Below, piece by piece: positions 1 to 64,000 of a DNA stretch of 64,000 nt. Made by a program: the position numbers and the translations under genes. The stretch lies in contig NZ_RJSE01000007.1 in NCBI RefSeq assembly GCF_003725695.1, forward strand, positions 1,428,508 through 1,492,507. Direction: 5' to 3'. Each line of letters starts with the position of its first letter. Positions within the stretch are counted from its first letter, which is position 1. Under the pieces are notes generated by a model. The model had not been told where the DNA came from, did not search any database, and worked only from the letters and a program-made list of their open reading frames with translations. This DNA is from Nocardioides marmoriginsengisoli. Its GTDB lineage: Bacteria > Actinomycetota > Actinomycetes > Propionibacteriales > Nocardioidaceae.

Positions 1-2
1 AC

Positions 3-110
3 ACGGGTGCGGTCACCGCGACCCGGATCGCGGTGACGCCGACGGTCGAGGGCGAGTGCTCGGGCGGCATGGTCCGGTTCAGCAGCGGTGCCCCCGGAAG
101 CGCGTCGTGA
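3..110 (+). CDS. 3' end of an unidentified gene (partial)
   Basis: An open frame runs from the window edge to a TGA at 108-110 that overlaps the ATG of the next gene (TGATG). The visible 35 residues end in SSGAPGSAS and contain one Cys. They are too few to identify, but the base composition and the stop/start overlap indicate the terminal part of a gene co-translated with the HlyD-like adaptor. An exported or membrane partner of the adaptor is possible, but nothing here shows it. Confidence 0.55.
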   Translation, partial: TGAVTATRIAVTPTVEGECSGGMVRFSSGAPGSAS

Positions 111-1738
111 TGCATCGTCGCAAGCTCCGATGGCCGGCCGTCGGGCTGGTCGCCGTCCTCCTGGTCGGCGGCGGGACCGCGTATGCCGTGGCCAGTGGCG
201 ACAGCGTCCCGCGGTACCGGATCGTGGCGGCCGGCACCGGCGACATCGAGCAGACGCTCGCGTCCAGCGGGACCGTGGATGCTGCGAACCGGGCCGACGT
301 CGGGTTCGGCGTCGACGGCACCATCGCCCGGATGAAGGTCGCGGTCGGCGACACCGTGAAGGCCGGCCAGGCCCTGGCCGAGCTGCAGACCGGTGAGCTC
401 GACGCCGCGGTCACCGAGGCCGAGGCGGCCGTAGCGCAGGCAGTGGCCCAGCTCGCCTCGGACAAGGCGGCTCAGAACGATGCCGTCGAGAACGCGGCCG
501 ACACACCGGCGGGCACCTCGGGCACGCCGTCCTCGAACGGAGACGCGGCCGCCACCGCGGCGACGCTCAAGGCACTCAAGGCGCTCCAGGAGAAGGTGAT
601 CGCCGCGCAGAGCACGGCGAGTGCGGCACTGGCCGCCGCCAAGTCCGCGCTGGCGGCCCAGACGGAGGCTTGCGCGGACGCGTTCACGACGCCGACTGCG
701 GACCCGACTGCAGACCTGACTGCGGACCCGACTGCAGATCCGTCAGGGGCCCCGGACGACGACAGCGCGGCGTGCACCGCCGCGCTCGCGGAGGTGCAGG
801 CGAAGCAGCAGGACGTCGCCGACGCCCAGGACGCGCTGGCCAAGGCGCTCGGCGAGCTGACCGCTGCCCTGAACAAGGCGCTGGGAGGCGTCACCCGGGG
901 CGGCAACTCGCCGCAGACCGGCAACGCCCGGACGACGCCCAGCTCGGAGACGCCGTCCACCGACGGCGCCTCGTCGGCTGGGGGCACCGTCACTGCGGCC
1001 CGGCTGGCCGCTGACCAGGCCCAGATCGAGCAGGCCAGGGCCGACCTGGTCACGGCTCGGCAGGCGCGCGACCAGGCCACCTTGCGCGCGACCCGGTCCG
1101 GGAAGGTGGTGGCGCTCGCGGCCGGCAAGGGTGACTCGGTCTCGGCCGGCGACCCGGTGGTGACCATCGTCGGTGGCAAGGCGATCACGGTGACCGGTTC
1201 GGTCAGCGAGGAGAAGGTGGACCAGGTCCGGGTCGGCCAGAAGGTCCGGGTCACCGTGCCCGGGTCGGACGAGCCGGCCGACGGCACCGTGACCGCGATC
1301 GGACTGGTCGCGGACAGCTCGTCGGGGACCACGTCGTACCCGGTGACCGTGACGGTCGAGGACCCGTCGATCGCGTTGCCGACCGGATCGAGCGCCCTGC
1401 TGCAGATCGTGCTGTCAACGGTGACGGAGGTGGTGACGGTGCCGACCTCGGCGGTCACCCGTCGCGGTGACGGCGATGCCGCGACCGTGCGGACCTGGGA
1501 CGGCACCAAGCTCTCCACCAAGTCGGTGACGCTCGGTGCCGCCGGCACCCGCACCGTTCAGGTCACCAGCGGCTTGAAGGCCGGGGACGAGGTGGTCCTC
1601 GCGGCCATCGACGACCCGATCGACGGAGCCAGCTCGGAGCTGAACCAGCGCGGCGGCTTCGGCGGCATGCCCGTCGCGCAGTTCCGCGGCGCCGCCCCGG
1701 GCGGAGGCGGTCCGCAGATCTACCGGTCCGGGAAGTAG
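110..1738 (+). CDS. HlyD/MacA-type periplasmic adaptor subunit
   Basis: About 542 residues with one N-terminal membrane anchor after a basic MHRRKLRW start. It then has a biotinyl-lipoyl half-domain (VDGTIARMKVAVGDTVKAGQ), a long Ala/Gln-rich coiled coil, a second lipoyl half (RATRSGKVVALAAGKGDSVS) and beta-barrel/MPD segments at the C-terminus. This is the plan of MacA-like adaptors that link an inner-membrane ABC or RND pump to the envelope. The coiled coil is interrupted by a low-complexity insert near residue 210 (repeated TADP units, DNA near 695-745). I chose the ATG at 110 because it overlaps the upstream stop; an in-frame GTG at 56 lies inside the upstream gene. No MacB-like partner is visible downstream; it may lie upstream of the window. 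Substrate unknown. Confidence 0.8.
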   Translation: MHRRKLRWPAVGLVAVLLVGGGTAYAVASGDSVPRYRIVAAGTGDIEQTLASSGTVDAANRADVGFGVDGTIARMKVAVGDTVKAGQALAELQTGELDAAVTEAEAAVAQAVAQLASDKAAQNDAVENAADTPAGTSGTPSSNGDAAATAATLKALKALQEKVIAAQSTASAALAAAKSALAAQTEACADAFTTPTADPTADLTADPTADPSGAPDDDSAACTAALAEVQAKQQDVADAQDALAKALGELTAALNKALGGVTRGGNSPQTGNARTTPSSETPSTDGASSAGGTVTAARLAADQAQIEQARADLVTARQARDQATLRATRSGKVVALAAGKGDSVSAGDPVVTIVGGKAITVTGSVSEEKVDQVRVGQKVRVTVPGSDEPADGTVTAIGLVADSSSGTTSYPVTVTVEDPSIALPTGSSALLQIVLSTVTEVVTVPTSAVTRRGDGDAATVRTWDGTKLSTKSVTLGAAGTRTVQVTSGLKAGDEVVLAAIDDPIDGASSELNQRGGFGGMPVAQFRGAAPGGGGPQIYRSGK

Positions 1739-1777
1739 CCGCACCCCAGACGCGCCCCGGGCGCGGGCGCCGGCTGA

Positions 1778-1783
1778 CAGGAT
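1778..1783 (+). promoter_or_regulatory. -10 box for the DNA ligase gene
   Basis: CAGGAT lies 7 bases before the ATG at 1791, the spacing seen for leaderless genes throughout this window. It sits inside an inverted repeat (TGACAG-5-CTGTCA, 1775-1791). Confidence 0.4.
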
Positions 1784-1790
1784 GACTGTC

Positions 1791-2726
1791 ATGAAGCCGA
1801 TGCTCGCGACCCGGGGCGACCACGTGCCCACCGGGCCCGGCTGGCTGCACGAGGTGAAGTGGGACGGGATCCGGGCGCTGGTCGACGTCAGCGACGGCCG
1901 GGTGGTCGTCACCTCCCGCAACGAGAACGACGTCAGCGCGGCGTACCCCGAGCTGGCGGCACTCGGCGACTGGGCACGCTCCCGCGACCTGCTGCTCGAC
2001 GGCGAGATCGTGGCCCTGGGCTCCGGGGCGCCGTCGTTCCGCGACCTCGCCGACCGGATGCACGTGCGGGACGCCGTCAAGGCCGCCCGGCTGGCCCGGC
2101 ACAACCCGGTCACGCTGATCGCCTTCGACCTGCTCCGGCTCGACGGAGCGGACCTGTGCGCGCGACCGCTGTCGGAGCGCCGGGCCGCCCTCCTCGACCT
2201 CGGGCTCGACGACGCCGCCTGGCAGGTGCCGCCGACGTACGACGACGGTGCCGTCCTGCTCGACGCCGCCGAGGCGCAGGGGCTCGAGGGGATCGTCAGC
2301 AAGAAGCTGTCCTCGCGCTACCACCCGGACCGGCGCAGCAAGGACTGGCTGAAATTCCCGATCCGGCCGACCGGGTCCTACGTCGTCGGCGGCTACCGGT
2401 ACGAGACCGGGAGCGACGCCCGCCTGGGAGCCGTACTCGTCGGTGTCCCCGACGGCGACCGGCTGGTGTTCCGGGGGAGGGTCGGCTCCGGGATCGCCGG
2501 GAAGGCCGGGCAGCGGCTGGGCGAGCTGCTCCGGCCGCTCGTCCGCGGGAGCTCGCCGTTCGCCGACGAGCTGCCCCGGCCCGACCGCGAGGGCACGGTC
2601 TGGGTGGAGCCGACCGTGGTGGTCGACGTCCAGTACCTGAACCTGACGCCCGACGGCCGGCTCCGGCAGCCGGCGTACCGGGGGATCCGGGCCGACCTCG
2701 GTCCCGACGACGTGGAGGAGAGCTGA
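1791..2726 (+). CDS. ATP-dependent DNA ligase (LigD ligase-domain type)
   Basis: 311 residues; seals DNA ends using ATP, probably in non-homologous end joining or long-patch repair. The nucleotidyl-acceptor Lys is in motif I EVKWDG (about residue 23). Motif III (AFDLLRLDG), motif IV (EGIVSKKL) and motif V (DWLKFPI) follow in order, and a C-terminal OB-fold region completes a stand-alone ligase domain. The start MKPMLA at 1791 matches family N-termini and the -10 spacing; an in-frame ATG at 1782 is the alternative. Its TGA overlaps the ATG of the polymerase gene. Mycobacteria fuse these activities in one LigD; here they are separate, and no nuclease domain or Ku gene is in the window. Confidence 0.88.
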   Translation: MKPMLATRGDHVPTGPGWLHEVKWDGIRALVDVSDGRVVVTSRNENDVSAAYPELAALGDWARSRDLLLDGEIVALGSGAPSFRDLADRMHVRDAVKAARLARHNPVTLIAFDLLRLDGADLCARPLSERRAALLDLGLDDAAWQVPPTYDDGAVLLDAAEAQGLEGIVSKKLSSRYHPDRRSKDWLKFPIRPTGSYVVGGYRYETGSDARLGAVLVGVPDGDRLVFRGRVGSGIAGKAGQRLGELLRPLVRGSSPFADELPRPDREGTVWVEPTVVVDVQYLNLTPDGRLRQPAYRGIRADLGPDDVEES

Positions 2727-3619
2727 TGCCGGAGAAGCCGCCGCGCACCGAGGTGCAGGTCGACGTCGAGGGCCGGACGCTGACCCTGGTCAATCTCGAG
2801 AAGGTGATGTACCCGCGCACCGGGACCACCAAGGCCGAGGTGCTCAATTACTACGCGCGGATCGCGCCGCTGATCCTGCCGGTGCTCGCGGACCGGGCGG
2901 TGACCCGGATCCGGTGGCCGCACGGCACCGGCGACAAGTCCTTCTTCGAGAAGAACGTCCCCGGCGGCACCCCGAGCTGGGTGCGGGTGGTCACGGTGCC
3001 GACCTCGGGCTCGCGCACCGCCAGCAAGGAGGAGGGCGAGCTGCGGTTCCCGGTGGTGGACTCGCTGGCGACGCTGACCTGGATGGCGAACCTGGCCGCC
3101 CTCGAGCTGCACGTGCACCAGTGGCGGGTCGACACCGACGGCCGCCCGGTGCACCCCGACCGGATGGTGATCGACCTCGACCCCGGTGACCCGGCCGGAC
3201 TGATGGAGTGCTCGCAGGTGGCGCTGCTGGTGCGTGAGCGGCTCGCCGCCGACGGCCTGGAGACGACCGCGGTGACCAGCGGCTCCAAGGGCCTGCACCT
3301 GTACGCCGACCTGGACGGCTCGCGGTCCTCCGACGAGATCCGCGACTACGCGAAGGGGATCGCCGAGGAGCTCGAAGCGGCGAAGCCGTCCCTGGTGGTC
3401 TCGCAGATGACGAAGGCACGCCGCGGCGGCAAGGTGTTCTTCGACTGGTCCCAGAACGTCGGCGCCAAGACCACCATCGCGCCGTACTCGCTGCGCGGGC
3501 GGGAGTTCCCGACGGTGGCGGCCCCGCGGACCTGGGACGAGATCGAGGAGGGTGCCGAGGACCCGCTCGGGTTGGAGCAGCTCCGCTTCGAGGAGGTTCT
3601 GGAGCGCGACGCGCCGTGA
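2726..3619 (+). CDS. ligD: LigD-type polymerase/primase (AEP family)
   Basis: 297 residues, the usual size of a free LigD polymerase domain. It extends or fills DNA ends, often with ribonucleotides, before ligation. The archaeo-eukaryotic primase signature is present: the metal-binding DxD in VIDLDPGD (about residues 150-152), SGSKGLH (about 185-191) and a later acidic residue in FFDWSQN. The N-terminal FFEKNVP and HQWRVD segments are typical of this group. The ATG at 2726 overlaps the ligase stop, so the two are translationally coupled. The frame stays open upstream, but that part is antisense-like and out of register with the ligase. Confidence 0.9.
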   Translation: MPEKPPRTEVQVDVEGRTLTLVNLEKVMYPRTGTTKAEVLNYYARIAPLILPVLADRAVTRIRWPHGTGDKSFFEKNVPGGTPSWVRVVTVPTSGSRTASKEEGELRFPVVDSLATLTWMANLAALELHVHQWRVDTDGRPVHPDRMVIDLDPGDPAGLMECSQVALLVRERLAADGLETTAVTSGSKGLHLYADLDGSRSSDEIRDYAKGIAEELEAAKPSLVVSQMTKARRGGKVFFDWSQNVGAKTTIAPYSLRGREFPTVAAPRTWDEIEEGAEDPLGLEQLRFEEVLERDAP

Positions 3620-3620
3620 A

Positions 3621-3648
3621 TTGACATCTAAGTCGAGTGTGTTAGTGT
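3621..3648 (+). promoter_or_regulatory. Sigma70-type promoter of the SAM-IV transcript
   Basis: A perfect TTGACA (3621-3626), a 16-base spacer and TAGTGT (3643-3648) lie directly after the polymerase stop. Transcription would start near 3655, at the first bases of the riboswitch. Confidence 0.65.
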
Positions 3649-3655
3649 TCTTTCA

Positions 3656-3770
3656 ACGTCACGAGTACTGATGCGAAGCCCCGGCTGGTCAGTCGGCAAC
3701 CCTCCTTCCACGGTGGGGTGCCCCGGGTGAGGACGTGGCCTGCTGCGCCGTGCAGTCGGGCAAGCGTGGA
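3656..3770 (+). promoter_or_regulatory. SAM-IV riboswitch
   Basis: The segment carries the order of conserved blocks known for the actinobacterial SAM-IV aptamer: a GTCACGAGT opening, AAGCCCCGGCT, a variable arm, CCGGCAACCCTCC-like text (here CGGCAACCCTCC), GGTGGGGTGCCCCGGGTGA, and a closing pseudoknot-type tail ending GGCAAGCGTGGA. SAM-IV RNAs bind S-adenosylmethionine and repress sulfur-metabolism genes. A GGTCC/GGACC pair (3781-3785 with 3801-3805) closes over the bases just before the GTG start at 3806 and could hide the ribosome site when SAM is bound (inference). Confidence 0.9.
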
Positions 3771-3805
3771 CTCGCCCTCGGGTCCCTGGACGATGGAACC
3801 GGACC

Positions 3806-5122
3806 GTGCCCCTCCAAGAACTTCTCCCCGCCGACCTGCCTGCCGACCCGCAGCTCGCTCCGCTGGCCGCGCTCGTCGGTGCCGACCAGCAGGTGCCGCT
3901 GGTGACCGGCGGTTCGACCCGCTACGTGAACCTCGACTTCGCCGCCAGTGCTCCGGCGCTGACGGCGGTCGCCGACCGGGTGGCGGACTTCCTGCCGTCG
4001 TACTCCAGCGTCCACCGCGGTGCCGGGTACGCGTCGATGGTCAGCACCGCCGCCTACGAGGCGGCCCGTCGGCGGATCGGCGAGTTCGTCGGCGCCCGGG
4101 CCGACGACGTGGTGCAGATCGTCCGCAACACCACCGACGCCTTCGGGCTGCTCGCGTCCGCGGTGCCGGACTGGGGTCCCGGGTCCGTGGTCCACCTCGA
4201 CCTCGAGCACCACGCCAACCTGCTGCCCTGGCAGGCGCTCGGCAGCCGGGTCGTCGCGGCCCGGGAGACGGTGGCGGACACGCTCGCCGCGCTCGAGCAG
4301 GAGCTCGCCCGGAAGCCGGCCGCGCTGCTCGCGGTGACCGGCGCCTCGAACGTGACCGGCGAGGTGCTGCCGCTGGCCGAGCTGACCGCGATCGCGCACC
4401 GGCACGGCGCCCGGATCGCGGTCGACGGCGCCCAGCTGGTCCCGCACCGGCGGATCGACCTGGGCTCCCTCGACCTGGACTACCTCGCGTTCTCCGGGCA
4501 CAAGCTCTACGCGCCATACGGTGCCGGCGTGCTGATCGGTCGCCGGGACTGGCTGGACGCGGCGCCGCCGTACGTGGCCGGCGGGGGAGCGGTCCGCCGG
4601 GTGACGGTCACCCGGACGACCTGGGCCGACGCCCCGGCCCGCCACGAGGGCGGCACCCCGAACGTCGTCGGCGCGGTGGCGCTGGCGGCGGCGTGCGAGG
4701 CTCTCGCCGGGTTGCCCGACGGTGCGCTCGAGCGCCACGAGAGCACGCTCCGGACCCGGCTCGCCGACGGCCTCGGCGGTATCGACGGGGTCCGGCTGCT
4801 GGAGCTCTGGTCCGGTGAGGTCGACGTGGTCGGCCTGGTCACCTTCGTCGTCGACGGCTATCCCGCCGAGCTGGTCGCGCACTACCTCTCCGCCGAGCAC
4901 GGCATCGGCGTCCGGGACGGCCGCTTCTGCGCGCACCCGCTGCTGGACCGGCTCAACGAGGGCCGTACGGCGGTCCGGGCGAGTCTCGGCCTCGGTTCCT
5001 CGGGCTCGGACGTCGACCGGCTGCTCGACGGTGTCCGGGAGCTGGTCGACGCGGGTCCGCGGTGGACCTACGGCGCGGACGGGCTCCCCGCCCCCGACCC
5101 GAGGCCGCTGCCGCCCCTCTGA
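3806..5122 (+). CDS. Class V aminotransferase, cysteine desulfurase (SufS)-like
   Basis: 438 residues, a PLP enzyme of fold type I. VDGAQ (Asp about 207) and SGHKLYAPYG (Schiff-base Lys about 233) are the cofactor sites. A SufS-like catalytic Cys is kept in DGRFCAHP near residue 370, so release of sulfur from cysteine or a related thiol is plausible, although a lyase or aminotransferase role cannot be excluded. The start is a GTG at 3806, 35 bases after the SAM-IV aptamer; the ATG at 3793 is in another frame. It stands apart from any suf operon. SAM-dependent repression suggests a role in sulfur assimilation or cysteine/methionine turnover. Confidence 0.82.
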   Translation: MPLQELLPADLPADPQLAPLAALVGADQQVPLVTGGSTRYVNLDFAASAPALTAVADRVADFLPSYSSVHRGAGYASMVSTAAYEAARRRIGEFVGARADDVVQIVRNTTDAFGLLASAVPDWGPGSVVHLDLEHHANLLPWQALGSRVVAARETVADTLAALEQELARKPAALLAVTGASNVTGEVLPLAELTAIAHRHGARIAVDGAQLVPHRRIDLGSLDLDYLAFSGHKLYAPYGAGVLIGRRDWLDAAPPYVAGGGAVRRVTVTRTTWADAPARHEGGTPNVVGAVALAAACEALAGLPDGALERHESTLRTRLADGLGGIDGVRLLELWSGEVDVVGLVTFVVDGYPAELVAHYLSAEHGIGVRDGRFCAHPLLDRLNEGRTAVRASLGLGSSGSDVDRLLDGVRELVDAGPRWTYGADGLPAPDPRPLPPL

Positions 5123-5226
5123 GGTCCTGCGTCTCCGATTCCGGAATGGACGCGCGTCCGGGGCTCCGATCTGATATCTATAAAGTCACCTAACTTAGTA
5201 AACATAAATGACAAGGAGATCGACCA

Positions 5227-6576
5227 GTGAAGTGGCCGGACCTAGCTGTGCTCGCGGGAGTGGTCGTCGTGTTCGTCGGCCTGCACCTGCTTCGGCGGCG
5301 GCGGACGAACTTCAGCGTGCTGACGCTGATCGCGCTCGCCGTCGGCATCCCGATCGGCCTCCTCGCCCGTGACCACGTGGCGTACATCGAGCCGATCGGA
5401 CGGATCTACATCAACGTCCTGCTCGCCGTGGTGGCGCCGCTGATCGCGGTGGCGATCATCTCCAGCATCGCCTCCCTCGGCAGCATCGACCGGCTCCGCA
5501 CGATCGGCCTGCGCTCGATCGGCTGGCTGCTGCTCAGCAACGCGGTCGCCGTCGTCCTGGCACTCGGCGTCGGACTGGCCTCGGCCACCGGGAGCGGCGT
5601 CGACGAGACCATCGGCGGGCAGCAGCTCTCGGTGCTGCAGAACTCGGTCCAGGACTTCACCCAGGTGGTCGTCGACTTCTTCCCGTCCAACGTGGTCGGC
5701 GACTTCGGGGCCAACCACATCATCCCGGTGATCCTGATCTCGGTAACGGTCGCGATCGCCTACCTGACCCTGGCGGAGCGCGACGCCGCCTCCGTCCGGC
5801 CGTTCCGCGACGGCATCGAGGCGCTGAAGCTGGTCGTCTTCAAGGCCGTCGGCTTCGTGATCGGGCTGACGCCGTACGCGATCGTCGCGCTGACCGCGAC
5901 CGTGGTGGCGAACTCGACCAACCTCGGCGACAAGTTCTGGTCCCTGATCGGGCTCCTCGGCCTGGCCTGGGCGACCTGCTTCGTGCACACCTTCGCGTTC
6001 AACAGCGTGCTGCTCCGGGTCTTCGCGGACGTCTCGCCGACCAGGTTCTTCCGAAAGATCTTCCCGGCGCAGGCGACCGCGTTCTCCACCCAGAGCAGCG
6101 TCGGCACCCTGCCGGTGACGACCGACGTGCTCACCAGGCGGGTCGGCGTGCACCCCGAGATCGCGCACTTCACGGCCCCGCTGGGCACCACGATCGGGAT
6201 GCCCGGGTGCGCCGGGATCTGGCCGATGCTGATCGCGGTCTGGGGGATCAACGCCTACGGGATCGACTACTCCGTGAAGGACTACGTCGTCCTGGCGATC
6301 CTCGGCACGCTGGTCTCGATCGGTACGGCGGGCGTCCCCGGCACCGCGACCGTGGCGGCAGCGACCGTCTTCGCCGCTGCCGGCCTGCCGCTGGACTTCA
6401 TCGCCGTCACGCTCCCGATCAGCACGATCGCCGACATGGCCCGCACCGCGACCAACGTCACCGCGGCGGCGGTCAGCGCCACCATCGTCGCCCGCCAGAC
6501 GGGCCTGCTCGACGACGAGGTCTTCGACGCCGACGAGGCGACCCACCAACCCACCCATCTGTCCACGTCGGCCTGA
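5227..6576 (+). CDS. DAACS-family symporter, TcyP (cystine)-like
   Basis: 449 residues with about eight membrane spans and the re-entrant loop signatures of sodium/dicarboxylate symporters. FSTQSSVGTLPVT and the GMPGCAGIWP loop resemble the corresponding FTSRSSAGAMP and GQNGCAGIYP segments I recall for Bacillus TcyP, an L-cystine importer, more than classical glutamate carriers with SSSAATLP. An AAGGAGA ribosome site precedes the GTG at 5227. The 104-base gap upstream is AT-rich and probably has its own promoter. Its place after a SAM-IV-controlled SufS-like gene and before exported thiol-type proteins favours cystine or another sulfur compound as substrate (inference). Confidence 0.78.
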   Translation: MKWPDLAVLAGVVVVFVGLHLLRRRRTNFSVLTLIALAVGIPIGLLARDHVAYIEPIGRIYINVLLAVVAPLIAVAIISSIASLGSIDRLRTIGLRSIGWLLLSNAVAVVLALGVGLASATGSGVDETIGGQQLSVLQNSVQDFTQVVVDFFPSNVVGDFGANHIIPVILISVTVAIAYLTLAERDAASVRPFRDGIEALKLVVFKAVGFVIGLTPYAIVALTATVVANSTNLGDKFWSLIGLLGLAWATCFVHTFAFNSVLLRVFADVSPTRFFRKIFPAQATAFSTQSSVGTLPVTTDVLTRRVGVHPEIAHFTAPLGTTIGMPGCAGIWPMLIAVWGINAYGIDYSVKDYVVLAILGTLVSIGTAGVPGTATVAAATVFAAAGLPLDFIAVTLPISTIADMARTATNVTAAAVSATIVARQTGLLDDEVFDADEATHQPTHLSTSA

Positions 6577-6605
6577 GCCGGCGACCAACCCATCAGGAGA
6601 AAGCA

Positions 6606-7370
6606 ATGAAGCGCGTCATCCCGGCAGCCCTGGCTGCGACCGTTCTGGCCCTGGCCACGCTTGCGCTGGCCCCGTCGGCCCAGGCGATCACGAACCCCGC
6701 GGACAACCCGCACCCGATCACCGTCAAGGGTGACGACGGGCAGACCTACACCGACGGCGAGGACACCCTGCCCGGGTACGACGACGAGGCCTGCACCTAC
6801 ATCCCGGGGGCCTACTTCGACTTCGACAACAACCGGGTTCGGTACGCCGACGGCCAGTCGATCCCGTGGACCGAGTGGGACCGGGCCACCGGCTACAAGC
6901 AGTGGCTCGCCAAGAAGAACGGCGGCTCCACCGGGGGCTCCACCCCGAAGCCGCCGAAGTCGTCCAGCACCCCGAAGCCGTCCGGCACGTCCAAGCCGTC
7001 GGGCACCAAGTCGCCCACGACGAAGGGCGGCAGTTCGGCGACCGGGTCGACCACCGGCTCCACCCCCGACGCCGGGACCGGAGCCACCGCCGGTGCCACG
7101 CCGACCGACGGCAGCACCCCGGATGCCCAGGCGAAGGGCGCCGCACCGGAGGCCACCGACGGCGCGACCGACGGGTCCATCGACGGGGCCACTGACGGGG
7201 CCACCGACGAGGTCACCCTCGCCGCCGGTTCCAGCGGCGACTCCTCGTCGGCGAAGCAGGGCGGCTCCGGCGCCGGCCTGCTGATCCTCGGCGGTCTCGC
7301 CGGGGCCGGCCTGATCACCTTCGCCGGCTACTCGGTCTTCGGGAAGTCCCGCAAGCCGTCCGCCTCCTGA
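6606..7370 (+). CDS. Exported, C-terminally anchored protein with a single Cys
   Basis: 254 residues. The signal peptide ends at about SAQA-IT. A compact 75-residue head follows (motifs DDGQTYTDGEDTLPGYD and GAYFDFDNNRVRYADG) with the only cysteine of the protein near residue 63, then a long Ser/Thr/Pro/Gly linker with repeated TDGATDG units and one C-terminal membrane span followed by GKSRK. It should therefore sit on the outer face of the cytoplasmic membrane. AGGAGA lies 5 bases before the ATG. I recognise no family. It lies 30 bases after the symporter and 64 before the thioredoxin-like gene, so it is probably part of the same transcript. Confidence 0.8.
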   Translation: MKRVIPAALAATVLALATLALAPSAQAITNPADNPHPITVKGDDGQTYTDGEDTLPGYDDEACTYIPGAYFDFDNNRVRYADGQSIPWTEWDRATGYKQWLAKKNGGSTGGSTPKPPKSSSTPKPSGTSKPSGTKSPTTKGGSSATGSTTGSTPDAGTGATAGATPTDGSTPDAQAKGAAPEATDGATDGSIDGATDGATDEVTLAAGSSGDSSSAKQGGSGAGLLILGGLAGAGLITFAGYSVFGKSRKPSAS

Positions 7371-7434
7371 ACCACCCCTCATCCGAGCACCGCCAACAGA
7401 AGCACCTCACCCGACAGAACAGGAATCCCTTGTC

Positions 7435-9618
7435 ATGAGCACCACCCACCTGCGGCGCCGCCTGGTCGCCGCGACCCTCGGCCTCGCGGTCGCCGGCAGC
7501 CCCCTGGCCGCCGGCGCCCTCGCCGCCACCAGCGGAGCCGCCCCGGTCCGGGGCGCCGCCACCGCGGTCGACACCACCTACCTCTCCGACACCTTCCCGG
7601 GCCTGTCGGCGAGCCCGGTCCTGGAGACGGTCACCTACGACCGCTTCCAGTGGCTGCTCCAGCAGTCCGGCCAGTACGCGTTCCTGATCGGCTCGGCCGC
7701 TGACGCCGACTTCCCGGCCAAGGTGGTCGCCGCCGAGGCCGCAGCCAAGGCAGCGGGTGCGGTCAAGGTCTACTGGTTCGACCCGAACCTGACCGGTCAG
7801 ACCGGGGTCAAGAACCTCGACACCCGCAACCCGGGCGGCATCAACCTGGCGACGGGGTCGCAGACGATCTACGGCAACATCTGGAAGAACGCGCTGGGCC
7901 AGTACCTCGGCAACGGCATCAAGTCGGTGCCGAACGCCGCTCAGACCACCGCCACGGTCAGCGCCGACGACACCGTAGTCAACGACGCGGTCGACCCGCT
8001 GTGGGACTACCGCAGCAGCCCGGCGGCACCGCCGGTGGCGGCAGCCGACGACGTGTTCTTCGTCTACGACAAGGACAACACCTCGGGCGGTCAGGCCGAC
8101 AAGATCGTCAAGGGCGTCAACCTCTCCGCGACCGCCACCGGTTCGGTCGGCACCGCCGTGACGGCGGCGCTCGCCGGCGTCACCGGCGGCGCCGCGGCGA
8201 TCGACCAGCTGGACCAGTTCCACTGGTGGAAGGACGCGGCCAACCGGAAGCACGACCTCTCCTACACCGATGACGCCCGGTACGGCGGCAACATCCTCGA
8301 CGACGCCGACAACGCCGACGGCTGGCGGGTCAAGCAGATCACCTACCCCGAGCTGCTGCACCTGCTGAGCATCAAGGACACCGCGGACAAGAACTTCGTG
8401 CTGCTCTTCGGCGGGACCTGGTGCCACAACACCCGGGCCGTGCTCAAGCACGTGAACGAGGAGGCCCAGGAGAACGGCGTCACCACGGTCTACAACTTCG
8501 ACCTGGTCCTCGACGGCGGCACCACCAACGGCACCAACGGCGGGTCCAACCCGATCCACGTCCGGGACAACGCCAACAGCGGCTCGACCTTCAACTTCCG
8601 TCCGTCGTACGTGTACGGCGACGTGGTCCGGTCCTCGTTCCGCAACCTGGTCACCGAGTACGACCCGAACACCGGGAGCCGGGTCTCCTACTACCCGAAC
8701 GGCGACCTGGCCGCGTTCCCCGACGTGGTCCGCAAGCTCCAGGTGCCGTTCCTGATCAACTACCAGCGCGGGACCGGCACCAACCCGTCGAGCACCGCCG
8801 TGAAGCGGCAGTGGATCCAGCAGAACCTGGACGCCTCGACCGGCCTGCCGACCTTCCGGGAGTACATGTCTGAGTGGTGGTTCACCAAGCCGTCGGCGCA
8901 GCTCGGCCTGAGCTTCCCGATCCCGGCCGACGAGTCCACGCTGACCGCTCCGCAGGCCACCCAGCTCTCCCAGGCGCGCGACAACGTGACGTTCGCCCAG
9001 GACGCGCTGGCCAAGCTGGACGACTTCTTCGGCGGGCTCCCGGGCGCGGTCGTCTCCACCCAGACGGTGACGGCTCCGACGGTCGCCTACGGCACGGCGC
9101 CGAAGATCACGGTGGCGATCGCCAACAAGTTCGGCCGGCTCCCCGCAGGCACCGCCACCCTCACGGTCGGCGGGGCGTCGTACCCGGTGCAGGTCGCGCA
9201 GAACGCGGCGGTCTTCACCGTGGCCAAGCTGGTGCCGGGCTCGTACCCGTTCACGGTCAGCTACGCCGGTGACGACCAGATCGTGTCGTTCTCCAAGGCC
9301 GGAACGCTGACCGTTGCCAAGGCGAAGGCCAAGGCTTCGGGCGCCGCGGTGAAGGTGCCGACCTCGAAGAAGGCCGGTACCTACAAGGTGACGGTGGCGA
9401 CCCCGGCCGGCCTGGTCAAGGCCACCGGCAAGGTGACCTTGACGCTCAGCAAGGGTGCCGCGAAGAAGAAGGTCGTCGGCACCCTGAAGGCCGGCGTCGT
9501 GACCGTCACGGTGCCGAAGCTGGCCAAGGGCGGCTGGAAGGTCGCGATCGGGTACGCGGGTGACGCCAAGTACCTGGCGGCCACCGCCGCGGGCAAGGCG
9601 ATCACCGTCAAGCGCTAG
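7435..9618 (+). CDS. Secreted protein with two thioredoxin-like segments and C-terminal Ig-like domains
   Basis: 727 residues with an Arg-rich signal peptide cleaved near residues 30-40. Residues about 60-130 look like a thioredoxin fold without active cysteines (QYAFLIGSAADADFP). Residues about 320-380 look like a second one with FVLLFGGTWCHNT, where CxxC is reduced to a lone Cys (about residue 330). That is the only cysteine in the whole protein. The last 180 residues form Ig-like repeats (SYAGDD, GYAGDAKYLA) typical of surface-exposed proteins. A monothiol site could form mixed disulfides with substrates or with the single-Cys protein encoded just upstream. Fold assignments are from motif reading only. 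Confidence 0.72.
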   Translation: MSTTHLRRRLVAATLGLAVAGSPLAAGALAATSGAAPVRGAATAVDTTYLSDTFPGLSASPVLETVTYDRFQWLLQQSGQYAFLIGSAADADFPAKVVAAEAAAKAAGAVKVYWFDPNLTGQTGVKNLDTRNPGGINLATGSQTIYGNIWKNALGQYLGNGIKSVPNAAQTTATVSADDTVVNDAVDPLWDYRSSPAAPPVAAADDVFFVYDKDNTSGGQADKIVKGVNLSATATGSVGTAVTAALAGVTGGAAAIDQLDQFHWWKDAANRKHDLSYTDDARYGGNILDDADNADGWRVKQITYPELLHLLSIKDTADKNFVLLFGGTWCHNTRAVLKHVNEEAQENGVTTVYNFDLVLDGGTTNGTNGGSNPIHVRDNANSGSTFNFRPSYVYGDVVRSSFRNLVTEYDPNTGSRVSYYPNGDLAAFPDVVRKLQVPFLINYQRGTGTNPSSTAVKRQWIQQNLDASTGLPTFREYMSEWWFTKPSAQLGLSFPIPADESTLTAPQATQLSQARDNVTFAQDALAKLDDFFGGLPGAVVSTQTVTAPTVAYGTAPKITVAIANKFGRLPAGTATLTVGGASYPVQVAQNAAVFTVAKLVPGSYPFTVSYAGDDQIVSFSKAGTLTVAKAKAKASGAAVKVPTSKKAGTYKVTVATPAGLVKATGKVTLTLSKGAAKKKVVGTLKAGVVTVTVPKLAKGGWKVAIGYAGDAKYLAATAAGKAITVKR

Positions 9619-9630
9619 CTGCGGCCCAGC

Positions 9631-9672
9631 AAGAGAGAAGGTTGCCTGGCGAGCCAGGTAACCTTCTCTCTT
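9631..9672 (+). terminator. 19-bp hairpin ending exactly at the prfB start codon
   Basis: The arms 9631-9649 and 9654-9672 pair over 19 bp with one G-U and a CGAG loop. There is no U-run after it: the next base begins the GTG of prfB. It probably ends the upstream transcript, but it also leaves no Shine-Dalgarno site for prfB. Confidence 0.65.
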
Positions 9673-10785
9673 GTGGCTACACGCGACTACGACTCCGAGA
9701 TCAAGCAGCTCCAGGCGACCATGGGCACGATCGGCAAGGTGCTCGACCTCGACGCCATGCGGGTGGAGATCGCGAGCCTGGGCGAAGACGTCGCCGACCC
9801 GAACCTGTGGGACGACCAGGCCAACGCCCAGCGCGTGACCGGCCGGCTCTCCACGCTGCAGGGCGAGCTCGACCGCTTCACCGCGCTGAGCACCCGGCTC
9901 GAGGACGTGGAGCTGATGTTCGAAATGGCGACCGAGGAGGCGGACGAGTCCGCGCTGGCGGACGCCGACTACGAGCTGGACCGGATCGCCAAGGCGGTCG
10001 AGACCCTCGAGGTCCGCACCCTGCTCTCCGGCGAGTACGACGCCCGCGAGGCGATCGTCAGCCTCCGGGCCGGCGCGGGCGGCGTCGATGCCGCCGACTT
10101 CACCGAGATGCTGATGCGGATGTACACCCGCTGGGCCGAGCGCAACGGCTACCCGGTCGAGGTCTTCGACACCTCGTACGCCGAGGAGGCCGGCCTGAAG
10201 TCCGCGACCTTCGCGGTGCACGCGCCGTACGCCTACGGGACGCTCTCGGTCGAGGCCGGCACCCACCGCCTGGTCCGGATCAGCCCGTTCGACAACCAGG
10301 GCCGCCGGCAGACCAGCTTCGCCGCGGTCGAGGTGGTCCCGGTGCTGGAGCAGACCGACGAGATCGACATCCCCGACGAGGACATCCGGGTCGACGTGTA
10401 CAGGTCGGGCGGCCCCGGCGGCCAGTCGGTCAACACCACCGACTCCGCGGTCCGGCTGACCCACCTGCCGACCGGCGTCGTGGTGTCCTGCCAGAACGAG
10501 AAGTCGCAGCTGCAGAACAAGGCCTCCGCGATGGTGGTCCTGAAGGCCAAGCTGCTCGCCCTGAAGAAGGCCGAGGAGAAGGCGCACCTCGACGAGCTCA
10601 AGGGCGACGTCCAGGCCAGCTGGGGCGACCAGATGCGCAACTACGTGCTGAACCCTTACCAGATGGTCAAGGACCTGCGCACCGAGTACGAGTCCGGCAA
10701 CCCGCAGTCCGTCCTGGACGGCGACATCGACGCCTTCCTGGAGGCCGGGATCCGCTGGCGCCGCGGGGCCGAGCTGAAGGACTGA
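9673..10785 (+). CDS. prfB: Peptide chain release factor 2
   Basis: 370 residues, the normal length. Recognises UAA and UGA in the ribosomal A site and triggers peptidyl-tRNA hydrolysis. The SPF stop-codon reading motif is in [11 protein letters not shown] and the catalytic GGQ in [11 protein letters not shown]. The frame is continuous from GTG at 9673, so the autoregulatory +1 frameshift of Escherichia coli prfB is absent. It opens the group prfB ... ftsE-ftsX-M23-smpB found in many actinobacteria. Translation initiation is unusual because the start codon abuts a strong hairpin. Confidence 0.97.
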
Positions 10786-10788
10786 CGC

Positions 10789-11388
10789 CTACTTGCTGGT
10801 GTCCAGCGCCGAGGCGACCGCGGAGCACCAGGCGTCGGCACGCGCCGTGACCGCCTTGCGGGTGCTCGTCTGAGTCACCTCGCAGCTCAGCCAGGTGTCC
10901 TGGAAGAGACCGGCGTGCCGCGCCACCAGGCTCTTGCCCGGTCCGGAGCAGGACTGGAGGAGGCCGGGTTCGCCGAAGGCGCTGGCCGTCGTCGTGCAGC
11001 CCGTCTTCCGGCCGGCCGCTCGGACCAGCGTCCGGGCGTACGCCGGCGCGATCGGCCGGGCGAAGACCCAGGCGCGGGCGATCCGTCCGGCGGGCGAGGT
11101 CCAGGAGCAGCCGAACTCGTGGCCGATCCCGCCCGGGCCGCCGCCCGGGATCGGATCGCCGTTGCGCCACTCGTCGGGTGTGCGCGGCTCGCTGCCCAGG
11201 GCCGTTCGGACGGCCGCGACCGGCACCAGGTCGCAGAACTCGACCCGGACCAGGCTCATCGAGGCCGGATCGAGGTCCTTGATCGCCCGAGGCGCCGACG
11301 AGACGGGTGCCGCCGGATCGCCGTCGCTGCAGCCCGCGAGCACTGTCACGGCGACCAGCGCCAGCGTGACGAGTCGGCGGGTGCGCAT
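10789..11388 (-). CDS. DUF3558-like lipoprotein
   Basis: 199 residues. The signal peptide ends in a lipobox (TVLAGC, Cys about 19), then a short acidic/Pro linker and a globular domain with CDLVP, FGCSW and a late CEV/WCSAV pattern of paired cysteines, as in actinobacterial DUF3558 lipoproteins of unknown function. It converges on prfB with a 3-base gap. The ATG at 11388 is supported by a -10 box exactly 6 bases before it. The same frame stays open far upstream only as antisense to ftsEX. Confidence 0.78.
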   Translation of the reverse strand: MRTRRLVTLALVAVTVLAGCSDGDPAAPVSSAPRAIKDLDPASMSLVRVEFCDLVPVAAVRTALGSEPRTPDEWRNGDPIPGGGPGGIGHEFGCSWTSPAGRIARAWVFARPIAPAYARTLVRAAGRKTGCTTTASAFGEPGLLQSCSGPGKSLVARHAGLFQDTWLSCEVTQTSTRKAVTARADAWCSAVASALDTSK

Positions 11389-11394
11389 GCAGAG

Positions 11395-11400
11395 ACGGTA
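11395..11400 (-). promoter_or_regulatory. -10 box, DUF3558-like lipoprotein gene
   Basis: TACCGT on the minus strand, 6 bases before the ATG at 11388; predicts a leaderless transcript. Confidence 0.55.
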
Positions 11401-11466
11401 GACGAAACACCGAAGCCGCCTGCGTCCCGGGCAGGTTGAACCGGCTCGCCTAAACTCGGGAGCACT

Positions 11467-12156
<690 letters not shown>

Positions 12157-12174
12157 AAAGGCTGCACTGCAGCT

Positions 12175-13095
12175 ATGCAACTGAAGTATGTCTTCACGGA
12201 AACCCGGATCGGGCTCCAGCGCAACGTCTCGATGACCATCGCGGTCGTCGTGACCATCTTCATCTCGCTGACCCTGGTCGGGATGGGCCTGCTGCTGAAC
12301 GCCCAGGCCGACAAGACCGAGAAGTACTGGGGGAGCCGGCTGCAGATCACCGTCTACCTGTGCAACGACGCGAACATCAAGAAGGAGCACTGCACCTCGG
12401 GCGAGGCGGACCAGGCGCAGAAGTCGGCGATCGAGGACGTCCTCAAGTCCCACCCCGAGGTCGACACCTACGACTTCCGGACCAAGGACGAGGCCTTCGC
12501 GATCTTCAAGCGGGTCTACATCACCGACGACAAGGACTCGACGATCTCCTCGGTGGTGACCGCCGACGACATGCAGGAGTCCTACCGGGTCACGCTGAAG
12601 AACCCGCGGAACTACCTCGAGGTCGAGAGCGCGCTCAAGGGCATGGACGGCGTCGAGGCGGTCGAGGACCTGCGGACCGTGCTGCAACCGATCTACAACG
12701 CGATCACCTGGATGAAGTGGGGCGCGATCTCGATCGCGGCGTTCCTGCTGATGGCCGCGATCCTGCAGGTCGGCAACACGATCCGGCTGGCGGCGTTCGC
12801 GCGGCGCAAGGAGATCGGCATCATGCGGCTGGTCGGCGCCTCGACGCTGTACATCTCGCTGCCGTTCCTGCTGGAGACGCTGGCGGCCGCGGCGATCGCG
12901 ATCGTGCTCTCCGGGGCGACCATCGGCGCGGTGATGCAGTTCGTGATCCGGGACCGGCTCCGGCACAACTTCCAGGTCACCGACTGGATCGGGTGGGCCG
13001 ATCTGGGGCAGGCGCTCGGGGCGATCTCGGTGCTGGGCGTCGTGATCACGCTGATCCCGACACTCGTGATGACCCGCAAATACCTCAAAGTCTGA
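12175..13095 (+). CDS. ftsX: Cell division protein FtsX
   Basis: 306 residues, four membrane spans: one near the N-terminus (AVVVTIFISLTLVGMGLLL) and three after residue 180. The roughly 130-residue extracytoplasmic loop between spans 1 and 2 is where FtsX contacts its hydrolase partner; here it contains a pair of cysteines near residues 62-73 (LCNDANIKKEHC). The MQLKYVFTE start is typical of the actinobacterial family. The adjacent M23 gene is the obvious candidate partner. Confidence 0.95.
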   Translation: MQLKYVFTETRIGLQRNVSMTIAVVVTIFISLTLVGMGLLLNAQADKTEKYWGSRLQITVYLCNDANIKKEHCTSGEADQAQKSAIEDVLKSHPEVDTYDFRTKDEAFAIFKRVYITDDKDSTISSVVTADDMQESYRVTLKNPRNYLEVESALKGMDGVEAVEDLRTVLQPIYNAITWMKWGAISIAAFLLMAAILQVGNTIRLAAFARRKEIGIMRLVGASTLYISLPFLLETLAAAAIAIVLSGATIGAVMQFVIRDRLRHNFQVTDWIGWADLGQALGAISVLGVVITLIPTLVMTRKYLKV

Positions 13096-13152
13096 GATCG
13101 GCGGGTTAACGTCACTCTGTTCACTTCTTCCCCAATTTGAACAGGCTGACCG

Positions 13153-14418
13153 GTGGTACGCACTCTTCCCCGCAACACCCGTCGTCGCGTCTCCTGGACG
13201 CTGGCATTCCTGAGCACCGTCGCGCTCGCAACCGGGCCGGCGATGCTCTCCGCCCGGGCCGACGACCTGCGCGACAAGCAGAACCAGGTGAAGAAGGGCC
13301 TGAAGAACGCGACCGGTGCGCTGGAGGAGTCCAGCTCGGCCTTCACCGCGGCGACGAAGCGGCTGACCGCCGCCCAGGGCAAGCTGGCCCTCGCGCAGAA
13401 GGCGCTGGCCAAGACCCAGGGCGAGCTGACCGCCGCCCGGGTGCTCGACACCCAGATGCAGGCGAAGCTGGTCGCCGCCCAGGCGGCGCTCGCCCAGGCC
13501 GAGGCCGACCTGGCCGCCGGCATCGAGGACGTCGCGAACAAGCGTGACGAGATCAGCCTGGTGGTGGCGGAGAACTTCCAGAAGGGAGACCCGCGGCTGC
13601 TGGGTCTCTCCGCGATCCTGCACGCCCGCGACATCAACGACATGGGCACCCAGCTGCACGCCGTCGGGAACCTGATGGATCAGCAGGCGGACATGCTCTA
13701 CGAGCTGAAGGCGAAGCAGAACCAGCTCACGGTCCAGAAGGGCAAGGTCGCCGCGGCCAAAGCCATCGTCGCCGAGCAGCGCCAGGCGGCCGCGGTGAAC
13801 CTCGCGCGCAAGAAGGCGCTGGAGGAGAAGGCCGAGACCAACCGCGCCCAGGTCGCCAGCTTCGTGGCGCAGCGCCAGGCCGCGGCCTCGCAGGCGCGCG
13901 CCGCCCGGGCGGTGGACCTGCGCAAGCTGCAGCAGCTGAAGAAGGAGGACGCCCGGATCAAGCGGCTGATCCTGGCCCGCGCCAAGCAGCAGTCCGGCAA
14001 CGGCTTCTCCGGCAACTCCGGCGGGTTCCTGCTGCCGCCGGTCGCGAACTCGTACATCACCTCGCCGTACGGCTACCGGGTGCACCCGATCTACGGCTAC
14101 TACAGCCTCCACGACGGCGACGACTTCCACGCGCCGTGCGGGGTCCCGGAGCGGGCCGCCGCCAGCGGCACCGTGATCGAGGAGTACTACTCCGACGTCT
14201 GGGGCAACCGGCTGTTCCTCGACGTCGGCAAGGTCAACGGCAAGAACATGACGCTGATCTACAACCACATCAGCTCGTACAAGGCGCGGACCGGCGACAA
14301 GGTCAAGCGCGGCGAGACGATCGCGTACGCCGGCACGACCGGCTGGTCGACCGGCTGCCACCTGCACTTCACCGTGATGATCAACGGCAACCCGGTGAAC
14401 CCTCAGAACTACATGTAG
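13153..14418 (+). CDS. Coiled-coil M23 peptidase, likely FtsEX-activated peptidoglycan hydrolase
   Basis: 421 residues. A signal peptide (to about ARA-DD), two long coiled-coil stretches (about 35-150 and 180-280) and a C-terminal LytM/M23 domain. Zinc ligands are visible in [12 protein letters not shown] and GCHLHFTV, so the peptidase looks active, unlike EnvC, which lacks ligands. The layout is that of PcsB, RipC and EnvC proteins that work with FtsEX, and the gene lies 57 bases after ftsX. Most likely role: cutting peptidoglycan cross-links for daughter-cell separation. GTG start at 13153. Confidence 0.87.
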
Positions 14419-14429
14419 ATTTCTCTCTC

Positions 14430-14906
14430 ATGCCCAAGGAACAAGGGCGCAAGCTGATTGCGCAGAACCGCAAGGCGCGTTACGACTACCACGTCGAGGA
14501 CGTCTTCGAGGCCGGACTGGTCCTCGTCGGCACCGAGGTGAAGTCGCTGCGCGCCGGTCGCGCGACCCTGGGTGACGGCTTCGCCGAGATCCACGACGGC
14601 GAGGCGTTCCTGCACGGCGTGCACATCCCGGAGTACACCCAGGGCACCTGGACGAACCACGAGCCGCGGCGGGTCCGCAAGATGCTGCTCAACCGGCACG
14701 AGATCGACAAGATCGACGCGAAGGTGAAGGAGCGCGGGTTCACCTTGGTGCCGCTGTCGATGTACTTCCTGGACGGCCGCGCCAAGGTGGAGATCGCCCT
14801 GGCCCGCGGCAAGAAGACCTACGACAAGCGGCAGGCGCTCGCCGGTCGCCAGGCCGACCGGGAGAAGCAGCAGGCGCTGGGTCGTCGCATGAAGGGTGCT
14901 GAGTGA
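14430..14906 (+). CDS. smpB: SsrA-binding protein SmpB
   Basis: 158 residues, full length. Binds tmRNA (ssrA, encoded about 4 kb downstream) and carries it into stalled ribosomes. Family motifs [11 protein letters not shown] near the start, [10 protein letters not shown] and the basic C-terminal tail KKTYDKRQ are present. ATG at 14430; a TAGATT box overlaps the stop of the previous gene and leaves at most a base or two of leader. Its TGA overlaps the GTG of the amidohydrolase. Confidence 0.97.
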
Positions 14907-15757
14907 CCCCGAGCGACCTGGGCATCCCGGGCCTGTTCGACGTGCACGTGCACTTCCTGCCGGCGAACATCCAGGCGGCGGTCTGGCGCCAGTTCGACGA
15001 GGCCGGCCCGAAGATCGGGCGGGAGTGGCCGATCCGCTACCGCGGCAGCGTCCAGGAACGGGTCGAGCAGCTGCGCTCCTTCGGCGTACGGCGCTTCTCT
15101 GCACTGCCCTACGCGCACAAGCCCGGCGTGGCCGCCTACCTGAACACCTGGGCGGCCGAGTTCGCCGCCGAGGTTCCCGAGAACCTGCGCTCGGCCACCT
15201 TCTACCCGGAGCCGGGCGTGGGCGAGTACGTCGCCGCCGCGATCGCCGAGGGTGTCGAGATCTTCAAGCTGCACAACCAGGTGGGGGAGTTCCTGCTCGA
15301 CGACCCGGCCCTGTCACCGGCCTGGGAGGTGCTCCAAGCGGCCGGGACGCCGATCGTGATCCACGTCGGCTCCGGGCCGGTCGGCAACGCGTTCACCGGC
15401 CCCGAGCACCTGGCCCGGCTGCTCCGACTCTTCCCCGACCTCCGGGTGATCGTCGCGCACCTGGGCGCCCCCGAGTTCGCCGAGTTCTTCGACCTCGCCG
15501 AGGCCTACGAGCACACCTACCTGGACACGACGATGGTCTTCACCGACTTCTTCGTCCCGTTCCCCGACGAGCTGGCTCCGCGCCTCGCGACGCTGGGCGA
15601 CAAGATCCTCTACGGCAGCGACTTCCCGAACCTGCCCTACGAGTACGGCCACCAGCTGGAAGGACTCGCCCGCCTCCTCGGCACCGCCCCCGGTCTCGAC
15701 GAGGCCTGGCTGGCCAAGGTGTGCTGGCACAACGCGGTGGGCTTGTTCGGCGCCTGA
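14903..15757 (+). CDS. Amidohydrolase-2 family metal-dependent hydrolase
   Basis: 284 residues, a TIM-barrel amidohydrolase of the ACMSD/gamma-resorcylate decarboxylase type. Metal-site motifs appear in order: DVHVHF near residue 14, [15 protein letters not shown] and a late Asp in LYGSDFPN. The substrate cannot be deduced. GTG at 14903 overlaps the smpB stop by four bases, so it is co-translated with smpB; this coupling recurs in related actinobacteria and its meaning is not clear. Confidence 0.85.
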
Positions 15758-15882
15758 CGTTTCCGAACTTTCTTCGGGATCCGCGTACTCACCGGGGTTT
15801 CTGGGTGTCACAGCATCTAAGGGACTGATTCGTCGATCCCGAAGCTGCCGCTTCCTAGAGGCGCCCGACCGATGGAGACGTG

Positions 15883-16572
15883 ATGAAACCACCCCTGCGC
15901 GTGCTGGCGGGCACGCTGATCCTCGCGCTCGCAGCATCCGGCTGCGGTTCCTCGCCGGACAGCAGCCATCAGGCGGATGCACGATCGTTGTCCGCGCTCG
16001 TCGACTCAGCCCCGGGGGTAGCGGCGGAGCGGACGTACGGCCTCTACTCCAGCGTTGCCAACCTTGCGATGACCTCGAAGCAACCGATCCGCGACTACCT
16101 CCCGGTCCCACAGCTTGAGCTCGGGGTCGTTGGTTCGGTAGCGGGATTTGCGGAAGGTCCGCACTACCGCGAGTTCGAGAACGATCCCGGTGGTCGGACC
16201 ACGGTGATGGCGGTGCGGGTGGAGGGCGTGCTGAAGGGAACGGTGCCGAAGTCTCGGATGGTCTACGCCCAACTGCTCGGCGCTGCCGGGCCGCGCGATG
16301 CGGCGAAGGCGATCCCGGTCGGCACGGCCGTCGCGCTGATGCTGTCGCCGCTCGATGGTGATGCGTCCGTTCCGCCGGTCAATCCGGGCGCGGGCCGACC
16401 CGCGGGCGAGCCCCTCTGGATCCCGGCCGCCCAAGGCCTCATCGTGTCGAACGGGCCCAACGGCGGCATCAGCTATCCGCGAGCAGAGATGTCCGACCCT
16501 GACGTTCGCCTGGACGACCTGGTGGCCGACGACATGAAGGCGCTGCACCGTCCGGTGGTGATGCTCGAATGA
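15883..16572 (+). CDS. Putative lipoprotein of unknown function
   Basis: 229 residues. The lipobox ALAASGC (Cys about 22) follows a short signal peptide. The rest is a single globular region with no family I recognise; it contains VMAVRVEGVLKGTV and LMLSPLDGD, suggesting a beta-rich fold. GGAG sits five bases before the ATG at 15883, preferred over the GTG three bases earlier. Codon use is slightly less GC-biased than its neighbours, which may mean later acquisition. Confidence 0.7.
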   Translation: MKPPLRVLAGTLILALAASGCGSSPDSSHQADARSLSALVDSAPGVAAERTYGLYSSVANLAMTSKQPIRDYLPVPQLELGVVGSVAGFAEGPHYREFENDPGGRTTVMAVRVEGVLKGTVPKSRMVYAQLLGAAGPRDAAKAIPVGTAVALMLSPLDGDASVPPVNPGAGRPAGEPLWIPAAQGLIVSNGPNGGISYPRAEMSDPDVRLDDLVADDMKALHRPVVMLE

Positions 16573-16654
16573 AATCGGGACACAACGGTAGGTCTCGGTC
16601 ACGCGGGTGTGCCGCGGGTGGTGCTCGCCCGCGACATCTGCTGTGATCCGCACT

Positions 16655-18034
16655 ATGGCTCGGGTACGTAGGTCGAGTGGCGCCGCAATCCTGGTGCTGG
16701 TCGTGGCCGTCGTCCTGAGCTTTTCGCCGGCCGTCGGAGCCGGATCGGGCTACCGCTTCTACCAGGTGCAAGGGCGCCCGTCCGAGCCGATTCGCTGGAA
16801 CCCGTGCACGCCGATCACCTACCGGATCAACACCAACGGGCTCGCCGGCCCGGCGTCGGTCCAACGGGTGCGTCGCGCCATCGGTGAAGCCGCTCGCGCC
16901 AGCGGGATCCGGTTCCGCTACCTGGGCTCCACCCGGGCGGTTCCGGACGTCCGGGGACGTGCGGTGTCGCGCGCCGCCGGCGCGGACCTCGTCATCACCT
17001 GGGCTTACCGCGGTGTCGGTGAGCGGCGCTCGGCGCTGCTGCCGCGGGTGGCCCGGCTGGCCGCCGTGGGCGGGTACGACACCGAGCGGAGCGCGCGCGG
17101 GTTCCGGGTCGCCAGGTCCGGGTTCGTGGTCTTCGACGCCGCCCGGATCTTCCGGATGTCGGCACGCAAGCAGTACCTGGTCGCGCTGCACGAGCTCGGT
17201 CACGTGCTCGGCCTCGACGACGTCCGGGACAGGCGGCAGGTGATGAACTCCGTGGTCCTCGATCGCGGCCCCGCGCACTACGGCGCCGGCGACCGGGCCG
17301 GACTGCGACGCCTCGGCCGGCGGGCCGGATGCCTGGTCCCGGCACCCGCCCCGCAGCGGCCGACCGCGGCCCAGGTCGGGAACCGCGTCGAGATCGTCAC
17401 CCCGGCCGTCACCTCGCTGTCCGGGAAAGTCACGTACACGCTGTCGTCGCCCGAGCTCGGAGGTCCGGTGGCGACCTCCTCGACGCCGCGGTTCTCGGTC
17501 TCCCTCGCCAGGCTCGCCCAGCTCGGCTACATCGCAGCGCCGGTGCGCTTCCAGGTCAGCGCGTCCAACCGGGTCGGCGACGCCGTCAGCCAGGTGGCCG
17601 TCTACCGGGTGCCGCCGGCCGTCCTGGCCAGCGAGCCGAGCGTGGTCGTGACGCCGAACAGCTTCGAGATCGTGGAGCCCCGGGCCGTGCTCGCCGGGAC
17701 GACGGTCGACGTCAGCATCTGGTTGAGCGCCAGCCTCGACGGCTACCTGGACGCGCACCAGTCCAACGGCGGCCAGTTCCGCACCGACCTCTCGCGCAGC
17801 ATCCTGGTGTACGGCCGTCCGGTCGTCAGCTTCGACGTGCTCGGATCGATCAGGTACCAGGGGCCGGGACTGGACCGGACCTTCGACCTGGCCGGCAGCT
17901 ACCTGACCGGTGCGGAACTCGATCCACTGCCGGATCCCACCCCGACGCCCGATCCGACTCCGGACCCGACTCCGGACCCGGAGCCAACGCCGGACCCGAC
18001 ACCAACCCCGGAGCACGTCATTCCCGCTGAGTGA
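16655..18034 (+). CDS. Secreted matrixin/snapalysin-like zinc metalloprotease
   Basis: 459 residues. Signal peptide to about VGA-GS, then a catalytic domain of about 200 residues with HELGHVLGLDD followed by a Met-turn candidate (QVMNS). The third zinc ligand is Asp, as in snapalysins (family M7), rather than the His of matrixins, although the domain otherwise reads like actinobacterial matrixin-type proteases. Residues about 230-425 may form beta-sandwich domains. The last 40 residues are Pro-Asp-Thr repeats. ATG at 16655 begins MARVRRSSG; the frame is open 16 codons further upstream without a good signal. Confidence 0.75.
   Translation: MARVRRSSGAAILVLVVAVVLSFSPAVGAGSGYRFYQVQGRPSEPIRWNPCTPITYRINTNGLAGPASVQRVRRAIGEAARASGIRFRYLGSTRAVPDVRGRAVSRAAGADLVITWAYRGVGERRSALLPRVARLAAVGGYDTERSARGFRVARSGFVVFDAARIFRMSARKQYLVALHELGHVLGLDDVRDRRQVMNSVVLDRGPAHYGAGDRAGLRRLGRRAGCLVPAPAPQRPTAAQVGNRVEIVTPAVTSLSGKVTYTLSSPELGGPVATSSTPRFSVSLARLAQLGYIAAPVRFQVSASNRVGDAVSQVAVYRVPPAVLASEPSVVVTPNSFEIVEPRAVLAGTTVDVSIWLSASLDGYLDAHQSNGGQFRTDLSRSILVYGRPVVSFDVLGSIRYQGPGLDRTFDLAGSYLTGAELDPLPDPTPTPDPTPDPTPDPEPTPDPTPTPEHVIPAE
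17930..18010 (+). repeat. In-frame PDPTP-type repeat
   Basis: Degenerate 6- and 12-base units (gacccgactccg-like) encode a Pro-Asp-Thr tail at the end of the metalloprotease. Such tails usually act as cell-wall spacers and vary in copy number. Confidence 0.8.
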
Positions 18035-18097
18035 AGTGGATGCCGTCGGTTTCATGTCGGTGGTGCGTCGAGGAGAGTGGTCATGACGAAAACGCTA

Positions 18098-18113
18098 TCG
18101 AACAGATGTTCGA
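18098..18113. promoter_or_regulatory. LexA-binding SOS box
   Basis: TCGAACAGATGTTCGA is a perfect match to the actinobacterial consensus TCGAAC-4-GTTCGA. On the minus strand a 10-codon frame (MTTLLDAPPT, 18052-18084) starts 13 bases after it. On the plus strand the SDR gene starts 94 bases away. Which transcript it controls is unclear. Confidence 0.75.
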
Positions 18114-18207
18114 GGCGCCAGGGCTGTTCGGAGAGTGTGGACAACCTCCCAGAATCCGTCCCTGTGGTTTCGCTGCGAGCGGCTCGGAGACACGGTTGGC
18201 TGTGCGC

Positions 18208-18960
18208 ATGAATTCCTTCACCGGACGATCCATCCTCGTCACCGGAGCATCCTCCGGCCTCGGCGCCGCGACCGTACGCCGGTTCGCGGCCGGCGGCGGG
18301 AAGGTCTACGCGGCGTCGCGGAACGCCGAGCTGCTGGCGGAGGTGGCGGCTTCCTGCGCGGACCTGCCCGGTGAGGTCGCCTTCGGCTCCCACGACATCA
18401 CCTCGCCCGCGGACTGCCGGGCGGCGGTCGCGGCCGCGGTGGCGGCGTACGGGCGCCTGGACGTGGTGGTGAACAACGCCGGCCGGCACGACTTCCGGAT
18501 CACCACCGAGACCACGGACGAGGAGTGGGCCCACGACATCGCGCTCAACCTCAGCGGTGCGTTCTACGTCGCCCAGGCCGCGATCCCGCACCTGCTCGAG
18601 GTCGGCGGGAACATCGTCAACGTCGCCTCGGTGGCCGGGCTGATGGGGGAGGCCTACTCCGCGGCGTACACGGCGGCCAAGCACGGCATCGTCGGTCTCA
18701 CCAAGGCGCTGGCGGTCGAGTACCTGAACGCGCCGCTGCGGGTGAACTGCGTCTGCCCCGGGGGGATGGACACCGCCCAGGTGCAGACCATCTCGGTCCC
18801 CGAGGGAGCCGACTGGGAGCTGATCATGCGGGTCGCCGCGAAGCGCGGAATGATGACCGCCGACAGCGTCGCCGCGGTGATCGCGTTCCTGGCGTCGGAC
18901 GACGCCGCCTCGGTGCACGGCAGCATCCAGGCCGTCGACCAGGGACACCTGGCCGGCTAA
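18208..18960 (+). CDS. Short-chain dehydrogenase/reductase
   Basis: 250 residues, a classical SDR. Cofactor motif TGASSGLG (TGxxxGxG), NNAG, catalytic Ser in NVASVAG, and YTAAK for Tyr and Lys. Arg in VYAASRNAE just after beta-2 suggests NADP(H). Substrate unknown. The ATG at 18208 (MNSFTGRS) is chosen because the upstream open frame (to 18031) reads through the SOS box and lacks SDR-like sequence. It lies directly before ssrA. Confidence 0.85.
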   Translation: MNSFTGRSILVTGASSGLGAATVRRFAAGGGKVYAASRNAELLAEVAASCADLPGEVAFGSHDITSPADCRAAVAAAVAAYGRLDVVVNNAGRHDFRITTETTDEEWAHDIALNLSGAFYVAQAAIPHLLEVGGNIVNVASVAGLMGEAYSAAYTAAKHGIVGLTKALAVEYLNAPLRVNCVCPGGMDTAQVQTISVPEGADWELIMRVAAKRGMMTADSVAAVIAFLASDDAASVHGSIQAVDQGHLAG

Positions 18961-19011
18961 CCATTCGCGCTGCCTCGGCGCCGCCCCGTAGACTGGTCCC
19001 ACAACTCAAGA

Positions 19012-19380
19012 GGGGCTGATTGGTTTCGACTAGGGACGTTAGTCCCAGGAGAAGCGGGTCGAGAAGCCAACGTCATCTCGTAAACGTTCGTTGGAAACCT
19101 ATAACTGCCAACAACACTCGCAGTTCCTTCGCTCTCGCTGCCTGAGCAGTGATCGAAGCGTCAGACTGGGCATCCGCCTTCGTCCCAGATCCTGGCGTCA
19201 TCCAGAAGGCTTGCTGATCAACTTCCGCGGGGAGGGTTGATCGGGACTTAATCCCGGCTGAGCCCGTCGGCGCACGTGTCTGTGCAAGCGCCGGGGCCGA
19301 GAAACACGCCATTGCAGACTGCACCCGGAGAAGACCTGGTACGGCGCTCAAGGACGCGGGTTCGATTCCCGCCAGCTCCA
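19012..19380 (+). ncRNA. ssrA: Transfer-messenger RNA (tmRNA)
   Basis: Begins GGGGCTGATTGGTTTCGAC, the diagnostic 5' end, and ends with a tRNA-like half (GGTTCGATTCCCGCCAGCTCC plus A, written here as the T-arm GGTTCGATTCC and acceptor strand). The CCA tail is not fully encoded (ACC then C). The tag frame at 19107-19145 reads ANNTRSSFALAA then TGA; with the Ala carried by tmRNA itself the degradation tag is A-ANNTRSSFALAA, ending in the usual ALAA. It rescues stalled ribosomes together with SmpB. A TAGACT -10 box lies at 18989-18994. Confidence 0.97.
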
Positions 19381-19422
19381 CCCAGCCGGGCCGGCGGCGA
19401 CGCCGGCTCCAGCCCTCTTGAA

Positions 19423-19457
19423 CCAGAGCCTCCTCGGCATTGCCGGGGAGGCTCTGG
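19423..19457. terminator. Terminator hairpin between ssrA and the amine oxidase gene
   Basis: CCAGAGCCTCC (19423-19433) pairs perfectly with GGAGGCTCTGG (19447-19457). It lies between convergent units and could serve both. Confidence 0.75.
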
Positions 19458-19474
19458 CCTTGGTCGGCGTCAGG

Positions 19475-20776
19475 TCAGCTCGCGCCCGCGAGCGCGGCGA
19501 CCACCTCGCCGGCTGCCCGCTCGCCCGCCTCGATGGCGCCGTCGAGGTAGCCGGGATGCTCGGAGGCCGTCTCGGTTCCCGCCCAGTGCACCCGTCCGAC
19601 CGGCCGGGCCGACATCGGCAGCTGGTCCTGGAGTGATCCGCGTGCCGGAATGGCGATGTACCCGCCGCCCGCGTGCGGGTCGAGGTGCCAGGCCTTCTCG
19701 TGCCAGTCCGCCGGTTCCAGGACGCCGGCACCGAGGTGCTCCGCGATGCGCCCGAGCAACGACTCCCGGCGCTCGGTCGGGTCGAGGTCGTCGAGATCGC
19801 GAGCATCGGGGCCGCCGACGAGGAGGCAGAGGTGGCCGGGTCCGCCGGGTGCCGAGGTGTCGAAGACCGCGACTCCGGGGGAGTCGAGCAGCAGCAGCTC
19901 GCCGGTCGACGACGTGCGCCAGAAGGGGTCGGGGTAGACGGCGATCGCCTTGTACACCGACCCCAGGAAGGTGCCCTGCTGCAGGCCGATCCGCTCCGGT
20001 GGCAGCTCGGGGTCGTGCGCGATGCGTGCGGCCGTGGGCGGGGGGACTGCGATGACGACGCGGCGCGCGCGAACAGAGCCGGCCGACGTCTGCACGGTCA
20101 CGGAGTCAGCGCTCCGGGTGACGGTCGTGACCGTCGTACCGGTGCGCACCAGGTCTCCTAGGTCGTCGGCCAGGTGGTCCACCAGGTGGCCGACTCCTTC
20201 GGTGATCAGGCCGTCCTGGGCTCCGCCCTTGGTGGACAGCATGGTGAGGAGTCCTCCCTGCTTCCGGACGAGGCTCATCATGGTGCGGACCGAGATGCGC
20301 TCGAGGTCGGCCGTCCAGGAGATCAGCGCCGTGACCTCCAGCAGGCGGCGGGCGCGACCGGGCACCTTCTGGAGCCAGGCGTGCACGCTGGTCGTCGCCC
20401 ACGCCTCCGGGTTGCGCGTACGGCGGGCCAGGTTCAGGAGGGCGAGCGCGGCCGCTGCGGTCAGGAGCGACGGTGAGAACAGGCGCACCCGGCCGACGCC
20501 GTCGACGATCCTCGGTGCCAGGCCGCTGTGCATCACGAAGCGAGTGGCGCCGAGCTCGTCCGCCAGTGCCGCTAGGCGGTGATGATCGTGCCCCACCCAC
20601 TGCCCGCCCAGGTCGAGACGCGACCCGAGGCTGGAGGTCACCGAGTACGCGCGCCCGCCGCACCGATCAGCGGCTTCCAGCACGAGGACCTCGAGTCCGG
20701 CACGTCGGAGCTCGCGTGCCGCGATCAGGCCCGACAGGCCGGCACCCACCACCACTACATCTGCTGCTTCTTCCAC
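19475..20776 (-). CDS. Flavin-dependent monoamine oxidase family protein
   Basis: 433 residues. FAD-binding GAGLSGLIAARELRRAG and GGRAYSV near the N-terminus, and the C-terminal FAD contact WAGTETASEHPGYLDGA typical of eukaryote-like monoamine oxidases. It oxidatively deaminates an amine with release of hydrogen peroxide; the natural amine is unknown. GTG start at 20776 with AGGAGC six bases upstream. A 9-bp-arm palindrome lies in the 68-base gap to the upstream tetR gene, so it is probably repressed by that regulator. Confidence 0.87.
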   Translation of the reverse strand: MEEAADVVVVGAGLSGLIAARELRRAGLEVLVLEAADRCGGRAYSVTSSLGSRLDLGGQWVGHDHHRLAALADELGATRFVMHSGLAPRIVDGVGRVRLFSPSLLTAAAALALLNLARRTRNPEAWATTSVHAWLQKVPGRARRLLEVTALISWTADLERISVRTMMSLVRKQGGLLTMLSTKGGAQDGLITEGVGHLVDHLADDLGDLVRTGTTVTTVTRSADSVTVQTSAGSVRARRVVIAVPPPTAARIAHDPELPPERIGLQQGTFLGSVYKAIAVYPDPFWRTSSTGELLLLDSPGVAVFDTSAPGGPGHLCLLVGGPDARDLDDLDPTERRESLLGRIAEHLGAGVLEPADWHEKAWHLDPHAGGGYIAIPARGSLQDQLPMSARPVGRVHWAGTETASEHPGYLDGAIEAGERAAGEVVAALAGAS

Positions 20777-20786
20777 GGTGCTCCTA

Positions 20787-20808
20787 AGTCAGTCGTATGA
20801 CTGACTTT
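20787..20808. promoter_or_regulatory. Palindromic operator, probable TetR site
   Basis: AAGTCAGTC-GTAT-GACTGACTT is a perfect inverted repeat with 9-base arms, centred about 21 bases upstream of the amine oxidase start and just after the tetR gene. Confidence 0.7.
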
Positions 20809-20844
20809 AGGCGACACGTCCACCCGTGGCAACCCGCGACCGGG

Positions 20845-21453
20845 TCAGCGACCAGGCTCGATCCGGGCGGCGTCGACCACCATCGCGACGACGAGCGCCA
20901 GGTCCTCACCCGCGCGCTGGTCGTCCGGTTCGCAGACGTACTGCAGGATCAGTCCGTCCACGCCGGCGAGGAGCACTCGCGCGAGTCGGTCGAACGGGAT
21001 CGCCGTGGTCTCGCCGGCGGCCGTCGCGGCTCGCTCGCACCAGTCGGCGAGCACCGTGCGGTAGCGGTCGTACTGCCACTGGGCCAGGTGCTCGTGCCCG
21101 GTCTTGCGGAGGCTGTAGTTGAGCAGCTCGCCCTGCATGATCTGCAGCTGGACCTGATCGGTCACCAGGGTCGCCCAGAACGCCTCCATGCCCTCCCGGA
21201 TCGCTCGCGCCAGTCCGCCCTCGGTCGGGAGCGACGCCGCCAGGAGAGCGGCAATCTCGTCGACCACGTCCTCGATCACGGCCTTGAGCAGCAGCTCCTT
21301 GGTGGGGAAGACGTACTGCAGGGTCCCCAGCGGGACGCCGGCCTCGGCGGCTACGGCACGAACGGTGGTCGCGGCCACGCCGTCGCGCGCCATCACCGCC
21401 CGGGCGGCGGCCACCGACAGGCGGCTGCGCTCCGAAGCCTCGATGTACGCCAC
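20845..21453 (-). CDS. TetR-family regulator
   Basis: 202 residues. N-terminal helix-turn-helix (VRAVAAEAGVPLGTLQYVFPTKELLL) and an all-helical ligand domain of the BetI-like C-terminal type. GTG at 21453 has a strong GGAGGAGGA site upstream; the longer frame is antisense to the sigma-factor gene. It lies in the same direction as the amine oxidase and probably senses its substrate or product. Confidence 0.85.
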   Translation of the reverse strand: MAYIEASERSRLSVAAARAVMARDGVAATTVRAVAAEAGVPLGTLQYVFPTKELLLKAVIEDVVDEIAALLAASLPTEGGLARAIREGMEAFWATLVTDQVQLQIMQGELLNYSLRKTGHEHLAQWQYDRYRTVLADWCERAATAAGETTAIPFDRLARVLLAGVDGLILQYVCEPDDQRAGEDLALVVAMVVDAARIEPGR

Positions 21454-21538
21454 GCTCGTCCTCCTCCGCTGGTGCTCGCGATCCTCGCACAGCCAGACGG
21501 CGGTCGCGGGGGCGGCTGAGATCGGCGCAGACTTGAGC

Positions 21539-21564
21539 CAACCTTTGGTGCCCCGACTTCCGTC
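21539..21564 (+). promoter_or_regulatory. Candidate ECF-type promoter of the sigma-factor operon
   Basis: CAACC (21539-21543), 17 bases, CGTC (21561-21564): the general form of ECF-dependent promoters, 35 bases before the sigma start. Suggests positive autoregulation. Confidence 0.4.
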
Positions 21565-21598
21565 AAGGTGGATGAGGGCCGAGGAGAAGGGTGGACGC

Positions 21599-22120
21599 GT
21601 GCTGCGGGACGAGGAGTTCGGGGCGTACGTCGCGGCGCGCCGTCCCCACCTCTTCCGGAGCGCCTGGCTGCTCTGCGGTGACTCGCACCGCGCCGAGGAC
21701 CTCGTGCAGGAGACCCTCGCCAAGCTGTACGTCGCCTGGCCGCGGGTGTCGCGCCTCGACACCGTCGACGCGTACGTACGAAGGATGCTCGTCAACGGCC
21801 ACATCGACGAGGGCCGGCGGCCGTGGCGCCGGGAGCGGCCGACCGCGGAGCCGCCGGACTCACCGAGCCCGGGGCTGGGAGCGGAGGAGGACGACGACCT
21901 CTGGGCCGCGCTCCGAGCGCTCCCGGCCGGGCAGCGCCGGGTAGTGGTGCTGCGCCACTACTGGGGGCTCTCGATCGAGGAGACCGCAGCCGATCTCAAC
22001 GTCGGGACCGGGACCGTCAAGAGCCAGACCTCGGCCGCGCTCGCGTCGCTCCGCCGCATCCTCAGTCCCGAGCTGGCCGGGACCTCGACCACCCACGACG
22101 ACCCAGGAGAAAACCGATGA
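21599..22120 (+). CDS. ECF sigma factor, SigE-like
   Basis: 173 residues. Region 2 (FRSAWLLCGDSHRAEDLVQETLAKLYVAW) and region 4 (LPAGQRRVVVLRHYWGLSIEETAADLNVGTGTVKSQTSAAL, i.e. the helix-turn-helix ending GTVKSQTSAAL) are complete, and no extra domains are present. GTG at 21599 is preceded by GGAGAAGGG at good spacing; the in-frame ATG at 21572 has no usable site. Its stop overlaps the ATG of the membrane protein that follows. Confidence 0.88.
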   Translation: MLRDEEFGAYVAARRPHLFRSAWLLCGDSHRAEDLVQETLAKLYVAWPRVSRLDTVDAYVRRMLVNGHIDEGRRPWRRERPTAEPPDSPSPGLGAEEDDDLWAALRALPAGQRRVVVLRHYWGLSIEETAADLNVGTGTVKSQTSAALASLRRILSPELAGTSTTHDDPGENR

Positions 22121-22968
22121 ACGACCTCGATGTGCTCACCGACCGCCTCCGCGACCTCGGCCAGCGTGCGCCGGTGCCGGTCGCCGACCCGCTCCTCGAC
22201 ATCCGCCGCGGACGCCTCGCGCTGCGCCGTCGCCGGGCCCGGAGCGTCGCCGGTCTGACGACCGCTGTCGTGGCCGTCGGGTCCGTCGCCGTGACCGTGC
22301 CGCTCCTCGCCCCGCGGGGCTCCGGCGATCCGGCGCTGCAGCCGGCGGCGAGCCCGTCCGGAGCCGTCACGCCGGATACGACACCGACGACCGACCCGTG
22401 CGTGATCACCGTCCGACGGGGGCAGGGGGTGACGCCCTTGTCGGGCTCACGGGAGTACGCCGAGACCCCCGAGGTCGTCGCCGCGCTCGCCTCCTATCGG
22501 GCAGCCGCGGCGGCGGTCCTGGATCCGGCCGGCAGGCACCTCGAACCGGTCGGCAGCGAGCGGAACGACAACGTCCAGGCGGGGTACGACTGCCGGGCGA
22601 AGGAGCTGACGAGCCTCGGCACCAAGCTCGGCTGGACGACCGGGGACGCGCTCGGCGTCGTACAGCTGGAGGTGGTCGCGCCCGAGCACGACGAGAAGCC
22701 GCAGATCGTGCTCGCCCACGACGGCTGGCGCCCGTACGACGGCGCCCTCCCCGCCGGCGTCCGCAAGGCCCGCGTCGTCGTGTACTACGAGGACGGCGGC
22801 GGCCGTGCCGTCGTCGCCGAGCGCGCGGACGGACTCGCCGTCGCCGTCGACGCCGCCGGGGTCTGGGGCAACAACGTCGTTTCTGGAACCGCGTCGGCGA
22901 GGACGCCGAGCGTCGCGGAGCTCCTGGCGCTCGCGGCCAGTCCGCGGCTCACCCTCCCCGAGGACTGA
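22117..22968 (+). CDS. Single-span membrane protein, putative anti-sigma partner
   Basis: 283 residues. A cytosolic N-terminus of about 40 residues with Arg-rich LALRRRRARS, one membrane span (about 44-66), then an extracytoplasmic Thr/Pro linker and a globular domain with two cysteines (PCVI, YDCRA). No zinc-binding HxxxCxxC anti-sigma motif is present, so assignment as anti-sigma factor rests on the ATGA overlap with the sigma gene and on topology. Such partners are usual for SigE-like ECF factors. Confidence 0.7.
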   Translation: MNDLDVLTDRLRDLGQRAPVPVADPLLDIRRGRLALRRRRARSVAGLTTAVVAVGSVAVTVPLLAPRGSGDPALQPAASPSGAVTPDTTPTTDPCVITVRRGQGVTPLSGSREYAETPEVVAALASYRAAAAAVLDPAGRHLEPVGSERNDNVQAGYDCRAKELTSLGTKLGWTTGDALGVVQLEVVAPEHDEKPQIVLAHDGWRPYDGALPAGVRKARVVVYYEDGGGRAVVAERADGLAVAVDAAGVWGNNVVSGTASARTPSVAELLALAASPRLTLPED

Positions 22969-22987
22969 CCGCAGGAGGCCGCGCGGG

Positions 22988-23031
22988 TTGACGGATCCGC
23001 GGTCTTGGCTAATAGTTAGGCATATGCCTAA
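22988..23031 (+). promoter_or_regulatory. arsR-type promoter with operator over the start codon
   Basis: TTGACG (22988-22993), 17 bases, AATAGT (23011-23016), then the ATG 7 bases on. A perfect 16-base palindrome TTAGGCATATGCCTAA (23016-23031) covers the start site and start codon, a natural autorepressor site. Confidence 0.7.
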
Positions 23032-23359
23032 GTATCACGACGAGCTCGACGCCGTGCTCCGCGCTCTCGCGGACCCGACGCGTCGCGCTGTCGTGGAGCG
23101 GCTGGCATCGTCGCCGGCCGTCGTCTCCGAGCTGGCCGCTCCGTTCTCGATGGCGCTGCCATCACTCCTGCAGCACCTGCGCATCCTGGAGGACGCGGGC
23201 GTGGTGACCTCGGAGAAGCACGGACGGGTCCGCACCGTGAGCCTGCGCCCGGGAGCGCTCGACGTCCTGCACCTGTGGCTCGGCGAGCAGCGCACGCCGG
23301 CCGAACGCCAGGCCGACCGGCTCGGCGTCCACCTGACCCGCACGACCCCGAAGGATTGA
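23024..23359 (+). CDS. ArsR-family regulator
   Basis: 111 residues. Winged helix with ADPTRRAVVERLASSPAVVSEL and a recognition-helix region PSLLQHLRILEDAGVV. No cysteines at all, so it is not a classical metal sensor; it belongs to the ArsR group that accompanies AHSA1 and RibD-like genes. The transcript appears leaderless, with the operator palindrome across the ATG. It heads a three-gene operon. Confidence 0.9.
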   Translation: MPKYHDELDAVLRALADPTRRAVVERLASSPAVVSELAAPFSMALPSLLQHLRILEDAGVVTSEKHGRVRTVSLRPGALDVLHLWLGEQRTPAERQADRLGVHLTRTTPKD

Positions 23360-23363
23360 TGAC

Positions 23364-24008
23364 ATGACCCGCGTTCGTATCGACCTGAACATCTCGCTGG
23401 ACGGCTTCGCCGCGGGGGAGGCGACGCCGGACAACCCGATGGGCGCCGACTGGGACCGGCTCACCGGCGCCTATGCCGCCACCCGCACGTTCCAGCGCCG
23501 CGTCCTGGGCAACGCCGACGCCGAGGGCACGACCGGCGTCGACGACTCCTACGCCGCCGCCTACTTCGAGGGCCTCGGTGCCGAGATCATGGGGGCGGCC
23601 ATGTTCGGACTGCACTCGTTCCCCGACGACCCGGAGTGGAAGGGCTGGTGGGGAGACCTGCCGCCGTTCGGCTGCCCGGTCTACGTCCTGAGCCACACCG
23701 CGCCGCGCCCGCCGATCGCGATGCAGGGCGGGACGACCTTCCACTTCCGCAGCGCCCCGATCGCCGAGGTGCTGGCCGAGGCGACCGCGACTGCCGACGG
23801 CCGGGACGTGCGCGTCGGCGGCGGAGTCGGTACGGCGCGGGAGTTCCTGCGCGCCGGGCTGGTCGATCAGCTGCACGTCGCGATCGCTCCGGTCCTGCTC
23901 GGGGCGGGCACCCGGTTCTGGGACGACCTCCGCGGCCTCGACCGCACCCATGCGGTCCGCTCCGAGGTCGCCGAGAGCGGCACCACCCACGTCACCTTCA
24001 CCCGCTAG
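23364..24008 (+). CDS. Dihydrofolate reductase/RibD C-terminal family protein
   Basis: 214 residues. MTRVRIDLNISLDGFAAG is the usual start of this family, with a later VRVGGGVGTAREFLRAGLVDQLH segment for nucleotide binding and a C-terminal PVLLGAGTRF strand. Members are NADPH-dependent reductases of mostly unknown substrate; true folate reduction is unlikely to be its job. Four bases after arsR, within the same transcript. Confidence 0.85.
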   Translation: MTRVRIDLNISLDGFAAGEATPDNPMGADWDRLTGAYAATRTFQRRVLGNADAEGTTGVDDSYAAAYFEGLGAEIMGAAMFGLHSFPDDPEWKGWWGDLPPFGCPVYVLSHTAPRPPIAMQGGTTFHFRSAPIAEVLAEATATADGRDVRVGGGVGTAREFLRAGLVDQLHVAIAPVLLGAGTRFWDDLRGLDRTHAVRSEVAESGTTHVTFTR

Positions 24009-24018
24009 GAGGACACCC

Positions 24019-24483
24019 GTGACGATCGAACGACGCCTGGCCCACGCCGGCTTCACCCTGACCCGTGACTACCCCGCTCCGGTGGAACGCGTCTGGGGCG
24101 CTTTCGCCGAGGAGGCGCAGAAGCGGGACTGGTTCGGTGCCGGCGACGCCTTCGTGGCCGGTGAGTGGGCCTTCGACTTCCGGGTCGGCGGGCGCGACGT
24201 CGCCGAGGGCAGGTTCCACGACGGTCCGCTCTCGCGGTACGAGGCGACCTACACCGACATCGTCGAGCACGTCCGCATCGTCACTACGTACGACATGTGG
24301 CTCGACGGGGTGCACATGTCGACGTCCGTGGCCACACTGGAGCTCGAACCGATCGACGGCGGCGGGACCCGGTTCACGCACGTCGAGCACGGCGTCTTCT
24401 TCGACCGGTTCCACGCCGACGGGCCGAACCGCGAGGCCGGGAGCCGGGGCCTGCTGGAGAGGCTGGCCCAGCACCTCGGGTGA
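24019..24483 (+). CDS. SRPBCC/AHSA1-like protein
   Basis: 154 residues, one START-like helix-grip domain (DYPAPVERVWGAF, FRVGG, TRFTHVEHGVFFD) that binds a small hydrophobic molecule or acts as a chaperone-like module. GTG at 24019 preceded by AGGAGGA. ArsR + RibD-like + AHSA1 triplets recur in actinobacteria and suggest a small xenobiotic response unit. Confidence 0.85.
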   Translation: MTIERRLAHAGFTLTRDYPAPVERVWGAFAEEAQKRDWFGAGDAFVAGEWAFDFRVGGRDVAEGRFHDGPLSRYEATYTDIVEHVRIVTTYDMWLDGVHMSTSVATLELEPIDGGGTRFTHVEHGVFFDRFHADGPNREAGSRGLLERLAQHLG

Positions 24484-24491
24484 GCGGTCCC

Positions 24492-25280
24492 TCAGACCTC
24501 CAGCGTCGTAGCCTCGCCGGGGTCGAGCCAGCTGATCCGGTCCGCGTACGACGACGTGGCCAGCACCGGCTCGGCCGGGCCGCGACCCTGCTGGAAGTGC
24601 GACCAGCCCTCGTAGTGCACCGGGACTACGTGCGTCGGCGCCACCAGGTCGATCAGCTTGGCGCCTTCCCGGGCGTCCATCGTGTAGCGCAGCCAGCCGG
24701 AGAGGTAGCGGAACCGGACCGACCCGAGGTGCAGCAGCAGCGTGCCGACGGAGATCCGCTGCGGGACCTCGCGCAGCGCCGGGTAGAGCACGGTGTCGCC
24801 GGTGATCCAGAGCTGGCCGTGCTGCTGGCCCTCCCAGGCCAGCGCGAAACCGATCACCGGCCCGGTGATCGGGTCGCTGCCGACCGGGCCGTGCCGGCAG
24901 GGCGTCGCGGTGATCGTGATCGTCGGCTTGCCCGGGGCCTCCAGGGTGAAGGTGTCCCACGCAGCCAGGCCGACCGCGCCGCGACCGAGCTTCGCCGCTC
25001 CCTTGACGGTGGTGACCGTCGTACCCCAGGAGGGCAGCAGGGCCGCCGCCGACGGGTCCAGGTTGTCGCCGTGGTGGTGGTGCGAGACCAGCGCCGCGTC
25101 GATCGGCCCGAGCTCGTCGGCCGCCATCGACGGGCCGACCAACTTGCGCGAGGTCGTGCCCCAGCCGAAGAAGTAGCGCTTGCCGGGCGGGTCGAAGGTC
25201 GGGTCGGTCAGGATCCGCCAGCCGGCGACCTCGAGGAGCGCGGTGGGTCCGCCGATGTGGGTGATCCGGGCCTCGGTCAT
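24492..25280 (-). CDS. Metallo-beta-lactamase fold hydrolase (UlaG-like)
   Basis: 262 residues. The metal motif reads HHHHGDN, that is HxHxDN in place of HxHxDH, a variant seen in this branch. GDT and a late VPVHYEGWSHF supply further ligands. Substrate unknown; relatives act on phosphodiesters or lactones. The ATG at 25280 (MTEARITHIGG) matches the family start; the frame extends 11 codons more. It converges on the AHSA1 gene with an 8-base gap. Confidence 0.83.
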   Translation of the reverse strand: MTEARITHIGGPTALLEVAGWRILTDPTFDPPGKRYFFGWGTTSRKLVGPSMAADELGPIDAALVSHHHHGDNLDPSAAALLPSWGTTVTTVKGAAKLGRGAVGLAAWDTFTLEAPGKPTITITATPCRHGPVGSDPITGPVIGFALAWEGQQHGQLWITGDTVLYPALREVPQRISVGTLLLHLGSVRFRYLSGWLRYTMDAREGAKLIDLVAPTHVVPVHYEGWSHFQQGRGPAEPVLATSSYADRISWLDPGEATTLEV

Positions 25281-25336
25281 CCGCCCATGCAATCGGACCC
25301 CGCGAGAAATCACCAGGCGTTGTCCACAGCTGCCCC

Positions 25337-25342
25337 TAGGGT
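25337..25342 (+). promoter_or_regulatory. -10 box, benE-like gene
   Basis: TAGGGT, 6 bases before the ATG at 25349; predicts a leaderless mRNA. Confidence 0.55.
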
Positions 25343-25348
25343 GCTGCC

Positions 25349-26524
25349 ATGACAGCGGATCGACTCCAGCCGGTCCTGGCCGGGGTGATGCTGGCGCTGG
25401 TCGGCTTCGCCAGCTCGTTCGCGGTGGTGCTGGCCGGGCTGCAGGCGGTCGGGGCCACCTCGGAGCAGGCGGCCTCCGGGCTGCTCGCGCTCCTGATCGC
25501 CCAGGCGGTCGGCGTCATCTGGCTGTCCCGGAGGCACCGGATCCCGCTGGTGCTCGCCTGGTCCACCCCGGGTGCCGCGCTCCTGGTCAGCTCGGGCGCC
25601 GTCGAAGGCGGCTGGCGCGCGGCGGTCGGAGCCTTCCTGGTCGTCGGCGCGCTGATCCTGCTGACCGCGCTCTGGCCCCGGCTCGGCGACCTGATCGCGG
25701 CGATCCCGACGCCGATCGCGCAGGCGATGCTGGCCGGCGTCCTGCTCTCGATCTGCGTGGAGCCGGTCCGGGTGCTGCTCGACCGGCCGTTCCTGGTGGC
25801 CCCGATCCTGGTGGTCTGGGTGGTGCTGCTGCGGGTGGCGCCGAAGCTCGCGGTGCCGGGAGCCTTCGTGGCCACCCTGGTGGTGATCACCGGCTACCTC
25901 GTCGACCACGGCGCCCCGGACCTCAGCCTGGCGCCGCAGGTCGTCTGGACCGAGCCGACCCTGAACTGGCAGGCGGTCGTCGGCCTCGCCGTCCCCCTGT
26001 ACGTCGTCACGATGGCCTCGCAGAACGTCCCTGGCGTCGCGGTGCTGGCGACCTTCGGCTACCGGGTGCCGTGGCGCGAGTCGATGACGGTGACCGGCCT
26101 GGGCACCGCGGCCGGTGCGATGGCGGGCGGGCACGCGGTCAACCTGGCCGCGATCACCGCGGCGATGGCGGCCTCGCCGGAGTCGCACCCGGACCGTGAC
26201 CGGCGCTGGATCGCGGCGTACACCTCCGGGTGGGCCTACCTGGTCCTGGCCGCCGTGTCGACCGCCTTGGTCGGCGTGGTCTCCGCGGCTCCGCACGGGC
26301 TCGTCGAGGTGGTCGCCGGGCTGGCGCTGCTGGGCACCCTGGGCGGAGCGCTGAAGGGTGCGACCGAGTCCGAGACCGGCCGCGAGGCCGCGGTGGTCAC
26401 GTTCGTCGTCGCCGCCAGCGGGGTGGCGTTCGGGGGAGTGGGGGCAGCGTTCTGGGCGTTGCTGGCGGGCCTGGTCGTGCACGGCGTTCTGAAGCTGGGT
26501 CGACCTTCTGCGCCGCGCATGTAA
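25349..26524 (+). CDS. benE: BenE-family benzoate/H+ symporter-like protein
   Basis: 391 residues with 11-12 membrane spans. Family features include AWSTPGAALL, IPTPIAQAMLAGVLL and the conserved GGHAVNLAAITAAM segment. BenE proteins import benzoate or related aromatic acids in some bacteria, but no benzoate catabolic genes are near, so the substrate is open. Confidence 0.85.
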   Translation: MTADRLQPVLAGVMLALVGFASSFAVVLAGLQAVGATSEQAASGLLALLIAQAVGVIWLSRRHRIPLVLAWSTPGAALLVSSGAVEGGWRAAVGAFLVVGALILLTALWPRLGDLIAAIPTPIAQAMLAGVLLSICVEPVRVLLDRPFLVAPILVVWVVLLRVAPKLAVPGAFVATLVVITGYLVDHGAPDLSLAPQVVWTEPTLNWQAVVGLAVPLYVVTMASQNVPGVAVLATFGYRVPWRESMTVTGLGTAAGAMAGGHAVNLAAITAAMAASPESHPDRDRRWIAAYTSGWAYLVLAAVSTALVGVVSAAPHGLVEVVAGLALLGTLGGALKGATESETGREAAVVTFVVAASGVAFGGVGAAFWALLAGLVVHGVLKLGRPSAPRM

Positions 26525-26535
26525 AATGCATGCAT
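26500..26535 (+). promoter_or_regulatory. vapBC promoter and palindrome
   Basis: TCGACC (26500-26505), 16 bases, TAAAAT (26522-26527, overlapping the benE stop), ATG 6 bases on. ATGCATGCAT (26526-26535) is a perfect palindrome over the start site, fitting autorepression by the antitoxin. Confidence 0.6.
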
Positions 26536-26800
26536 GACGGTTGCACTTCAGATCCGAGACGTTCCCGACGACATCCGTGATCTGCTCGCCGAGCAGGCAC
26601 GCACCCGCGGTCAGTCGATGCAGGCGTACCTGCTCGATGTCGTGGTACGGGAAGCGCAGCTGGGGTCGAAGGTGGATCTGTTCTGGCCGCCTGCGGAGTT
26701 CAGGATCGACGTGGCAGCGACCGGGCTCGATCCCGTGGCCATCGTTCGTGAGGGTCGAGACGGCGGTTTCGGCATCGATCGCGCCGAGCCGGACCGTTGA
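26534..26800 (+). CDS. vapB: VapB/FitA-type antitoxin
   Basis: 88 residues. N-terminal ribbon-helix-helix (MTVALQIRDVPDDIRDLL, then RTRGQSMQAYLLDVV) for operator binding; the C-terminal half should wrap around the toxin, and its Arg residues (EGRDGG, DRAEPDR) may enter the PIN active site. The gene overlaps vapC by four bases. Leaderless promoter with palindromic operator. Confidence 0.88.
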   Translation: MTVALQIRDVPDDIRDLLAEQARTRGQSMQAYLLDVVVREAQLGSKVDLFWPPAEFRIDVAATGLDPVAIVREGRDGGFGIDRAEPDR

Positions 26801-27198
26801 TCGTCGTGGACGCGTCGGCCTGGGCGATGTCGTTCCTCGACAGCACGGAATCGGGTGCTCGTGCTCGGGCGGCGCTGGAGACCGATCTCGACTGGGCGGC
26901 ACCGTCTCACGCACCGTTGGAGGTGCTTCGCACGCTCGGCAAATTCGAGCGAGCGGGCCACCTGACCCGTGAGGCGGCCGACGCGCACGCCGAACGAGTG
27001 GTTGCCCGCCGGGTGCGGTACAGCGCCGTCCAGTCCGACCTGCTGGCGTGGGTGTGGGGCCGACGCCACAACCTCTCCTTCTACGACGCTCCCTACGTCC
27101 ACCTGGCTGCCCGGCTCGGAGTCCCGCTGGTCACGCTCGACCGGCCCCTCGCGACCGCGGCGCAGACGCTGGGTGTCCAGGTCGTCGTTCCTGAGTAG
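26797..27198 (+). CDS. vapC: VapC PIN-domain toxin
   Basis: 133 residues. PIN-type ribonuclease; acidic metal-binding residues occur in IVVDASAW (Asp5), PLEVLRTL, FYDAPYVHLA and LVTLDRPLA, so it looks active. TTG start at 26797 overlapping the vapB stop; starting at the next GTG would delete the first beta strand. VapC toxins typically cleave tRNA or rRNA when the antitoxin is degraded. Confidence 0.9.
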   Translation: MIVVDASAWAMSFLDSTESGARARAALETDLDWAAPSHAPLEVLRTLGKFERAGHLTREAADAHAERVVARRVRYSAVQSDLLAWVWGRRHNLSFYDAPYVHLAARLGVPLVTLDRPLATAAQTLGVQVVVPE

Positions 27199-27201
27199 CC
27201 T
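27196..27201 (+). promoter_or_regulatory. -10 box, HIT-protein gene
   Basis: TAGCCT, overlapping the vapC stop codon, 6 bases before the ATG at 27208. Confidence 0.55.
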
Positions 27202-27207
27202 CACCGG

Positions 27208-27618
27208 ATGACCTGCCTCTTCTGCGACATCGCCGCCGGCGCGACACCGGCCGACGTCGTCCTCGCCGACGACGACTTCGTGGCGTTCCTCGACATCCGC
27301 CCGCTCTTCAAGGGGCACGCCCTGCTGGTGCCGCGGCAGCACCTGGTCACCCTCCCGGACCTGCCGGCCGGGCTGCGCGACGGGTTCCTCGAGCGCGCCC
27401 AGCGGCTGGCGACCGCGATGCTCGACGCCCTGGGCGCCCAGGGATCATTCGTGGCGATGAACAACACCGTCTCGCAGTCCGTGCCGCACCTGCACTGCCA
27501 CGTCGTACCCCGGACCAAGGGCGACGGGCTCAAGGGCTTCTTCTGGCCGCGGACGAAGTACGCCGATGCCGCCGAGTCCGCGGACTACGCGAGCCGGCTG
27601 GCGTCCTCGCTCAGCTGA
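27208..27618 (+). CDS. HIT-family nucleotide hydrolase/transferase
   Basis: 136 residues. A CLFCDIAAG start (two Cys of the usual zinc site), LDIRPLFKGHALLVPRQH, and the histidine triad HLHCHVVPR. Acts on nucleotide phosphoramidates or dinucleotides. The last 34 bases overlap the 3' end of the convergent PAP2 gene. Confidence 0.92.
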   Translation: MTCLFCDIAAGATPADVVLADDDFVAFLDIRPLFKGHALLVPRQHLVTLPDLPAGLRDGFLERAQRLATAMLDALGAQGSFVAMNNTVSQSVPHLHCHVVPRTKGDGLKGFFWPRTKYADAAESADYASRLASSLS

Positions 27619-28688
27619 TCCTCGTCCCCGTCGAAGTCCTTGCGGGTTCCGCGCTCGATCAGCTTCGGTATCCCGTTGACGTGGTTGCCGGTGCCGAGCG
27701 CCGCCAGGTACACGGCCAGGGCGCCGAGGACGAAGCCGCCGAGCGCGTCCAGCGAGAAGTGCCAGCCGAAGTAGATGGTGGCCACGATCGTCAGCCCCAG
27801 GTAGGTCCAGGAGACGATCCGGGCCGCCTTCGGCGCGACGATCAGGGTGAGGAAGAGCGAGATCGTGACCATGATCCCGACGTGCAGCGACGGGAACGCG
27901 GCGATCGTCTGCAGCACGTTGGTGCCGTGCGGGTCGCCGCCCGGACCGCCGAACGGCGGCACCCCCGGCACGACCAGCATCCGGTCGCGGAGCAGGTTGT
28001 CGACCAGCTGCTCGGTGTAGGTCCGCTTCAGGTCGGTGAAGTCGGCGGGGTAGCTGTACGCCGGGCCGAGGGTCGGCAGGCTGAAGTAGCCGACGGCGCC
28101 CAGGCCCCAGCACAGCGAGATCGCGGTGACGTACCAGGAACCGGCCGCCGGCGCGCGGGTGAAGATCAGCGCGATCGCGATCGAGACCGGCACCAGCACG
28201 ATCCAGGAGACGTAGATGAACGAGAAGAACTCCGCGGCCCACGACGTGCCGAAGATGCTGTGCAGCACGTTGGCCGGGTCGTTGCCGAACCAGAGCGCGT
28301 GGTCGATCCTCTCCAGGCGCTCGTCCCAGATGTGCTCGTTGACGAACGGCACGTAGCTCTTGAGGTTGCGGAACGCGGCGTACGAGACGTACCAGGTCGC
28401 CAGGCCGGTGAGGGCGAACACGGTGTGCCGGCGGTTCCAGCGCTCCTGGACGACCTCGGCGAAGCGGTCCCGGAACCCGCTCCAGTCGGTCCGGCTGCGA
28501 CCGATCGCGCGCGGCAGCACGTCCAGCAACCAGGCCAGTCCGAGGATCGCAGGGATCTGGATGTACGCCGGTACGACGACGCCGTCCGGATCCCGGATCG
28601 GCAGGTCCTGGACGTAGGAGACCACCCACGTCGCGACTGCGAGTGCGAGTGCACACGCCCCCCCGAACATGAAGTTGGCTTTTCCCAC
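27585..28688 (-). CDS. PAP2/inositolphosphotransferase (Aur1-like) membrane protein
   Basis: 367 residues, six or more spans. The phosphatase signature is split as usual: FPSLHVGIM and a later WHFSLDALGGF, with an upstream Arg/Lys-rich part (DLKRTY). Such proteins hydrolyse or transfer lipid phosphate groups at the outer face of the membrane; an exact lipid is not evident. The GTG at 28688 is favoured by a TAGGCT box 7 bases upstream; ATG 28670 is the alternative. The acidic C-terminal tail is encoded in the overlap with the HIT gene. Confidence 0.78.
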   Translation of the reverse strand: MGKANFMFGGACALALAVATWVVSYVQDLPIRDPDGVVVPAYIQIPAILGLAWLLDVLPRAIGRSRTDWSGFRDRFAEVVQERWNRRHTVFALTGLATWYVSYAAFRNLKSYVPFVNEHIWDERLERIDHALWFGNDPANVLHSIFGTSWAAEFFSFIYVSWIVLVPVSIAIALIFTRAPAAGSWYVTAISLCWGLGAVGYFSLPTLGPAYSYPADFTDLKRTYTEQLVDNLLRDRMLVVPGVPPFGGPGGDPHGTNVLQTIAAFPSLHVGIMVTISLFLTLIVAPKAARIVSWTYLGLTIVATIYFGWHFSLDALGGFVLGALAVYLAALGTGNHVNGIPKLIERGTRKDFDGDEDQLSEDASRLA

Positions 28689-28695
28689 GGGGTGC

Positions 28696-28701
28696 AGCCT
28701 A
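28696..28701 (-). promoter_or_regulatory. -10 box, PAP2 gene
   Basis: TAGGCT on the minus strand, 7 bases before the GTG at 28688. Confidence 0.5.
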
Positions 28702-28817
28702 AGCGGTTGCCGGTCCAGGTGCGTCGACCGACCTCGGTACGGCGCGGTGCAGGACCTAGAGTGGCGGTGCCGCTCGCAGGGCGAGCGCGTCACACCGAAT
28801 CTGAACAAGGAGCATTC

Positions 28818-29576
28818 ATGGGTCGTTACGACGGTCGCGTCGCCATCATCACCGGAGCGGCGCGCGGGATCGGCGCCGGCACCGCCAAGCGGTTCGCCGA
28901 CGAGGGCGCCGCAGTCGCCATCTTCGACATCAACGAGGAGCAGGCGGCCGAGACGGCAGCCGGTCTCGGTGGCGCCGCCCAGGCGATCGGAGTGGGCGTC
29001 AACGTCACCGACGCGGCCTCGGTCGACGCCGGCGTGGCCCGGGTCATCGACGAGCTCGGCGGCCTGCACGTGATCATCAACAACGCCGGCATCACCCGCG
29101 ACAACCTGCTCTTCAAGCTCACCGAGGACGACTGGGACTCGGTGATGAACGTGCACCTCAAGGGCGCGTTCCTGATGAGCAAGGCCGCGCAGAAGACGTT
29201 CGTGGACCAGAAGTACGGCAAGATCCTGAACCTCTCGAGCATCTCCGCCAACGGCAACCGCGGCCAGGCGAACTACTCGGCCGCGAAGGCCGGCGTCCAG
29301 GGCTTCACCAAGACCCTGGCGCTGGAGCTCGGCCCGTTCGGCGTGAACGTGAACGCGATCGCGCCCGGATTCATCGCCACCGAGATGACCGACGACACCG
29401 CTCGCCGGCTCAAGATGGACGTCGACGAGTTCCGCAAGCTCAACGCCGAGGCGAACCCGGTCCGCCGGGTCGGCTTCCCCGAGGACATCGCCGCCGCGGC
29501 CGCATTCCTCTGCAGCGACGAGGCGTCGTACATCACCGGTCAGACCCTGTACGTCGACGGCGGCGCCAAGATCTGA
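28818..29576 (+). CDS. fabG: 3-oxoacyl-ACP reductase (FabG-like SDR)
   Basis: 252 residues. TGAARGIG, NNAGITRDNLLFKL, Ser in LNLSSISANG, YSAAKAG and a C-terminal GQTLYVDGGAKI are close to FabG rather than to a generic SDR. It reduces 3-ketoacyl chains, probably with NADPH, in fatty-acid or polyketide-like synthesis. AAGGAG is seven bases before the ATG. A terminator follows. A TetR gene lies two genes downstream. Confidence 0.87.
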   Translation: MGRYDGRVAIITGAARGIGAGTAKRFADEGAAVAIFDINEEQAAETAAGLGGAAQAIGVGVNVTDAASVDAGVARVIDELGGLHVIINNAGITRDNLLFKLTEDDWDSVMNVHLKGAFLMSKAAQKTFVDQKYGKILNLSSISANGNRGQANYSAAKAGVQGFTKTLALELGPFGVNVNAIAPGFIATEMTDDTARRLKMDVDEFRKLNAEANPVRRVGFPEDIAAAAAFLCSDEASYITGQTLYVDGGAKI

Positions 29577-29612
29577 CGAAAGTCACCTAACACACACGAC
29601 TTTCCAACACGC

Positions 29613-29644
29613 GAGGCCCCCTCCCGGATTCGGGAGGGGGCCTC
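29613..29644 (+). terminator. Terminator after fabG
   Basis: GAGGCCCCCTCCCG-GATT-CGGGAGGGGGCCTC, a perfect 14-bp stem. The next gene's ATG (29649) starts four bases after the stem. Confidence 0.85.
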
Positions 29645-29648
29645 CGTC

Positions 29649-30695
29649 ATGCTTGGCGCCATGAGAGCACGTGCGTCCCGGACCTCCCGTACCCGTCGCA
29701 GCGCCCTGACCGCGCTGACCCTGCTGCTCGCCGCGAGCCTGGTGCTCGCCGGCTGCGGCGGCAAGGAGAAGAAGGCCGAGCGTCCTGACTCGCAGCCGAC
29801 CGAGGGCGGCACCGAGCTCGCTGCGGTCTGGCCGCTGACCGGCCTCCCGGTGGAGACGGAGACGCCGGACCACCCGGTGATCGTGGTCAAGATCGACAAC
29901 TCCCAGGCCAGCGACCCGCAGTACGGGCTCGGCTCGGCGGACCTGGTGGTCGAGGAGATGGTCGAGGGCGGCTACACCCGGCTGGCGACCGCGTTCTACT
30001 CCAAGCTCCCCAAGAAGGCCGGCCCGGTCCGCTCGGCGCGCGCCTCCGACATCGGCATCGTCACGCCGACCCACGCCGCGCTCGTCGCCAGCGGCGCCGC
30101 TCCGCCGACGAAGCGCCGGCTGGCCCGGGCCGGAGTCCGCTTCTACGAGGAGGGCGTCGCCGGCACCTACCGGGACTCCTCCGAGCACGACGCGCTGCAC
30201 AGCGTCTTCATCGACCTGCCGAAGTTCGCGAAGTCGCTGAAGAAGAAGGCGCTCGTCCCGGCCAGCTACCTGCCGTGGGGCTCGGAGTCCGACTTCGTCG
30301 GCGTCGCACCGGCCACCAGCGTCTCGGTGCGGTTCAGCCCGATCACCACCACGAAGTTCAAGTGGAACGGCAAGAAGTACCTGAACACCGACACCTACGC
30401 CCGCGCCGGCGACCAGTTCAAGGCCGACTCGGTGCTGGTGCTGCGGACCCGCGAGGGTGACGCCGGCTACCGCGATCCGGCGGGCAACCCGGTGCCGGAG
30501 ACGCTGTTCTTCGGCAAGGGCCAGCTGCTGCTCTTCCACAACGGCCAGGTCGTCCGGGGCACCTGGGCCAAGGAGACCCGTGAGTCGCCGCTGGTGCTGA
30601 ACACCGCCGCCGGCCCGCTCAAGGTGCCGGCCGGGCACGTCTGGATCGAGCTGCTGCCCCGCGACAGCCAGGGCGGCAAGGTCACCTTCAAGTAG
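29649..30695 (+). CDS. DUF3048 domain lipoprotein (YerB-like)
   Basis: 348 residues. Lipobox SLVLAGC (Cys about 37 from this start), then DUF3048: WPLTGLPV, VVKIDNSQASDPQYGL, GPVRSARASDIGI and a C-terminal GHVWIELLP. Family function unknown; YerB-like proteins are extracytoplasmic. The ATG at 29661 (MRARASRTSR) would give an equally good signal peptide and may be the real start because 29649 abuts the terminator stem. Confidence 0.87.
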   Translation: MLGAMRARASRTSRTRRSALTALTLLLAASLVLAGCGGKEKKAERPDSQPTEGGTELAAVWPLTGLPVETETPDHPVIVVKIDNSQASDPQYGLGSADLVVEEMVEGGYTRLATAFYSKLPKKAGPVRSARASDIGIVTPTHAALVASGAAPPTKRRLARAGVRFYEEGVAGTYRDSSEHDALHSVFIDLPKFAKSLKKKALVPASYLPWGSESDFVGVAPATSVSVRFSPITTTKFKWNGKKYLNTDTYARAGDQFKADSVLVLRTREGDAGYRDPAGNPVPETLFFGKGQLLLFHNGQVVRGTWAKETRESPLVLNTAAGPLKVPAGHVWIELLPRDSQGGKVTFK

Positions 30696-30700
30696 CGGCG

Positions 30701-31423
30701 CTACTCGTCGTCCTCGTCGTCGGGGAGCAAGTCCTCGGGGTCCGGTAGCGCGACGCCGCTCTCGGCGAGCGAGCGCAGACCGGCGAGGATGAACGCGATC
30801 GCGGTCTCGACCTGCGCCACGGCGACCTTCGGGTTGGCCGCGGTGCTGACCGATTCCCCGGCCGCGGACATCGCACCGAAGAAGATCCGGCTGAAGGTCT
30901 CGAGCATGTCCTCGGAGAGGTCGTAGGCGGAGTCCTCGAGGACCAGTCGCACCATCTCCTGGACCAGCCCGTAGCTGGAGCGCTCCTCCTGCTCGCGGAA
31001 CCGCTCGTAGCCGAGCACTGCCGGACCCTCCTGGATGACCACGCGCTGGTACGACGCGTCCTGGACGATCTGCAGGAACGCGCGCAGGCCGATCAGGGCC
31101 TTGTCCCAGGGGTCCTTGGACTTCTTGAGGGCGGTCCGGATCTGGGCGGAGGCATCCGCCTCGATCTGCTCGAAGACGGCCTCGAAGACCGCCTGCTTGC
31201 CGGTGAAGTGGTGGTAGAGCGCGCCCTTGGTGACCCGGGCGGCGGTCACGATCGCGTCCAGGCTGGTGGCGGCGTACCCCTGATCGGTGAAGAGCTTGAG
31301 GGCTTCGTCGACCAGGGCGCGCTTGGTCGAGGCCGAGTACTGCGCCCGCCGGGAGACGACCGGGACCTTCGGCACCTTGGGGAGCGTGGCGCGGATCTTC
31401 TCGGCCGGTGAGCGGGATGGCAT
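30701..31423 (-). CDS. TetR/AcrR-family regulator
   Basis: 240 residues. After a 35-residue basic leader comes the helix-turn-helix (TSLDAIVTAARVTKGALYHHFTGKQ) and a long ligand domain ending in an acidic tail (DPEDLLPDDEDDE). Two candidate operator sites lie in the 136-base region shared with the divergent gene at 31560, so it probably represses both. Converges on the DUF3048 gene with a 5-base gap. Confidence 0.87.
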   Translation of the reverse strand: MPSRSPAEKIRATLPKVPKVPVVSRRAQYSASTKRALVDEALKLFTDQGYAATSLDAIVTAARVTKGALYHHFTGKQAVFEAVFEQIEADASAQIRTALKKSKDPWDKALIGLRAFLQIVQDASYQRVVIQEGPAVLGYERFREQEERSSYGLVQEMVRLVLEDSAYDLSEDMLETFSRIFFGAMSAAGESVSTAANPKVAVAQVETAIAFILAGLRSLAESGVALPDPEDLLPDDEDDE

Positions 31424-31429
31424 TCCCTC

Positions 31430-31435
31430 AGTCTA
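31430..31435 (-). promoter_or_regulatory. -10 box of the tetR gene at 31423
   Basis: TAGACT on the minus strand, 6 bases before the ATG; operator-like sequence follows immediately upstream. Confidence 0.6.
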
Positions 31436-31436
31436 G

Positions 31437-31453
31437 AACCGACCGGCGGTATG
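31437..31453. promoter_or_regulatory. Candidate TetR operator, proximal
   Basis: ACCGACCGGCGGTA is an imperfect palindrome centred on CCGG, between the -35 and -10 positions of the tetR promoter. It shares CGGTATGTG with the distal site. Confidence 0.45.
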
Positions 31454-31488
31454 TGTGAGACGTCACGGTCGCGGAACGCCGATCTGGA

Positions 31489-31537
31489 TTGCCTCCGCCG
31501 GATCGTCTGCATACTCTGAGTACGTACCAACGGTATG
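31489..31537 (+). promoter_or_regulatory. Promoter and distal TetR operator for the gene at 31560
   Basis: TTGCCT (31489-31494), 17 bases, TACTCT (31512-31517). TACC-AAC-GGTA (31525-31535) lies at the expected transcription start, where a bound repressor would block initiation. Confidence 0.5.
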
Positions 31538-31559
31538 TGAATGAGAAAGGATGTGGACC

Positions 31560-32093
31560 ATGACCTGGAACGCTTTCCATCACCGCGGAGAGATCCTCCA
31601 AACCGTTATCGACACCGCAGACCTGCGCCTCGACGGCGTCCTGCCGATGGACCTTCCGGGCGTCCCCGAGACGTTCCACGACGAGCTCGACCTGATCGCA
31701 GCGCTGAGCCTGAAGTGGCACGCCCGCCTGTCCGGCAACATCGAGCGCGAGCTGATGGCTCAGCCGCTGGACCTGGAGGCCGCGATCACGCACGCCTGGA
31801 GCAAGTCCAGCCAGGAGGCGCCGGGCATCCGCCTGATCATCGACCGCTACACCGAGTCGCCGAGCGACCCGGAGATGGCGGCGGCGCTGGGCCGGGCCCA
31901 GGAGAAGGAATGGCTCAAGCTGGCCTCGGCGGCCGGTCTCGCCAGCGACGAGAGCGCCTCGGCGGCTCGTGCCGGTGAGCGGGTCTCCCGCAACGCCCGG
32001 ATCGGCGCGCCCGTGCCGACCGGATCCCCGAATGTCGACGCAGTGGCAACTCCCTCCCTCGTCGATCGGATCCGCGCGGTTCTCGCCGCCTGA
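31560..32093 (+). CDS. Conserved hypothetical protein divergent from TetR
   Basis: 177 residues, soluble, mostly helical, no signal peptide, no cysteine. It begins MTWNAFHHRGEIL, contains DELDLIAALSLKWHARLSGNIER and ends in a low-complexity hinge plus VDRIRAVLAA. I do not recognise a family. GAGAAAGG gives good spacing to the ATG at 31560; the ATG at 31551 is too close to it. Control by the adjacent TetR is likely. Confidence 0.75.
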   Translation: MTWNAFHHRGEILQTVIDTADLRLDGVLPMDLPGVPETFHDELDLIAALSLKWHARLSGNIERELMAQPLDLEAAITHAWSKSSQEAPGIRLIIDRYTESPSDPEMAAALGRAQEKEWLKLASAAGLASDESASAARAGERVSRNARIGAPVPTGSPNVDAVATPSLVDRIRAVLAA

Positions 32094-32110
32094 TCCGAAC
32101 TCCCACGACG

Positions 32111-32149
32111 ATCCCCGGGTGCCTCCCCTCCCTTTGAGGCCCCGGGGAT
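32111..32149 (+). terminator. Terminator
   Basis: ATCCCCGGG/CCCGGGGAT plus GCCTC/GAGGC with one bulged base and a 9-10 base loop, followed by TCGTC. Confidence 0.75.
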
Positions 32150-32162
32150 TCGTCATGAGTGC

Positions 32163-32168
32163 GACCAT
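32163..32168 (+). promoter_or_regulatory. -10 box, yqgE-like gene
   Basis: GACCAT, 6 bases before the ATG at 32175; weaker than the others. Confidence 0.35.
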
Positions 32169-32174
32169 AGGGAC

Positions 32175-32726
32175 ATGGAGCCGGTAGCTGGGAGTCTGCT
32201 GGTCGCCGCACCGACGATGAGCGACCCGAACTTCGCGCGCACGATCGTGCTGCTCCTCGACGCCGGTCACGACGGCGCGCTCGGGGTGGTGCTGAACCGG
32301 CCGACCGACCTCGAGGTGGCCGCGGTGCTGCAGCCGTGGGCGGGCGTCGTCTCCGGGCCGGACGTGCTGTTCTCCGGCGGGCCGGTCGAGACCGACAGCG
32401 CGCTCGCGGTCGCGAACGTTCCCGACGACGACGAGCCGGTCGGCTGGCGACGGGTGTTCGCCTCGACCGGGCTGGTCGACCTCGACGTACCGGTCGAGCT
32501 GCTGGCCTCGGCGGTGTCGAGTCTCCGGATCTTCGCCGGCTACGCGGGCTGGTCCGCGGGTCAGCTCGAGGACGAGATCGCCGACGGCGCCTGGTACGTC
32601 GTCCCGGCCGAGGAGTCCGACGCGTTCGGGGCCGACCCCGCCGGGCTCTGGGCCACCGTGCTGCGCCGCCAGGGCGGCCAGCTCGCGATGCTCGCCACGA
32701 TGCCCTCCGAGCCGACGATGAACTGA
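32175..32726 (+). CDS. UPF0301/YqgE (AlgH-like) family protein
   Basis: 183 residues, a typical length. SLLVAAPTMSDPNFARTIVLLL, GALGVVLNRPT, FSGGPVE and FAGYAGWSAGQLEDEI are the four conserved blocks. Function unresolved in the family. No leader is apparent. Confidence 0.92.
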   Translation: MEPVAGSLLVAAPTMSDPNFARTIVLLLDAGHDGALGVVLNRPTDLEVAAVLQPWAGVVSGPDVLFSGGPVETDSALAVANVPDDDEPVGWRRVFASTGLVDLDVPVELLASAVSSLRIFAGYAGWSAGQLEDEIADGAWYVVPAEESDAFGADPAGLWATVLRRQGGQLAMLATMPSEPTMN

Positions 32727-32735
32727 GCCTCGCGC

Positions 32736-32741
32736 TAGGAT
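32736..32741 (+). promoter_or_regulatory. -10 box, DUF3039 gene
   Basis: TAGGAT, 6 bases before the ATG at 32748. Confidence 0.6.
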
Positions 32742-32747
32742 TCCCCG

Positions 32748-33029
32748 ATGAGCGTCCAGCGGAGAGCCGGTTTCGGGACGGACGTCCTGGAGGACGAGTC
32801 CGTCGCCGAGGAGCACCTCACCAACGATGAGGGCGACCACGAGCGGTTCTCGCACTACGTGCCCAAGGACAAGCTCATGGAGGCCATGGTCAACGGCACT
32901 CCGGTGATCGCGCTCTGCGGGAAGGTGTGGGTTCCGAGTCGGGACCCGCAGAAGTTCCCGGTCTGCCCCGACTGCAAGGAGATCTGGGAAAGCATGCAGG
33001 ACGGCACCCCGGAAGGCGGCTCCGCGTGA
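32748..33029 (+). CDS. DUF3039 protein
   Basis: 93 residues, small actinobacterial protein. HYVPKDKLMEAMVNG and VIALCGKVWVPSRDP lead to a C-terminal CPDC, so with the earlier Cys in ALCGK it may bind zinc. The frequent neighbour is the DEAD/DEAH helicase two genes downstream, as here. Its TGA overlaps the GTG of the protease gene. Confidence 0.9.
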   Translation: MSVQRRAGFGTDVLEDESVAEEHLTNDEGDHERFSHYVPKDKLMEAMVNGTPVIALCGKVWVPSRDPQKFPVCPDCKEIWESMQDGTPEGGSA

Positions 33030-34045
33030 GGGCTCCCTCGATCGACCTCCGTCGTTCGCGCTTCGCCATCGGCCTGGTCTCGATCGCGCTGCTCGCGGGC
33101 CCGGTGGCTCTGTCCACGCCCGCTGACGCCGTGGTCGCGGCCCCGGTCTGCCTGGCCGGTTCCGGTACGCCGACCGCCGCCCGCGGCCCGGCCGACACCC
33201 CCGCGGTGAGCAAGGCCGTCAAGGAGCAGGTCGCCGCCGAGATGGCCTCGACGCTGAGCACCGCCCGGGCGCGCGCCGCGCGGACCGGCGCGGCGCCGCT
33301 GCCGGCGAAGATCCGGATCTGGGTCCGGATCCACGTGATCCACGGTCGCCACAAGGCCGACCGGAAGATCACCAGGACCGGTGCGCGGCGGATGTTCTAC
33401 ACCCTCCGGGGCGCGTTCAACGGCCGGCAGAACTCCTCGATGACCCCGACCGGGATCGAGTTCCAGCTGCACTCGATCACGATCTCGCGCAACGACAAGT
33501 GGTTCCACGCGCGTCCGGGATCCGCGGCCGACAAGCAGATGAAGCGGAAGCTCCACCGCGGCAAGCGCCAGGTGCTGAACATCTACCTGAACAACGAGAA
33601 GTCGGCGGGTCAGGCACTCCTCGGCTTCGCCCGGTTCCCGTGGCTGGCCGGCCGGTACCCGAAGCTGGACGGCGTCACCATCAACGTCGAGACGCTCCCG
33701 GGCGGCCGCGCGCGGGGCTACAACCTCGGCGACACCGTGGTGCACGAGACCGGCCACTGGCTCGGCCTGCTGCACACCTTCGAGGGCGGCTGCGAGGCGC
33801 CGGGCGACTACGTCGCGGACACCGCGCCGGAGGGTCAGCCGAGCTTCGCCTGCGACAAGACCCGGGACACCTGCCCCACCGAGTTGCCGCCGGACTACCT
33901 GCCCGGCCAGCCGCTCCCGGAGCCGGTCCCGGACCCGGTCACCAACTTCATGGACTACTCCTACGACTCCTGCATGAACCACTTCACCCCGGGGCAGCGG
34001 ACCCGGATGGTCGCGTCGTTCATGCGCTATCGGGCCGGACGTTGA
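33026..34045 (+). CDS. Secreted M43-type (pappalysin-like) zinc metalloprotease
   Basis: 339 residues. Signal peptide to about PADA-VV, a helical pro-like segment, then the catalytic domain with HETGHWLGLLHTF (HExxHxxGxxH) and the Met-turn region NFMDYSYDSC. Cysteines in GGCEAPG, FACDK, DTCPT and DSCMN fit the paired disulfides of M43B enzymes. GTG at 33026 overlaps DUF3039, and its own stop overlaps the helicase TTG, an odd placement for a secreted enzyme between two cytosolic partners. Confidence 0.88.
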   Translation: MRAPSIDLRRSRFAIGLVSIALLAGPVALSTPADAVVAAPVCLAGSGTPTAARGPADTPAVSKAVKEQVAAEMASTLSTARARAARTGAAPLPAKIRIWVRIHVIHGRHKADRKITRTGARRMFYTLRGAFNGRQNSSMTPTGIEFQLHSITISRNDKWFHARPGSAADKQMKRKLHRGKRQVLNIYLNNEKSAGQALLGFARFPWLAGRYPKLDGVTINVETLPGGRARGYNLGDTVVHETGHWLGLLHTFEGGCEAPGDYVADTAPEGQPSFACDKTRDTCPTELPPDYLPGQPLPEPVPDPVTNFMDYSYDSCMNHFTPGQRTRMVASFMRYRAGR

Positions 34046-35859
34046 CCGGCAGCGACACTCCCGACGAACTCGACCTCAACCCGCCAGCACCGCTCGACAA
34101 GCTCTCCCCGGCGTACCCGGCCCGGGCCGCCTGGGGGACCGTGCAGAGCCTGCGGGCCTGGCAGAGCGACGCTCTGCAGCAGTACTTCGCATCCGACCCG
34201 CGCGACTTCCTGGCGGTGGCGACGCCGGGCGCCGGGAAGACGACCTTCGCGCTGACCATCGCCGCCGAGCTGCTCTCCCGGCGGGTGATCGATCGGATCA
34301 CGATCGTGGCGCCCACCGAGCACCTGAAGACCCAGTGGGCCGAGGCAGCCGCCCGGGTCGGGATCCCGATCGACCCGGCGTACTCGGGCGGCAAGGGAAA
34401 GACCAGCAACGACTTCATCGGGATCGCGGTCACCTACGCGGGGGTCGCGACCAACCCGCTGGCGATGCGGATCCGCACCGAGCGGTTCAAGACCCTGGTG
34501 ATCCTCGACGAGATCCACCACGCCGGCGACGCGCTGTCCTGGGGCGACGCGGTCCGGGAGGCGTTCGAGCCGGCCCGGCGGCGGCTGGCGCTGACCGGGA
34601 CGCCGTTCCGCTCCGACATCAACCCGATCCCGTTCGTCACCTACGCCCCCGGCGACGACGGCGTCCCGCGCTCGGCTGCGGACTACACCTACGGCTACGG
34701 TCACGCGCTGCGCGACCACGTCGTCCGGCCGGTCCTCTTCTGGGCGTACGGCGGCGACCTCCAGTGGCGGACCCGCGCCGGTGACGAGGTCTCGGCGCGG
34801 CTGGGCGAGCCGCTCACCAAGGACATGGCCGCGCACGCGCTGCGGACCGCGCTGGACCCGGGCGGGGAGTGGATCGCCGCAGTGCTCGCCGCCGCCGACA
34901 AGCGGCTCACCGAGGTGCGCAAGAACGTCCACGACGCCGGCGGGCTGGTGATCGCCACCGACCAGGACTCGGCGCGCGCGTACGCCGCCGTGCTCGCCTC
35001 GATCTCCGGGGAGAAGCCGGTCGTGGTGCTCTCCGACGAGAAGTCCTCGTCCAAGCGGATCGCGAAGTTCGCGGCCGGCGACGCGCGCTGGATGGTCGCG
35101 GTCCGGATGGTCTCCGAGGGCGTCGACGTACCGAGGCTCGCGGTCGGGGTGTACGCGACGACCATCTCCACGCCGCTCTTCTTCGCCCAGGCGGTGGGCC
35201 GGTTCGTGCGCGCGCGCACCCGCGGCGAGACCGCCTCGATCTTCCTGCCCTCGGCGGCCTCGCTGCTCGGCTTCGCCTCGGAGATGGAGGTGGAGCGCGA
35301 CCACGTCCTGGGGCGCAAGGTCGCCGACGAGGGCGACATCTTCGCCGCCGAGGACGCGATGATGGCGCGGGCCCAGGCCGGCGAGACCGCGATGGCCGAG
35401 GAGGCCCTGGTGCCGTTCGAGGCGCTCGGCTCGCAGGCGACCTTCGCGCACGTGCTGTACGACGGCGCCGAGTTCGGCCACGCCGGCGAGGTGCACGTCG
35501 GCTCGGAGGAGGAGATGGACTTCCTCGGCATCCCGGGGCTGCTCGAGCCCGACCAGGTGCGCAGCCTGCTGCAGAACCGGCAGAAGCAGGGCCGTGAGCG
35601 CAAGGCCGGCGGTGCAGCCCTCTCGATCCAGCCGGACCCGGAGCCGGACGTGATCGCGCACGAGCGGCTGGCGATCCTGCGTCGTGAGTTGAACGGCCTG
35701 GTCGCCGCCTGGAACCACCGCACCGGACAGCCGCACGGGGTGACCCACGCGGCGCTGCGCAAGGAGTGCGGCGGCCCGGCCGCGGCGACCGCGACCGCGG
35801 GTCAGCTGCAGGCGCGGATCGACAAGGTCCGCGAGTGGGCTACCCGGAAGAGCTCGTGA
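34042..35859 (+). CDS. Superfamily 2 DEAD/DEAH-box helicase
   Basis: 605 residues. Q-like RAWQSDAL, Walker A ATPGAGKTT, motif II DEIHH (DEIH), motif III LTGTPFR, and the C-terminal motif V/VI block VSEGVDVPRL with QAVGRFVRAR. The following 200 residues are an actinobacterial extension of unknown role ending in a helical KECGGP...RIDKVREWA region. The TTG at 34042 overlaps the protease stop and gives a family-like start (TGSDTPDELDLNPPAP). Probable role in DNA or RNA repair/remodelling; DUF3039 may be a partner. Confidence 0.9.
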   Translation: MTGSDTPDELDLNPPAPLDKLSPAYPARAAWGTVQSLRAWQSDALQQYFASDPRDFLAVATPGAGKTTFALTIAAELLSRRVIDRITIVAPTEHLKTQWAEAAARVGIPIDPAYSGGKGKTSNDFIGIAVTYAGVATNPLAMRIRTERFKTLVILDEIHHAGDALSWGDAVREAFEPARRRLALTGTPFRSDINPIPFVTYAPGDDGVPRSAADYTYGYGHALRDHVVRPVLFWAYGGDLQWRTRAGDEVSARLGEPLTKDMAAHALRTALDPGGEWIAAVLAAADKRLTEVRKNVHDAGGLVIATDQDSARAYAAVLASISGEKPVVVLSDEKSSSKRIAKFAAGDARWMVAVRMVSEGVDVPRLAVGVYATTISTPLFFAQAVGRFVRARTRGETASIFLPSAASLLGFASEMEVERDHVLGRKVADEGDIFAAEDAMMARAQAGETAMAEEALVPFEALGSQATFAHVLYDGAEFGHAGEVHVGSEEEMDFLGIPGLLEPDQVRSLLQNRQKQGRERKAGGAALSIQPDPEPDVIAHERLAILRRELNGLVAAWNHRTGQPHGVTHAALRKECGGPAAATATAGQLQARIDKVREWATRKSS

Positions 35860-36307
35860 CCAGCGGCAGCACCCGGTAGGGGACCTGCGTGGCCAGGGCG
35901 ATCACGGTCGACGACCGGACGATGCCCGGGTGCCCCAGGGCGCGGTCGATCACCGTCTGCAGGTCGGCGTTGCTGCGGGCCACCACCCGGCACCACAGGT
36001 CGCCGGCGCCGGTGATGGTGCAGACCTCGAGCACCTCCGGAATGGTCGCCAGGTGCTCGCCAACGACGTCGTGGCCGGCGCCCTGGCGGATCTCCAGGGT
36101 CAGGAACGCGGTGACCGGGTGGCCGAGCGCGGCCGGATCGAGGTGCGGGCCCCAGCTGGTGATCACTCCGGAGCGCTCCAGGCGGTCCAGCCGGGCGGTG
36201 ACGGTGCCGCGGGCGATCCCCAGGCGGCGGGAGGCCTCCAGGGCGCCGATCCGCGGCTCGGCGGTGAAGAGATCGAGCAGAGTGACGTCCAAGGCGTCCA
36301 GGGTCAT
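35840..36307 (-). CDS. Lrp/AsnC-family regulator
   Basis: 155 residues. N-terminal helix-turn-helix (ALEASRRLGIARGTVTARLDRLERSGV) and a RAM ligand-binding domain (GHPVTAFLTLEI ... VCTITGAGDLWCRVVA). It is divergent from hppD with 75 bases between, the common place for a tyrosine/phenylalanine-responsive activator. The ATG at 36307 has a TACAGT box 7 bases away; the upstream TTG is less likely. Its end overlaps the helicase gene by 20 bases. Confidence 0.9.
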   Translation of the reverse strand: MTLDALDVTLLDLFTAEPRIGALEASRRLGIARGTVTARLDRLERSGVITSWGPHLDPAALGHPVTAFLTLEIRQGAGHDVVGEHLATIPEVLEVCTITGAGDLWCRVVARSNADLQTVIDRALGHPGIVRSSTVIALATQVPYRVLPLVTSSSG

Positions 36308-36314
36308 GCTCAAG

Positions 36315-36320
36315 ACTGTA
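36315..36320 (-). promoter_or_regulatory. -10 box, Lrp-family gene
   Basis: TACAGT on the minus strand, 7 bases before the ATG at 36307. Confidence 0.5.
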
Positions 36321-36379
36321 CAGAGTGTTCACTGTTTCGGCGATGTGTTGCGCAGAGTGGCAGGTTCGATCGATCCTGA

Positions 36380-37576
<1,197 letters not shown>

Positions 37577-37581
37577 GCGGC

Positions 37582-37716
37582 CTAGCTCGCGGGCAGCTCG
37601 CAGACCCGCTCGGCCAGCGGTGCTCCGTCGCAGCAGTTCGCCTTCATGTGGCAGTGCGGGCAGAGCCAGCGGGTGGAGATCGGGTCGAACTGCTGTCCGC
37701 AGTAGTCGCAGGGCAT
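37582..37716 (-). CDS. 44-residue zinc-ribbon-like protein
   Basis: Starts MPCDYCGQQFDP and has seven cysteines: CxxC at residues 3-6, CPHC at 19-22, CC at 28-29 and one at 39, with His21 and His23. CxxC-12-CxxC suggests a zinc ribbon. It ends five bases after the hppD stop on the opposite strand. A TAGGCT box lies 7 bases before the ATG, like other leaderless genes here, which supports a real gene. Family and role unknown to me. Confidence 0.72.
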   Translation of the reverse strand: MPCDYCGQQFDPISTRWLCPHCHMKANCCDGAPLAERVCELPAS

Positions 37717-37723
37717 GCGGGCA

Positions 37724-37729
37724 AGCCTA
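37724..37729 (-). promoter_or_regulatory. -10 box, zinc-ribbon gene
   Basis: TAGGCT on the minus strand, 7 bases before the ATG at 37716. Confidence 0.5.
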
Positions 37730-37769
37730 GGCAGGCGCGACCCGGGTGTCGGCGAGCCACGCCGTCAGG

Positions 37770-38060
37770 TCAGAACGGGGGAGTGCCGAGGCCGGTGATC
37801 CGGAACCGTCCCCACGGGTCCACGTCGGCGATCTTCCCGGCGGCGATCCCGTACGGCGTCCGCAGCGCGACCCGGGCCCCGGAGCGGTGCTGCGCGTCGA
37901 GGGCCTCGTTGGCGGCGATCCGGCCGTACCAGTGGAAGCGGCCGTCGTTGGGTTCGAAGTGGCCGCGGAGCTGGACCTCGACGTCGATCGGCTCGGGGGA
38001 GTCGCCGAGCACCTGGGCCGGGCCGGCGTACTCCTCGCCGGCCTCCCGCCGTCCGGTCAC
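37770..38060 (-). CDS. DUF4873 protein
   Basis: 96 residues. VTGRREAGEEYAGPAQV and VQLRGHFEPNDGRFHWYGRI match the small beta-rich DUF4873 domain, which in other actinobacteria is often fused or adjacent to monooxygenases. GTG at 38060 overlaps the tetR stop by four bases. The domain may assist the diiron oxygenase encoded just across the tetR gene (inference). Confidence 0.82.
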   Translation of the reverse strand: MTGRREAGEEYAGPAQVLGDSPEPIDVEVQLRGHFEPNDGRFHWYGRIAANEALDAQHRSGARVALRTPYGIAAGKIADVDPWGRFRITGLGTPPF

Positions 38061-38785
38061 CGGGCGTCCTTCCGCCGGGACCGGGGCTCGGTCGCGTCCG
38101 GGAGGACGCGGAGCTCGCCCGTCGTCCCCATCGCCACGCCGACCTCGGCGGCGTACCCGCTGAAGGCGTGCCAGACGAAGGTCGCGAGATAGCCGGCGGT
38201 GGCCTCGCGGCTCATGATGTCGCGGCGGATCCGCCACTCGCCGACGGCCAGCCCCATCCCGATCAGGCCGTGGGCCCAGGGCTCCGCTCCGGCGGCGTCG
38301 ACGCCGAGCCGGCGCAGGGTGTCGCCCATCAGCTTCGCGAGCGTGCTGGCGATCTGGTCCTTGCCGTCCGCGAGCGGGTCGTTCGCGGAGCGGTGCTCGA
38401 CGAGCAGCAGGAAGACCTGCGGGTGCTCGTCGAGGAACTCGAGGTAGTCCTCGCAGCCGGCGAGCATCCGTCCGCGCATGCTGCCGTCGCCGACCTCGAC
38501 GGCACCGGTCAGGATCGGCACCAGACGATCGATCACCTGCTGGGCGCCCCACTGCCCGACGGCCCGGTAGAGGTCGTCCTTGTCGGCGAAGTAGCGGTAC
38601 AGCACCGGCTTGCTGACCCCCGCGGACGCGGCGACCTCGGCGATCGACGCGTTCGGGCCGTGGGTGTCGATCGCGCTGACCGCGGCCGCGACCAGCTCCG
38701 CCCGGCGAGCCTCGCGGTGCTCGTCCCAACGGGTGCTGCGCCCGTCGCCGTCCTTGCTCGATCCGCCCTTGACTAGCGATGCCAT
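38057..38785 (-). CDS. TetR-family regulator of the diiron oxygenase unit
   Basis: 242 residues. Helix-turn-helix ASIAEVAASAGVSKPVLYRYFADKDDLY, then a TetR ligand domain with a long C-terminal region. Divergent from the AurF-like gene at 38871; GGTAAC/GTTACC repeats between them are candidate operators. Co-transcribed with DUF4873. Confidence 0.88.
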   Translation of the reverse strand: MASLVKGGSSKDGDGRSTRWDEHREARRAELVAAAVSAIDTHGPNASIAEVAASAGVSKPVLYRYFADKDDLYRAVGQWGAQQVIDRLVPILTGAVEVGDGSMRGRMLAGCEDYLEFLDEHPQVFLLLVEHRSANDPLADGKDQIASTLAKLMGDTLRRLGVDAAGAEPWAHGLIGMGLAVGEWRIRRDIMSREATAGYLATFVWHAFSGYAAEVGVAMGTTGELRVLPDATEPRSRRKDAR

Positions 38786-38788
38786 GCG

Positions 38789-38822
38789 GGTAACCTTAGC
38801 AGTACCTGTTACCGATAGTAAC
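38789..38822. promoter_or_regulatory. Candidate TetR operator in the divergent region
   Basis: GGTAAC (38789-38794) and GTTACC (38808-38813) form an inverted repeat, and GTTAC-CGATA-GTAAC (38808-38822) is a second perfect one. The first overlaps the tetR -10 box AAGGTT (38792-38797), which sits 6 bases before the tetR ATG. Confidence 0.55.
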
Positions 38823-38829
38823 GCTTATG

Positions 38830-38863
38830 TTTCCGGACTCTCCGAGTTTCCGGACTCTCCGAG
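38830..38863 (+). repeat. Perfect 17-bp tandem duplication
   Basis: TTTCCGGACTCTCCGAG occurs twice in a row, in the leader of the AurF-like gene, ending just before its GAGGAG ribosome site. Confidence 0.9.
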
Positions 38864-38870
38864 GAGCCTC

Positions 38871-39779
38871 ATGACCCTGACAGCCGACACCGCCGACTCC
38901 GCGCTGGTCGACCGCCTGCTCAAGTCCTCCGCGCGTCAGTCCTACGACCCGGACGTCGACGTCGACTGGGACGCCCCGCCGGTGCCGGGTCTCTGGTGGA
39001 TGCAGCCGGAGCGGATGTCGCTCTACGGCACCCCGCTGTGGGACGGGCTCGCCGAGGAGCAGCGGATCGAGCTGTCCAAGCACGAGATCGCCTCGATCGC
39101 CAGCGTCGGCCTCTGGTTCGAGATCGTGCTGATGCAGCTCCTGCTCAAGGACGTCTACCGCAACGACCCGCGGAGCGCGCGGACGCACTACGAGCTCACC
39201 GAGATCGCCGACGAGTGCCGGCACTCGACGATGTTCGGCCGCGCCATCGGCCGGTTCGGGGTGCCGGCGTACGGACCGCGGCCGGCCGCGCGCCGGATGG
39301 GCCACCTCGTCCCGCAGGTGCTGCGCGGCGCCAGTGCCTACGCCTCGACGCTGATCGGTGAGGAGCCCGTGGACCGGTGGCAGCGGGACATGATGCACGA
39401 CGAGCGGATCCAGCCGATGGTCCGGATGATCTCCCGGATCCACGTCGTCGAGGAGGCCCGGCACGTCTCCTTCGCCCGAGACGAGCTGGAGAAGTCCCTG
39501 GTCGGGATCACCAAGCGCGAGCTGAAGTGGCACCAGTTCGTCGTCGCGCAGGCGGCGTACGTGACGATGCGGTCGCTGGTGCACCCGGACGTCTACAAGT
39601 CCGTCGGCATCGACCCGGCCGTCGGCCGCCGCGCCGCCCTCGGCAACCCGAACTACCGGGCCACCATCGCCTGGATGGGCGAGAAGATGGTGCCGTACCT
39701 GGCCGAGCAGGGGCTCATCCCCGAGTCCGGTCGGAACCGGCAGACCTGGCACGCATCGTTCCTGCTGCCGAAGGACTGA
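38871..39779 (+). CDS. AurF-like diiron oxygenase
   Basis: 302 residues. Carboxylate-bridged diiron site with ligands in HYELTEIADECRHSTMFGRAI (written as ADECRHS) and HVVEEARHVSFA, the two ExxH-type helices of the AurF/p-aminobenzoate N-oxygenase family; another Glu occurs in SKHEIAS. AurF oxidises arylamines to nitro compounds, but most relatives have unknown substrates. No biosynthetic cluster surrounds it; its regulator and a DUF4873 gene are divergent. GAGGAG precedes the ATG. Confidence 0.85.
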   Translation: MTLTADTADSALVDRLLKSSARQSYDPDVDVDWDAPPVPGLWWMQPERMSLYGTPLWDGLAEEQRIELSKHEIASIASVGLWFEIVLMQLLLKDVYRNDPRSARTHYELTEIADECRHSTMFGRAIGRFGVPAYGPRPAARRMGHLVPQVLRGASAYASTLIGEEPVDRWQRDMMHDERIQPMVRMISRIHVVEEARHVSFARDELEKSLVGITKRELKWHQFVVAQAAYVTMRSLVHPDVYKSVGIDPAVGRRAALGNPNYRATIAWMGEKMVPYLAEQGLIPESGRNRQTWHASFLLPKD

Positions 39780-39791
39780 TCGCCCGGCGGC

Positions 39792-40523
39792 TCAGAGCAC
39801 CTTGGAGAGGAACTGCTGGGTCCGCACGTGCTGCGGGTTGGTCAGCACCTCCCGCGGCACCCCCTCCTCGACGATCACGCCGCCGTCCATGAAGACGAGC
39901 TTGTCCCCGACCTCGCGGGCGAAACCCATCTCGTGGGTCACGACCATCATCGTCATGCCCTCGCCGGCCAGGCGGCGCATCACGTCGAGCACGTCGCCGA
40001 CCAGCTCCGGGTCCAGCGCGCTGGTGGGCTCGTCGAAGAGCATCATGTCCGGGTCCATCGAGAGTGCCCGGGCGATCGCCACCCGCTGCTGCTGACCACC
40101 GGAGAGGTGGGCCGGGTAGGCATCGACCTTGTCCGAGAGGCCGACCTTCTCCAGGTTGGCCCGGGCGACCTGCTCGGCCTCGGCCTTGCTCCGCTTCTTG
40201 GCGCGCTTCTGGGCGATGCACAGGTTCTCCAGCACGGTCATGTGCGGGAACAGGTTGAACGACTGGAACACCATCCCGATCCGGCTGCGGACCTTGTTGA
40301 GGTCGACCTCGGGGTCGGTGATGTCCTCGCCCTCGATCAGGACCACACCGGACGTCGGCTCCTCCAGCCGGTTCACGCAGCGCAGCAGCGTCGACTTGCC
40401 GGATCCGGACGGGCCGATCACGCAGACGACCTGCCCCTGCTCGACGGTGAAGTCGATGCCCTTGAGCACCTCGTTCTCGCCGAAGTACTTGTGCAGGTCG
40501 CGCACCTCGATGGCGGCTGTCAT
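39792..40523 (-). CDS. Polar amino acid ABC transporter, ATP-binding subunit
   Basis: 243 residues, GlnQ type. Walker [10 protein letters not shown], signature LSGGQQQR, Walker [15 protein letters not shown] and switch VTHEM are intact. Last gene of the operon substrate-binding protein, permease, ATPase; four bases follow the permease stop. The substrate class is a polar amino acid, the exact one unknown. Confidence 0.94.
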
Positions 40524-40527
40524 GTCC

Positions 40528-41313
40528 TCACCGTGCCTTCTGGGTACGACGTTCGAGGTAGGCCACCACGCGCGTCAGCGGCAACGTGATGATCAGGTAC
40601 AAGATGGCTGCGGCCAGCAGGGGAGTCCCGTTGCTGGTGATGTTCAGGTTGTCCGACGCGAAGTTGGTGAGCTCGCTCTCGCCGAGTCCGACTCCGGCGA
40701 CCTGGATCAGCGAGGTGTCCTTGAGCAGCAGCACGAACTCGTTGGTCAGCGGCGGGATCACGATCCGGACCGCCTGCGGGAGCACGACCGAGACCAGCGT
40801 CCGCGTCTCGCTCATCCCGAGGGACCGCGCCGCCTCGATCTGGCCCTTGGGGACGGCTTGGATGCCGGCACGCAGGGTCTCGGCCATGTAGGCCGCCGAG
40901 ACCGCGATCAGCGCGATGACAGCGGCGCCGCGGGAACCGCCGGGCAACGTGGAGCCGAACGCGATCGGGACGGCGAACGCGAACGCGATGATCACGATCA
41001 GCACCGGCAGGCCGCGGAAGAACTCGATGTAGGCGGTGGCGATCCAGCGGTACGGCGCCACCGGTGACAACTTCATCAGGGCGAGCGCGAGGGCCAGCAC
41101 CAGGCCGCCGACGAACGCGATCGCCGTGTACACGACGGTGTTCCTGGCGCCTTCGGTCACGATCTCGGGCCAGATGCTCGCCAGGACGTCCTTGTCGAGG
41201 AAGTTGGTCTGGATCGCCTTCCAGTCGGCGAGCAGGGCGATGGCTGCGACAGCTCCGAGCAACAGCGCGTAGAGCGCGCCGTGCCGGAGCCGCCGCTTGG
41301 TGCTGCGCTTCAC
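40528..41313 (-). CDS. Polar amino acid ABC transporter, permease
   Basis: 261 residues, about six spans. HisM-type: [13 protein letters not shown] and the EAA loop [22 protein letters not shown] (shortened here to EAARSLGMS). Only one permease gene is present, so it probably works as a homodimer. GTG at 41313, four bases after the substrate-binding protein gene. Confidence 0.93.
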
Positions 41314-41317
41314 CAGG

Positions 41318-42127
41318 TCACTTGACGGCGAAGTAGGTGTCGTAGATCTTCTGGTACTCGCCGTCGGACTTGATCGCGGCGAGCTGCTCGTTGATCGCGT
41401 CCATCAGCTTCTGGTTGTCCTTGCGGGCAGCGAAGCCGTACTCCTCGGCGGTGTCGTAGGTCTCGACGACCGTGTACTTGCCGGGCTCCTTGGGGTCGTT
41501 CTGGTGGTCGAGGTTCACCGGCAGGTCCTGCAGGATCGCCTCGATCGTGCCGGCCTTGAGCGCCAGGTACATCTTGCCGTCGTCGGCGAACTGGACCGGC
41601 TTGGCGTCCGGGGCGTTCTCCTTGGTGTACGTCTCGCCGGTGGTGCCCTTCTGGACGCCGACCTTGACGCCGGACAGGTCGGCGATGCTCTTGACGTCCG
41701 AACCGGTCGGGACCAGGAGGGACTGCTTGGAGGTGTAGTACCCGTCGCTGAACAGCAGGTTCTTCTTGCGCTCGTCGGTGATCGTCATCGCGCTGGCGCC
41801 GAGGTCGCACTGGCGACCGTTGAGCAGCACACCGCTCTGCAGCGCGTCGAAGTCGGAGTCCTTCACGGCGACCTTGACGTCCAGCTTCTCGGCGATCGCC
41901 GAGACGACGTCGATGTCGAAGCCCTTGTAGCCCGTGGGGGACGACTTGTCGAAGTCCTCGAACGGCGGGTACGGGACGTCGGAGCAGACGGTCAGCGTGC
42001 CGGCGTTGATCAGGCCGATGTCGGCGCTTCCGGTCTTGCCGTCGTCGCCGGAGTCGCCGCAGGCGGCCAGGGCCAGTCCCAGGACGGAGGTCAGGGCCAG
42101 GGTTTTCCACACATTTCGGGTCGTCAT
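41318..42127 (-). CDS. Polar amino acid ABC transporter, substrate-binding lipoprotein
   Basis: 269 residues. Lipobox LALAACG (Cys about 23), then a family-3 solute-binding protein: TLTVCSDVPYPPFE, GFDIDVVSAIAEKL, LGASAMTIT and VKVGVQKGTTGE. First gene of the transporter operon, transcribed from a leaderless-type promoter. The proximity of tyrosine catabolic genes makes an aromatic amino acid conceivable, but nothing proves it. Confidence 0.93.
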   Translation of the reverse strand: MTTRNVWKTLALTSVLGLALAACGDSGDDGKTGSADIGLINAGTLTVCSDVPYPPFEDFDKSSPTGYKGFDIDVVSAIAEKLDVKVAVKDSDFDALQSGVLLNGRQCDLGASAMTITDERKKNLLFSDGYYTSKQSLLVPTGSDVKSIADLSGVKVGVQKGTTGETYTKENAPDAKPVQFADDGKMYLALKAGTIEAILQDLPVNLDHQNDPKEPGKYTVVETYDTAEEYGFAARKDNQKLMDAINEQLAAIKSDGEYQKIYDTYFAVK

Positions 42128-42133
42128 GCGCTG

Positions 42134-42139
42134 ACCCTA
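42134..42139 (-). promoter_or_regulatory. -10 box, amino acid ABC operon
   Basis: TAGGGT on the minus strand, 6 bases before the ATG at 42127. Confidence 0.55.
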
Positions 42140-42200
42140 GTCCCGCGAATCGACATCTCGTCAGGTTCGGCGAAGGAGATTCCATCCCGTATCCGAGACG

Positions 42201-43421
42201 TTATGAAGGTGAGATCTTTCCGGTCACTTCGCCCAAACCGATCCGGCCGCCGAGGACCCCCGGGGCGGTGGCCCGGAGGACGATCTCGTCGCCGTCCTCG
42301 AGGAAGGTGCGCGCGCGGCCGTCGCTCAGCGCGAACGGCTCGGACCCGCCCCAGGAGAGCTCCAGGAACGATCCGCGCTGGTCGCGTTCGTCACCGCTGA
42401 TCGTGCCGGAGGCGTAGAGGTCGCCGGTCCGCAGCGAGGCGCCGTTGACGGTCAGGTGCGCCAGCATCTGGGCAGGGGACCAGTACATCGCCGCGTACGG
42501 CGGTCGGCTGACCACCTCGCCGTTGAGCAGCACCTCGTAGGCGATGTCGAAGCCGGCGCGCTCGCCGACCCGCAGGTACTCCAGCGGCTCCGGGTCCTGG
42601 GCCGGGAGGTCGACCCGGGCCGCCTCCAGCGCGGCCAGCGGCGTCACCCACGGCGAGATCGAGGTGGCGAAGGACTTGCCCAGGAACGGCCCGAGCGGCA
42701 CGTACTCCCAGGCCTGGATGTCCCGCGCCGACCAGTCGTTGAGCGGGGTCACCCCGAAGACGTGGTCGGCGAACGCGCTCGCCGGCACCCGGTCGCCCTG
42801 GGTGCTCGGCACGCCGACCACGAAGCCCAGCTCGGCCTCGATGTCCAGCCTGCGGCTCGGCCCGAACGCCGGCCGTGCTTCTCCCGCACCCGGGCGGCCC
42901 TGACCCACCGGTCGTCGTACCGGCGTCCCGGAGACGACGACGGTCCCGGCCCGGCCGTGGTAGCCGATCGGCAGGTGCCGCCAGTTCGGGGTCAGCGCCT
43001 CCCCGTCGGGGCGGAAGATCCGGCCGACGTTGGTGGCGTGCTGCACCGAGGCGTAGAAGTCGACGTAGTCGGCGACCTCGAACGGCAGGTGCAGGGTCAC
43101 CCTGTCCAGCGGGATCAGGTGCGCCGCCGTACGGGGCTCGTGCACGTCGTTGCCGAGCACCTCGATCAACCAGTCGCGGGCGATGTCCCAGGCCTCGCGG
43201 CCCAGGGCGAGGAACGGGTTCAGCGACGGCCGGCTCCATACCTCCGCGAGGTGCGGGCCGTCGCCGGGGTCGCCCCCGTACGCCGCCACCGCGCTGGCAT
43301 CCATCACGAAGTCGCCGATCCGGACCCCCACCCGCGGTTCCTGGCCGGCGTACGAGAAGACGCCGTAGGGGAGGTTGTCGAGGTCGAAGAGCGACCCGGC
43401 CGCCCCCGTGACCCAGCTCAT
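42201..43421 (-). CDS. fahA: Fumarylacetoacetase
   Basis: 406 residues. Splits fumarylacetoacetate to fumarate and acetoacetate, the last step of homogentisate breakdown. The N-terminal SH3-like part (DNLPYGVFSYAG) and the catalytic hydrolase part with DYVDFYASVQHATNVG, PNWRHLPIGYHGR, DIEAELGFVVG and ARDIQAWEYVPLGPFLGKSF are all present. Start overlaps the stop of the upstream unknown gene by four bases. Confidence 0.95.
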   Translation of the reverse strand: MSWVTGAAGSLFDLDNLPYGVFSYAGQEPRVGVRIGDFVMDASAVAAYGGDPGDGPHLAEVWSRPSLNPFLALGREAWDIARDWLIEVLGNDVHEPRTAAHLIPLDRVTLHLPFEVADYVDFYASVQHATNVGRIFRPDGEALTPNWRHLPIGYHGRAGTVVVSGTPVRRPVGQGRPGAGEARPAFGPSRRLDIEAELGFVVGVPSTQGDRVPASAFADHVFGVTPLNDWSARDIQAWEYVPLGPFLGKSFATSISPWVTPLAALEAARVDLPAQDPEPLEYLRVGERAGFDIAYEVLLNGEVVSRPPYAAMYWSPAQMLAHLTVNGASLRTGDLYASGTISGDERDQRGSFLELSWGGSEPFALSDGRARTFLEDGDEIVLRATAPGVLGGRIGLGEVTGKISPS

Positions 43422-44272
43422 CGCGCCTCCACCAGGCCGAGGTCGACGAGGTCGTCGTGCGGTTCCAGGATGCTGCAGCTGCCGAAGCTGGTGAACCAGC
43501 GCCGGGTCCGGGCCAGCGTCTCGGTGTCGATCCCGTCGAGCAGCACCTCGGCGCGCTCCTCGGCCAGCGCCGCCGCGGTGTCACCGCCGTCGAGGCAGAC
43601 CCGGGTCGCGACCAGGACGTTGAGGAAGCCGTGCTGGCGGACGCCCGTGGCGTCGACCTGACCGAGCGCGTGGTGCAGGCCGGCCGTGCACTTGAACGGC
43701 AGCTCCCGGTCGAGCACCGCGTCGATGCCGGTCGCGAGGTCGGCCACCGAGGGCACCATCTCCGCCTCGACGCCGCCGGTGCGGAACTTCGCCCGGAGCT
43801 CCGCGGTCGCGAGCACGTCCAGTGCGCTCAGCCAGCCGTGCGTGCCCACCGTCCAGCGCGGCAGCTCGACGTACACCTGGACCTCGGAGAGGTCCTCCTC
43901 GACTGCGTCCAGGGCGGTGAGCACCCGGCGCGCGTTGTGCGCCAGGTCGTCCTCGTCGCGGAGCGCGAACTCGAGGGCCCGCAGCCGCAGCGACGGTGCC
44001 CGGCTGGCCCAGCGCACGGACGGCGCGATCGCCCCGGCGCCGCCGCTGACGACCACGTTCACGTCCAGCGGCTCGGCATGGTCCTGCTCGTCCAGCACGT
44101 CGATCAGCTCGGGGACCTTGCCGTCGCCGACCACGAACGAGCCGACCAGGTCGGCGTACTCGGCGCTCCGGTGCTCCCGGTGCTCGGCGACGGCCCGGCC
44201 GAGGGGGAGGTTGCCCGGCGGGAAGATCGCCGCGTCGTCGATGAATCCGGTCAGCCAGGTAGGAGCGCTCAC
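43418..44272 (-). CDS. Conserved unknown protein coupled to fumarylacetoacetase
   Basis: 284 residues, soluble, no signal peptide. Starts MSAPTWLTGFIDDAAIFPPGN and has later PFKCTAGLHHALG and HGFLNVLVATRV segments; alternating helix/strand character suggests an alpha/beta barrel. I do not recognise the family. It is the first gene of the fahA operon, divergent from hmgA, overlapping fahA by four bases. No maleylacetoacetate isomerase gene is visible in the pathway, so this protein is a candidate for that step or for a pathway accessory role (inference). Confidence 0.8.
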   Translation of the reverse strand: MSAPTWLTGFIDDAAIFPPGNLPLGRAVAEHREHRSAEYADLVGSFVVGDGKVPELIDVLDEQDHAEPLDVNVVVSGGAGAIAPSVRWASRAPSLRLRALEFALRDEDDLAHNARRVLTALDAVEEDLSEVQVYVELPRWTVGTHGWLSALDVLATAELRAKFRTGGVEAEMVPSVADLATGIDAVLDRELPFKCTAGLHHALGQVDATGVRQHGFLNVLVATRVCLDGGDTAAALAEERAEVLLDGIDTETLARTRRWFTSFGSCSILEPHDDLVDLGLVEAR

Positions 44273-44278
44273 CCCGCC

Positions 44279-44284
44279 ACGCTA
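44279..44284 (-). promoter_or_regulatory. -10 box, fahA operon
   Basis: TAGCGT on the minus strand, 6 bases before the GTG at 44272. Confidence 0.55.
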
Positions 44285-44336
44285 ACCGGTCCGCCCGGAC
44301 GTCCGGCCCGGACGACGGGTCCGGACATCGACTGGT

Positions 44337-44360
44337 CCGGACGTCGAGCCTGTCGAGATG
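44337..44360 (+). repeat. Dispersed GC-rich repeat, copy 1
   Basis: CCGGACGTCGAGCCTGTCGA plus GATG, between the divergent fahA operon and hmgA. Related copies occur at 45001, 48503 and 54112 (twice). Confidence 0.75.
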
Positions 44361-44373
44361 CCCGAACTCGTGG

Positions 44374-44379
44374 CAGGCT
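44374..44379 (+). promoter_or_regulatory. -10 box, hmgA
   Basis: CAGGCT, 6 bases before the GTG at 44386. Confidence 0.5.
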
Positions 44380-44385
44380 GTCGAC

Positions 44386-45594
44386 GTGGCGTATTACAGA
44401 TCAGTCGGAGAGGTGCCGAAGACCCGTCATACCGCGTTCCGGGCCCCGGACGGCTCGCTGCGGTACGAAGAGCTGATGGGCGAGGAGGGCTTCTCCTCGG
44501 ACTCCTCGCTGCTCTACCACTCCGGGGTGCCGTCGGCGATCGTCGGCAGCACGGTCTGGGAGCTCCCCGACCTGAGCACGGTCCCGAACCATCCGCTGAA
44601 GCCCCGGCACCTCAAGCTCCACGACCTGCCGGCGGGCTCCAACCCGGTCGAGCACCGCCGCCTGGTCCTCGGCAACGCCGACGTCCGGATCTCGTACGTC
44701 GTCGCCGACGCGACCTCCCCGCTGTACCGCAACGCGGTCGGCGACGAGTGCGTCTACGTCGAGTCGGGGAGCGGCACCGTGGAGACCGTCTTCGGCGTCC
44801 TCGGCTACCGGTCCGGGGACTACGTGCTGATCCCGCGGGCGACCACGCACCGCTGGGTCCCCGCGGAGCCGAGCCGGCTCTACGCGATCGAGGCGAACAG
44901 CCACATCGGCCCGCCGAAGCGCTACCTGTCCCGGTTCGGCCAGCTGCTCGAGCACGCGCCGTACTGCGAGCGCGACCTGTACGGTCCGACCGGCACCCTC
45001 GTCTCGACAGGCTCGACGTCCGAACCGGTCACCGACGTCGAGGTGCTCGTCAAGCACCGCGGCAGCGGGCCGGGCGGTCTGGTCGGCACCCGCCTGACCT
45101 ACGCGACGCACCCGTTCGACGTGGTCGGTTGGGACGGCTGCCTCTATCCCTACACCTTCAACGTCGAGGACTTCATGCCGATCACCGGCAAGGTGCACCA
45201 GCCGCCGCCGGTGCACCAGGTCTTCGAGGGGTACAACTTCGTCGTCTGCAACTTCTGCCCGCGCAAGGTCGACTACCACCCGGACTCGATCCCGGTGCCG
45301 TACTACCACTCGAACGTCGACTCGGACGAGGTGATGTTCTACGTCGCCGGCGACTACGAGGCGCGCAAGGGCAGCGGGATCGGCATCGGGTCGATCTCCC
45401 TGCACCCAGGCGGTTACGCGCACGGTCCGCAGCCCTCGTCGATCGAGGCGTCGATCGGGGCGGAGTACTTCGACGAGCTGGCGGTCATGGTCGACACCTT
45501 CCGGCCGCTGGAGCTCGGCGAGGGCGGTCGGGCCGTCGAGGACCCGGCGTACGCCTGGAGCTGGGCCGGTCGCGGTGTAGATTCACCCCCGTAG
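44386..45594 (+). CDS. hmgA: Homogentisate 1,2-dioxygenase
   Basis: 402 residues. Iron-dependent ring cleavage of homogentisate to maleylacetoacetate. Cupin-like; probable ligand region near the C-terminus PVPYYHSNVDSDEVMFYV and SLHPGGYAHGPQP (His/Glu/His). GTG start at 44386. Near residue 206 an in-frame copy of the dispersed repeat (45001-45022) encodes VSTGSTSEP, an apparent insertion in a surface loop that leaves the frame open. Confidence 0.94.
   Translation: MAYYRSVGEVPKTRHTAFRAPDGSLRYEELMGEEGFSSDSSLLYHSGVPSAIVGSTVWELPDLSTVPNHPLKPRHLKLHDLPAGSNPVEHRRLVLGNADVRISYVVADATSPLYRNAVGDECVYVESGSGTVETVFGVLGYRSGDYVLIPRATTHRWVPAEPSRLYAIEANSHIGPPKRYLSRFGQLLEHAPYCERDLYGPTGTLVSTGSTSEPVTDVEVLVKHRGSGPGGLVGTRLTYATHPFDVVGWDGCLYPYTFNVEDFMPITGKVHQPPPVHQVFEGYNFVVCNFCPRKVDYHPDSIPVPYYHSNVDSDEVMFYVAGDYEARKGSGIGIGSISLHPGGYAHGPQPSSIEASIGAEYFDELAVMVDTFRPLELGEGGRAVEDPAYAWSWAGRGVDSPP
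45001..45022 (-). repeat. Dispersed GC-rich repeat, copy 2 (inside hmgA)
   Basis: Reverse complement of copy 1 over 21 bases, in frame within hmgA. Confidence 0.75.
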
Positions 45595-45690
45595 CGCGCA
45601 GGGGAAGCCGGTCCGATGCCGGCGCTGACCCGCAGCCGTAGGTCGCCGGAAGCCCGGCGACGAGCCGGAACACCTGAGCGCTCGGTACGG
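45595..45690 (+). promoter_or_regulatory. Cobalamin riboswitch (aptamer)
   Basis: Conserved blocks in order: GCGCAGGGGAAGCCGGT, CCGGCGCTGACCCGCAGCCGTA (read as CCGGCGCTGACCCGCA then GCCGTA), and the B12 box GAGCCGGAACACCTG near 45662-45676. It begins at the hmgA stop and precedes an ECF transporter operon, the usual context. Binding of a cobalamin should switch the operon off. Confidence 0.9.
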
Positions 45691-45722
45691 CTCCCACCAC
45701 CCGTCGAGGTCGCGGGACGGAG

Positions 45723-45763
45723 CCTGGGGGACTCCCTTCCAGGTTCGCGTCGCAGACCTGGAG
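45723..45763 (+). promoter_or_regulatory. Riboswitch expression platform (SD sequester)
   Basis: CCAGGT (45739-45744) can pair either with CCTGG upstream (45723-45727) or with ACCTGG (45756-45761), which carries the first bases of the GGAGAGAG ribosome site. Mutually exclusive hairpins of this kind control translation. Confidence 0.6.
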
Positions 45764-45770
45764 AGAGATC

Positions 45771-46565
45771 ATGAAGCGCTTCCTGCTGGCCGGCCTGCTG
45801 GCCCTGGCTGCCGGGTACGTCGGCCAGGCCCCGGCCGAGGCCGCCGTCTGCTCGGGGCGCAGCGGTGTCACGGTGGTGGTGCAGTTCCCGGACGACCACA
45901 TCGAGACCGGGTGCGCGCCGGGCGATCCGAGCTCCGGCCTCCGTGCGCTCGAGGCCGCCGGCTTCAGCTGGAACTCGGAGCGGAGCCCGAGCGACACCGT
46001 CTGCGAGATCAACGGCGCGCCCGGAAGCGGCCCTTGCTGGGGCGGCCGGTACTGGAACTACTACCACGCCGAGCGCGGCGGGTCCTGGCGCTACAGCGGT
46101 GAGGGAGCCGGTACCTACGACCCGGCGCCGGGTTCGGTCGAGGGCTGGCGGTTCGGCAACAGGACCGCGCCCAGCCAGGCGCCGCCGGCGGCCTTCGCCA
46201 CCGTGGCCCCCAAGCCCACCCAGAAGCCGAAGCCGACCCCGACCAAGCGGCCCACCCGGAAGCCCAGCCCGACGGCGACCACGACCGCGACACCGAGCGG
46301 GACCCCCAGTACGTCGGCCGCCGCGACCCCGACCGCGACCTCGGGCTCGACCCCGACCTCGGGCTCGACCCCCGTTGCCCCGGGCACCAGCACCTCCGAC
46401 CCGGTCGCCGGACCGTCCGCCTCGGCTGACGCCTCGTCGTCGGCGTCCCAGGGCGCTGCTGCCTCGGACGACGACGGCGGCATCTCCTGGGTGTTCGGCG
46501 TCCTCCTGGTCGGCGTGCTCGCGCTGGCCGGCGGCGCGACTGCGGTAGCCCGCCGCCGAGGCTGA
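45771..46565 (+). CDS. Membrane-anchored DUF4430-like (transcobalamin-type) protein
   Basis: 264 residues. Signal peptide to about AEAA-VC, one domain of about 120 residues (GLRALEAAGF, VCEINGAPG, YWNYYHAERGGSWRYS, GSVEGWRFG), then a Lys/Pro/Thr-rich spacer and a C-terminal span followed by RRRG. The domain reads like DUF4430, which is related to the beta domain of transcobalamin and intrinsic factor. It has two probable disulfides (four Cys in the domain). First gene under the cobalamin riboswitch, so it probably captures B12 or a corrinoid outside the membrane for the ECF transporter (inference). Confidence 0.78.
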   Translation: MKRFLLAGLLALAAGYVGQAPAEAAVCSGRSGVTVVVQFPDDHIETGCAPGDPSSGLRALEAAGFSWNSERSPSDTVCEINGAPGSGPCWGGRYWNYYHAERGGSWRYSGEGAGTYDPAPGSVEGWRFGNRTAPSQAPPAAFATVAPKPTQKPKPTPTKRPTRKPSPTATTTATPSGTPSTSAAATPTATSGSTPTSGSTPVAPGTSTSDPVAGPSASADASSSASQGAAASDDDGGISWVFGVLLVGVLALAGGATAVARRRG

Positions 46566-46566
46566 G

Positions 46567-47664
46567 ATGACGGCCGGTCGACTCCCGCGATCGCTGCACC
46601 CGCTGGCCTGGTGGGGCTGGGCGATCGGGCTCGCGGTCGCCGCGAGCCTGACCACCAACCCGCTGCTGCTCGCGCTGATCCTCGCCGTCGTCTGGCTGGT
46701 GGTGGTCGCGCGTCGCTCGGACTCGCCGTGGGCGCGGGCGTTCCGGCTCTACGTCATCCTCGGGATCGTGATCGTCGTCGTCCGGATCTTCTGGCACGTG
46801 CTGGTCGGCCTGAAGTTCGGCACCATCAAGGTGCTGCCGCTGCCGGAGGTCGCCCTGCCGAGCTGGGCGGACGGGATCAACCTCTTCGGCACCATCTACC
46901 TCGAGGGCTGGATCGGCGCCGCGCTCCAGGGGGCCAAGCTCGGCATCCTGGTGATCGCGATCGGCGGCGCGAACGCCCTGGCCAACCCCAAGCGCCTGCT
47001 CCGCTCGATGCCGCACGCGCTGCACGAGGTCGGCACCGCGGTGGTCGTCTCGGTCAGCGTGGCGCCGCAGCTCGCCGAGAGCGTCCAGCGGGTGCTCCGG
47101 GCCCGGCTGCTCCGCGGCCAGTCCGGGCGCGGGCTCCGGGCCGTGCCGCAGGTGGCGCTGCCGGTGCTCCAGGACACCCTGGACCGGTCGCTGATGCTGG
47201 CCTCCGCGATGGAGTCGCGCGGCTACGGCAGCCGGCGGGAGGCGAGCAGCGGCGCGGCCGGCCGGTTGGCGATCGGCGGCTCGACACTGATCGGACTCCT
47301 CGCGATCGCGTTCGGCATGTACGGCGTCCTGGACCCGACCCGGACGCCCGGCTGGTCCGGCGTACCGGTCCTGGTCCTCGGGATGCTGCTCGCGTTCGGC
47401 GGGATGGCCCTCGGCGGCCGGGAGATCCGGGTGACCCGCTACCGCCGCGACCCGTGGCGCTGGGCGGAGACGGTCACCGTGCTCGCCGGGGTCGCCGCCG
47501 CCACCGGAGCCGTGCTCAGCCAGCAGGCCACGCCCGCGCTGATGGTGATGCCGCTGCAGCCGCTCGCCGCTCCGGGGCTCCCGATCCTGGCGACCGTGGG
47601 TGTCCTGGTCGCCGCGCTGCCCGCGTTCGTCACCCCGCCGACGCCGAAGGTGCGTGCCCGATGA
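46567..47664 (+). CDS. ECF transporter transmembrane subunit EcfT (CbiQ-like)
   Basis: 365 residues; spans at the N-terminus and an extended C-terminal half. The two Arg-containing coupling motifs that contact the ATPase are visible as RARLLRGQ and AMESRGYG. It couples ATP hydrolysis to toppling of the S component. ATG immediately after the DUF4430-like gene; overlaps ecfA by four bases. Confidence 0.88.
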   Translation: MTAGRLPRSLHPLAWWGWAIGLAVAASLTTNPLLLALILAVVWLVVVARRSDSPWARAFRLYVILGIVIVVVRIFWHVLVGLKFGTIKVLPLPEVALPSWADGINLFGTIYLEGWIGAALQGAKLGILVIAIGGANALANPKRLLRSMPHALHEVGTAVVVSVSVAPQLAESVQRVLRARLLRGQSGRGLRAVPQVALPVLQDTLDRSLMLASAMESRGYGSRREASSGAAGRLAIGGSTLIGLLAIAFGMYGVLDPTRTPGWSGVPVLVLGMLLAFGGMALGGREIRVTRYRRDPWRWAETVTVLAGVAAATGAVLSQQATPALMVMPLQPLAAPGLPILATVGVLVAALPAFVTPPTPKVRAR

Positions 47665-49313
47665 CGACCCACGACGGCATTGCGGTCGAGCTGGCCGGCG
47701 TCTCGGTGACCTACGCCGACGCGGCCGGGCCGGTGCTCCGCGACGTCGACCTGACGATCGAGGAGGGCGAGCTCGTCCTCGTCGTCGGGCGCACCGGCTC
47801 CGGGAAGAGCTCGCTGCTCGGCGCGCTCAACGGGCTGGTGCCGCACTTCACCGGCGGGACGCTCACCGGTTCGGTCCGGGTGCACGGCCGCGACACCCGG
47901 GACCACCGGCCGCGCGACCTCGCCGACCTGGTCGGAGTGGTCGGTCAGGACCCGCTCGCCGGGTTCGTCACCGACACCGTCGAGGAGGAGCTCGCCTACG
48001 GGATGGAGCAGCTCGGGCTCGCACCGGACGTGATGCGCAAGCGCGTCGAGGAGACCCTCGACCTGCTCGGCATCGCCGACCTGCGTGACGCCGCCCTCGC
48101 GGACCTCTCCGGCGGCCAGCAGCAGCGGGTCGCGATCGGGTCGGTGCTCACCGCGCACCCGCGGGTGCTGGTCCTCGACGAGCCGACCTCGGCGCTCGAC
48201 CCGACCGGGGCGGAGGAGGTGCTCGCGGCGATCACCCGCCTGGTCCACGACCTGGCCGTGACCGTGGTGATCGCCGAGCACCGGGTCGAGCGGGTGCTCG
48301 CCTATGCCGACCGGGTGGTCCACGTCGTCGACGGCCGGGTCGAGTCCGGGCTGCCCGCGGCGATGATGCGGACGTCGACGATCGCCCCGCCGGTGGTCGA
48401 GCTCGGCCGCTGGGCCGGCTGGGAGCCGCTGCCGATGTCGGTTCGCGACGCCTGGAGGGCCGGGGCAGGATTGCGCCGCGCGCTCGCGGACGCGCCGCCT
48501 GCCCGGACGTCGAGCCTGTCGAGACGTCCCGACGTAGCTGGAGGCGCTCGTCCGCTCCTCTCCGCCGCGAAGCTCTCCGTCCACCACCACGACCTGGTCG
48601 CCGTCCGCGAGGTCGACCTGCAGGTGCACGCCGGGTCGGTGACCGCGCTGATGGGCCGCAACGGCTCCGGCAAGTCCAGTCTGCTCTGGGCGCTCCAGGG
48701 CTCCGGGACCAGGACGTCGGGAACGGTCGCCCTCGCCGAGGGCGGCGACCCCGCCGACCTCGCTCCCGCCGTACGACGGACCCGGGTCGGCCTGGTCCCG
48801 CAGACCCCGGCCGACCTGCTCTACCTGCCGACGGTCGGCGAGGAGTGCGCCCAGGCCGACCAGGAGACGGGCGCCGCGCCGGGCACCTGCCGGGCGCTCC
48901 TCGACCGGATCGTCCCGGAGATCGACGGCCGGCTGCACCCGCGGGACCTGTCCGAGGGGCAGCGGCTCGCCCTGGTGCTGGCGATCCAGCTGAGCGCGGA
49001 TCCGGCGGTGCTGCTGCTCGACGAGCCGACCCGCGGTCTCGACTACCAGGGCAAGGCGGTCCTGGCCGAGGTGCTGCGCGAGCTGGCCGGTCGTGGCCGG
49101 TCGATCCTGCTGTCGACCCACGACGTCGAGTTCGTCGCCGAGAGCGCGGACCGGGTGCTGGTGATCGCGGCCGGCGAGATCGTGGCCGACGGCCCGACCA
49201 GCGAGGTGGTCACCTCGAGCCCGGCGTTCGCGCCGCAGGTCGCCAAGGTGCTCGGGCACGGGCTGCTCACGGTGGCGGACGCGGTCGCGCACGTCGGCGA
49301 GGGTCCACGATGA
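47661..49313 (+). CDS. Fused ECF transporter ATPase (EcfA-EcfA')
   Basis: 550 residues, two ABC domains in one chain. Domain 1: [30 protein letters not shown]. Domain 2 (from about 295): GRNGSGKSS, a degenerate signature LSEGQRLAL, and AVLLLDEPTRGLD. The linker at about residues 275-292 is partly encoded by a copy of the dispersed repeat (ARTSSLSRRPD). Overlaps both neighbours by four bases. Confidence 0.92.
   Translation: MTTHDGIAVELAGVSVTYADAAGPVLRDVDLTIEEGELVLVVGRTGSGKSSLLGALNGLVPHFTGGTLTGSVRVHGRDTRDHRPRDLADLVGVVGQDPLAGFVTDTVEEELAYGMEQLGLAPDVMRKRVEETLDLLGIADLRDAALADLSGGQQQRVAIGSVLTAHPRVLVLDEPTSALDPTGAEEVLAAITRLVHDLAVTVVIAEHRVERVLAYADRVVHVVDGRVESGLPAAMMRTSTIAPPVVELGRWAGWEPLPMSVRDAWRAGAGLRRALADAPPARTSSLSRRPDVAGGARPLLSAAKLSVHHHDLVAVREVDLQVHAGSVTALMGRNGSGKSSLLWALQGSGTRTSGTVALAEGGDPADLAPAVRRTRVGLVPQTPADLLYLPTVGEECAQADQETGAAPGTCRALLDRIVPEIDGRLHPRDLSEGQRLALVLAIQLSADPAVLLLDEPTRGLDYQGKAVLAEVLRELAGRGRSILLSTHDVEFVAESADRVLVIAAGEIVADGPTSEVVTSSPAFAPQVAKVLGHGLLTVADAVAHVGEGPR
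48503..48526 (+). repeat. Dispersed GC-rich repeat, copy 3 (inside the ECF ATPase gene)
   Basis: CCGGACGTCGAGCCTGTCGA plus GACG, in frame in the linker between the two ATPase domains. Confidence 0.75.
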
Positions 49314-50104
49314 CGGCCGTGACGGAGACCGTGCGCACGCCGCCGGCGATCCGGCTGCGCCCGCGCTCGACGGTCGCGATCGCGGTAGCCGCGGTGGCCG
49401 CGCTGCTGGCGTTCTGCTGGCCGCTGCTGGTCTCGGCGGACTCGGTGCTGGCCACCAACACCGCCGCACCGTTGATCCTCGGGCTGGTGCTCCCGGTGGT
49501 GCTCGCCGTGGTGCTGTTCGAGATCAGCGAGGGCGGCCTCGACCCCAAGGCAGTCGCGATGCTCGGGGTGCTGTCCGCGGTGGGGGCGGCGATCCGTCCG
49601 CTCGGCGCGGGCACGGCCGGCCTGGAGACGGTGTTCTTCCTGCTGGTGCTGGCGGGCCGGGTCTTCGGTGCCGGCTTCGGCTTCGTGCTCGGCGCCACCA
49701 CGCTCTTCGGCTCGGCGCTGATCACCGGGGGAGTCGGACCCTGGCTGCCGTACCAGATGCTCGGCGCGTCCCTGGTCGGCCTGCTCGCCGGCTTGCTGCC
49801 GCGGGCCACCGGCCGGGTCGAGCTGCTGATGCTGGCGGCGTACGGCGCCTTCGCCGGGTTGCTCTACGGCGTCCTGCAGAACCTGTCCTTCTGGCCCTAC
49901 AACCTGGGCGAGGACACCTCGATCAGCTTCGTCCCCGGAGCTCCGCTGCTGGAGAACCTCCAGCACTTCGCCGTCTTCACGGTGACCACGGCGCTGGGGT
50001 GGGACCTCGGCCGAGCGCTGACCAACGCCGTGCTGATCCTGGTCACCGGCCCGGCGATCCTGGCGACGCTGCGACGAGCCGCCCGGAAGGCCGCCTTCCG
50101 CTGA
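49310..50104 (+). CDS. ECF transporter substrate-specific component, predicted cobalamin type
   Basis: 264 residues with about six to seven spans and little soluble mass. GRVFGAGFGFVLGATTLFGSALITGGVGPWLPYQM is the S-component-type core (cited in part: FGFVLGATTLFGSALITGG). Specificity for cobalamin or a corrinoid precursor is inferred from the B12 riboswitch and the DUF4430-like partner. Last gene of the operon; converges with DUF1697. Confidence 0.83.
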   Translation: MTAVTETVRTPPAIRLRPRSTVAIAVAAVAALLAFCWPLLVSADSVLATNTAAPLILGLVLPVVLAVVLFEISEGGLDPKAVAMLGVLSAVGAAIRPLGAGTAGLETVFFLLVLAGRVFGAGFGFVLGATTLFGSALITGGVGPWLPYQMLGASLVGLLAGLLPRATGRVELLMLAAYGAFAGLLYGVLQNLSFWPYNLGEDTSISFVPGAPLLENLQHFAVFTVTTALGWDLGRALTNAVLILVTGPAILATLRRAARKAAFR

Positions 50105-50107
50105 GGC

Positions 50108-50638
50108 TCAGCACCACCGCTCGGCGATCTCCCGGATCACCTTGGCGCTCCGGTTGGTCGCGACGCCGATGATCTTGTTCGCCCGGGCGGTGGCGGGTTT
50201 CGCGGTCCCGAACGGGATGTCGTAGAGCAGGTGCATGGCCCGGTCGCTGGCCACGAACCGCACGCCCTCCTGGGTGAGCTCGGTCAGCTCGTCGAGCAGG
50301 TCGGCGGGGATCGGGCGCTTCAGCAGGTTGATGTAGTGACCCGAGGTGTAGCCCTGCTCGGCGATCTCGTCGGCCTCGGCGGCGACGGCGCGGAGCTCGG
50401 CGGGGGTGAAGACCATCGTCGGCACCTCGAAGCCGCGATCGGCGAGGAAGACTCCTTCGAGCTCGGCCTCGATCTTGGCGCGGGAGCGCAGCGGCGAACC
50501 CACCCGGACGTTGCCGGTCTGGATGTAGGTGTCGACGTCGTCGTACCCGGCAGCGGTCAGCGCCGCGCGCAGGTCGGCGGTCTTGTACGGGCGCTTGCCG
50601 ATGTTGACCGCGCGCAGGAAGCCGATGTGGGTGGGCAT
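50108..50638 (-). CDS. DUF1697 protein
   Basis: 176 residues. Starts HIGFLRAVNIGKRPYKTADL, with DVDTYIQTGNVRV and RANKIIGVATNRS, the conserved blocks of DUF1697, a family of unknown function. ATG at 50638 has a TACGGT box 6 bases away; the frame runs 16 codons further. Confidence 0.9.
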   Translation of the reverse strand: MPTHIGFLRAVNIGKRPYKTADLRAALTAAGYDDVDTYIQTGNVRVGSPLRSRAKIEAELEGVFLADRGFEVPTMVFTPAELRAVAAEADEIAEQGYTSGHYINLLKRPIPADLLDELTELTQEGVRFVASDRAMHLLYDIPFGTAKPATARANKIIGVATNRSAKVIREIAERWC

Positions 50639-50644
50639 GCGGCC

Positions 50645-50650
50645 ACCGTA
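50645..50650 (-). promoter_or_regulatory. -10 box, DUF1697 gene
   Basis: TACGGT on the minus strand, 6 bases before the ATG. Confidence 0.55.
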
Positions 50651-50688
50651 GTCGGCACGCACCGACAGAACCGTCGGCCGGCGCACCG

Positions 50689-50694
50689 TAGGCT
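50689..50694 (+). promoter_or_regulatory. -10 box, clpS operon
   Basis: TAGGCT, 6 bases before the ATG at 50701. Confidence 0.6.
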
Positions 50695-50700
50695 GGACCC

Positions 50701-50997
50701 ATGTCCGCTCCCAGCCCCGTCGAGCTCGACGAGCCGGTGACCGACGACCTCACCGTGCTGGCCACGCCGTGGGTCACGATCGTCTGGAACGACCCGGTCA
50801 ACCTGATGTCGTACGTCTCGTTCGTGTTCACCAAGTACTTCGGCTACTCGAAGAAGAAGGCCGAGAAGCTGATGCTCGAAGTGCACAACGACGGCAAGTC
50901 CGTGGTCTCGACCGGCAGCCGCGAGGAGATGGAGCGCGACGTGCAGGCGATGCACGAGTACGGCCTCTGGGCGACGATGCAGCAGGCGGACGCGTGA
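50701..50997 (+). CDS. clpS: ATP-dependent Clp protease adaptor ClpS
   Basis: 98 residues. Delivers N-degron proteins to ClpA/ClpC-Clp[16 protein letters not shown] is the substrate-binding DDPVN-like motif, followed by [21 protein letters not shown]. The order clpS-DUF2017-mec-cysO-cysM matches M. tuberculosis Rv1331 onward. Stop overlaps the next GTG by four bases. Confidence 0.95.
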
Positions 50998-51569
50998 GCG
51001 GGTTCACGCGTCACCGCAGGTCCGGCCACGCGCTCGCGACCTTCACCGCCTTCGAGGCCGACCTGCTGCGCTCGCTGGCCAGCCAGCTGATCGAGCTGCT
51101 CCGCAACGAGGCCGCCGCGCCGGAGACGCAGGATCCCCTGGAGGCGCTCCTCGACTTCTCCGGGCCGACGCGCGCCCCGGAGGACCCGGTGCTGCTGCGG
51201 CTCTTCCCGACGGCGTACCCGTCCGACGACGAGGCCGCGGCCGAGTTCCGCCGCTACACCGAGACGGACCTGCGCAACGGCAAGGCGGCCGGTGCCGCGG
51301 CGATCATCGACACCCTCGAGGAGGCCGGCCTCGACGACCAGCCCGAGGACGGGATGTTCATCGACGTCGAGCTCGACCAGCAGCTCACCCTGACCTGGAT
51401 GCGGTCGTTCACCGACATGCGGCTGGCGATCGCCACCCGGCTCGGGATCGAGGACGGCGACGAGGCGCGCTGGCACGCGCTCCCGGACGACGACCCGCAG
51501 GCGCAGGTGCACGACATCTACGAGTGGGTCGGCTTCCTCCAGGAGACCCTGGTCCAGGCGGCTCGGTAG
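50994..51569 (+). CDS. DUF2017 protein
   Basis: 191 residues. [17 protein letters not shown] and a [21 protein letters not shown] block ([18 protein letters not shown]) identify the actinobacterial DUF2017 family, always near clpS; function unknown, sometimes called a ClpS-linked regulator. It has no cysteines or signal peptide and is co-translated with clpS. Confidence 0.9.
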
Positions 51570-51634
51570 CCGTCCGGCACCCGGCGCAACCGTCCGAGGG
51601 CCGGGCAGCGGTCGAGCCGGTCCGGGGCACCGCC

Positions 51635-51640
51635 TAGGCT
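51635..51640 (+). promoter_or_regulatory. -10 box, mec-cysO-cysM operon
   Basis: TAGGCT, 7 bases before the GTG at 51648. Confidence 0.5.
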
Positions 51641-51647
51641 TGTCCAC

Positions 51648-52076
51648 GTGCTGAGACTCGACCAGGCGACGTACGACGCGATCGTCGCGCACGCCAAGCG
51701 TGACCACCCCGACGAGGCCTGCGGGATCGTGGCCGGGGCCGAGGGCTCCGACGTGCCCAGCCGGCACGTGCCGATGATCAACGCCGCCGGGTCGCCGACG
51801 TTCTACGAGTTCGACTCGACCGAGCTGCTCGCGCTCTACAAGGAGATGTGGGACCGCGACGAGGAGCCGGTGGTGATCTACCACTCGCACACCGCGACCG
51901 AGGCCTACCCGAGCCGGACCGACATCGGCCTGGCCAACGAGCCCGGCGCGCACTACGTGTTGGTCTCCACAGCCGCTCACGGGAATAGTGAGGGCCCTGT
52001 GGAGTTCAGGTCGTACAGGATCATTGACGGAAACGTCACCGAAGAAGACGTCGCCATCGGCGATACAGAGAACTGA
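51648..52076 (+). CDS. mec: JAMM metallopeptidase Mec (CysO-cysteine peptidase)
   Basis: 142 residues. JAB1/MPN zinc peptidase; Glu in PDEACGIV and the HSH...S..D signature in YHSHTATEAYPSRTDI. In M. tuberculosis Mec+ releases cysteine from the CysO-cysteine adduct. Here it may also have to trim the extended CysO C-terminus (see cysO). GTG start; first gene of the pathway operon. Confidence 0.92.
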   Translation: MLRLDQATYDAIVAHAKRDHPDEACGIVAGAEGSDVPSRHVPMINAAGSPTFYEFDSTELLALYKEMWDRDEEPVVIYHSHTATEAYPSRTDIGLANEPGAHYVLVSTAAHGNSEGPVEFRSYRIIDGNVTEEDVAIGDTEN

Positions 52077-52085
52077 GGAAGAGCA

Positions 52086-53683
<1,598 letters not shown>

Positions 53684-53691
<8 letters not shown>

Positions 53692-54070
53692 GGTCGGCAC
53701 CACCCGCAACGGTCTCGGCCGGTTGCTGGTCTTCGTCTACGGCGTGCTCGCGTTCGCGGCCAGCGGCCGGGCGTCGTTCGAGCTGACCACCAAGTTCACC
53801 GAGGCGCCGTTCCCGTACACGCTCTCGATCATCGCCGCCGTCGTCTACGTGGTCGCCACCTGGGCGCTCGCCACGAACCGCCGTACGATCGCGCTGGCGA
53901 CGGTCACCTTCGAGCTGGTCGGCGTCGTCGCGGTCGGGCTGAGCAGCCTCGTCTGGACCGACAAGTTCCCCGAGGCCAGCGTCTGGTCGGACTTCGGCGC
54001 CGGCTACGGCTGGGTGCCGCTGGTGCTCCCGGTGGTCGGCCTGTGGTGGCTGTTGCGCAAGCGCGGGTAA
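53684..54070 (+). CDS. Small integral membrane protein
   Basis: 128 residues, four spans; RASFELTTKFTEAPFPYTLS and VWSDFGAGYGWVPLVLP are conserved-looking loops, ending in LLRKRG. Unknown function; similar proteins accompany cysM in related genera as far as I recall. Overlaps the previous gene by eight bases. Confidence 0.82.
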
Positions 54071-54111
54071 GTAGCCCCCGAACGTCGAGCGAGCCCGGAC
54101 GTCGAGGTAGC

Positions 54112-54167
54112 CCGGACGTCGAGCTTGTCGAGACGCGGTGAGGCGTTTCGACAAGCTCAACGTCCGG
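54112..54167. terminator. Two facing copies of the dispersed repeat forming a hairpin
   Basis: CCGGACGTCGAGCTTGTCGA plus GACG (54112-54135) faces CGTTTCGACAAGCTCAACGT plus CCGG (54144-54167): a 24-bp stem with two mismatches and an 8-base loop. Two shortened copies precede it (54078-54111). It separates convergent genes and probably terminates both. Confidence 0.7.
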
Positions 54168-54175
54168 CCCGGTGC

Positions 54176-56494
54176 CTAGCCTCCCGGCTGGAGCACCCCG
54201 TTGACCTTCAGCTGGTAGCGCGCGTACTGCGTCACGCTCTCGGTCGGGTCGTCCTGGGTCACGATCGCGCCGACGGTCGTCGCCCGGAAGCCGAGCTTGC
54301 GGAACAGGTCGAAGGCGTTGAGCCTGCCGTCGAACGCGCTGTTCAGCTTGACCGAGGTGTACCAGGACCGGCCGCGGCCGTCGTACGCCACGAGCTGGAC
54401 GGTGTAGCCGGCGACCTTGGTCGGGTTCGCCTGCGAGATCGTCTGCCAGCCCGCGAGAGTGCTCGGCAGCTCGGTGGCACCGACCTTGATGTTGCGCACC
54501 CAGAAGCCGGCCTCGTTGACCCCGGAGTCGGTGATGTAGCGGAACCCGACCAGGACGTTCTTGCCGGCGTACGCCGACAGGTCCGCCGTCTCGGTCTTCC
54601 AGGACCCGCTGTCACCGGTGAAGCCGGGCAGGTTCTCCACGACGGCGGCCACGGCACCGGGGTCGTGCTCGGTGGTGGTGTCCGCGGTCGCCAGGCTCTG
54701 CCAGGTCTTGCCGCCGTCGGCGGAGACCTGGACGAAGCCGTAGTCCCACTGGTCCTCGGCGTCCCAGAGGGCGTCGAAGGAGAGGGTGGCACCACCGGAG
54801 GGAACCGCGACCGACCGGACGATCGACCGGTCCAGGTTCTCCCCGCAGCCGGAGTAGAGCGCGGCCGGGCCGGCACCGTTACCGGTGTTGTCGCAGGTGG
54901 TGGTGTCGGTGGTGGCGTCCGGAGGCGTCGCGCTCTCGGTCCACTCCACCGGCGTCGGAGCCAGCGTCGACGCACCGTCGAAGGTGAGCGACCGCAGGTC
55001 CTTGGCGCCCAGGTAGGAGCCGTTCGCCTTCCGGAGCCGGACGTAGTCCGAACCGTTCGGCGGGGCGCCCGGGGTGCTGTAGGCCTGCGCGTTGTCCCAG
55101 TTGATCTTCGCGTTCATCGACGCGATGGTCAGCCACTTGAAGACGCCGCCGCGGATGGTGTGCTTGCGCTGCGCGGCCGAGTCGAGCGCCATCGCGGCCG
55201 CCCAGTCGTGCAGCGTCTGCATCGCCGTCTTGTGCGGCCCCGGCTTGCCCTTGACCTTGGGCGCGGAGGCCTTGAGGACGGCGTCCAGGCCGGCCAGCCC
55301 GTTGCCCGGGTTGGTGTGCAGCTTGCTCATGAAGGCCTCGCCGTAGTGGCTGGCCAGGTACTCCATGAACGAGTACGCCGCACCGTAGTCGCAGAGGATC
55401 TCCGGTCCGCCCTGGTCCTGCCACTCGGTGAGCGAGTTCTCGGGTCCGCCGAAGGCGGGGTCGGCGAAGCCCTGGAAGCAGGACAGGTGGCTGTCGGCGC
55501 CCGGCTTGTCCGGGGCGATCGACGGGTCCACGTAGCCGACCAGCGTCTGCGCCCAGTCGGAGAGGCCCTCGTTGATCCAGGACTCCTCGTCGGCGTCGGC
55601 GTAGTACTCCAGCAGGTGCTGGTACTCGTGGGCGAAGGTGCCCTCGTACAGGTGCGGCTTGGACTGGCCGAGCGGGCGGTTGCTGCCCAGGTCGGCGGTG
55701 CACGCGGTGTACGGCGCGGTGGCGCTGTCGTCCGGCGGGGTGGCGCCGGTGCGGTGCAGCCAGTCGAAGGCGTCGATGGTCATCACGTTGCGGTCGACGT
55801 ACTCGTTGAAGACCGAGTAGAAGAAGCCGGCGATGTAGGTCTGCCCGTCCGGGGTGCTCGGGTCGTAGTAGTTCGCGTCCTTCACGTTGTCGACGAGCAC
55901 GACGATGTCGTCGGACTGGCCGGCGTCGACCTTCCAGTAGTCGGCCGGCTGGCCGATCTGGCCGGCCAGGTCCGCGCCACCGGTGCCGTCGCGCGACGGC
56001 GGCACCGAGAAGGCGGCCGACTCGGTCGGGTAGATGTTGGTGTCGAACTCGTGCACGAAGCTCGAGACCTGGGCGTCGGTGATGTCGCTCAGGCCGAGGT
56101 TGTCACGGCAGTCGCCGGCCGGGAACTTGGTGTCGTCGGCCACCCACACCTGGATGTGGTCGCCGAGGCCTCGCATCGTGTAGCTCTTCAGGTAGATCTG
56201 GCCGGTGACGTCGTTCAGCGCCAGCCAGGTCTTCGACGTACCGACCTCCGCGGAGGCTTCCGCCGCGGCGGAGCTGCGGGACCGCTGCTTGGCCATGCCC
56301 TTGGTGAGGCTCAGCTGCTTGCCGCCGTTGTAGTCCGGTCCGACGGTGCGGACGTCGCCGGTGGTCGCGTCGCCGGAGCCCGTTCCCGGGTCCTGCCGAT
56401 CGGCGTACGCCGTGGTGCTCATCAGTGCCGACGTGGAGAGCAGGCCAGCGATAGCTGCCAGAGCTCCCCATGCGGCTCGCTTGCTGCGAGGCAT
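54176..56494 (-). CDS. Large secreted zinc metallopeptidase with immune-inhibitor-like C-terminal domain
   Basis: 772 residues. Signal peptide to about TAYA-DR, a roughly 220-residue N-terminal part, then the catalytic region GTFAHEYQHLLEYY with EESWINEGLSDWA downstream, a HExxH plus Glu (gluzincin) pattern. Residues about 560-690 contain a jellyroll/MAM-like segment (GSWKTETADLSAYAGKNVLV, VNEAGFWVRNI) as in immune inhibitor A peptidases. Monocistronic. Substrate and family number (M6 or M30-like) uncertain. Confidence 0.83.
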   Translation of the reverse strand: MPRSKRAAWGALAAIAGLLSTSALMSTTAYADRQDPGTGSGDATTGDVRTVGPDYNGGKQLSLTKGMAKQRSRSSAAAEASAEVGTSKTWLALNDVTGQIYLKSYTMRGLGDHIQVWVADDTKFPAGDCRDNLGLSDITDAQVSSFVHEFDTNIYPTESAAFSVPPSRDGTGGADLAGQIGQPADYWKVDAGQSDDIVVLVDNVKDANYYDPSTPDGQTYIAGFFYSVFNEYVDRNVMTIDAFDWLHRTGATPPDDSATAPYTACTADLGSNRPLGQSKPHLYEGTFAHEYQHLLEYYADADEESWINEGLSDWAQTLVGYVDPSIAPDKPGADSHLSCFQGFADPAFGGPENSLTEWQDQGGPEILCDYGAAYSFMEYLASHYGEAFMSKLHTNPGNGLAGLDAVLKASAPKVKGKPGPHKTAMQTLHDWAAAMALDSAAQRKHTIRGGVFKWLTIASMNAKINWDNAQAYSTPGAPPNGSDYVRLRKANGSYLGAKDLRSLTFDGASTLAPTPVEWTESATPPDATTDTTTCDNTGNGAGPAALYSGCGENLDRSIVRSVAVPSGGATLSFDALWDAEDQWDYGFVQVSADGGKTWQSLATADTTTEHDPGAVAAVVENLPGFTGDSGSWKTETADLSAYAGKNVLVGFRYITDSGVNEAGFWVRNIKVGATELPSTLAGWQTISQANPTKVAGYTVQLVAYDGRGRSWYTSVKLNSAFDGRLNAFDLFRKLGFRATTVGAIVTQDDPTESVTQYARYQLKVNGVLQPGG

Positions 56495-56669
56495 GTGTCA
56501 TCTCTTTCACCCGAATAACAAGACGACTCCACGGGTTGCGCCGAGCCGCCCCTGACCGATCGATCCAAACACCGCGGGCCCGGATGCGCAACGATCAGTT
56601 CGTGCGCTGCATCGATCCCCGCGGGAAATCGGGTTGCCGGAATGATTGCGACCCCGGAACGCTTGACCT

Positions 56670-57887
56670 GTGGTGAGTCTCCTGAACAAGCCCGCCGCGG
56701 GCACCGAGCGGGTGCACGGCGCGCACGTCGGCCTGGCGATCACCGCGCTGGCGCTGGGCGGGTTCGCGATCGGCACCACCGAGTTCGTGACGATGGGCCT
56801 GCTCCCCGAGATCGCCCGCGGCATCGACACCTCGATCCCGAAGACCGGGCACATCATCACGGCGTACGCGCTCGGCGTGGTGGTCGGCGCCCCGGTGATC
56901 GTCGCGCTCGGTGCCCGGCTGCCGCGTCGCGGACTGGCGATCGGGCTGGTGCTCGCGCTCGGGCTCGGCAACGCGGTCACCGCGCTGGCCCAGGGGTACG
57001 AGCAGGTGCTCGCGGCCCGGTTCCTGGCGGGGCTGCCGCACGGCGCGTACTTCGGGGTGGCGTCGCTGATCGCCGCCTCGCTGGTGCCCGAGGAGCGCAA
57101 GGGTCGCGCGGTCAGCGGCGTGATGCTCGGCCTGTCGGTGGCCACCGTCGCCGGGGTGCCGGCGAGCACCTGGCTCGGGCAGGGCCTCGGCTGGCGGTCG
57201 GCGTACTGGGCGGTGCTGGGGATCACCGTGGTCACGGTCCTCGGGTTGCTGATGTTCGTGCCGCGCAGCCACGGCAACCCCGATGCCACGATCCGCGGCG
57301 AGCTGCAGGCGCTGACCAAGCCGCAGGTGCTGTTCGCGCTGTCCGCCGGGATGATCGGCTTCGGCGGGATCTTCGCGATGTACAGCTACGTCGCGCCGCT
57401 GGTCACCGACGTCGCCGACCTGCCCCGCTCGGCGATCCCGTGGTTCCTGCTCTCGTTCGGGATCGGCTCGGTCTTCGGAGCCTGGCTGGCGGGCCGGCTG
57501 GCCGACTGGGACGTGGTGCGCTCGGTGCTGGTCGGCTTCGCGGCCTCGGTGCTGACCCTGCTGCTGGTCTTCGCCCTCGCCGGTCTGCCGCTGCTGCTGT
57601 GGGTCCTGGTCGGCGGCATCGGCGTGCTCGGCTCGGTGCTCGCGATCAACCTGCAGATCCGGCTGATGAGCGCAGCCGGCGACGCGCAGATGCTGGGCGC
57701 GGCGCTGAACCACTCGGCGCTGAACGTCGCCAACGGGCTCGGCGCCTGGCTCGGCTCGGTGGTGATCGAGGCCGGTCACGGCTACCGCTCCCCGAGCCTG
57801 GTGGGGGCCGGCCTCGCGGTGCTCGGACTGAGCGTTTTCGCGATCGGCCTGCGCGTGAAATCCGCGGGGCAACGCGCCGGGACGTGA
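56670..57887 (+). CDS. MFS transporter, AraJ/DHA1-type exporter
   Basis: 405 residues, 12 spans. ALALGGFAIGTTEFVTMGLLP is the family start; the motif-A loop reads GARLPRRG and motif C is GVPASTWLGQGLGWR. Such proteins export sugars, nucleosides or drugs. Start is one of two adjacent GTGs (56670 or 56673). Confidence 0.88.
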   Translation: MVSLLNKPAAGTERVHGAHVGLAITALALGGFAIGTTEFVTMGLLPEIARGIDTSIPKTGHIITAYALGVVVGAPVIVALGARLPRRGLAIGLVLALGLGNAVTALAQGYEQVLAARFLAGLPHGAYFGVASLIAASLVPEERKGRAVSGVMLGLSVATVAGVPASTWLGQGLGWRSAYWAVLGITVVTVLGLLMFVPRSHGNPDATIRGELQALTKPQVLFALSAGMIGFGGIFAMYSYVAPLVTDVADLPRSAIPWFLLSFGIGSVFGAWLAGRLADWDVVRSVLVGFAASVLTLLLVFALAGLPLLLWVLVGGIGVLGSVLAINLQIRLMSAAGDAQMLGAALNHSALNVANGLGAWLGSVVIEAGHGYRSPSLVGAGLAVLGLSVFAIGLRVKSAGQRAGT

Positions 57888-57925
57888 CTTCGGTCGCGGT
57901 CGTGCCCATTTCTCGCCCGGCCCAC

Positions 57926-57931
57926 TAACCT
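57926..57931 (+). promoter_or_regulatory. -10 box, murI
   Basis: TAACCT, 6 bases before the GTG at 57938. Confidence 0.55.
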
Positions 57932-57937
57932 TGCGGG

Positions 57938-58761
<824 letters not shown>

Positions 58762-58765
<4 letters not shown>

Positions 58766-59520
58766 GGCTGACCGTGATCGGGGCCTCGGGCTCCTACCCG
58801 GGCCCGGACTCGCCCGCGAGCTGCTACCTGCTGGAGACCGAGCACGAGGGCGCCACCTTCCGGGTGCTGCTCGACCTGGGCAGCGGCGCGCTGGGCGTGC
58901 TGCACCGGTACATCGACCCGGTCACCGTCGATGCCGTGCTGATCTCGCACCTGCACGCCGACCACTGCCTCGACCTCTGCGGCTTCTACGTGCTGCGCAA
59001 GTACCACCCGACCGGCGCCCAGCCGAAGATTCCGGTGTGGGGTCCGGTGGACACCGACCGCCGGATGGCCAAGGCGTACGACCTCGACGAGGACCCGGGG
59101 ATGAACGAGGAGTTCGACTTCACCCTGTACCCCGAGGAGACGTTCCAGGTCGGGCCGTTCGAGGTGACCGCCCGGCAGGTCGCGCACCCGGTGCCGGCGT
59201 ACGGGCTGCGGATCCGGGCCGACGGCCGCACGCTGGCCTACTCCGGCGACACCGGGACCTGCGACGCGCTGGTCGAGACCGCGCGCGACGCAGACTTCTT
59301 CCTCTGCGAGGCGTCGTTCATCGAGGGCCACGCCAACCCGCCGGACCTGCACCTGACCGGCGCCGAGGCCGGGGTGATGGCCACCCAGGCCGATGCCCGC
59401 CGACTGGTGCTGACCCACGTCCCGCCGTGGCACGACGCCCAGGTGATGCTGGCCGAGGCGCACCTCACGTACGACGGCCCGACCGAGCTGGCCGAGCCGG
59501 GGACGACGTACGAGATCTGA
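58762..59520 (+). CDS. MBL-fold protein, Rv1339/atypical cAMP phosphodiesterase-like
   Basis: 252 residues. HLHADH metal motif, [20 protein letters not shown] and a C-terminal THVPPWHDA. By gene order and sequence style it corresponds to M. tuberculosis Rv1339, reported as an atypical cyclic-AMP phosphodiesterase; RNase Z-like folds look similar, so specificity needs proof. Confidence 0.87.
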
Positions 59521-59628
59521 TCAGAGACGCGCCAGCGGATCTGATCGTCGGTCATCGAGCAGCGAGCGCCGAAGTGAGGCACGAACTCGGCGACCGAGCA
59601 GTCGAGATGTGGTGACGTCCGTGCAGAC

Positions 59629-60279
59629 TCAGCTCAACCCCGCGTCGTGCACGCACAACGCGATCTGCACCCGGTTCTCGACGTCGAGCTTGGTGAACAG
59701 CCTGCCGATGTGCGCCTTCACGGTGGGCACGCTCAGGAAGAGCTCCTGGGCGATCTCGGCGTTGCTGAGCCCGCGGCCGACCGCCAGCGCGACCTCGTGC
59801 TCGCGCTCGGTGAGCCGGGAGAGCCGTTCGAGGGCGGCGTTGCTCCGCTCGGGAGCGTGCTGGGTGGTGACCTGCTGGATGAGCGTGTTGGTCACGCTGG
59901 GGGAGAGCATCGGCTCACCGTCGGCCACCTTGTGGATCGCCTCGACGATGGCCTCGGGCGCGGTGTCCTTGAGCAGGAACCCGCTCGCCCCGGCGGCCAG
60001 GGCGCGGAGCACGTAGTCGTCGGCGTCGAAGGTGGTCAGCACGATCACCTTCGGCGGGTCGTCCAGCTCGACGAGCGCCTTGGTGGCCTCGATGCCGTCC
60101 ATCACCGGCATCCGGATGTCGATCAGGACGACGTCCGGCCGGTGCTCCGCCACCGCGTCCAGGCCGGCTGATCCGTCGGCCGCCTGGGCGACGACCGCGA
60201 GGTTCGGGCTGCCGCCGAGGATCATCGTCAGGCCGCTGCGCACCAGGGGATCGTCATCGACGATCAGTACCCGAATCAT
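59629..60279 (-). CDS. NarL/LuxR-type response regulator
   Basis: 216 residues. Receiver domain with acidic IVDDDPL, phospho-acceptor Asp in VLIDIRMPVMDG and Lys in GFLLKDTAPE; LuxR helix-turn-helix LSNAEIAQELFLSVPTVKAH. ATG at 60279 overlaps the kinase stop by four bases. It likely controls the divergent ABC exporter. Confidence 0.94.
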   Translation of the reverse strand: MIRVLIVDDDPLVRSGLTMILGGSPNLAVVAQAADGSAGLDAVAEHRPDVVLIDIRMPVMDGIEATKALVELDDPPKVIVLTTFDADDYVLRALAAGASGFLLKDTAPEAIVEAIHKVADGEPMLSPSVTNTLIQQVTTQHAPERSNAALERLSRLTEREHEVALAVGRGLSNAEIAQELFLSVPTVKAHIGRLFTKLDVENRVQIALCVHDAGLS

Positions 60280-61439
60280 GTCCACGGGAGCCAGCATCTC
60301 AGGGTGAAGGTGTCCGCGGTGCGGCTGACCTCCAGGGTGCCGCCGGCCAGGGCGGCGCGTTCGCGGACCCCGACCAGGCCGAGGCCGGCTCCGGGGGTGG
60401 TCGGCATCCCCAGCGAACCGACCCGGATGCCGTTGCGGATCGTGACCGTCACGCCGCTCTCCTCGTCGCCGACGATCCGCACCGTCACGTGGCTGCCGAC
60501 CGCGTGCTTGCGGGCGTTGGTCAGCGCCTCCTGGACGATCCGGTAGATCGTCCGGCCGATCTGGTCGCTGGGCGGCGTACCGTCCTCGATCTCGCTGGCG
60601 AAGTCGATCCGCATCCCACTGCCGGCGGCCTCCTCGATGAGTGCGGGCAGGTCGCAGAGCGTCGGTTGCGGCCGGTCGCCGATGCCGTCGTCGCGGAGCA
60701 CCCCGAGCACCTGGCGCAGGTCGGTCAGTGCCTCGTGCGCCTTCTCCTGGATCAGCTTCGCGGTCTCGCGGATCTGCTCGGGCGGCAGGTCGGTGCGGTA
60801 GGCGAGCGCGCCGGCGTGCATGGTGACCAGGGAGATCCGGTGCGCCAGCACGTCGTGCATCTCCCGCGCGATCCGCTCCCGCTCGCCGGAGCGTGCCTGA
60901 CTGACCCGGAGCTCCTGCTCGGACTCGGCCTGGTGGGCGCGCTCGCGCAGCGTCCAGACCAGCTCGCGCCGGGACCCGATGTACATCCCGAAGACGGCGA
61001 CGGCGATGGTCATGAGCAGCAGGAAGGCGAAGCTCAGCCACGCCGGGTCCTCGCTGGAGTACGCCGGCTGGTAGTGCGTGTACGCCTGGCCGCAGACGAT
61101 GCTGAGCAGGCTGACGAGGATGATCGACGGGAGCTTGCGCCGTGTCGCCAGCGACACCACGGCCAGGGTGGCCGGCCCGGCGGCCGTCATCGAGACCAGG
61201 CCGGTCAGGCTCAGGATCGCCGCGACCGGGACCGGCCACCGGCGTCGGAAACTGACCAGCACGAACGAGGCGAGCCCGACACCCAGGTCGAGCCAGAACC
61301 ACGCCTGGAAGTCCTCCCACTGCCGTGCCACGACGCTGGCCCAGGCGACGCCGGAGATGACCAGGCAGAGGAAGGTGCGCCAGCTGTGACCCCATCGGGT
61401 CAGCGGCTGGTTGTAGTTCTCGGGAACGGCCTGGAGCAC
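60276..61439 (-). CDS. Sensor histidine kinase (HisKA_3 type)
   Basis: 387 residues. About five spans in the first 180 residues with short loops, then REMHDVLAHRISLVTMHAGA (phospho-acceptor His) and an HATPase end (EALTNARKHA, GAGLGLVGVRERAALAGG). A small-loop membrane sensor of this type usually detects membrane or envelope stress. GTG start. Confidence 0.93.
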   Translation of the reverse strand: MLQAVPENYNQPLTRWGHSWRTFLCLVISGVAWASVVARQWEDFQAWFWLDLGVGLASFVLVSFRRRWPVPVAAILSLTGLVSMTAAGPATLAVVSLATRRKLPSIILVSLLSIVCGQAYTHYQPAYSSEDPAWLSFAFLLLMTIAVAVFGMYIGSRRELVWTLRERAHQAESEQELRVSQARSGERERIAREMHDVLAHRISLVTMHAGALAYRTDLPPEQIRETAKLIQEKAHEALTDLRQVLGVLRDDGIGDRPQPTLCDLPALIEEAAGSGMRIDFASEIEDGTPPSDQIGRTIYRIVQEALTNARKHAVGSHVTVRIVGDEESGVTVTIRNGIRVGSLGMPTTPGAGLGLVGVRERAALAGGTLEVSRTADTFTLRCWLPWT

Positions 61440-61445
61440 GATCCG

Positions 61446-61451
61446 AGACTA
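61446..61451 (-). promoter_or_regulatory. -10 box, kinase/regulator operon
   Basis: TAGTCT on the minus strand, 6 bases before the GTG at 61439. Confidence 0.55.
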
Positions 61452-61558
61452 GGGGCGCGGGCGCGCGCCGCGACAGTGCCCACGGGTTCGGGGCGACCCC
61501 TACTTTCGTCTACCCCGGATCGAGCCTCTGGGCCGATGTGGTCGTAGGTGCGATCGGG

Positions 61559-61564
61559 CAGGCT
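61559..61564 (+). promoter_or_regulatory. -10 box, ABC exporter operon
   Basis: CAGGCT, 6 bases before the ATG at 61571. Confidence 0.5.
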
Positions 61565-61570
61565 TGACCC

Positions 61571-62500
61571 ATGATCAAATTCGAAGGTGTCTCCAAGACC
61601 TACGGCGGCTTCAAAGCCGTGGACGACGTCTCCTTCGTCGCCGAGGCGGGCCGGGTCACCGGCTTCCTCGGGCCGAACGGAGCGGGCAAGTCCACCAGCA
61701 TGCGGATCATGGTCGGGCTCACCCCGCCGGACCGCGGTACGTCGACCATCGGCGGCCACAACTACGCCGACATCCCCAACCCGGGACGGCACGTCGGCGT
61801 CCTGCTGGATGCCTCGGCCCAGCACGCCGGCCGCACCGGCCGCGAGGTGCTCGCGCTCAGCGCCCTGACCATGGGACTTCCCGAATCCCGGGTCGACGAG
61901 ATGCTCACGCTGGTCGGACTCACCGAGAACGAGTCCGGACGACGGGTGCGGAACTACTCGCTCGGCATGCGTCAGCGTCTCGGGCTGGCGAACGCGCTGA
62001 TCGGCGACCCGTCGGTGCTGATCCTGGACGAGCCGGCGAATGGTCTCGACCCGGCCGGCATCCACTGGATGCGCACCCTGTTGCGCGGGTACGCCGAGCG
62101 CGGCGGGACGGTGCTGCTGTCCTCGCACCTGCTGCACGAGGTCGAGATGATCGCCGACGAGCTGGTCCTGATCGGCCGCGGCCGGATCGTCGCCCAGGGG
62201 ACCAAGGCCGAGCTGCTGCAGACCGCCGGGACGTTCGTGAAGGCGGAGTCCCCGGAGAAGTTGACGGCAGCCCTCGGTGAGGCCGGGATCAAGGCCAGCG
62301 CGTCCGGCGACGGCGGATTCCGTGCCGAGGTCGACCCGATCGACGTCGGCCGTGTGGCCGCTGCGGCCGGTGTCGTCCTGATGGAGCTGAAGCCCGCAGA
62401 AGGCGCGGGCCTCGAAGAACTGTTCCTCGAGCTCACCGCCGACGATGCGCGCGAGCCCGTCGGCACCACCGGTACCACCCAGCAAGGAGCCCCCGCATGA
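61571..62500 (+). CDS. ABC transporter ATP-binding protein (DrrA/BcrA-like)
   Basis: 309 residues. GPNGAGKST, signature YSLGMRQRLG, SVLILDEPANGLDPAG and SSHLL. The C-terminal 90 residues are the DrrA-type extension. With the permease it forms an exporter, commonly for antibiotics or lipids, and is divergent from a two-component system that probably induces it. Confidence 0.92.
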   Translation: MIKFEGVSKTYGGFKAVDDVSFVAEAGRVTGFLGPNGAGKSTSMRIMVGLTPPDRGTSTIGGHNYADIPNPGRHVGVLLDASAQHAGRTGREVLALSALTMGLPESRVDEMLTLVGLTENESGRRVRNYSLGMRQRLGLANALIGDPSVLILDEPANGLDPAGIHWMRTLLRGYAERGGTVLLSSHLLHEVEMIADELVLIGRGRIVAQGTKAELLQTAGTFVKAESPEKLTAALGEAGIKASASGDGGFRAEVDPIDVGRVAAAAGVVLMELKPAEGAGLEELFLELTADDAREPVGTTGTTQQGAPA

Positions 62501-63279
62501 GCACCACGACTGCCCTCCCCGACACGCTCGACGTGTCGCAGACGCCGGCCGTCCCGTTGTCACGGCTGATCCGGGTCGAGCTGCGCAAGATGTACGACAC
62601 CCGGGCAGGGCTCTGGCTGCTCGCCATCATCGGGATCGTCACCACGCTTGCCATCGTCCTGTTTGGCGTGTTCGCCAAGGACGCCGACAAGACGTTCTCG
62701 AACTTCTCGGGCTTCGCGGCCACTCCGCAGGGCTTCCTCCTCCCGGTGATGGCGATCCTGCTGATCACCCAGGAGTGGGGACAGCGGACGGCGATGGTGA
62801 CGTTCACGCTTGAGCCGCACCGGAGCAGGATTCTGACGGCGAAGGTTGCCGCTGCTCTGGTCATCGGCCTCGGCGCGTATGTGCTCGCCATGGTCGTGGC
62901 GCTGTTGTCGGCGCTGGTCCTGGGCGGCAGCGGGGCGTTCGACGACTTCAGCAGTCTCGACCTCGGCACCTTCGGGATGCTCCAGATCCTCGGGATCCTG
63001 CAGGGGCTCGGGTTCGGTCTGGTGCTGCTGAACAGCGCAGCCGCGATCGTCCTGTACTTCGCGCTCCCGACGATCTTCGGCATCATCGGCGGGATCTGGC
63101 CGGCGTTCGCGGACAAGGCGGCCTGGTTCGACCTCGGGACCGCGCAGACGCCGCTGTTCGACGGCGCCGAGAGCCTGACCGGTCAGGAGTGGACCCAGCT
63201 CGGGGTCACCGCGGTGATCTGGGTCGGCATCCCGCTGGCAGTCGGCACCTGGCGGATGCTCCGGGCCGAGCTGAAGTAG
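62497..63279 (+). CDS. ABC transporter permease (ABC-2 type)
   Basis: 260 residues, six spans, with [20 protein letters not shown] near the start as in ABC-2 permeases and a [16 protein letters not shown] segment. ATG overlaps the ATPase stop by four bases. Confidence 0.9.
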
Positions 63280-63293
63280 GCACCCCCACGGAC

Positions 63294-63329
63294 GACGCCG
63301 GCGCACTCCCTCCCGAGAGCGCCGGCGTC
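63294..63329 (+). terminator. Terminator after the ABC operon
   Basis: GACGCCGGCGC (63294-63304) pairs perfectly with GCGCCGGCGTC (63319-63329), followed by TTCGTGTCT. Confidence 0.8.
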
Positions 63330-63341
63330 TTCGTGTCTCAG

Positions 63342-63347
63342 TACGCT
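63342..63347 (+). promoter_or_regulatory. -10 box, rph
   Basis: TACGCT, 6 bases before the ATG at 63354. Confidence 0.6.
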
Positions 63348-63353
63348 CCTCCC

Positions 63354-64000
63354 ATGACCCGCGCAGACGGCCGTGCCGACGACGAGCTCCGACAGATCAC
63401 CTTCACCCGCAACTGGCAGGACCACCCCGCCGGATCGGTGCTGGTCGAGTTCGGTCGGACCAAGGTGCTCTGCGCCGCCTCGGCCTCGGTCGGGGTGCCG
63501 CGCTGGCGCAAGGGCTCGGGACTCGGCTGGGTGACCGCCGAGTACGCGATGCTCCCGTCCGCGACGAACACCCGCTCGGACCGCGAGTCGGTCAAGGGCA
63601 AGATCGGCGGCCGCACCCACGAGATCTCCCGGCTGATCGGCCGGTCGCTGCGCTCCGCGATCGACTACCAGGCGCTCGGGGAGAACACGATCGTGCTGGA
63701 CTGCGACGTGCTCCAGGCCGACGGCGGCACCCGCACCGCGGCGATCACCGGGGCGTACGTCGCCCTCGCCGACGCGGTGGCCCACCTCAAGGCGCAGGGC
63801 GCGCTGGCGGGCGAGCCGCTGACCGGGTCGGTCGCGGCGGTCTCGGTCGGCATCATCGACGGGGTCCCGCGGCTCGACCTCCCCTACGAGGAAGACGTCC
63901 GCGCCGAGACCGACATGAACGTCGTCATGAACGGGGCCGGGTCCTTCATCGAGGTGCAGGGCACCGCCGAAGGAGCCCCCTTCGACCGCGCCGAGCTGGA
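63354..64000 (+). CDS. rph: Ribonuclease PH (5' part)
   Basis: 215 residues visible, cut by the window end; full length is about 240. Phosphorolytic trimming of tRNA 3' ends. [53 protein letters not shown] (cited in part: [19 protein letters not shown]) and [19 protein letters not shown] are all typical. Gene order murI-MBL ... rph follows mycobacteria, with the two-component/ABC block inserted between. Confidence 0.96.

Follow-up and report, generated by a model that had tools for sequence, protein, structure and literature searches.

What does a locus do that sets a SAM-IV riboswitch and a cysteine-desulfurase-like PLP enzyme beside a symporter and two exported proteins, and is it one system or two? 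An earlier note on this DNA had read it as a single SAM-IV-led sulfur module. The features that it named within the window (the whole 64,000-nt stretch of DNA that was analysed) are real: the SAM-IV riboswitch, a class-V PLP enzyme with its cysteine, a symporter on the TcyP side, and two exported proteins with one cysteine each (Table 1). They belong to two units, an ordinary pair formed by the riboswitch and the PLP enzyme, and a rare, co-inherited core module of three genes, here called the trio, that encodes the symporter, a small anchored protein and a large secreted protein.

Table 1 Features of the locus, in coordinates of the window.
Feature	Position	Strand	Evidence
Promoter-like stretch (TTGACA ... 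TAGTGT), 5' of riboswitch	3621..3656	+	Sequence; same stretch 5' of SAM-IV in L014
SAM-IV riboswitch aptamer	3657..3772	+	RF00634, 99.7 bits, E 4.4e-17
Class-V PLP enzyme, SufS/cysteine-desulfurase-like, active-site Cys and Lys present	3806..5122	+	Aminotran_5 269 bits
A+T-rich gap 5' of trio, candidate trio promoter region	5140..5226	+	Base composition; divergent trio in relatives
SDF/DAACS symporter, TcyP side, core gene 1	5227..6576	+	PF00375 312 bits; GMPGCAG and DMARTxxNV motifs
Small exported protein, core gene 2	6606..7370	+	Translation; conserved domain
Cys63 codon of small exported protein	6792-6794	+	Translation
Large exported protein, 727 aa, core gene 3	7435..9618	+	Two thioredoxin-fold domains and Ig-like repeats
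Thioredoxin-fold domain 1 of large protein, residues ~50-252, zero Cys	7582..8190	+	
Thioredoxin-like domain 2 of large protein, FGGTWC330HNTR	8308..8886	+	hhalign
Cys330 codon of large protein	8422-8424	+	
Ig-like C-terminal repeats (Big_3_5) of large protein	9067..9615	+	PF16640 46 bits
Strong hairpin, probable transcript end	9626..9676	+	Folding vs shuffles

The riboswitch-enzyme unit and its orientation to the trio

The aptamer scores well above the gathering threshold of the RF00634 covariance model (38 bits), and the folding stability of 3657-3830 is not above that of shuffled sequences (z +1.5). The strict consensus promoter scan did not report the promoter-like stretch upstream. The PLP lysine and active-site cysteine motifs, SGHK and FCAHP, are present in 14/14 aligned enzyme rows. 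Because the score against the NCBIfam sufS model TIGR01979 (283.2 bits) is below the curated cut-off of 475.1, we call the enzyme SufS-like only. The enzyme was found in 41/41 Streptomyces-like genomes sampled, with SAM-IV 5' of it in all 12 that were checked, and no trio lies beside it in the three neighbourhoods read; therefore, the enzyme does not need the trio. Stricter filters were used in the genome scan for SAM-IV, with loss of weak matches. In S. lividans, a SAM-IV riboswitch is paired with the cysteine desulfurase gene SLIV_26975, according to the accessible part of the source (PMC8079986), and the accessible part of PMC3766115 makes no mention of a desulfurase.

The unit adjoins the trio at 10 of the 18 trio loci, co-directionally at four and divergently at six. 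At the divergent loci SAM-IV cannot head the trio mRNA, and a single five-gene operon led by the riboswitch is rejected on these grounds, although a read-through transcript from SAM-IV may enter the trio in the window itself. Both the riboswitch and the PLP gene are absent from the fetched stretch at eight of the 18 loci (L010, L011, L012, L013, L043, L047, L101 and L102; some contigs are short), with the enzyme encoded elsewhere in the genome for L043 and L102. The description as a SAM-IV-led module is thus not supported: the riboswitch precedes the PLP gene, and the pair, already published for S. lividans, stands without the trio in the three Streptomyces-like neighbourhoods read. A survey of homologous neighbourhoods gave a mixed outcome for the earlier expectation: the exported proteins always occur with the transporter, and SAM-IV adjoins them at 10 of the 18 loci.

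The G+C content of 5121-5230 is 0.50, compared with 0.71 in the surroundings; since the trio is also divergent from the SAM-IV/PLP gene in relatives, its candidate promoter region is placed in this A+T-rich gap. Two regulatory candidates were rejected or set aside. A SigR-type trio promoter fits by eye only in L009, and loosely. For a common operator with the half-site RTCTCANNATNNGGAC, the shuffle values are circular, as the half-site was derived by eye from the same regions, mainly L046, L103 and L104. It matches at 12/12 positions in these three, at 11/12 in L008 and L013, and at 7 to 9 of 12 in the other 10 of 16 regions; the best match in the window (9/12) is equalled by 10% of shuffles, and no operator is claimed there. 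Downstream of the trio, the hairpin has a folding energy of -39.9 kcal/mol (z -8.2), matched by 0/200 shuffles, and is absent from the list of the terminator scan.

Distribution and inheritance of the trio

The trio occurs at 18 distinct loci in some actinobacteria, with L098/L008, L100/L013 and L015/L009 each counted once. Among 197 Nocardioidaceae genomes, the symporter (E<=1e-60) and the full large protein are found in the same 14. In G752, an additional genome, the large protein is matched only in part and without the motif (L105), and no symporter lies nearby or reaches E<=1e-60; this row was dropped. The trio was found in 1/296 genomes of a phylum sample (the window's own genome, by single-sequence query), in 7/394 of a class sample (by profile, own genome included; the G483 match, with E 9e-4, is regarded as fortuitous), and in 3/58 relatives; the plasmid collection searched gave no match. 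No description of the trio was recognised in the literature covered, which consisted mostly of titles and abstract openings, with subscription papers mostly outside it.

Within Nocardioidaceae, the PLP enzyme (E<=1e-90) is present in 12 of the 14 trio genomes and in 0/183 others (Fisher p 1.8e-17, uncorrected for kinship), which bears out a link between enzyme and trio in this family. In two of the 12, enzyme and trio are on different contigs, so the association is not one of adjacency alone. At L008, from an Aeromicrobium, symporter and enzyme are placed differently: the symporter falls in the window's clade (placement in clade 2 has AU p 3e-78), the PLP enzyme in clade 2 (placement in the window's clade has AU p 3e-4). 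Both p-values are generous, since the clades were defined only once an initial tree was in view. These discordant groupings suggest an exchange of the trio next to a SAM-IV enzyme that was already in place. The enzyme and symporter of G594 were left out of the trees.

The symporter and the exported proteins

With 312.5 bits against PF00375 (gathering score 27.9), the symporter belongs to the SDF/DAACS family. Compared with E. coli relatives, it falls on the TcyP side, as the earlier note had it, scoring 159 bits with TcyP, 105 with GltP and 83 with DctA (SstT was aligned only, without a bit score), at an identity to TcyP of only 33%. A symporter from a genome of the same genus that lacks the trio (G002, L028) reaches 164 bits against the window symporter, the same level, and the TcyP score therefore does not single out TcyP. 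In the motif alignment, L047 stands apart: its symporter no longer carries the Asp and Arg that are otherwise conserved in the substrate motif.

The large protein consists of two thioredoxin-fold domains followed by Ig-like repeats; the first domain is free of cysteine, and the second carries WCxNT where thioredoxin has WCxxC. The two domains align with each other in hhalign (probability 98.2, E 2.7e-14), and domain 2 aligns with the genome's own TrxA at E 5.9e-4 with a probability of only 29, placing WCHNTR on WCGPCR. The structural matches listed are to thioredoxins and their kin and effectively cover domain 1 only, which filled the list, so that absence from it says nothing against domain 2. 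By its modelled fold the protein is a member of the thioredoxin superfamily; the two thioredoxin-like segments on which the earlier note had staked its reading are thus found as tandem folds. WCxNTR is present in 12/12 aligned large proteins, and the CxxC of dithiol thioredoxins is absent. No Pfam thioredoxin family scores above cut-off (best, Thioredoxin_9 at E 0.07 in 1/12 members), a profile of the large protein has no significant match among PDB sequences (best, an unrelated binding protein at E 0.17; thioredoxins at 0.7 to 0.84), and the Pfam and NCBIfam matches include no peroxidase. PF16640 matches two stretches, the better at 545-627. Repeats resembling these Ig-like repeats occur at three other places in the genome.

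The small protein comprises a signal peptide, a domain of ~75 aa with the single Cys63, a low-complexity linker and a C-terminal membrane anchor. The domain is conserved, has no Pfam or NCBIfam match, and yields a low-confidence beta model (pLDDT 69). In clade 2 and L047, where BLAST gives no match to the window's small protein, the counterpart was assigned by position and architecture.

Cysteine counts connect the two exported proteins. In 17/17 pairs counted, the mature large protein has one cysteine and the small protein an odd number (1 or 3), with one each in the window, and this parity suggests that a disulfide joins them. L012, frame-shifted in the draft, was left out of the count and the trees. 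Further cysteines in L043 and L101 that appear only past the small gene's stop codon, two upstream of the homologous start in the L103 large ORF, and extra ones in the L009 small gene, whose chosen end runs past the stop, were not counted; at L044 the contig ends within the small gene.

Proposed function and known counterparts

The best explanation of the locus as a whole, to which we give a probability of about 0.4, is a co-inherited three-gene uptake module with cyst(e)ine-linked surface thiol chemistry, cyst(e)ine being the best guess, from sequence, for what the trio takes up. A TcyP-type symporter would work with the membrane-tethered small protein and the secreted large protein. Because WCxNT lacks the second, resolving cysteine of thioredoxin, Cys330 would most likely sit in a lasting mixed disulfide, foremost with the free cysteine of the small protein, a bond that would hold the large partner on the cell surface above the symporter. 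At this site, cystine or another sulfur-bearing disulfide could undergo thiol exchange and so provide the symporter with substrate. In Nocardioidaceae, the neighbouring PLP enzyme may use the imported cyst(e)ine, freeing sulfur for methionine and SAM synthesis, and SAM-IV would presumably turn this enzyme up when SAM is low. The proposal that the exported proteins reduce extracellular disulfides fares poorly, as the motif is CxxT rather than CxxC and no thiol-disulfide reductase was seen among the other genes of the window; holding a mixed disulfide therefore fits better. A bolder version, which we think quite unlikely, is a heteromeric bacterial cystine importer, with an extracellular part locked by a disulfide between the two exported proteins, in which thiol-disulfide exchange captures the substrate ahead of transport. 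We know of no covalent substrate capture at the cell surface for bacterial secondary carriers.

Alternatively, the trio could be a real uptake or surface module for a sulfur-free substrate, an amino acid or a dicarboxylate, with the cysteines serving only as a tether and the PLP enzyme a neighbour favoured by lineage. The breadth of the SDF family, the low identity to TcyP and the lost Asp/Arg pair of L047 speak for it, as do the two family trio genomes without the enzyme at E<=1e-90 and its absence from the fetched stretch at four loci outside the family (stretches were searched, not whole genomes). The co-occurrence of 12/14 against 0/183, unlinked in two cases, and the adjacency kept at L008 despite different histories of trio and enzyme argue against it, and we consider it rather unlikely. 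The adjacency kept at L008 also speaks against a mere coincidence, in which the trio and the SAM-IV/PLP pair would be unrelated units that chance has made neighbours in several genomes of a single family. The enzyme's presence in 41/41 Streptomyces-like genomes, with no trio beside it in the three neighbourhoods read, the six divergent loci and p-values that ignore kinship would suit such a coincidence; the enzyme's absence at E<=1e-90 from all 183 trio-less family genomes and the occurrence of both orientations would not, and we regard it as improbable.

Glutathione peroxidases have active sites with the same CxxT spacing, and the CxxT domain might accordingly be a monothiol peroxidase or redox sensor in surface thiol defence, with the symporter supplying cystine for a cysteine/cystine shuttle. 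E. coli uses such a shuttle against peroxide, as far as the accessible part of the source goes (PMC4383340). The structural matches, to thioredoxins and effectively for domain 1 only, and the lack of a peroxidase among the family matches make this the least probable of the alternatives, and a very unlikely one. Under the favoured reading, the joint inheritance of a symporter, an anchored protein and a thioredoxin-fold surface protein, with an odd number of cysteines in each exported protein, points to import-coupled surface thiol chemistry, and an ordinary riboswitch-gene pair is told apart from an undescribed module that attaches to it.

The riboswitch class is shared with the S. lividans SAM-IV/desulfurase pair, as described in the accessible part of its source; the enzyme of Streptomyces-like genomes is ~50% identical, and SLIV_26975 may be the same enzyme. 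Unlike the window, the Streptomyces-like unit has no adjoining symporter or exported proteins in the three neighbourhoods read. The symporter shares the SDF family, a GCAG motif and a DMxRTxxNV motif with E. coli TcyP (YdjN), a cystine importer by annotation and by the accessible part of PMC4383340, and differs in having GMPGCAG where TcyP has GQNGCAG. It also has exported proteins beside it. TcyP is not known to work with such partners, and SDF-family secondary carriers are generally described without them. The large protein resembles TrxA and the PDI-family kin AGR2 and ERp44, single-cysteine proteins whose CxxS/CxxT-type cysteine can hold mixed disulfides; in contrast to these, it is an exported bacterial tandem with a cysteine-free first domain, an Ig-like tail and no significant Pfam thioredoxin match. 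The closest functional analogy, with no homology claimed, is the disulfide-linked cystine exchanger of animals formed by 4F2hc (SLC3A2) and xCT (SLC7A11), in which a disulfide attaches an extracellular partner to a cystine carrier. There the disulfide joins carrier and partner, whereas in the trio it would join the two exported proteins.

Features confirmed in the window

The features reported in the earlier note, a SAM-IV riboswitch, a PLP enzyme, a symporter and two exported proteins, were confirmed at 3657-9618. Neither exported protein gave a family match above cut-off in domain and family scans, apart from C-terminal Ig-like repeats that the domain scan found in the large one. A very stable hairpin lies 3' of the large gene and is followed by an ORF that we take to be prfB-like.

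Coordinates of features in the window
Feature	Position	Strand	Remark
SAM-IV riboswitch	3657-3772	+	first 10 kb of window
Class-V PLP enzyme	3806-5122	+	
SDF symporter	5227-6576	+	
Small exported protein	6606-7370	+	
Large exported protein	7435-9618	+	
ORF, presumably prfB-like	9673		
tmRNA gene	19012-19383		tag ANNTRSSFALAA
Cobalamin riboswitch aptamer	45602-45674		36.3 bits, partial model match

The symporter and exported proteins as a unit

The symporter, small protein and large protein (the trio) are the unit among these genes. Relatives of the large protein were searched for in samples of relatives, the family, the class and the phylum and on contigs of genomes, giving 18 distinct loci that bear its WCxNT motif, the window among them. 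The order symporter, small protein, large protein is found in 17 of these, and in the eighteenth (genome G594) the trio is divided by a contig end, its symporter lying next to the PLP gene on a separate contig. Within the window's clade the small protein can be identified from its sequence; in clade 2 (L013, L043-L046, L101, L103 and L104) and in L047 it was assigned from its location, its signal, its one membrane anchor and its Cys pattern. Of 197 family genomes, which the named records in the set suggest are Nocardioidaceae, 14 have the symporter (E≤1e-60), and exactly these 14 have the full large protein; G752 is set apart by its partial match. The trio also occurs beyond Nocardioidaceae in a Leucobacter MAG (L010), Demequina (L012) and a Solirubrobacterales MAG (L011), and in L047, from another family of the class; it is rare, with only the window's own genome carrying it in the phylum sample (1/296). 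In the Demequina draft (L012:5371-10006) the symporter and large gene are broken over several frames, probably by sequencing errors.

The half-site RTCTCANNATNNGGAC lies 5' of the symporter in L046, L103, L104, L008 and L013, and in the first three it is joined by a weaker copy 20 bp away on the opposite strand; the half-site is not evident in the window. This sequence could be an operator for an unlinked regulator.

The riboswitch-enzyme pair and its association with the trio

The PLP enzyme (E≤1e-90) is present in 12/197 family genomes, all of which carry the trio, and SAM-IV exceeds threshold in 19/197. SAM-IV lies immediately 5' of the enzyme in 11 of the 12, with none found ahead of it in G482. 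The remaining eight SAM-IV genomes have neither trio nor enzyme, and tblastn with the enzyme found no match within ~1.5 kb of these aptamers. In 10 of its 12 genomes the enzyme adjoins the trio, co-directionally in four (the window, G007, G019 and G841) and divergently in six (G790, G656, G680, G777, G779 and G594), and in G482 and G830 it is on a different contig from the trio. The SAM-IV PLP gene of G830 (L107:4991-8642) is flanked by what we take to be protoporphyrinogen oxidase-like and HemQ-like genes. In a genus that appears Streptomyces-like, judged partly from gene content, the enzyme occurs in 41/41 genomes, with SAM-IV ahead of it in 12/12 checked and no trio in the three neighbourhoods read; seven genomes of this genus in the phylum sample gave no large-protein match. 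Because this pair occurs without a neighbouring trio, and because a published study already places SAM-IV 5' of a cysteine desulfurase gene in S. lividans (PMC8079986), we regard the combination of riboswitch and enzyme as ordinary, and the trio as something added to it.

Co-occurrence with the trio gives Fisher p values, kinship ignored, of 1.8e-17 for the enzyme and 7e-11 for SAM-IV; the evidence from trees leans on kinship less. At the Aeromicrobium endophyticum locus (L008), the enzyme clusters with those of L103, L046, L104 and L045 (77% identity to L103, 58% to the window), and the AU test opposes placing it in the window's clade (p 0.0003). The L008 symporter clusters with the window's (81%, versus 54% for L103) in a tree with a long-branch warning on L047, with AU p 3e-78 against placement in clade 2, and the large protein is likewise on the window's side (76% versus 35%). 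Both AU tests used clades picked after a quick first tree. The simplest reading of these sequences is that the trio was exchanged at L008 and kept its place beside a SAM-IV enzyme. A Cobalamin riboswitch (L008:3664-3846) adjoins that enzyme, and the two genes 3' of the riboswitch, substrate-binding protein-like and permease-like, resemble by eye a metal or B12 ABC importer.

A possible cyst(e)ine uptake module

Our tentative reading, to which we give a probability of about 0.4, is an uptake module of the cyst(e)ine type in which a disulfide would join the surface proteins; in Nocardioidaceae it would be coupled to an otherwise ordinary SAM-IV-associated PLP enzyme. The earlier proposal of a sulfur module led by SAM-IV survives in part: the trio-enzyme association and a symporter on the TcyP side favour it, while the riboswitch and enzyme form a separate unit, divergent from the trio in 6/10 adjacent cases.

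In 17/17 pairs counted, the mature large protein contains a single Cys; the small protein has one in eight loci and three in nine (odd in 17/17), and the pair's total is even in 17/17, although these are not 17 independent cases because most of the sequence diversity is that of two main clades. An even total is what a small-large disulfide would need, which is not proof of one. The low-confidence model of the small-protein domain (pLDDT 68.8, pTM 0.55) is mostly beta with one helix, and is not evidently thioredoxin-like. The large protein of L047 (L047:5768-7645, minus strand) ends in LADTG, a hydrophobic segment and an Arg tail, like a sortase-type anchor; this tail is absent from the other 16 ends compared, the L011 end being lost at a contig edge. 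Paired or triple Arg precedes a hydrophobic stretch at the large protein's N terminus (7435-7500), and at the same place in L008, L014, L045, L047 and L099. These are possibly Tat signals, in which case the thiol domain would leave the cell folded and reduced.

Because the symporter L028, whose genome is of the same genus and lacks the trio, scores 164 bits against the window symporter, and the L047 symporter has lost its Asp-Arg pair, only the assignment to the TcyP side holds, and cystine would be a presumptive substrate. In BLASTP comparisons with three relatives from E. coli, TcyP is nearest (33%, 159 bits), ahead of GltP (105 bits) and DctA (83 bits), and the window symporter shares with E. 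coli TcyP both its GCAG motif and its Asp-Arg motif.
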